In this document: piece by piece, positions 1-15,481 of the stretch
Numbering within the stretch: the stretch's first letter is position 1
How the letters are laid out: the number at the start of each line of letters is the position of its first letter
Source of the DNA: Acidimicrobiia bacterium
GTDB taxonomy: Bacteria > Actinomycetota > Acidimicrobiia > Acidimicrobiales > SZUA-35
Assembly: GCA_029857855.1 (NCBI GenBank)
Contig: JAOUGG010000008.1
Coordinates: 1 to 15,481, forward strand
DNA length: 15,481 nucleotides
Direction of reading: 5' to 3'
Translations under genes and position numbers: made by a program
The notes under the pieces: model-generated
Database searches by the model: none
What the model saw: the letters and a program-made list of their open reading frames with translations, nothing else
Told to the model about the DNA's origin: nothing

Positions 1-630
1 GACGGCGATGATCGTGGTCGCACCGGCGATACGGGAGCCTTCGATGGCGGCGTTGCCGACGCCGCCGCAGCCGAACACGGCCACCGAGTCACCGCGGGAG
101 ACACCACCGGTGTTGATGGCGGCACCGATGCCGGCCATGACGCCACAGCCGAGTAGGCCGGCGGCCTCGGGGCTGGCGGCAGGGTCGATCTTCGTGCACT
201 GCCCGGCCGCCACCAGGGTCTTGTCGCAGAACGCCCCGATGCCAAGCGCCGGCGACAGCTCGGTGCCGTCGGTCAGCGTCATCTTCTGGGTGGCGTTGTG
301 GGTGTTGAAGCAGATCTGGGGTTTGCCCTTGAGGCAGGATCGGCATGAGCCGCAGACCGCGCGCCAGTTGAGGATCACGTAGTCGCCGGGGGCCACGTCG
401 GCGACGTCGGGCCCGACCGACTCCACGATGCCGGCCGCTTCGTGACCGAGCAGGAACGGGAAGTCGTCGTTGATGCCGCCCTCACGATAGTGGAGGTCGG
501 TGTGGCAGACGCCGCAGGCCTTGATCTCGACAACGGCCTCGCCGGGGCCAGGGTCGGGGATGACGATCGTCTCAACCGAGACCGGCTCGCCCTTGGCCTT
601 GGCGATGACCCCGCGTACTTCCTGTGGCAT
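1..630 (-). CDS. mscR: S-nitrosomycothiol reductase / mycothiol-dependent formaldehyde dehydrogenase, 5' part (runs off left edge)
   Basis: Zinc-dependent, class III-type alcohol dehydrogenase. Known members oxidise S-hydroxymethyl-mycothiol (formaldehyde detoxification) and reduce S-nitrosomycothiol in the cytosol. The first 210 residues are present, of about 360 expected; the C-terminal NAD-domain remainder lies beyond base 1. Seen: an N-terminus [17 protein letters not shown] that closely resembles mycobacterial MscR, catalytic-zinc ligands C42, H63-E64 and C162, structural-zinc cysteines C93, C96, C99 and C107, and the Rossmann glycine motif GCGGVG at 187-192. The ATG is preceded on the minus strand by a TAGGAG ribosome binding site with a 5-nt gap, which supports this start. 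It is divergent from the unknown gene at 731. The MscR assignment rests on motifs and remembered similarity; a general class III alcohol dehydrogenase is the only real alternative. Confidence 0.93.
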
Positions 631-656
631 GATTGCTCCTACTTGTGCGTTCGACC

Positions 657-672
657 CGATTGTGCGCAATCG
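657..672. promoter_or_regulatory. Near-perfect palindrome in the mscR upstream region (candidate operator)
   Basis: CGATTGTGCGCAATCG is a 16-bp dyad with six paired bases per arm, a perfect central GC and one T/G mismatch on each side of it. It lies 27-42 bp upstream of the mscR start. A TANNNT-type box, TAGTCT on the minus strand (673-678), adjoins it, which would put the dyad on the transcription start. Regulator binding is inference; no regulator gene is present in the window. Confidence 0.3.
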
Positions 673-730
673 AGACTAGCCGATCGCTTCGACGCGGACA
701 CGACCGCCGCCTGGCCGGCGCTTCACCCTG

Positions 731-1135
731 GTGGTCGCGGCCATCGCCGTCGGTTTGCCCCTCTGGGCGTCGTTCACCTACCGATCGGCGGTTCACGATC
801 TCCATGCAGAGCTGGGCTCGGTGCGCATCGACTCTGCGGATGTCGTCGATGCTCGGATCGAGCGATGCTGGAACGGAGTGGCTCCGGCGTCGGTCCGTGT
901 GCTCGTACCGAACGGCGATCAGACGCTGAGCGAGGTGGTGTCCGCGTTCCTCGCAGCGCTGGGCGCGCTCGGCTTCGAGCGGCACGGTGGTGTCGTCGGC
1001 ACTGTGGCGTCCCGGCCTCGTTCCGACGATCTCGACGACGACGTCATCTCTGCCGTCTTTGACGACACAAACGGGCGCGTCGTCCTCATCGCCGACCCGT
1101 TTGATGCCGATATGGTAACCTGCCTTCCCTTCTAG
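731..1135 (+). CDS. Unrecognised small protein with one N-terminal membrane segment
   Basis: I do not recognise this 134-residue protein. From the GTG at 731 it begins with a hydrophobic stretch (about residues 2-17, VAAIAVGLPLWASFTY) that would make a single membrane anchor or signal peptide. The rest is soluble in character, with an acidic patch SDDLDDD and the C-terminus CLPF. The same frame stays open upstream to a TAG at 677-679 and encodes an arginine-rich stretch (TRTRPPPGRR) that would be a natural n-region, yet it holds no ATG, GTG or TTG. The true start is therefore uncertain, and no ribosome binding site precedes 731. It is divergent from mscR and lies 15 bp upstream of the lipoprotein gene, possibly co-transcribed with it. 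Its regular high-GC codon use argues for a real gene, but function is unknown. Confidence 0.5.
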   Translation: MVAAIAVGLPLWASFTYRSAVHDLHAELGSVRIDSADVVDARIERCWNGVAPASVRVLVPNGDQTLSEVVSAFLAALGALGFERHGGVVGTVASRPRSDDLDDDVISAVFDDTNGRVVLIADPFDADMVTCLPF

Positions 1136-1150
1136 CCATCGCAGGTCCAC

Positions 1151-2149
1151 ATGACGGTTAGCCGAAACGCCCGAATCCCGGGGCCGAGCGTCCGCCGCCT
1201 GACGCAGATCCTCGTTGTTGCGCTGGCCGTCGGCCTGCTCGTCAATGCCTGTGTGGCGGATGAGTCCGATGAGGGCAAGGGACAGGGCGACGACGTCACG
1301 CAGGAGAACCACAGCCACGACGAAACGGCCTCCGACGCCGAGTTGTCGGAGGTCCCACTGTCGGATTCCGAGGTGACCGTCGTGGTGGCCAACTCGCCGG
1401 GCACGCTGGTGCCCGCCACATCGCAGCGGCTCATGACCGCAATCCTCGATCCGTCCGGCGTCGGCTACCTCGGCAGTGCGCAGGATCCGATCGAGGTCGT
1501 CGTTCGCCCGGTCGATGCTCCGGGCGCAGCCGACTCCGAGCAGCGGTTGAACGCCCGCTGGCTGTCGGCCCACGAGGCCGGGCTCGGGCTGTACCTTTCC
1601 GAGCCGGTCTTCGACGCCGCCGGGATCTGGGAGGTGCGGATCGAGTCGCAGGGTACCGACATCGGAGGCACGCTCGTCGAGGTCGCCGCCGAACCGGTGA
1701 TGCCGCTGATCGGATCGGCGGCACCGCCGAGCGATTCGCCGACCTCGGCCGGCCGCAGTGACCTCACCGCCATTTCGACCGACACCGATCCCAATCCGAC
1801 GTTCTACGAGCTGAGCATCGGTGATGCGGTGACCAGCGGAACGCCGACGGTCATCGCCTTCGCCACCCCCGCCTTCTGCCAGACCGCGCTCTGCGGCCCG
1901 ACCATGGAGCATGTTCGTGAAACCGTGGCCGGACGGTCCGACCTGAACGTGGTCCACGTCGAACCCTACGACCTCACCGAGGCCCGGTCCGGCAACCTGG
2001 TGCCGGTCCCGGCCATGGTGGAGTGGAACCTGCCGACCGAACCGTGGGTGTTCGTGGTCGACGGATCGGGCACGATCACCGCGGCGTTCGAGGGCATCTT
2101 CGGGGCCGACGAACTGTCCGCCGCCCTCGACGCCCTCGACGCGGGCTAG
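1151..2149 (+). CDS. Lipoprotein with C-terminal thioredoxin-like domain
   Basis: Predicted 332-residue lipoprotein. It has a basic n-region, a hydrophobic core ILVVALAVGLLV and a lipobox-like VNAC with the lipidated cysteine at C34, so the mature protein should sit on the outer face of the membrane. An acidic, histidine-containing linker follows (about 35-65). A beta-rich middle region (about 70-185) contains AGIWEVRIES, reminiscent of Ig-like or FixH-like modules. The last ~110 residues are thioredoxin-like: VIAFATPAFC, the pair C243-x4-C248 in FCQTALCGP, a cis-proline-like TEPWVFVVD stretch and a final helix. The CxxxxC spacing differs from classical CxxC thioredoxins and recalls SCO/TlpA-like extracytoplasmic proteins. 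Role in thiol redox or metallochaperone work is inference. The stop codon interlocks with that of the convergent aminotransferase gene. Confidence 0.85.
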   Translation: MTVSRNARIPGPSVRRLTQILVVALAVGLLVNACVADESDEGKGQGDDVTQENHSHDETASDAELSEVPLSDSEVTVVVANSPGTLVPATSQRLMTAILDPSGVGYLGSAQDPIEVVVRPVDAPGAADSEQRLNARWLSAHEAGLGLYLSEPVFDAAGIWEVRIESQGTDIGGTLVEVAAEPVMPLIGSAAPPSDSPTSAGRSDLTAISTDTDPNPTFYELSIGDAVTSGTPTVIAFATPAFCQTALCGPTMEHVRETVAGRSDLNVVHVEPYDLTEARSGNLVPVPAMVEWNLPTEPWVFVVDGSGTITAAFEGIFGADELSAALDALDAG

Positions 2150-3489
2150 ACGGGATTGGCGGTCAACGTCTCGTCGAGCGACCGGGCCAGCAGATCGCAA
2201 GCCAGTTCGATTTCTGATTCGGTGATGATGTACGGGGGTGCGATGATGACGTGGTCACCTCTCGCGCCGTCGGCCGTGCCGGCCGAGGGGTAGCACAGCA
2301 GGCCGTTGGCCTGGGCCACGTCCTTCAGGCGGGCTGCCACCTGGGCTTCCGGTGCGAACGGCTCCTTGGTGTCGCGGTCAGCGACAAACTCGAGGCCCCA
2401 GAACATCCCCCGACCCCGGATGTCGCCGACGTTGGGGTGGTCACCGAACCGCTCCCGCAGGTGATCCTCGAGGACCCGACCCATCGTCGCTGCCCGTTCG
2501 ATGAGGTCGTGCCGGGTCAGTTCGTCGAGGACGGCGAGACCGGCCGCCACGGCCATCGGGTGGCCCTGATAGGTGTGGCCATGCTGAAAGAAGCCTGAGC
2601 CGTCGAGGATCGTGTCGTGGATGATGTCGGTGCAGATCATGGCACCGAGTGGCTGATAGCCGGCACCCAGTCCCTTGGCCAGACACACGATGTCGGGTGC
2701 GATCCCGTCGTGTTCGGAGGCGAACAGGGTTCCGGTCCGCCCCATACCGCACATCACCTCGTCGAGGATCAACAGGATGCCGTGACGGTCGCAGATCTCC
2801 CGGATGCGGCGGAAGTAGCCGTCGACCGCAGGTACCGCACCGAGCGTGGCGCCGACCACCGGTTCGACCAGGAAGGCCATGACGGTGTCACGCCCCAACC
2901 GTACGATCTCGGCTTCCAGTTCGTCGGCCACCCTCCGGCCGTAGGCCTCCGACGTCTCGTCCTCGCACCGGTGGCGGTACTCGTAGCAGGGGGCGATATG
3001 GGAGTTCTCAACCAGCAGCGGATGGTACGGCGCACGACGGGCCACGTTGCCGCCGGCGGCCAGCGCCCCGAGCGTGTTCCCGTGATAGCTCTGGCGGCGG
3101 GCGATGACATGACGCCGGCGCGGATCACCACGCTCGACGAAATACTGGCGCGCCGCCTTGATCGCCGATTCGACCGCCTCCGATCCTCCCGACACGAAAT
3201 ACACGCGGTCCAGGCGACCGGGAGCGGCGGCCGCCAGCCGTCGGGCCAATTCCTCGGCCGCCTCGGTAGTGAAGAACCCCGAGTAGGGAAAGGCGATGGC
3301 GTCGAGTTGGGCGGCAACGGCGGCGGCCACCGTTCGGTTGGAGTGGCCGAGGCAGGAGACCGCCGGTCCGCCGGAGGCGTCCAGGTAGCGGCGCCCCTCG
3401 GTGTCGACGATGAAACAGCCGTCGCCGGAGGCGGCGAACGGTGCGTGTTCGTGGCCTCTGCGGCCCATGATGTGGCTTGCTGCGATCAC
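2146..3489 (-). CDS. Class III PLP-dependent aminotransferase
   Basis: Fold type I, class III aminotransferase of 447 residues, the usual length for the family. Seen: the phosphate-binding SGGSEAVESAIKAARQY, the SYHGNTLGA motif, the PLP-ring aspartate in LLILDEVMCGMGRTG (D243), and the Schiff-base lysine in CLAKGLGAGYQPLGAM (K272), 29 residues after the aspartate as expected. The HTYQGHPMAVAAGLAVLDEL segment follows. Relatives act on omega-amino acids, diamines or similar amines with pyruvate or 2-oxoglutarate; the substrate cannot be read from sequence. The GTG start at 3489 is chosen because a TACCAT -10-like box lies exactly 7 nt upstream, fitting a leaderless message; an ATG seven codons downstream (3468) is the alternative. 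It is divergent from the acetyltransferase gene and has no operon partner in the window. Confidence 0.92.
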   Translation of the reverse strand: MIAASHIMGRRGHEHAPFAASGDGCFIVDTEGRRYLDASGGPAVSCLGHSNRTVAAAVAAQLDAIAFPYSGFFTTEAAEELARRLAAAAPGRLDRVYFVSGGSEAVESAIKAARQYFVERGDPRRRHVIARRQSYHGNTLGALAAGGNVARRAPYHPLLVENSHIAPCYEYRHRCEDETSEAYGRRVADELEAEIVRLGRDTVMAFLVEPVVGATLGAVPAVDGYFRRIREICDRHGILLILDEVMCGMGRTGTLFASEHDGIAPDIVCLAKGLGAGYQPLGAMICTDIIHDTILDGSGFFQHGHTYQGHPMAVAAGLAVLDELTRHDLIERAATMGRVLEDHLRERFGDHPNVGDIRGRGMFWGLEFVADRDTKEPFAPEAQVAARLKDVAQANGLLCYPSAGTADGARGDHVIIAPPYIITESEIELACDLLARSLDETLTANPV

Positions 3490-3496
3490 GCCCCGA

Positions 3497-3502
3497 ATGG
3501 TA
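3497..3502 (-). promoter_or_regulatory. Candidate -10 box for the aminotransferase gene (leaderless)
   Basis: TACCAT on the minus strand matches the actinobacterial TANNNT consensus and ends 7 nt before the GTG start. Transcription would begin at or next to the start codon. No Shine-Dalgarno sequence is present, and no convincing -35 is seen. Confidence 0.4.
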
Positions 3503-3577
3503 GATCGGTTGGCTGGTGGGGGCCGAAGCGACGACCGTAATCGACGAAATCGGCGGTGCCGACCGGTGCTCGCTGGC

Positions 3578-3583
3578 TACGGT
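3578..3583 (+). promoter_or_regulatory. Candidate -10 box for the Eis-type acetyltransferase gene (leaderless)
   Basis: TACGGT matches TANNNT and ends 6 nt before the ATG at 3590. The bases before the ATG (GGTTTGCCC) hold no ribosome binding site, which suits a leaderless transcript starting at the ATG. Confidence 0.4.
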
Positions 3584-3589
3584 TTGCCC

Positions 3590-4822
3590 ATGGAGATCGA
3601 GATCCGGCCGACCCGTCCCGACGAATACCGCACAGCCTGCAACACCATGTGTCGAGCCCTCCTCACCCCGCCGCCGAATGACGACCGGTGGGCGAAGAGC
3701 CTGCCGGCGTGGGAGCTCTCGATCTCCTATTCGGCCTGGGAAGGCGACGAATGTGTGGGCCACGCCGCCAACCTGCACGTCGAGACCACGGTGCCCGGTG
3801 GGGCCGCACTCGACACGGGGGCCGTGACCTGGGTCGGTGTGCTGACCACCCACGCCCGGCGAGGGGCGGGCACCGGCCTGATGCGGGCCCTCGTCGACGA
3901 TGCGGCCGAGCGGGGATGGCCGCTGCTCAGCCTCCGGGCCAGTGAGGCGACGATCTACCGTCGCTACGGCTTCGGTGTCGCCGGCGACTTCGCCGCCGTC
4001 GAGATCGACGCCCGGCGGGCTCGACCGGTGCGGGGCGCGGCGCCCGGGGCGATGCGGCTGTTGACGGCCGACGAGTTCCCCGCGGTCGTCGACGAGGTCT
4101 ACCGACGGTGCCTTGACCGGAGGCCGGGTCTGATCACGCGGCCCGAACCGTGGGCCGAACGCCACTTCCAGGCCGTCGGAGAAGGCAAGGAGAACGCGCT
4201 GGTGGCCGTGCACCTCGACGAGCGCGGCGAGCCCGATGGCTACGTGTACTACACGACCAGCTGGGCCGAGACTCTCGACCAAGGCGGAAGAGGGAAGATC
4301 CACGATGTCTTCGCCGTTTCCGACGACGTCGAGCTGGCGCTGTGGCGGTATCTGCTCACCATCGACCTGGTGGAGACGTGGACCTCGCCGGGTCGGCCGA
4401 TCGACGATCTGATCATCGAGGCCGTCGCCGACCGTCGGGCCCACCGGGTCACGTCGGTCATGGACGAACAGTGGCTGCGGCTGGTCGACGTCGACACCGC
4501 GTTGGCCGCTCGAACCTATTCACCCTCCGGTGGTGAGGGCATCGTCGTGGCCGTGGTCGACCCGATGATCGAAGCCAACAACGGGCGCTGGCACGTTGAC
4601 GGTTCCGGAGCCCGTCGAACCGACGAGCCGGCCGATCTGATCGCCGACATCGACGCGCTCTCCGCCCTCTACCTCGGCGGTATGTCGTGGCGGACCGAAG
4701 CCGCAGTCGGCCGGGTTCGCCCCGGTCCGTCCGTCGAGGACGCCCGCCTCCGGGGCGTTCTGGCCGGGGCCGACCACTTGTTTTCCGTCAAACCGCTGCC
4801 GTTCTGCGGCACCTTCTTCTGA
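3590..4822 (+). CDS. Eis-type GNAT family N-acetyltransferase
   Basis: 410-residue acetyltransferase built like mycobacterial Eis: an N-terminal GNAT domain (about 1-140), a second degenerate GNAT-like domain (about 150-290) and a C-terminal SCP2-like domain. Seen: the acetyl-CoA loop TTHARRGAGTGLMRALVDDA, then LRASEATIYRRYGFG, where Y123 matches the catalytic tyrosine of Eis (Tyr126 in M. tuberculosis), and a C-terminus FCGTFF whose terminal Phe carboxylate is the expected general base. Eis enzymes acetylate amines such as aminoglycosides, peptides or polyamines with acetyl-CoA; the substrate here is unknown. The frame is open upstream into the aminotransferase gene, but conserved sequence begins at this ATG (MEIEIRPTRPDEYR) and a TANNNT box sits just before it. 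Confidence 0.9.
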   Translation: MEIEIRPTRPDEYRTACNTMCRALLTPPPNDDRWAKSLPAWELSISYSAWEGDECVGHAANLHVETTVPGGAALDTGAVTWVGVLTTHARRGAGTGLMRALVDDAAERGWPLLSLRASEATIYRRYGFGVAGDFAAVEIDARRARPVRGAAPGAMRLLTADEFPAVVDEVYRRCLDRRPGLITRPEPWAERHFQAVGEGKENALVAVHLDERGEPDGYVYYTTSWAETLDQGGRGKIHDVFAVSDDVELALWRYLLTIDLVETWTSPGRPIDDLIIEAVADRRAHRVTSVMDEQWLRLVDVDTALAARTYSPSGGEGIVVAVVDPMIEANNGRWHVDGSGARRTDEPADLIADIDALSALYLGGMSWRTEAAVGRVRPGPSVEDARLRGVLAGADHLFSVKPLPFCGTFF

Positions 4823-4849
4823 AATGCCGTTGTCGTCTCCGGATCGTGG

Positions 4850-4879
4850 TGGTTGAATGGTGGCGATGACCTTCAACCA
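4850..4879 (+). promoter_or_regulatory. Hairpin 1 of the ilvB leader, over the leader-peptide start
   Basis: Arms TGGTTGAA (4850-4857) and TTCAACCA (4872-4879) pair perfectly. The helix continues inward, after one bulged T, with GGT (4859-4861) on ACC (4869-4871). The first leader ATG (4857-4859) lies in the 5' arm, while a second in-frame ATG (4866-4868) lies in the loop. Folding was judged by eye. Confidence 0.5.
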
Positions 4880-4931
4880 TCGTGCCCCTCGGGCACCGAA
4901 GAACATCGCCATCGACGTAGTACTTATGTAG
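4857..4931 (+). CDS. ilv leader peptide (24 codons)
   Basis: Short ORF just upstream of ilvB that ends in residues NIAIDVVLM followed by TAG. Its last nine codons include two Ile (ATC), two adjacent Val (GTA GTA) and one Leu (CTT). GTA and CTT are rarely used in this GC-rich window, as expected for codons meant to sense charged tRNA. A GGTGG stretch precedes the first ATG; an in-frame ATG at 4866 is an alternative start. The stop codon touches hairpin 3, and an intrinsic terminator follows 33 nt later. This is the classical arrangement of a branched-chain amino acid attenuator, known for ilvBNC in Corynebacterium glutamicum. The peptide itself need have no function beyond being translated. 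Confidence 0.75.
   Translation: MVAMTFNHRAPRAPKNIAIDVVLM
4882..4896 (+). promoter_or_regulatory. Hairpin 2 of the ilvB leader
   Basis: GTGCCC (4882-4887) and GGGCAC (4891-4896) form a perfect 6-bp stem with a 3-nt CTC loop inside the leader ORF, upstream of the Ile/Val/Leu codons. It could be a pause structure that a translating ribosome melts. Confidence 0.4.
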
Positions 4932-4963
4932 CGCACGCCGCTGCGAGTTCATGCTGCGTGCGC
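4931..4963 (+). promoter_or_regulatory. Hairpin 3 of the ilvB leader, at the leader-peptide stop
   Basis: GCGCACGC (4931-4938) and GCGTGCGC (4956-4963) are perfectly complementary, giving an 8-bp GC-rich stem with a 17-nt loop. The 5' arm begins at the last base of the leader stop codon, so a ribosome on the final codons would cover it. The 3' arm ends 1 nt before the terminator stem. Its exact role (pause, anti-antiterminator or other) is not decided by sequence, because I found no clear alternative partner for the terminator arm. Confidence 0.55.
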
Positions 4964-4964
4964 C

Positions 4965-4997
4965 AAGCCTCCCAAACCCGGGGGGCTTTTCCGTTTT
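4965..4997 (+). terminator. Intrinsic terminator (attenuator) before ilvB
   Basis: AAGCCTCCC (4965-4973) pairs with GGGGGGCTT (4980-4988), a 9-bp stem with one G-U pair and loop AAACCC. A T-rich tail TTTTCCGTTTTT follows at once. It lies about 43 bp before the ilvB ATG and directly after the leader ORF. It therefore most likely regulates entry into ilvBNC rather than simply ending the acetyltransferase transcript. Confidence 0.75.
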
Positions 4998-5039
4998 TCG
5001 CCCGAAGATGCCGAGCCCCGATCCACGAAGAGAAGATCC

Positions 5040-6895
<1,856 letters not shown>

Positions 6896-6899
<4 letters not shown>

Positions 6900-7444
6900 C
6901 CGCCAGCATCGTCGACAACCGCAAGCCCCAGGACCGCACCATCGTGGTCCTGGTCGAGAACAAGGCCGGCGTGCTGGCCCGGGTGGCCGACCTGTTCGCC
7001 CGCCGGGGCTACAACATCATCTCCCTCGCCGTGGCCCCGACCAACGACGATCGCTTCAGCCGTATCACGATCGTGGTCGACGTCGAATCGGCGCCACTCG
7101 ATCAGATCGTGAAGCAGCTGTTCAAGCTGATCAACGTGGTCGAGATCGCCGAACTGGCCCCTGAGCTGGCGGTCGAGCGTGAACTGCTCCTGGCCACAGT
7201 CCGGGCTCCTCAGGACACCCGCAGCCGCATCATCGAGCTGGTCGACGTGTTCGAGGGCAAGATCCTCGCCGTGTCGCCCGATCACCTCACCGTTAGCCTC
7301 GATGGCAGACCATCGAAGCTCGACGACTTCGAGGCGCTGCTGGAGGGATATTCGATCGTGGAGCTGCAACGTTCGGGTCGGATCGCACTCCCCAAAATCG
7401 GCCGGGACGTTCCCCGGCTGCGAGCCGTGGTCGAGGCCTCCTAG
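6896..7444 (+). CDS. ilvN: Acetolactate synthase small (regulatory) subunit
   Basis: Regulatory subunit that activates IlvB and confers valine feedback inhibition. It has 182 residues, the usual length for actinobacterial IlvN. An ACT domain occupies about residues 14-90 ([20 protein letters not shown], then [11 protein letters not shown], the expected effector-binding loop), followed by the C-terminal dimerisation/activation domain ([12 protein letters not shown] ... [19 protein letters not shown]). A GAGGGAG ribosome binding site lies 7 nt before the ATG, inside the end of ilvB, and the two genes overlap by 4 bp. The repeat tract ends 19 bp upstream, so this start depends on sequence just after the repeats. 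It is followed by ilvC after 54 bp. Confidence 0.96.
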
Positions 7445-7468
7445 CCCGACCGTTCAACCATTCGCTAG

Positions 7469-8530
<1,062 letters not shown>

Positions 8531-8549
8531 CCGCCTTTCGGCCGATCGA

Positions 8550-8894
8550 ATGGTGATCGAATTCGACCGCCGTCCACTGGTGGCGGTGTGTGCCGGGTCG
8601 CAGTCTCCGATCCTGCTGGATCGGTTGCGGCGTCTGGTTCAGGCTGTCGACCTCGATGACTTTGATCCAAGGTGGATCGAGATCGCGGCGTTCGTCGCCG
8701 ATGAACCCGACCCGGAGTCGGCCGCCCGCCACCATCTGGTCATCGGGCATCGGCAGTCGCCGTGGGTCGATGTCACGATACCCGACACCGATGAGGACCC
8801 GGAAGATCTGGTGCTCGACCGTCTGGTTCCCTGGGTTGCGAAATGGCGGTTGAACCGCCGCGCGGCCCGGCGCCCAGGTGGCGCAGCTCTCTGA
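8550..8894 (+). CDS. Hypothetical small acidic protein
   Basis: I do not recognise this 114-residue protein. It is acidic in the middle (DLDDFDPRW, DEPDPESAA, DTDEDPEDLVLD) and ends in a basic segment (AKWRLNRRAARRPGG). It has no signal peptide, membrane span or cysteine pair. The pattern of strands such as HHLVIGHRQ and WVDVTIPD looks like a compact globular domain rather than chance translation, and codon use is like its neighbours. It starts 19 bp after ilvC, so it may be read from the ilv transcript, although only weak ribosome-binding sequence precedes the ATG (GTG at 8553 is an alternative). Its end overlaps the start of the GrpB-like remnant. Confidence 0.5.
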   Translation: MVIEFDRRPLVAVCAGSQSPILLDRLRRLVQAVDLDDFDPRWIEIAAFVADEPDPESAARHHLVIGHRQSPWVDVTIPDTDEDPEDLVLDRLVPWVAKWRLNRRAARRPGGAAL

Positions 8895-9146
8895 CCCGGA
8901 TCCGGCTTGGAGCGAGGAGGCGGCGCGCCTCATCGCACGATTGGGTGGGCGACAAGAGGCCATCCGGTGGTGCGCATCGATCACATCGGTTCGACGTCGG
9001 TCGCCGGTATCAAGGCCAAAGACCTGATCGACCCGGCCGACGCCCCGGTGGAGCACGACGCCTCGGCCTGCCTCGCCGAGGCGGAGGAATGGGCGGCCGC
9101 CATCGGTTTGACGGGCTTCGGCCCCGGCGCCGGCCTGTCGACCTGA
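8878..9146 (+). pseudogene. GrpB-family protein remnant (frameshifted and truncated)
   Basis: GrpB/UPF0157 proteins (nucleotidyltransferase fold, about 170 residues) carry an N-terminal DPxW segment followed by an IEHIGSTSVPG-like signature. Here the first part reads LSDPDPAWSEEAARLIARLG in the frame opened by GTG 8878. The signature VVRIDHIGSTSVAGIKAKD is in a different frame, so a frameshift lies around 8940-8962. After KDLID the sequence loses resemblance to the family and stops at 9146; roughly the C-terminal half is missing. The first frame alone would end at 9025-9027. GrpB domains are also found fused to dephospho-CoA kinase in some actinobacteria, but no kinase part is here. A sequencing error could explain the frameshift but not the missing C-terminus. 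Confidence 0.65.
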
Positions 9147-9212
9147 GCCCTCCGGCTCGTGAAAGTATGCAAAACCGCGCGGTTTCGCGCGGTTCTGCAC
9201 TCTTTCGGGCTC
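9145..9212. repeat. Long interrupted inverted repeat between convergent genes
   Basis: Core stem AACCGCGC (9173-9180) and GCGCGGTT (9187-9194) with loop GGTTTC. Outside it, after one mismatch, TGCA pairs with TGCA (9168-9171 / 9196-9199), then GAAAG with CTTTC (9161-9165 / 9202-9206), and GAGCCC with GGGCTC (9145-9150 / 9207-9212) across a one-sided bulge. The structure lies between the end of the grpB remnant and the convergent amidohydrolase gene, so it may act as a bidirectional terminator, or be a dispersed palindromic element. No long T-run follows on either strand. Confidence 0.6.
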
Positions 9213-9234
9213 GGCCGCCGATCTGGTCGGTCGT

Positions 9235-10281
9235 TCAGCCGAACGACTCGAAACCCTGCAGCAAACCGGCGACGTTGTCGGCCAGCTCCTCGGTGGCGTA
9301 GCCACCTTCCATCACGAGAACGGTCGGCAGGTCGAGCGACGTCAGGCGGGTGCCGATGGTCGGATAGACCGCAGTCGGCAGTTTGAACGTGCTGATCGGA
9401 TCGTTCTCGAACGTGTCGACGCCGACCGAGACCACCAGCGCCTCGGGTTCGTGATCGCGCACCCAGCCGAGTGCACGGTCGAGTGTCGCCATCCATTCGC
9501 TTGGACCGGTGCCGAGCGGCAGCGGCAGATTGAGCGTGTGCCCGACGCCGTCGTCCTCGCCGGTCTCGTCGGCGAAGCCGGCGAAGTAGGGGTACTCCTG
9601 GAGCGGATCGGCGTGAATCGAGCAGAAGGCCACATCGGCCCGCCGGTAGAAGATCGACTGGGTGCCGTTGCCGTGGTGATAGTCGATGTCGAGCACGGCC
9701 ACCCGACCCAACCCGCGATTCCGGAGGGCCTGGGCGGCGATCGCCGCGTTGTTGAGGTAGCAGTAGCCACCGAATTGGCGCGGCCCGGCGTGATGACCGG
9801 GCGGCCGGCACAGGGCGAATGCCGCCGGGGATTGGTCTGATCTCCGCTCGGTGCGCTCCGCCACCAATCGCGCCGCGGTGTGGGCGGCAGCCGCGCTGAC
9901 GGCGGCCGAGTTCCAGGTGTCGGGTCCGACGGAGCAGTCGGCGGCGAACGAGTAGTAGCCGAGCTGGCCGTCCAAGCTGTCGGGGCGCACGTCACGCAGG
10001 CCGGTGGCCGGCCATGTGAATCCCATGGCCTGGGTTGCGCCCCGGCCCTCAGCGACCCAGCGATCCCAACAAGTGCGGAGAAACTCGACGTAGTCGCGAT
10101 CGTGGATCTGTTCGGCCAGCTCACGGTCGAAGCGATCCGGCTCGACGATGGCATGGGAGTCGGCCAGGCGTTCGGCGATCCGGACGGCGCGGATTGGACT
10201 TTCCCAGGACAGCACGAGCTGGCCACCGTCGAGCTCCAGCGCATGATGCAGGGTTTGGGAGGGGGAGTAGACGACGTCCAT
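9235..10281 (-). CDS. Acetylpolyamine amidohydrolase (histone deacetylase family)
   Basis: Zinc-dependent deacetylase of 348 residues, matching the bacterial acetylpolyamine amidohydrolase (APAH) subgroup of the HDAC superfamily, which removes acetyl groups from acetylputrescine, acetylcadaverine and similar compounds. Seen: the catalytic His pair in CRPPGHHAG (H163, H164); GGYCYLNNAAIAAQ; Zn ligands D200 and H202 in LDIDYHHGNGTQ and D289 in VSVGVDTFENDP; and the transition-state tyrosine Y328 in VMEGGY. The N-terminus (YSPSQTLHHALELDGGQLV) and the TWDRW-like segment CWDRWVAEG also resemble APAH. A GAGGAG site lies 4 nt before the ATG. It is 8 bp downstream of the DsbA-like gene, so they are probably co-transcribed. 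The exact acetylated substrate is inference. Confidence 0.9.
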   Translation of the reverse strand: MDVVYSPSQTLHHALELDGGQLVLSWESPIRAVRIAERLADSHAIVEPDRFDRELAEQIHDRDYVEFLRTCWDRWVAEGRGATQAMGFTWPATGLRDVRPDSLDGQLGYYSFAADCSVGPDTWNSAAVSAAAAHTAARLVAERTERRSDQSPAAFALCRPPGHHAGPRQFGGYCYLNNAAIAAQALRNRGLGRVAVLDIDYHHGNGTQSIFYRRADVAFCSIHADPLQEYPYFAGFADETGEDDGVGHTLNLPLPLGTGPSEWMATLDRALGWVRDHEPEALVVSVGVDTFENDPISTFKLPTAVYPTIGTRLTSLDLPTVLVMEGGYATEELADNVAGLLQGFESFG

Positions 10282-10289
10282 GGTGCTCC

Positions 10290-11024
10290 TCAGGGAGACT
10301 CAAAGCCGCCGATCTGGAAGCCATCGTCGGTGAACTCCACGACCTTGCCCCGGTTGATGCTGACCCAGTCCCGAGCGTTCAGATAGGTCTCGAACGACTT
10401 GGCGATCCGCTGCTCGTGGAACTTTGTCTTCGGCTGTTGGAGCTCGTAGACGTCGGGAAACTCGAGCCACGCCGTGACCGCCTGCCACAGCCGAAGGGCC
10501 GCGTCCCCGTCCGGCGGGTTGATGAGTACCGGACCGAACAGGCAGTGATCGCCGAACTCCGGGAAGAACAGCGTCGGTACCCCGTAGCCGCCGGCGTCGA
10601 CGACGCGTTGGTGATCCGACAGAACGTCGTCGTTGGTCGACGGGTCGGCGATCGCAGCCTCGACGACCCCGCCGTCGAGACCCATCTCCGCGAGCAGGGC
10701 GGCAGCCGTTTCCGGATCGTGCGCTTTGCGGCCCTCCTCGTGCAGCGCCCGACCGGCCGCCTCGTACCATCGGTCGACAAGCTCGGGATCGGATCGACCG
10801 AGCAGGGCCGCGATCCGCAAGAGTGACCAGCCGTAGCTCCACTCCCGCTCCCACGGGTGTTTCTTTCCCTCCCGCCGGTTGACCTCCTCGAGGCTGAAGA
10901 AACGCCAGTTGATCCTCAGGCCGTTCCGCTCCCGGACCCGGCGGATCCAGCGCGACGTCTGGTAGGCGTACGGGCACATGATGTCGAAGTGGAAGTCGAC
11001 GACGGAGACGCTCGGTGATGCCAT
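10290..11024 (-). CDS. DsbA-family / Rv2466c-like thioredoxin-fold protein
   Basis: 244-residue protein of the DsbA-like family that includes 2-hydroxychromene-2-carboxylate isomerases and the mycobacterial mycothiol-dependent nitroreductase Rv2466c. Seen: a thioredoxin-fold N-terminus VVDFHFDIMCPYAYQTSRWI with a single active-site cysteine (C17, CPYA instead of CxxC), a helical insert (about 60-145), then the cis-proline loop GYGVPTLFF and LFGPVLINPP, and the terminal helix ALRLWQAVTAWLEFPDVYELQ. No signal peptide, so cytosolic. The ~40-residue C-terminal extension (after TKFHEQR) is not in Rv2466c as I recall it. It is upstream in a pair with the amidohydrolase gene and divergent from a paralog at 11099. 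Substrate unknown; mycothiol use is inferred from the family only. Confidence 0.85.
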   Translation of the reverse strand: MASPSVSVVDFHFDIMCPYAYQTSRWIRRVRERNGLRINWRFFSLEEVNRREGKKHPWEREWSYGWSLLRIAALLGRSDPELVDRWYEAAGRALHEEGRKAHDPETAAALLAEMGLDGGVVEAAIADPSTNDDVLSDHQRVVDAGGYGVPTLFFPEFGDHCLFGPVLINPPDGDAALRLWQAVTAWLEFPDVYELQQPKTKFHEQRIAKSFETYLNARDWVSINRGKVVEFTDDGFQIGGFESP

Positions 11025-11070
11025 TCGTCCAGTAAACCCTGCTTCGTGTTCTCTCGCGAATTCCGCCGTC

Positions 11071-11093
11071 CCGGAACGATTGGAATATTCCGG
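11071..11093. promoter_or_regulatory. Palindromic AT-rich site between the divergent DsbA-like genes
   Basis: GGAATATTCC (11082-11091) is a perfect 10-bp palindrome, and CCGGAA (11071-11076) is inversely repeated as TTCCGG (11088-11093). It is the most AT-rich spot in this 74-bp divergent intergenic region and could be an operator or promoter element for both genes. I could not assign clear -10/-35 boxes. Confidence 0.3.
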
Positions 11094-11098
11094 GTTCG

Positions 11099-11914
11099 GT
11101 GGGGGATTCTGAACAGGTGACCGATACCAGGACCGAAGCCGCTCCGAATCCCGCCTCGTCGTCGTCGACCGGGTACGACATCGAATTCTTCTGGGACCCC
11201 GTCTGCCCTTTCGCCTGGATCACGTCGAGATGGGTCGAGCAGGTGGCCGCCCAACGAGACTTCTCCGTCGACTGGCGGTTCATTTCGCTGCGACTGCTGA
11301 ACAAGGACAAGGACTACGCCACCGAGTTCCCGCCCGAATACGAACAGGGCCACACGGCCGGGCTGCGCATGCTCAGGGTGGCGGCCGCCATCCGTGAACA
11401 GGAGGGACGCGACGCCCTCGGGCCCGTGGTCACCGCCTACGGCCGCAGCTACTGGGACAAGCCGAAGGGATCAGGCATGCGGTCCTACCTGAGTACGCCC
11501 GAGCACATCACCGAGGTGTTGGAGGCGGCCGGATTGTCGACCGGGTACGTGACCGCTCTCGACGACACGTCGTGGGACACCCAGCTCGATGCCGAAACCG
11601 AGCTCGCCCTCAGTCGCACCGGTCGCGACGTCGGCACCCCGATCATCACGTTCAAGCCCGACACACCGGAGGCCATCTCGTTCTTCGGCCCGGTCATCTC
11701 CCGGGTCCCCTCCGACGCGGACGCGGTTCGGCTGTGGGACGCCGTGACCACGCTCGCCACCTTCCCCGGTTTCGCCGAACTGAAGCGCAGCTTGCGCGAG
11801 GTTCCGCAGCTGACAATCCTCGGTGAACTGAGCGACGCACCACAACAGGAGGACTGGCAGGGCGGCCACCGTCGGGGTCACCTCCCGGGCGACCAGCCGT
11901 CCACCGAGGACTGA
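11099..11914 (+). CDS. Mycothiol-dependent nitroreductase-like DsbA-family protein (Rv2466c type)
   Basis: 271-residue thioredoxin-fold protein closer to Rv2466c than its neighbour is. Seen: YDIEFFWDPVCPFAWITSRW with one active-site cysteine (C36; CPFA, where Rv2466c has CPWC), SLRLLNKDKDY, the helical insert, the cis-proline region GRDVGTPIITF, then FFGPVISRVP and AVRLWDAVTTLATFPGFAELK, which match the family C-terminus. Family members in mycobacteria use mycothiol or mycoredoxin to reduce nitro compounds and protect against oxidative stress; the missing second cysteine may change the chemistry. The N-terminal ~25 residues are low-complexity, and a GTG at 11117 is an equally plausible start. 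It is divergent from the 10290-11024 paralog and ends 6 bp from the convergent glpD. Confidence 0.85.
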   Translation: MGDSEQVTDTRTEAAPNPASSSSTGYDIEFFWDPVCPFAWITSRWVEQVAAQRDFSVDWRFISLRLLNKDKDYATEFPPEYEQGHTAGLRMLRVAAAIREQEGRDALGPVVTAYGRSYWDKPKGSGMRSYLSTPEHITEVLEAAGLSTGYVTALDDTSWDTQLDAETELALSRTGRDVGTPIITFKPDTPEAISFFGPVISRVPSDADAVRLWDAVTTLATFPGFAELKRSLREVPQLTILGELSDAPQQEDWQGGHRRGHLPGDQPSTED

Positions 11915-11920
11915 GGTCGT

Positions 11921-13510
11921 TCAATCGAGGCCGAGAAGCCTGCGGCCGATCTCCGCGACCCCGGGCTCGGCGGCCAGCTTCTCCTCGGAGTGGATCAACG
12001 CCAGTTTGGTTCGTCGCCGCAGCATGTCGTCGAGGTTGACCACCATCTCCCGTTCGAGATGGAGCGGCACCTCGGCGGCGAGCACGTCGCACTCCGCCAT
12101 GATCGGCTCGGCCAGAGCCGGGTCGGATCGGATGGCTTCGACGATGTCGTTGGCGGCGAGCCCGTGGCGGCGCCACAGGACCTCGGCCAGCGACCGGGCC
12201 CGTTCGACCTCGGGGCGGCGGTCGAGCCCGACCGAGGCGGCGGACCGCTGGAACGCCGACCATTCTTCGGTCGACGGTTCGCCGTACCAGCTCTGCTCGG
12301 GACCAGGTTCGAGCCCGAGCTTCTCCACCGCCTCGATGACCTCCTCGCCGACGTTCAGGCAGTCGGTCAACTTCCCGCCGAAGATGGTCACGACGTGGCG
12401 GCTGCGATCGAACTCGATCTCGTGCTTGCGGCTGAGCGCCGTCCAGTCGGTGTCGTCGTGGTCGTCGTCGTTGCGTTCGACCACCAGCGGACGCACGCCG
12501 TTGCGTTCGGCGATGATGTCGTCCGTGGTCAGCGGTTGAGCGAGGTTGAGGCGGGCGTTGATCTGCTCGAGCAGGAAGTGCCGGTCGTCGTCGGTGATCG
12601 GCTCCCGGGGATTGTCGGTCCGGGTGTCGGTGGTCCCGATGACCGACCGGTGCGCCATCGGAATGACGTAGAACAGGCGCTGGGTGTCGTCGAAGAAGGC
12701 GAGGACCCGTTCGCTGGCGGTGAGTTGCGGCACGACCAAATGGATGCCCTTCGAGAACACCACTTTGTGCCTGGTCTTGATGCCGAGGTCGCGGTTGAGC
12801 TTGTTGCTCAACGGCCCGGCGGCGTTGATCAGGACGGTGGCCCTGGCCTGCATCATCCGGCCGGTCGTCGTCTCCCGCAGGTCGATCGTCCAGCCTCCGC
12901 CGGCTTCCTGACGCGCCCCCGTGACGGTGACATAGTTGGCGGCCGCCGCACCGAGGTCGAGGGCGGAACGGACGAACATCCAGACGAAGCGGGCGTCGTT
13001 GTCCTTCAGATAGCCGTCTGCGTATTCGATCGCGGCATCGGCGGTGGCGGTGTTGACGATCGGTTCGATCGTGTTGATCTTCGACGCCCGATGGAAGCGG
13101 GGAGAGCGGGTTTGACCAAGACCCAGGCCCCAGTAGGCGACGCTGCCGGCGCCGGCCAGCCACGACGGGAACGGCGACGAGTGGTCGAGTGTGGCGAAGA
13201 ACGGAATCTCGCTGACGACGGTCGGATAGGCGTCCATCAGCTTGTTACGGGAACGGCTGAGCTTGTAGACGAGTGGGATCTCGTAGTTCTTCAGGTAGGT
13301 GAAGCCGCCCCACACCAGGTTCGACGATTCCTGGCTGGTGAAGCTCCCGAAGTCACCCTGCTCGGCCAGCCCGACCGACAAACCCCGGCCCGCAAGCGCG
13401 GCGGCGCTGACGGCCCCGTTGATCCCACCCCCGATGACGAAGGCATCGAACGTTCCGCCGTCGAGGCGGCTGAGCTGGTTTTCTCGCAATTGCTGGGCCA
13501 CGAGAACCAT
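11921..13510 (-). CDS. glpD: FAD-dependent glycerol-3-phosphate dehydrogenase
   Basis: 529-residue flavoprotein that oxidises sn-glycerol-3-phosphate to dihydroxyacetone phosphate at the membrane, passing electrons to quinone. Seen: the FAD-binding FDAFVIGGGINGA (glycines 27-29 and 32), SFTSQESSNLVWGGFTYLK, which corresponds to the substrate/FAD loop of GlpD, LINAAGPLSNKL, SKGIHLVVPQL, VIGTTDTRTD, IFGGKLTDCLNVGEEV (the usual T-G-G-K-L-T FAD motif, here FGGKLTD), and a helical C-terminal domain. The frame stays open upstream to 13882, but that part overlaps the enoyl-CoA hydratase gene and looks non-coding. The ATG at 13510 is the natural start, although the only good Shine-Dalgarno (AAGGAGG, 13532-13538) is 21 nt away. 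No glycerol kinase or facilitator is adjacent. Confidence 0.92.
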   Translation of the reverse strand: MVLVAQQLRENQLSRLDGGTFDAFVIGGGINGAVSAAALAGRGLSVGLAEQGDFGSFTSQESSNLVWGGFTYLKNYEIPLVYKLSRSRNKLMDAYPTVVSEIPFFATLDHSSPFPSWLAGAGSVAYWGLGLGQTRSPRFHRASKINTIEPIVNTATADAAIEYADGYLKDNDARFVWMFVRSALDLGAAAANYVTVTGARQEAGGGWTIDLRETTTGRMMQARATVLINAAGPLSNKLNRDLGIKTRHKVVFSKGIHLVVPQLTASERVLAFFDDTQRLFYVIPMAHRSVIGTTDTRTDNPREPITDDDRHFLLEQINARLNLAQPLTTDDIIAERNGVRPLVVERNDDDHDDTDWTALSRKHEIEFDRSRHVVTIFGGKLTDCLNVGEEVIEAVEKLGLEPGPEQSWYGEPSTEEWSAFQRSAASVGLDRRPEVERARSLAEVLWRRHGLAANDIVEAIRSDPALAEPIMAECDVLAAEVPLHLEREMVVNLDDMLRRRTKLALIHSEEKLAAEPGVAEIGRRLLGLD

Positions 13511-13538
13511 CTTAGTGAGTCGTCGGTGGAGCCTCCTT

Positions 13539-13573
13539 GTCGTCGTGACGGACGGCTCGACCGTCGTGACGAC
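13539..13573. promoter_or_regulatory. Inverted repeat between glpD and the enoyl-CoA hydratase gene (candidate operator)
   Basis: Arms GTCGTC-gt-GACGG (13539-13551) and CCGTC-gt-GACGAC (13561-13573) are complementary except for the two-base GT step, with a 9-nt centre. It covers the probable -35 region of the plus-strand gene and the upstream region of glpD, so a dimeric repressor could control both. This is inference. Confidence 0.35.
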
Positions 13574-13586
13574 GAGCGGGTAGTCT
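13557..13586 (+). promoter_or_regulatory. Candidate promoter of the enoyl-CoA hydratase-hpt pair
   Basis: A -35-like TCGACC (13557-13562) and a -10-like TAGTCT (13581-13586, fits TANNNT) are separated by 18 nt. The start point would be near 13593, giving a leader of about 27 nt that contains the GGAGG site at 13611-13615. Confidence 0.4.
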
Positions 13587-13619
13587 TCCACGGAGCTCGA
13601 TTCGGAACAGGGAGGCCCC

Positions 13620-14405
13620 ATGGGAGAGTTCGTTCGCCTGGAGGATTCATCGGTCGACGGTGTCGCCGTGATTCGGCTGGATCGACCCAAAGTCAACGCC
13701 CTCAATCGGCAGCTGTGCGCTGAGCTCGGTGTGGTGGTGGCCGAGCTCGCCGAACGCAGGGACGTGCGGGCCGCCGTGCTCTGGGGCGGTCCCCGCTTCT
13801 TCGCCGCCGGCGCCGACATCTCGGAGTTCCCCACCAACGAGGGCCACCGGGATCCGTCGCCGCTCGTGGCCGTCATGAACAACGCCTACAACGCGCTCGA
13901 ACGGCTTCCGCAGATCACGGTGGCCGCCGTGAATGGTTTCGCTCTCGGCGGCGGCTGCGAGCTGGCCATGACAACCGATTTCCGGATCTGTGGCGAGTCG
14001 GCTCAGTTCGGTCAGCCGGAGGTGTTGCTCGGCCTCATCCCCGGCGCCGGCGGCACCCAGCGGCTGACCCGGCTCGTGGGCATGACCAAGTCGAAGGAGC
14101 TGAACTACAGCGGACGGATGGTCCCGGCCGCCGAGGCGCTGGCGATCGGTCTCGTGTCGGCCGTTCATCCCGACGAGGAGGTCTTCGACCGGGCCCTGGA
14201 GATCGCGACCGGATTTGCCACCGGGCCGGCGTCGCTGGCCAACATGAAGTCGGCCATCCAGAACGGTGCCGACCTGACGATCCAGGCCGCGCTCGATGTC
14301 GAAGCCAACGAGTTCGTCAACTGTTTCCAGACCGACGACGCGGTGATCGGTATCACCAGCTTCCTCGAGTCGGGTGCCGGCAACGCCGAGTTCACCGGCC
14401 GCTGA
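13620..14405 (+). CDS. Enoyl-CoA hydratase/isomerase family protein
   Basis: 261-residue crotonase-fold enzyme, full length for the family. It likely hydrates 2-enoyl-CoA in fatty acid beta-oxidation. Seen: the oxyanion-hole segments AAVLWGGPRFFAAGADISEF and ITVAAVNGFALGGGCELAM, and both catalytic glutamates, E114 (GGGCELA) and E134 (GQPEVLLGLIPGAGGTQRL), 20 residues apart as in true hydratases. The C-terminal helices (LANMKSAIQNG, FLESG) are intact. A GGAGG ribosome binding site lies 4 nt before the ATG. It is divergent from glpD and followed after 2 bp by hpt, so the two are probably co-transcribed. Chain-length preference cannot be read. Confidence 0.92.
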   Translation: MGEFVRLEDSSVDGVAVIRLDRPKVNALNRQLCAELGVVVAELAERRDVRAAVLWGGPRFFAAGADISEFPTNEGHRDPSPLVAVMNNAYNALERLPQITVAAVNGFALGGGCELAMTTDFRICGESAQFGQPEVLLGLIPGAGGTQRLTRLVGMTKSKELNYSGRMVPAAEALAIGLVSAVHPDEEVFDRALEIATGFATGPASLANMKSAIQNGADLTIQAALDVEANEFVNCFQTDDAVIGITSFLESGAGNAEFTGR

Positions 14406-14407
14406 TC

Positions 14408-14983
14408 GTGTCGTCCGACCAACCGCCACCGGTCGCTCCTTCCGCGATCTACCCGTCCCCCGATGAGGTGGGGGAGGTGCTGGTCACGGAAGCCGAGATC
14501 GTCGAGCGGACCCACCAGATCGGCTCACAGATCACCAGCGACCTGGCGGGCGAGGTTCCGCTGCTGATCGGCGTGCTGAAGGGCAGCGTGATCTTCATCG
14601 CCGATCTGATGCGAGCCATCGGAGGTCCCGTGGAGATCGACTTCCTCGCCGTGTCGTCGTACGGCAAGGAGACGACGAGCACCGGTGTGGTCAAGATCCT
14701 GAAGGATGTCGACAACGAGATCGCCGGCCGCCACGTCGTTCTGGTCGAGGACATCGTCGACTCCGGCCTGACCCTGCGGTACCTGATGGGTTACCTGGAG
14801 GCCAAACAGCCGGCCACCGTGCGCACCTGCGCGCTGCTGCTCCGCCAGGGGCAACACAACGACGATCTCGACATCGACTACGTCGGCTTCAGCCTGCCCC
14901 CGGCGTTCGTGGTCGGCTATGGCCTCGACGCCCGCCAGAAGTACCGTAACCTTCCCTACATTGCGGAGTACACCGGCGACTGA
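14408..14983 (+). CDS. hpt: Hypoxanthine phosphoribosyltransferase
   Basis: 191-residue purine-salvage enzyme that converts hypoxanthine or guanine plus PRPP to IMP or GMP in the cytosol. Seen: VLKGSVIFIADLMRAI (the phosphate-binding loop I region), FLAVSSYGKETTSTGVVKILKD (the flexible loop), the PRPP signature HVVLVEDIVDSGLTL with the acidic pair E114-D115, and IDYVGFSLPPAFVVGYGLD (base-binding region) near the C-terminus. The GTG start lies 2 bp after the hydratase stop. About 20 residues precede the conserved EVLVTEAEI, slightly longer than usual and Pro-rich, so an internal start is possible but none has a better ribosome binding site. Pairing with an enoyl-CoA hydratase is metabolically unremarkable. 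Confidence 0.95.
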   Translation: MSSDQPPPVAPSAIYPSPDEVGEVLVTEAEIVERTHQIGSQITSDLAGEVPLLIGVLKGSVIFIADLMRAIGGPVEIDFLAVSSYGKETTSTGVVKILKDVDNEIAGRHVVLVEDIVDSGLTLRYLMGYLEAKQPATVRTCALLLRQGQHNDDLDIDYVGFSLPPAFVVGYGLDARQKYRNLPYIAEYTGD

Positions 14984-15019
14984 CTCCAGGAGGCGAGCGG
15001 GGATCGGCGACCGAGCCGT

Positions 15020-15025
15020 TAGGGT
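15020..15025 (+). promoter_or_regulatory. Candidate -10 box upstream of the cyclophilin gene
   Basis: TAGGGT fits TANNNT and lies 30 nt before the GTG start in the 72-bp gap after hpt. No clear -35 is visible. The downstream AAGGAGA site (15044-15050, 5-nt gap to GTG) is a strong ribosome binding site. Confidence 0.3.
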
Positions 15026-15055
15026 AAGCGTCCGACGCAACCCAAGGAGAATTCC

Positions 15056-15481
15056 GTGCCCGAGTGCCCCGCAGTTGACGGATCGAGCCCTCGCCAGACC
15101 AGCTTCGACGGCGAGTTTCCGATGTGCATCGATCCGTCGAAGACCTACACCGCCGAGATGGTGACCAGCATGGGCACCCTGACCATCGCGCTCGATCCGA
15201 TCGCCGCCCCCACGGCGGTCAACAACTTCGTGAGCCTGGCCCGGTACCACTACTACGACGGCCTGATCTTTCACCGGATCATCCAGGGCTTCGTCTGCCA
15301 GGGCGGGTGTCCGGAGGGATCCGGCCGCGGCGGCCCCGGCTACCGTTTCGCCGATGAACTGCCCAAGCCCGGTCGCTACGAGCTCGGCTCGCTGGCCATG
15401 GCCAACGCCGGCCCGAACACCAACGGCAGCCAGTTCTTCGTCATCAGCGGCCCGAGTGGAATGGGCCTTCCGCCCCAGTAC
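15056..15481 (+). CDS. Cyclophilin-type peptidyl-prolyl cis-trans isomerase, 5' part (runs off right edge)
   Basis: Catalyses cis-trans isomerisation of X-Pro bonds. The first 142 codons are open to the window end. Seen: MGTLTIALDPIAAPTAVNNF, YYDGLIFHRIIQGFV (the catalytic Arg of the FHR motif), QGG, GGPGYRFADEL and LAMANAGPNTNGSQFFV, all cyclophilin signatures. No membrane segment or signal peptide precedes the domain, so it should be cytosolic. Unusual are four cysteines (C4, C24, C81, C85); C81 and C85 flank the QGG motif where other members usually have hydrophobic and Asp residues. The GTG start is chosen for its strong AAGGAGA site and because the frame gives sensible sequence from there; an in-frame ATG at 15122 is the alternative. 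Confidence 0.93.
   Translation, partial: MPECPAVDGSSPRQTSFDGEFPMCIDPSKTYTAEMVTSMGTLTIALDPIAAPTAVNNFVSLARYHYYDGLIFHRIIQGFVCQGGCPEGSGRGGPGYRFADELPKPGRYELGSLAMANAGPNTNGSQFFVISGPSGMGLPPQY

Follow-up and report, generated by a model that had tools for sequence, protein, structure and literature searches.

A predicted ribosome-mediated attenuator with adjoining, non-overlapping hairpins precedes ilvBNC in an order of Actinomycetota

Our results support a model whereby ilvBNC of an Acidimicrobiia bacterium is very probably controlled by ribosome-mediated transcription attenuation, as predicted from the sequence of the leader region. In the window (the whole 15,481-nt stretch of contig JAOUGG010000008.1, assembly GCA_029857855.1, that was analysed), a gap of 217 bases separates the stop codon of an Eis-like acetyltransferase gene (TGA 4820-4822) from ilvB, and it contains, in this order, a promoter-like pair of hexamers, a leader ORF, a hairpin (P), a 1-nt spacer and an intrinsic terminator (T) (Table 1). 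A first-pass annotation made from the letters of the window had proposed a branched-chain amino acid (BCAA) attenuator here; the gap, the ORF and the positions of hairpin and terminator are all as it described. Its proposal gains support from the relatives, which might have lacked a leader ORF or a terminator: of the 140 distinct related regions, 122 keep the plan of leader ORF, P and T before ilvB, and where another gene lies downstream the sensor codons differ accordingly. Sensing by a ribosome on a BCAA leader is a known design; the departure from the textbook is that the two hairpins adjoin without sharing bases.

Table 1 Features of the ilvBNC leader region and the genes that follow it
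Feature	Position	Strand	Basis
Putative promoter: -35-like TTGTCG 4830-4835, 17-nt spacer, -10-like TTGAAT 4853-4858	4830..4858	+	Sequence; relatives
Leader ORF MTFNHRAPRAPKNIAIDVVLM, then stop; 21 codons, probable start ATG 4866	4866..4931	+	ORF and position of the -10-like hexamer
Sensor codons GTA GTA CTT, positions -4, -3 and -2 from the stop	4917..4925	+	Codon counts in relatives
Hairpin P: 4931-4938 with 4956-4963, begins at the G of the UAG stop	4931..4963	+	Fold, covariation
Intrinsic terminator T: 4965-4973 with 4980-4988, loop 4974-4979, T-rich tail 4989-4998	4965..4998	+	Terminator scan, covariation
ilvB, acetolactate synthase large subunit	5040..6899	+	NCBIfam NF005860, TIGR00118 above cut-off
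ilvN, acetolactate synthase small subunit	6896..7444	+	NCBIfam NF008864, TIGR00119 above cut-off
ilvC, ketol-acid reductoisomerase	7499..8530	+	NCBIfam NF004017, TIGR00465 above cut-off

Results

Sample and distribution

Of 80 genomes searched, 72 had an ilvB match; upstream regions of ilvB were taken from 71 of these (G026 was left out) and from 80 named contigs, mostly Acidimicrobiia by title. Three of the 151 ilvB loci (L021, L029, L105) were dropped for having too little upstream sequence, and the remaining 148 gave the 140 distinct regions. A candidate was called in 136 of these (none in L056, L097, L121 and L143), and 14 more failed the filter, which left the 122 relatives used below; five of the 14 (L041, L071, L073, L075, L108) were also excluded by name, their scores being below the cut-off regardless. 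Identical regions are removed from this set while close relatives remain, and the genomes are mostly metagenome assemblies. Among regions that failed the filter, L071, L072, L073 and L075 carry a CTCGTAGTA leader with TAA stops and a different hairpin and terminator of the GGTCCCC...GGGGACC type, and may be another variant.

A covariance model of the element, R1, finds one site in the window's own genome, the one before ilvB. Across 396 genomes of the phylum it has matches in 102. Counted from the match list, these are the window's own genome, 43 of the order's 46 other genomes, 8 of 13 other members of the class and 50 of the 336 genomes that remain; many genomes have a second site. The attenuator is conserved across an order and probably more widely. 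A run-based search of 40 further loci of the phylum (L345-L384) gave nothing in 39, and inspection of 19 of these 40 together with three other loci showed BCAA leaders in several and none in others. Judging by the leader peptides, we take L346 to be Mycobacterium-like and L351 and L353 to be Streptomyces-like.

Elsewhere in the window, ilvB carries at its 3' end 2.9 copies of a perfect tandem repeat with a 36-bp unit that codes for 12 residues (6774-6876). Five copies are present in the sister genome L006, and one or two in five further members of the genus, among them L011 with a remnant only. Because copy number differs within the genus, the IlvB tail seems to be expanding. Farther on lie a minus-strand gene for a protein with a histone deacetylase domain (9235-10281, Pfam PF00850) and two divergent head-to-head genes for Rv2466c-like DSBA-fold proteins (10290-11914; Pfam name mycothiol-dependent nitroreductase).

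Leader ORF and sensor codons

The first-pass annotation had read the leader as 24 codons from the in-frame ATG 4857 (MVAMTFNHRAPRAPKNIAIDVVLM, then stop). The ORF itself stands, with a probable change of start: TTGAAT overlaps ATG 4857 and lies 7 nt before ATG 4866, a placement that makes the 21-codon reading likelier. In 70 of the 122 relatives an in-frame start has a -10-like hexamer 6-8 nt ahead of it (mean 4.0 and maximum 9 in 50 shuffles), a pattern that was composed after viewing the same sequences and is missing from the other 52, and L006 retains the leader ORF, the hexamer and the ATG. A stricter sigma-70 scan gave no promoter site. Given the 6-8 nt between hexamer and start, the transcript probably begins at the first base of the leader ORF and is thus leaderless.

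The ORF ends GAC GTA GTA CTT ATG TAG. Because the filter demands at least three BCAA codons, the BCAA richness of the ilvB leaders is not evidence in itself, and we turn to codon choice. In 120 of 122 relatives at least one of the last eight leader codons is GTA, most often codon -4 (97) or -3 (70). Its share of the Val codons is 64% in leaders, compared with 3.3% in the coding sequence of ilvB and 1% in seven genes of the window. In the last 24 leader bases GTA occurs 216 times in frame and 3 times out of frame, and selection therefore acts on the codon. Neither Leu nor Ile shows enrichment of its rare codons (CTA, TTA and ATA) in the ilvB leaders of the 122 relatives, and CTT and ATT are moderately enriched, so that valine looks like the main signal. 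Codon -2 encodes Leu, Val or Ile in 107 of the 122.

Two conserved hairpins, the first anchored at the stop codon

The fold of 4830-5040, which also contains hairpins inside the leader, is better than those of all 200 shuffles (z -4.2); P and T are the structures identified as conserved. The T stem comprises 9 pairs, followed by TTCCGTTTTT; a terminator scan of 4600-5200 returned six sites, four of them at T, against a shuffle mean of 0.5, in line with the 9-bp stem and T-rich tail reported before. An alignment of ilvB upstream regions, as the first-pass annotation had recommended, brought out covariation in both helices: in 36 aligned sequences, 12 of the 17 pairs of P and T have changed on both sides, which none of 500 shuffles equalled, and just 4 to 7 pairs remain when the partner is slid along.

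That P starts at the last base of the stop codon and ends 1 nt before T had also been seen in the window, and relatives keep this arrangement. P begins inside the stop codon in 110 of 122, and the last base of the stop pairs with the foot of P and covaries with it (G-C with UAG, A-U with UGA). Since the first candidate calling picked the stop codon partly by hairpin position, we recounted with the stop chosen without regard to hairpins; P then starts in the stop codon in 108 of 121 cases, compared with 33 of 190 other stop triplets. The spacer between P and T is 0-4 nt in 119 of 122 relatives, and P end and T start are closely correlated (r2 0.86). A weak anticorrelation between T arm length and spacer (rho -0.32), which came from a test of pause spacing and arises partly by definition, was set aside as evidence.

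One subgroup (L084, L089, L092, L104, L113) has the T arms CCCCTCG/CGAGGGG rather than CCTCCC/GGGAGG, resembling L351 and L353. As GGGAGG looks like a ribosome-binding site, T was also considered as a sequestered site of ilvB; this reading was rejected because the distance from T to the candidate ilvB start varies from 23 to about 300 nt, and because many ilvB genes have, as judged by eye, a GGAG-like site of their own.

Ribosome position is predicted to determine whether P can form

Folding with a ribosome footprint at the sensor codons, likewise recommended in the first-pass annotation, showed that P forms at the stall and is lost at the stop with T unchanged. With an assumed reach of 13 nt from the first base of the A-site codon, the computed pair probability of P (mean of 122) is 0.96 with codon -4 in the A site, 0.72 with -3, 0.29 with -2 and 0.01 with the stop. 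T starts 24-49 nt past the first base of the stop codon, out of reach of a ribosome at the stop, and folds at equilibrium with a probability of about 0.97 at every ribosome position. Because P is occluded at the stop and formed at the stall while T lies beyond reach, P is the element toggled by the ribosome, and it is likely to be what favours read-through.

In our model, transcription would start at or next to the leader start codon, as the promoter position suggests, and the leader would be translated at once. When valine is plentiful, the ribosome would come to rest at the UAG stop, where by computation P cannot form because its 5' arm, which begins in the stop codon, lies in the ribosome; T would then fold and transcription would end. 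When valyl-tRNA is short, the ribosome would stall at the GTA at -4 or -3 with its leading edge at about the start of P, a position in which P is computed to form. Folded P adjoining T would stop the lowest pairs of T from closing, and RNA polymerase would read on into ilvBNC. A terminator acts with its base far inside the RNA exit channel of the polymerase, and an adjacent folded hairpin would therefore hinder its closure. Given the constant probability of T, read-through rests wholly on this steric step, for which we see about even chances. The model as a whole, an attenuator that senses charged valine tRNA through GTA with Leu and Ile codons beside it and in which P blocks T sterically, seems to us somewhat more probable than not. 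In agreement with it, replacing LVVI by AAAA in the M. tuberculosis ilvB1 leader gave low, unresponsive expression, the direction that the model needs (PMC13236596). Other observations count against it: a stall at codon -2, the branched-chain codon of those 107 relatives, would already melt most of P; codon changes in the Streptomyces coelicolor ilvB leader are reported to have had no effect (Seliverstov 2005, PMC1262725); and antitermination in C. glutamicum is ascribed to a 3-nt overlap of two hairpins (PMC11857589).

P could instead be no more than a pause hairpin, keeping RNA polymerase at the 5' arm of T until the ribosome has caught up, with read-through on starvation arising from ribosome-polymerase contact or from timing. 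In 121 of 122 relatives the T 5' arm ends 8-14 nt after P does, which is near the spacing of hairpin-stabilised pauses. A pause hairpin is also invoked for C. glutamicum, where it is the first of three (PMC11857589). This account gives no reason for read-through when a stalled ribosome leaves both P and T free to fold, and pausing alone does not need a P that starts inside the stop codon; we regard it as unlikely.

Stalling is not predicted to sequester the terminator arm

The textbook alternative of the trp type, in which stalling lets part of the leader or of the P region capture the T 5' arm (region 2:3) and thereby preempt T, is established for thr, leu and trp of E. coli, and our folding procedure reproduces it for these three (a stalled ribosome gives T 5' arm pairing of 0.39-0.71, one at the stop 0.00); his, a poor control, gave 0.31-0.37 and 0.14. 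The P of L346, moreover, takes in three T bases. In the 122 relatives, transcripts cut after the T 5' arm and stalled at -5, -4 or -3 show mean arm pairing of just 0.09, 0.04 and 0.07, with values above 0.5 in 0, 0 and 1, so that the earlier remark that no clear antiterminator could be seen extends to all of them at codon -4. Neither duplex energy with permuted partners nor footprint folding nor cut-transcript folding revealed a base-paired antiterminator in this set. For the T arms, pairing with the upstream sequence of the same region is no stronger than pairing with that of other species, and the same holds for ilvB-II-type pairing of the T 3' arm with its own P region (mean -10.6 kcal/mol, compared with -10.5 with T arms of other species). 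Because the T 5' arm stays unpaired, P and T do not compete for bases on stalling, and we consider the trp-type switch quite improbable here.

A ribosome at the stop raises the mean upstream pairing of the T 5' arm to 0.27 (above 0.5 in 11 of 122), compared with 0.04 when stalled, the reverse of the E. coli pattern and of what a base-paired switch with this polarity should give. This extra pairing may reflect no more than the freed 3' region of P; the steric proposal does not account for it, and it too counts against the model.

In part of the order, such elements with other codons precede cimA, leuA and leuB

A search upstream of cimA, leuA and leuB that used only P, T and the stop codon, and was thus blind to coding, found the element at 3 of 30 cimA loci, all with Ile runs, at 6 of 30 leuA loci, all with Leu runs, and at 10 of 30 leuB loci, with Val and Ile codons; at two further leuB loci P extends past the stop codon. 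Since leuB lies just upstream of cimA in many genomes, this position may explain the Ile codons of its leaders. Leader codon composition differs by downstream gene (label permutation 0/5000), in a comparison of small numbers in which the ilvB set was filtered for BCAA codons and the other three were unfiltered. Among 40 second or weaker R1 matches hand-picked for inspection, 19 lie before ilvB (by BLAST), 10 before cimA-like, 4 before leuB-like and 2 before leuA-like genes, the last three kinds having been called by NCBIfam for L187, L197 and L188, by a separate search for L189 and by eye from N-terminal sequence for the rest. Five (L203, L219, L220, L222, L223) received no gene assignment, and some of these are probably chance matches. 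In the window's family, the element was found before cimA at 1 of 14 loci fetched, before leuA at 0 of 17 and before leuB at 0 of 13; the window's own genome, an assembly that is 81% complete, has cimA and gave no match to leuA or leuB at the cut-offs used.

The T arm sequence also tracks the controlled gene, being mostly CCTCCC before ilvB, GCCGCCC before cimA, CCGTCCAC before leuB and CCTCCTGC or CCCCCGCC before leuA, and T arm conservation in relatives exceeds what pairing alone would need.

The match between codon and product before cimA, leuA and leuB is hard to explain without ribosome sensing. Together with GTA being confined to the reading frame and the promoter-like site at the leader start, it makes it very improbable that P and T are constitutive tandem hairpins that strengthen termination of upstream transcription beside an incidental short ORF, even though transcription could enter from the acetyltransferase-like gene and double-adjacent hairpins have been named as terminators (PMC8355165). 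Least probable of all is a metabolite- or protein-binding, riboswitch-like RNA, for which ppGpp riboswitches reported to control ilvB in Firmicutes (PMC10272879) would be a precedent, since no Rfam family reaches its gathering threshold in the window (the best score is 21.1 bits for Phe_leader, with a threshold of 55) and the conserved parts are codons, a stop codon and two plain hairpins with variable loops.

Discussion

The textbook attenuator is a pair of RNA structures, each of which needs bases that the other also uses. The element described here works like the textbook attenuators yet fails their test of shared base pairing. Like E. coli thrL, leuL and trpL, it has a leader peptide, regulatory codons and an intrinsic terminator, and, as predicted from sequence, the leader ORF is conserved, its codons specify the end product and the terminator stands before the first gene. 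It differs from them in that their antiterminator sequesters the terminator 5' arm on stalling, and no antiterminator that would exclude T by shared pairing was found among the 122 relatives. Because these 122 regions have side-by-side hairpins that share no bases, a different way of stopping termination would be needed.

Among Actinomycetota, the Streptomyces-like leaders L351 and L353 come close to the window's element, having a BCAA leader peptide and a P that abuts T without a sequestered T arm; the difference is that their P 5' arm starts in the ORF, before the stop. In the Mycobacterium-like L346, GRRVGA stands between sensor codons and stop, the P 5' arm lies within the ORF and P shares three bases with T. 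M. tuberculosis ilvB1NC itself is similar in its LVVI sensor codons with GUA, in occlusion at the stop and in a stall that leads to antiterminator formation and read-through (PMC13236596). The C. glutamicum ilvBNC leader, an ilvB-II element, shares with the window's a leader peptide with the control codons CUU and GUA, antiterminator and terminator hairpins that adjoin, ilvBNC downstream and probably also a start codon no more than about one base from the 5' end of the transcript; in the ilvB-II motif the antiterminator arises when the terminator's right arm pairs with the loop of the hairpin before it (PMC11857589, PMC10272879). There, antiterminator and terminator overlap by GCC and a third hairpin, the anti-antiterminator, covers the leader (PMC11857589, PMC10272879), whereas in the window P starts in the stop codon and shares no base with T, and no anti-antiterminator was identified. 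One study reports leader peptides and terminators upstream of ilvB in Corynebacterium, Mycobacterium and Streptomyces, calls the mode of regulation not clear and also describes the LEU element, a conserved pseudoknot upstream of actinobacterial leuA (PMC1262725). We found no published account in the open-licence literature of an Acidimicrobi leader peptide or of leader-peptide transcription attenuation with leuA and cimA, and for attenuation of citramalate synthase by a leader peptide that literature gave only valine production in a methanogen.

We tentatively suggest that Actinomycetota have a distinct class of attenuator in which a non-overlapping antiterminator blocks T only inside RNA polymerase and which, in the window's order, is anchored in the stop codon as a direct switch and reused with exchanged codons for ilvB (Val), cimA (Ile), leuA (Leu) and leuB (Val/Ile). 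This suggestion is possible, if somewhat short of probable. The exchange of sensor codons among these four genes provides a natural series for testing the control of termination, and R1 can be used to annotate BCAA attenuation in a group known here mostly from metagenome assemblies. If true, such a distinct class would also bear on the unexplained ilvB leader of Streptomyces.
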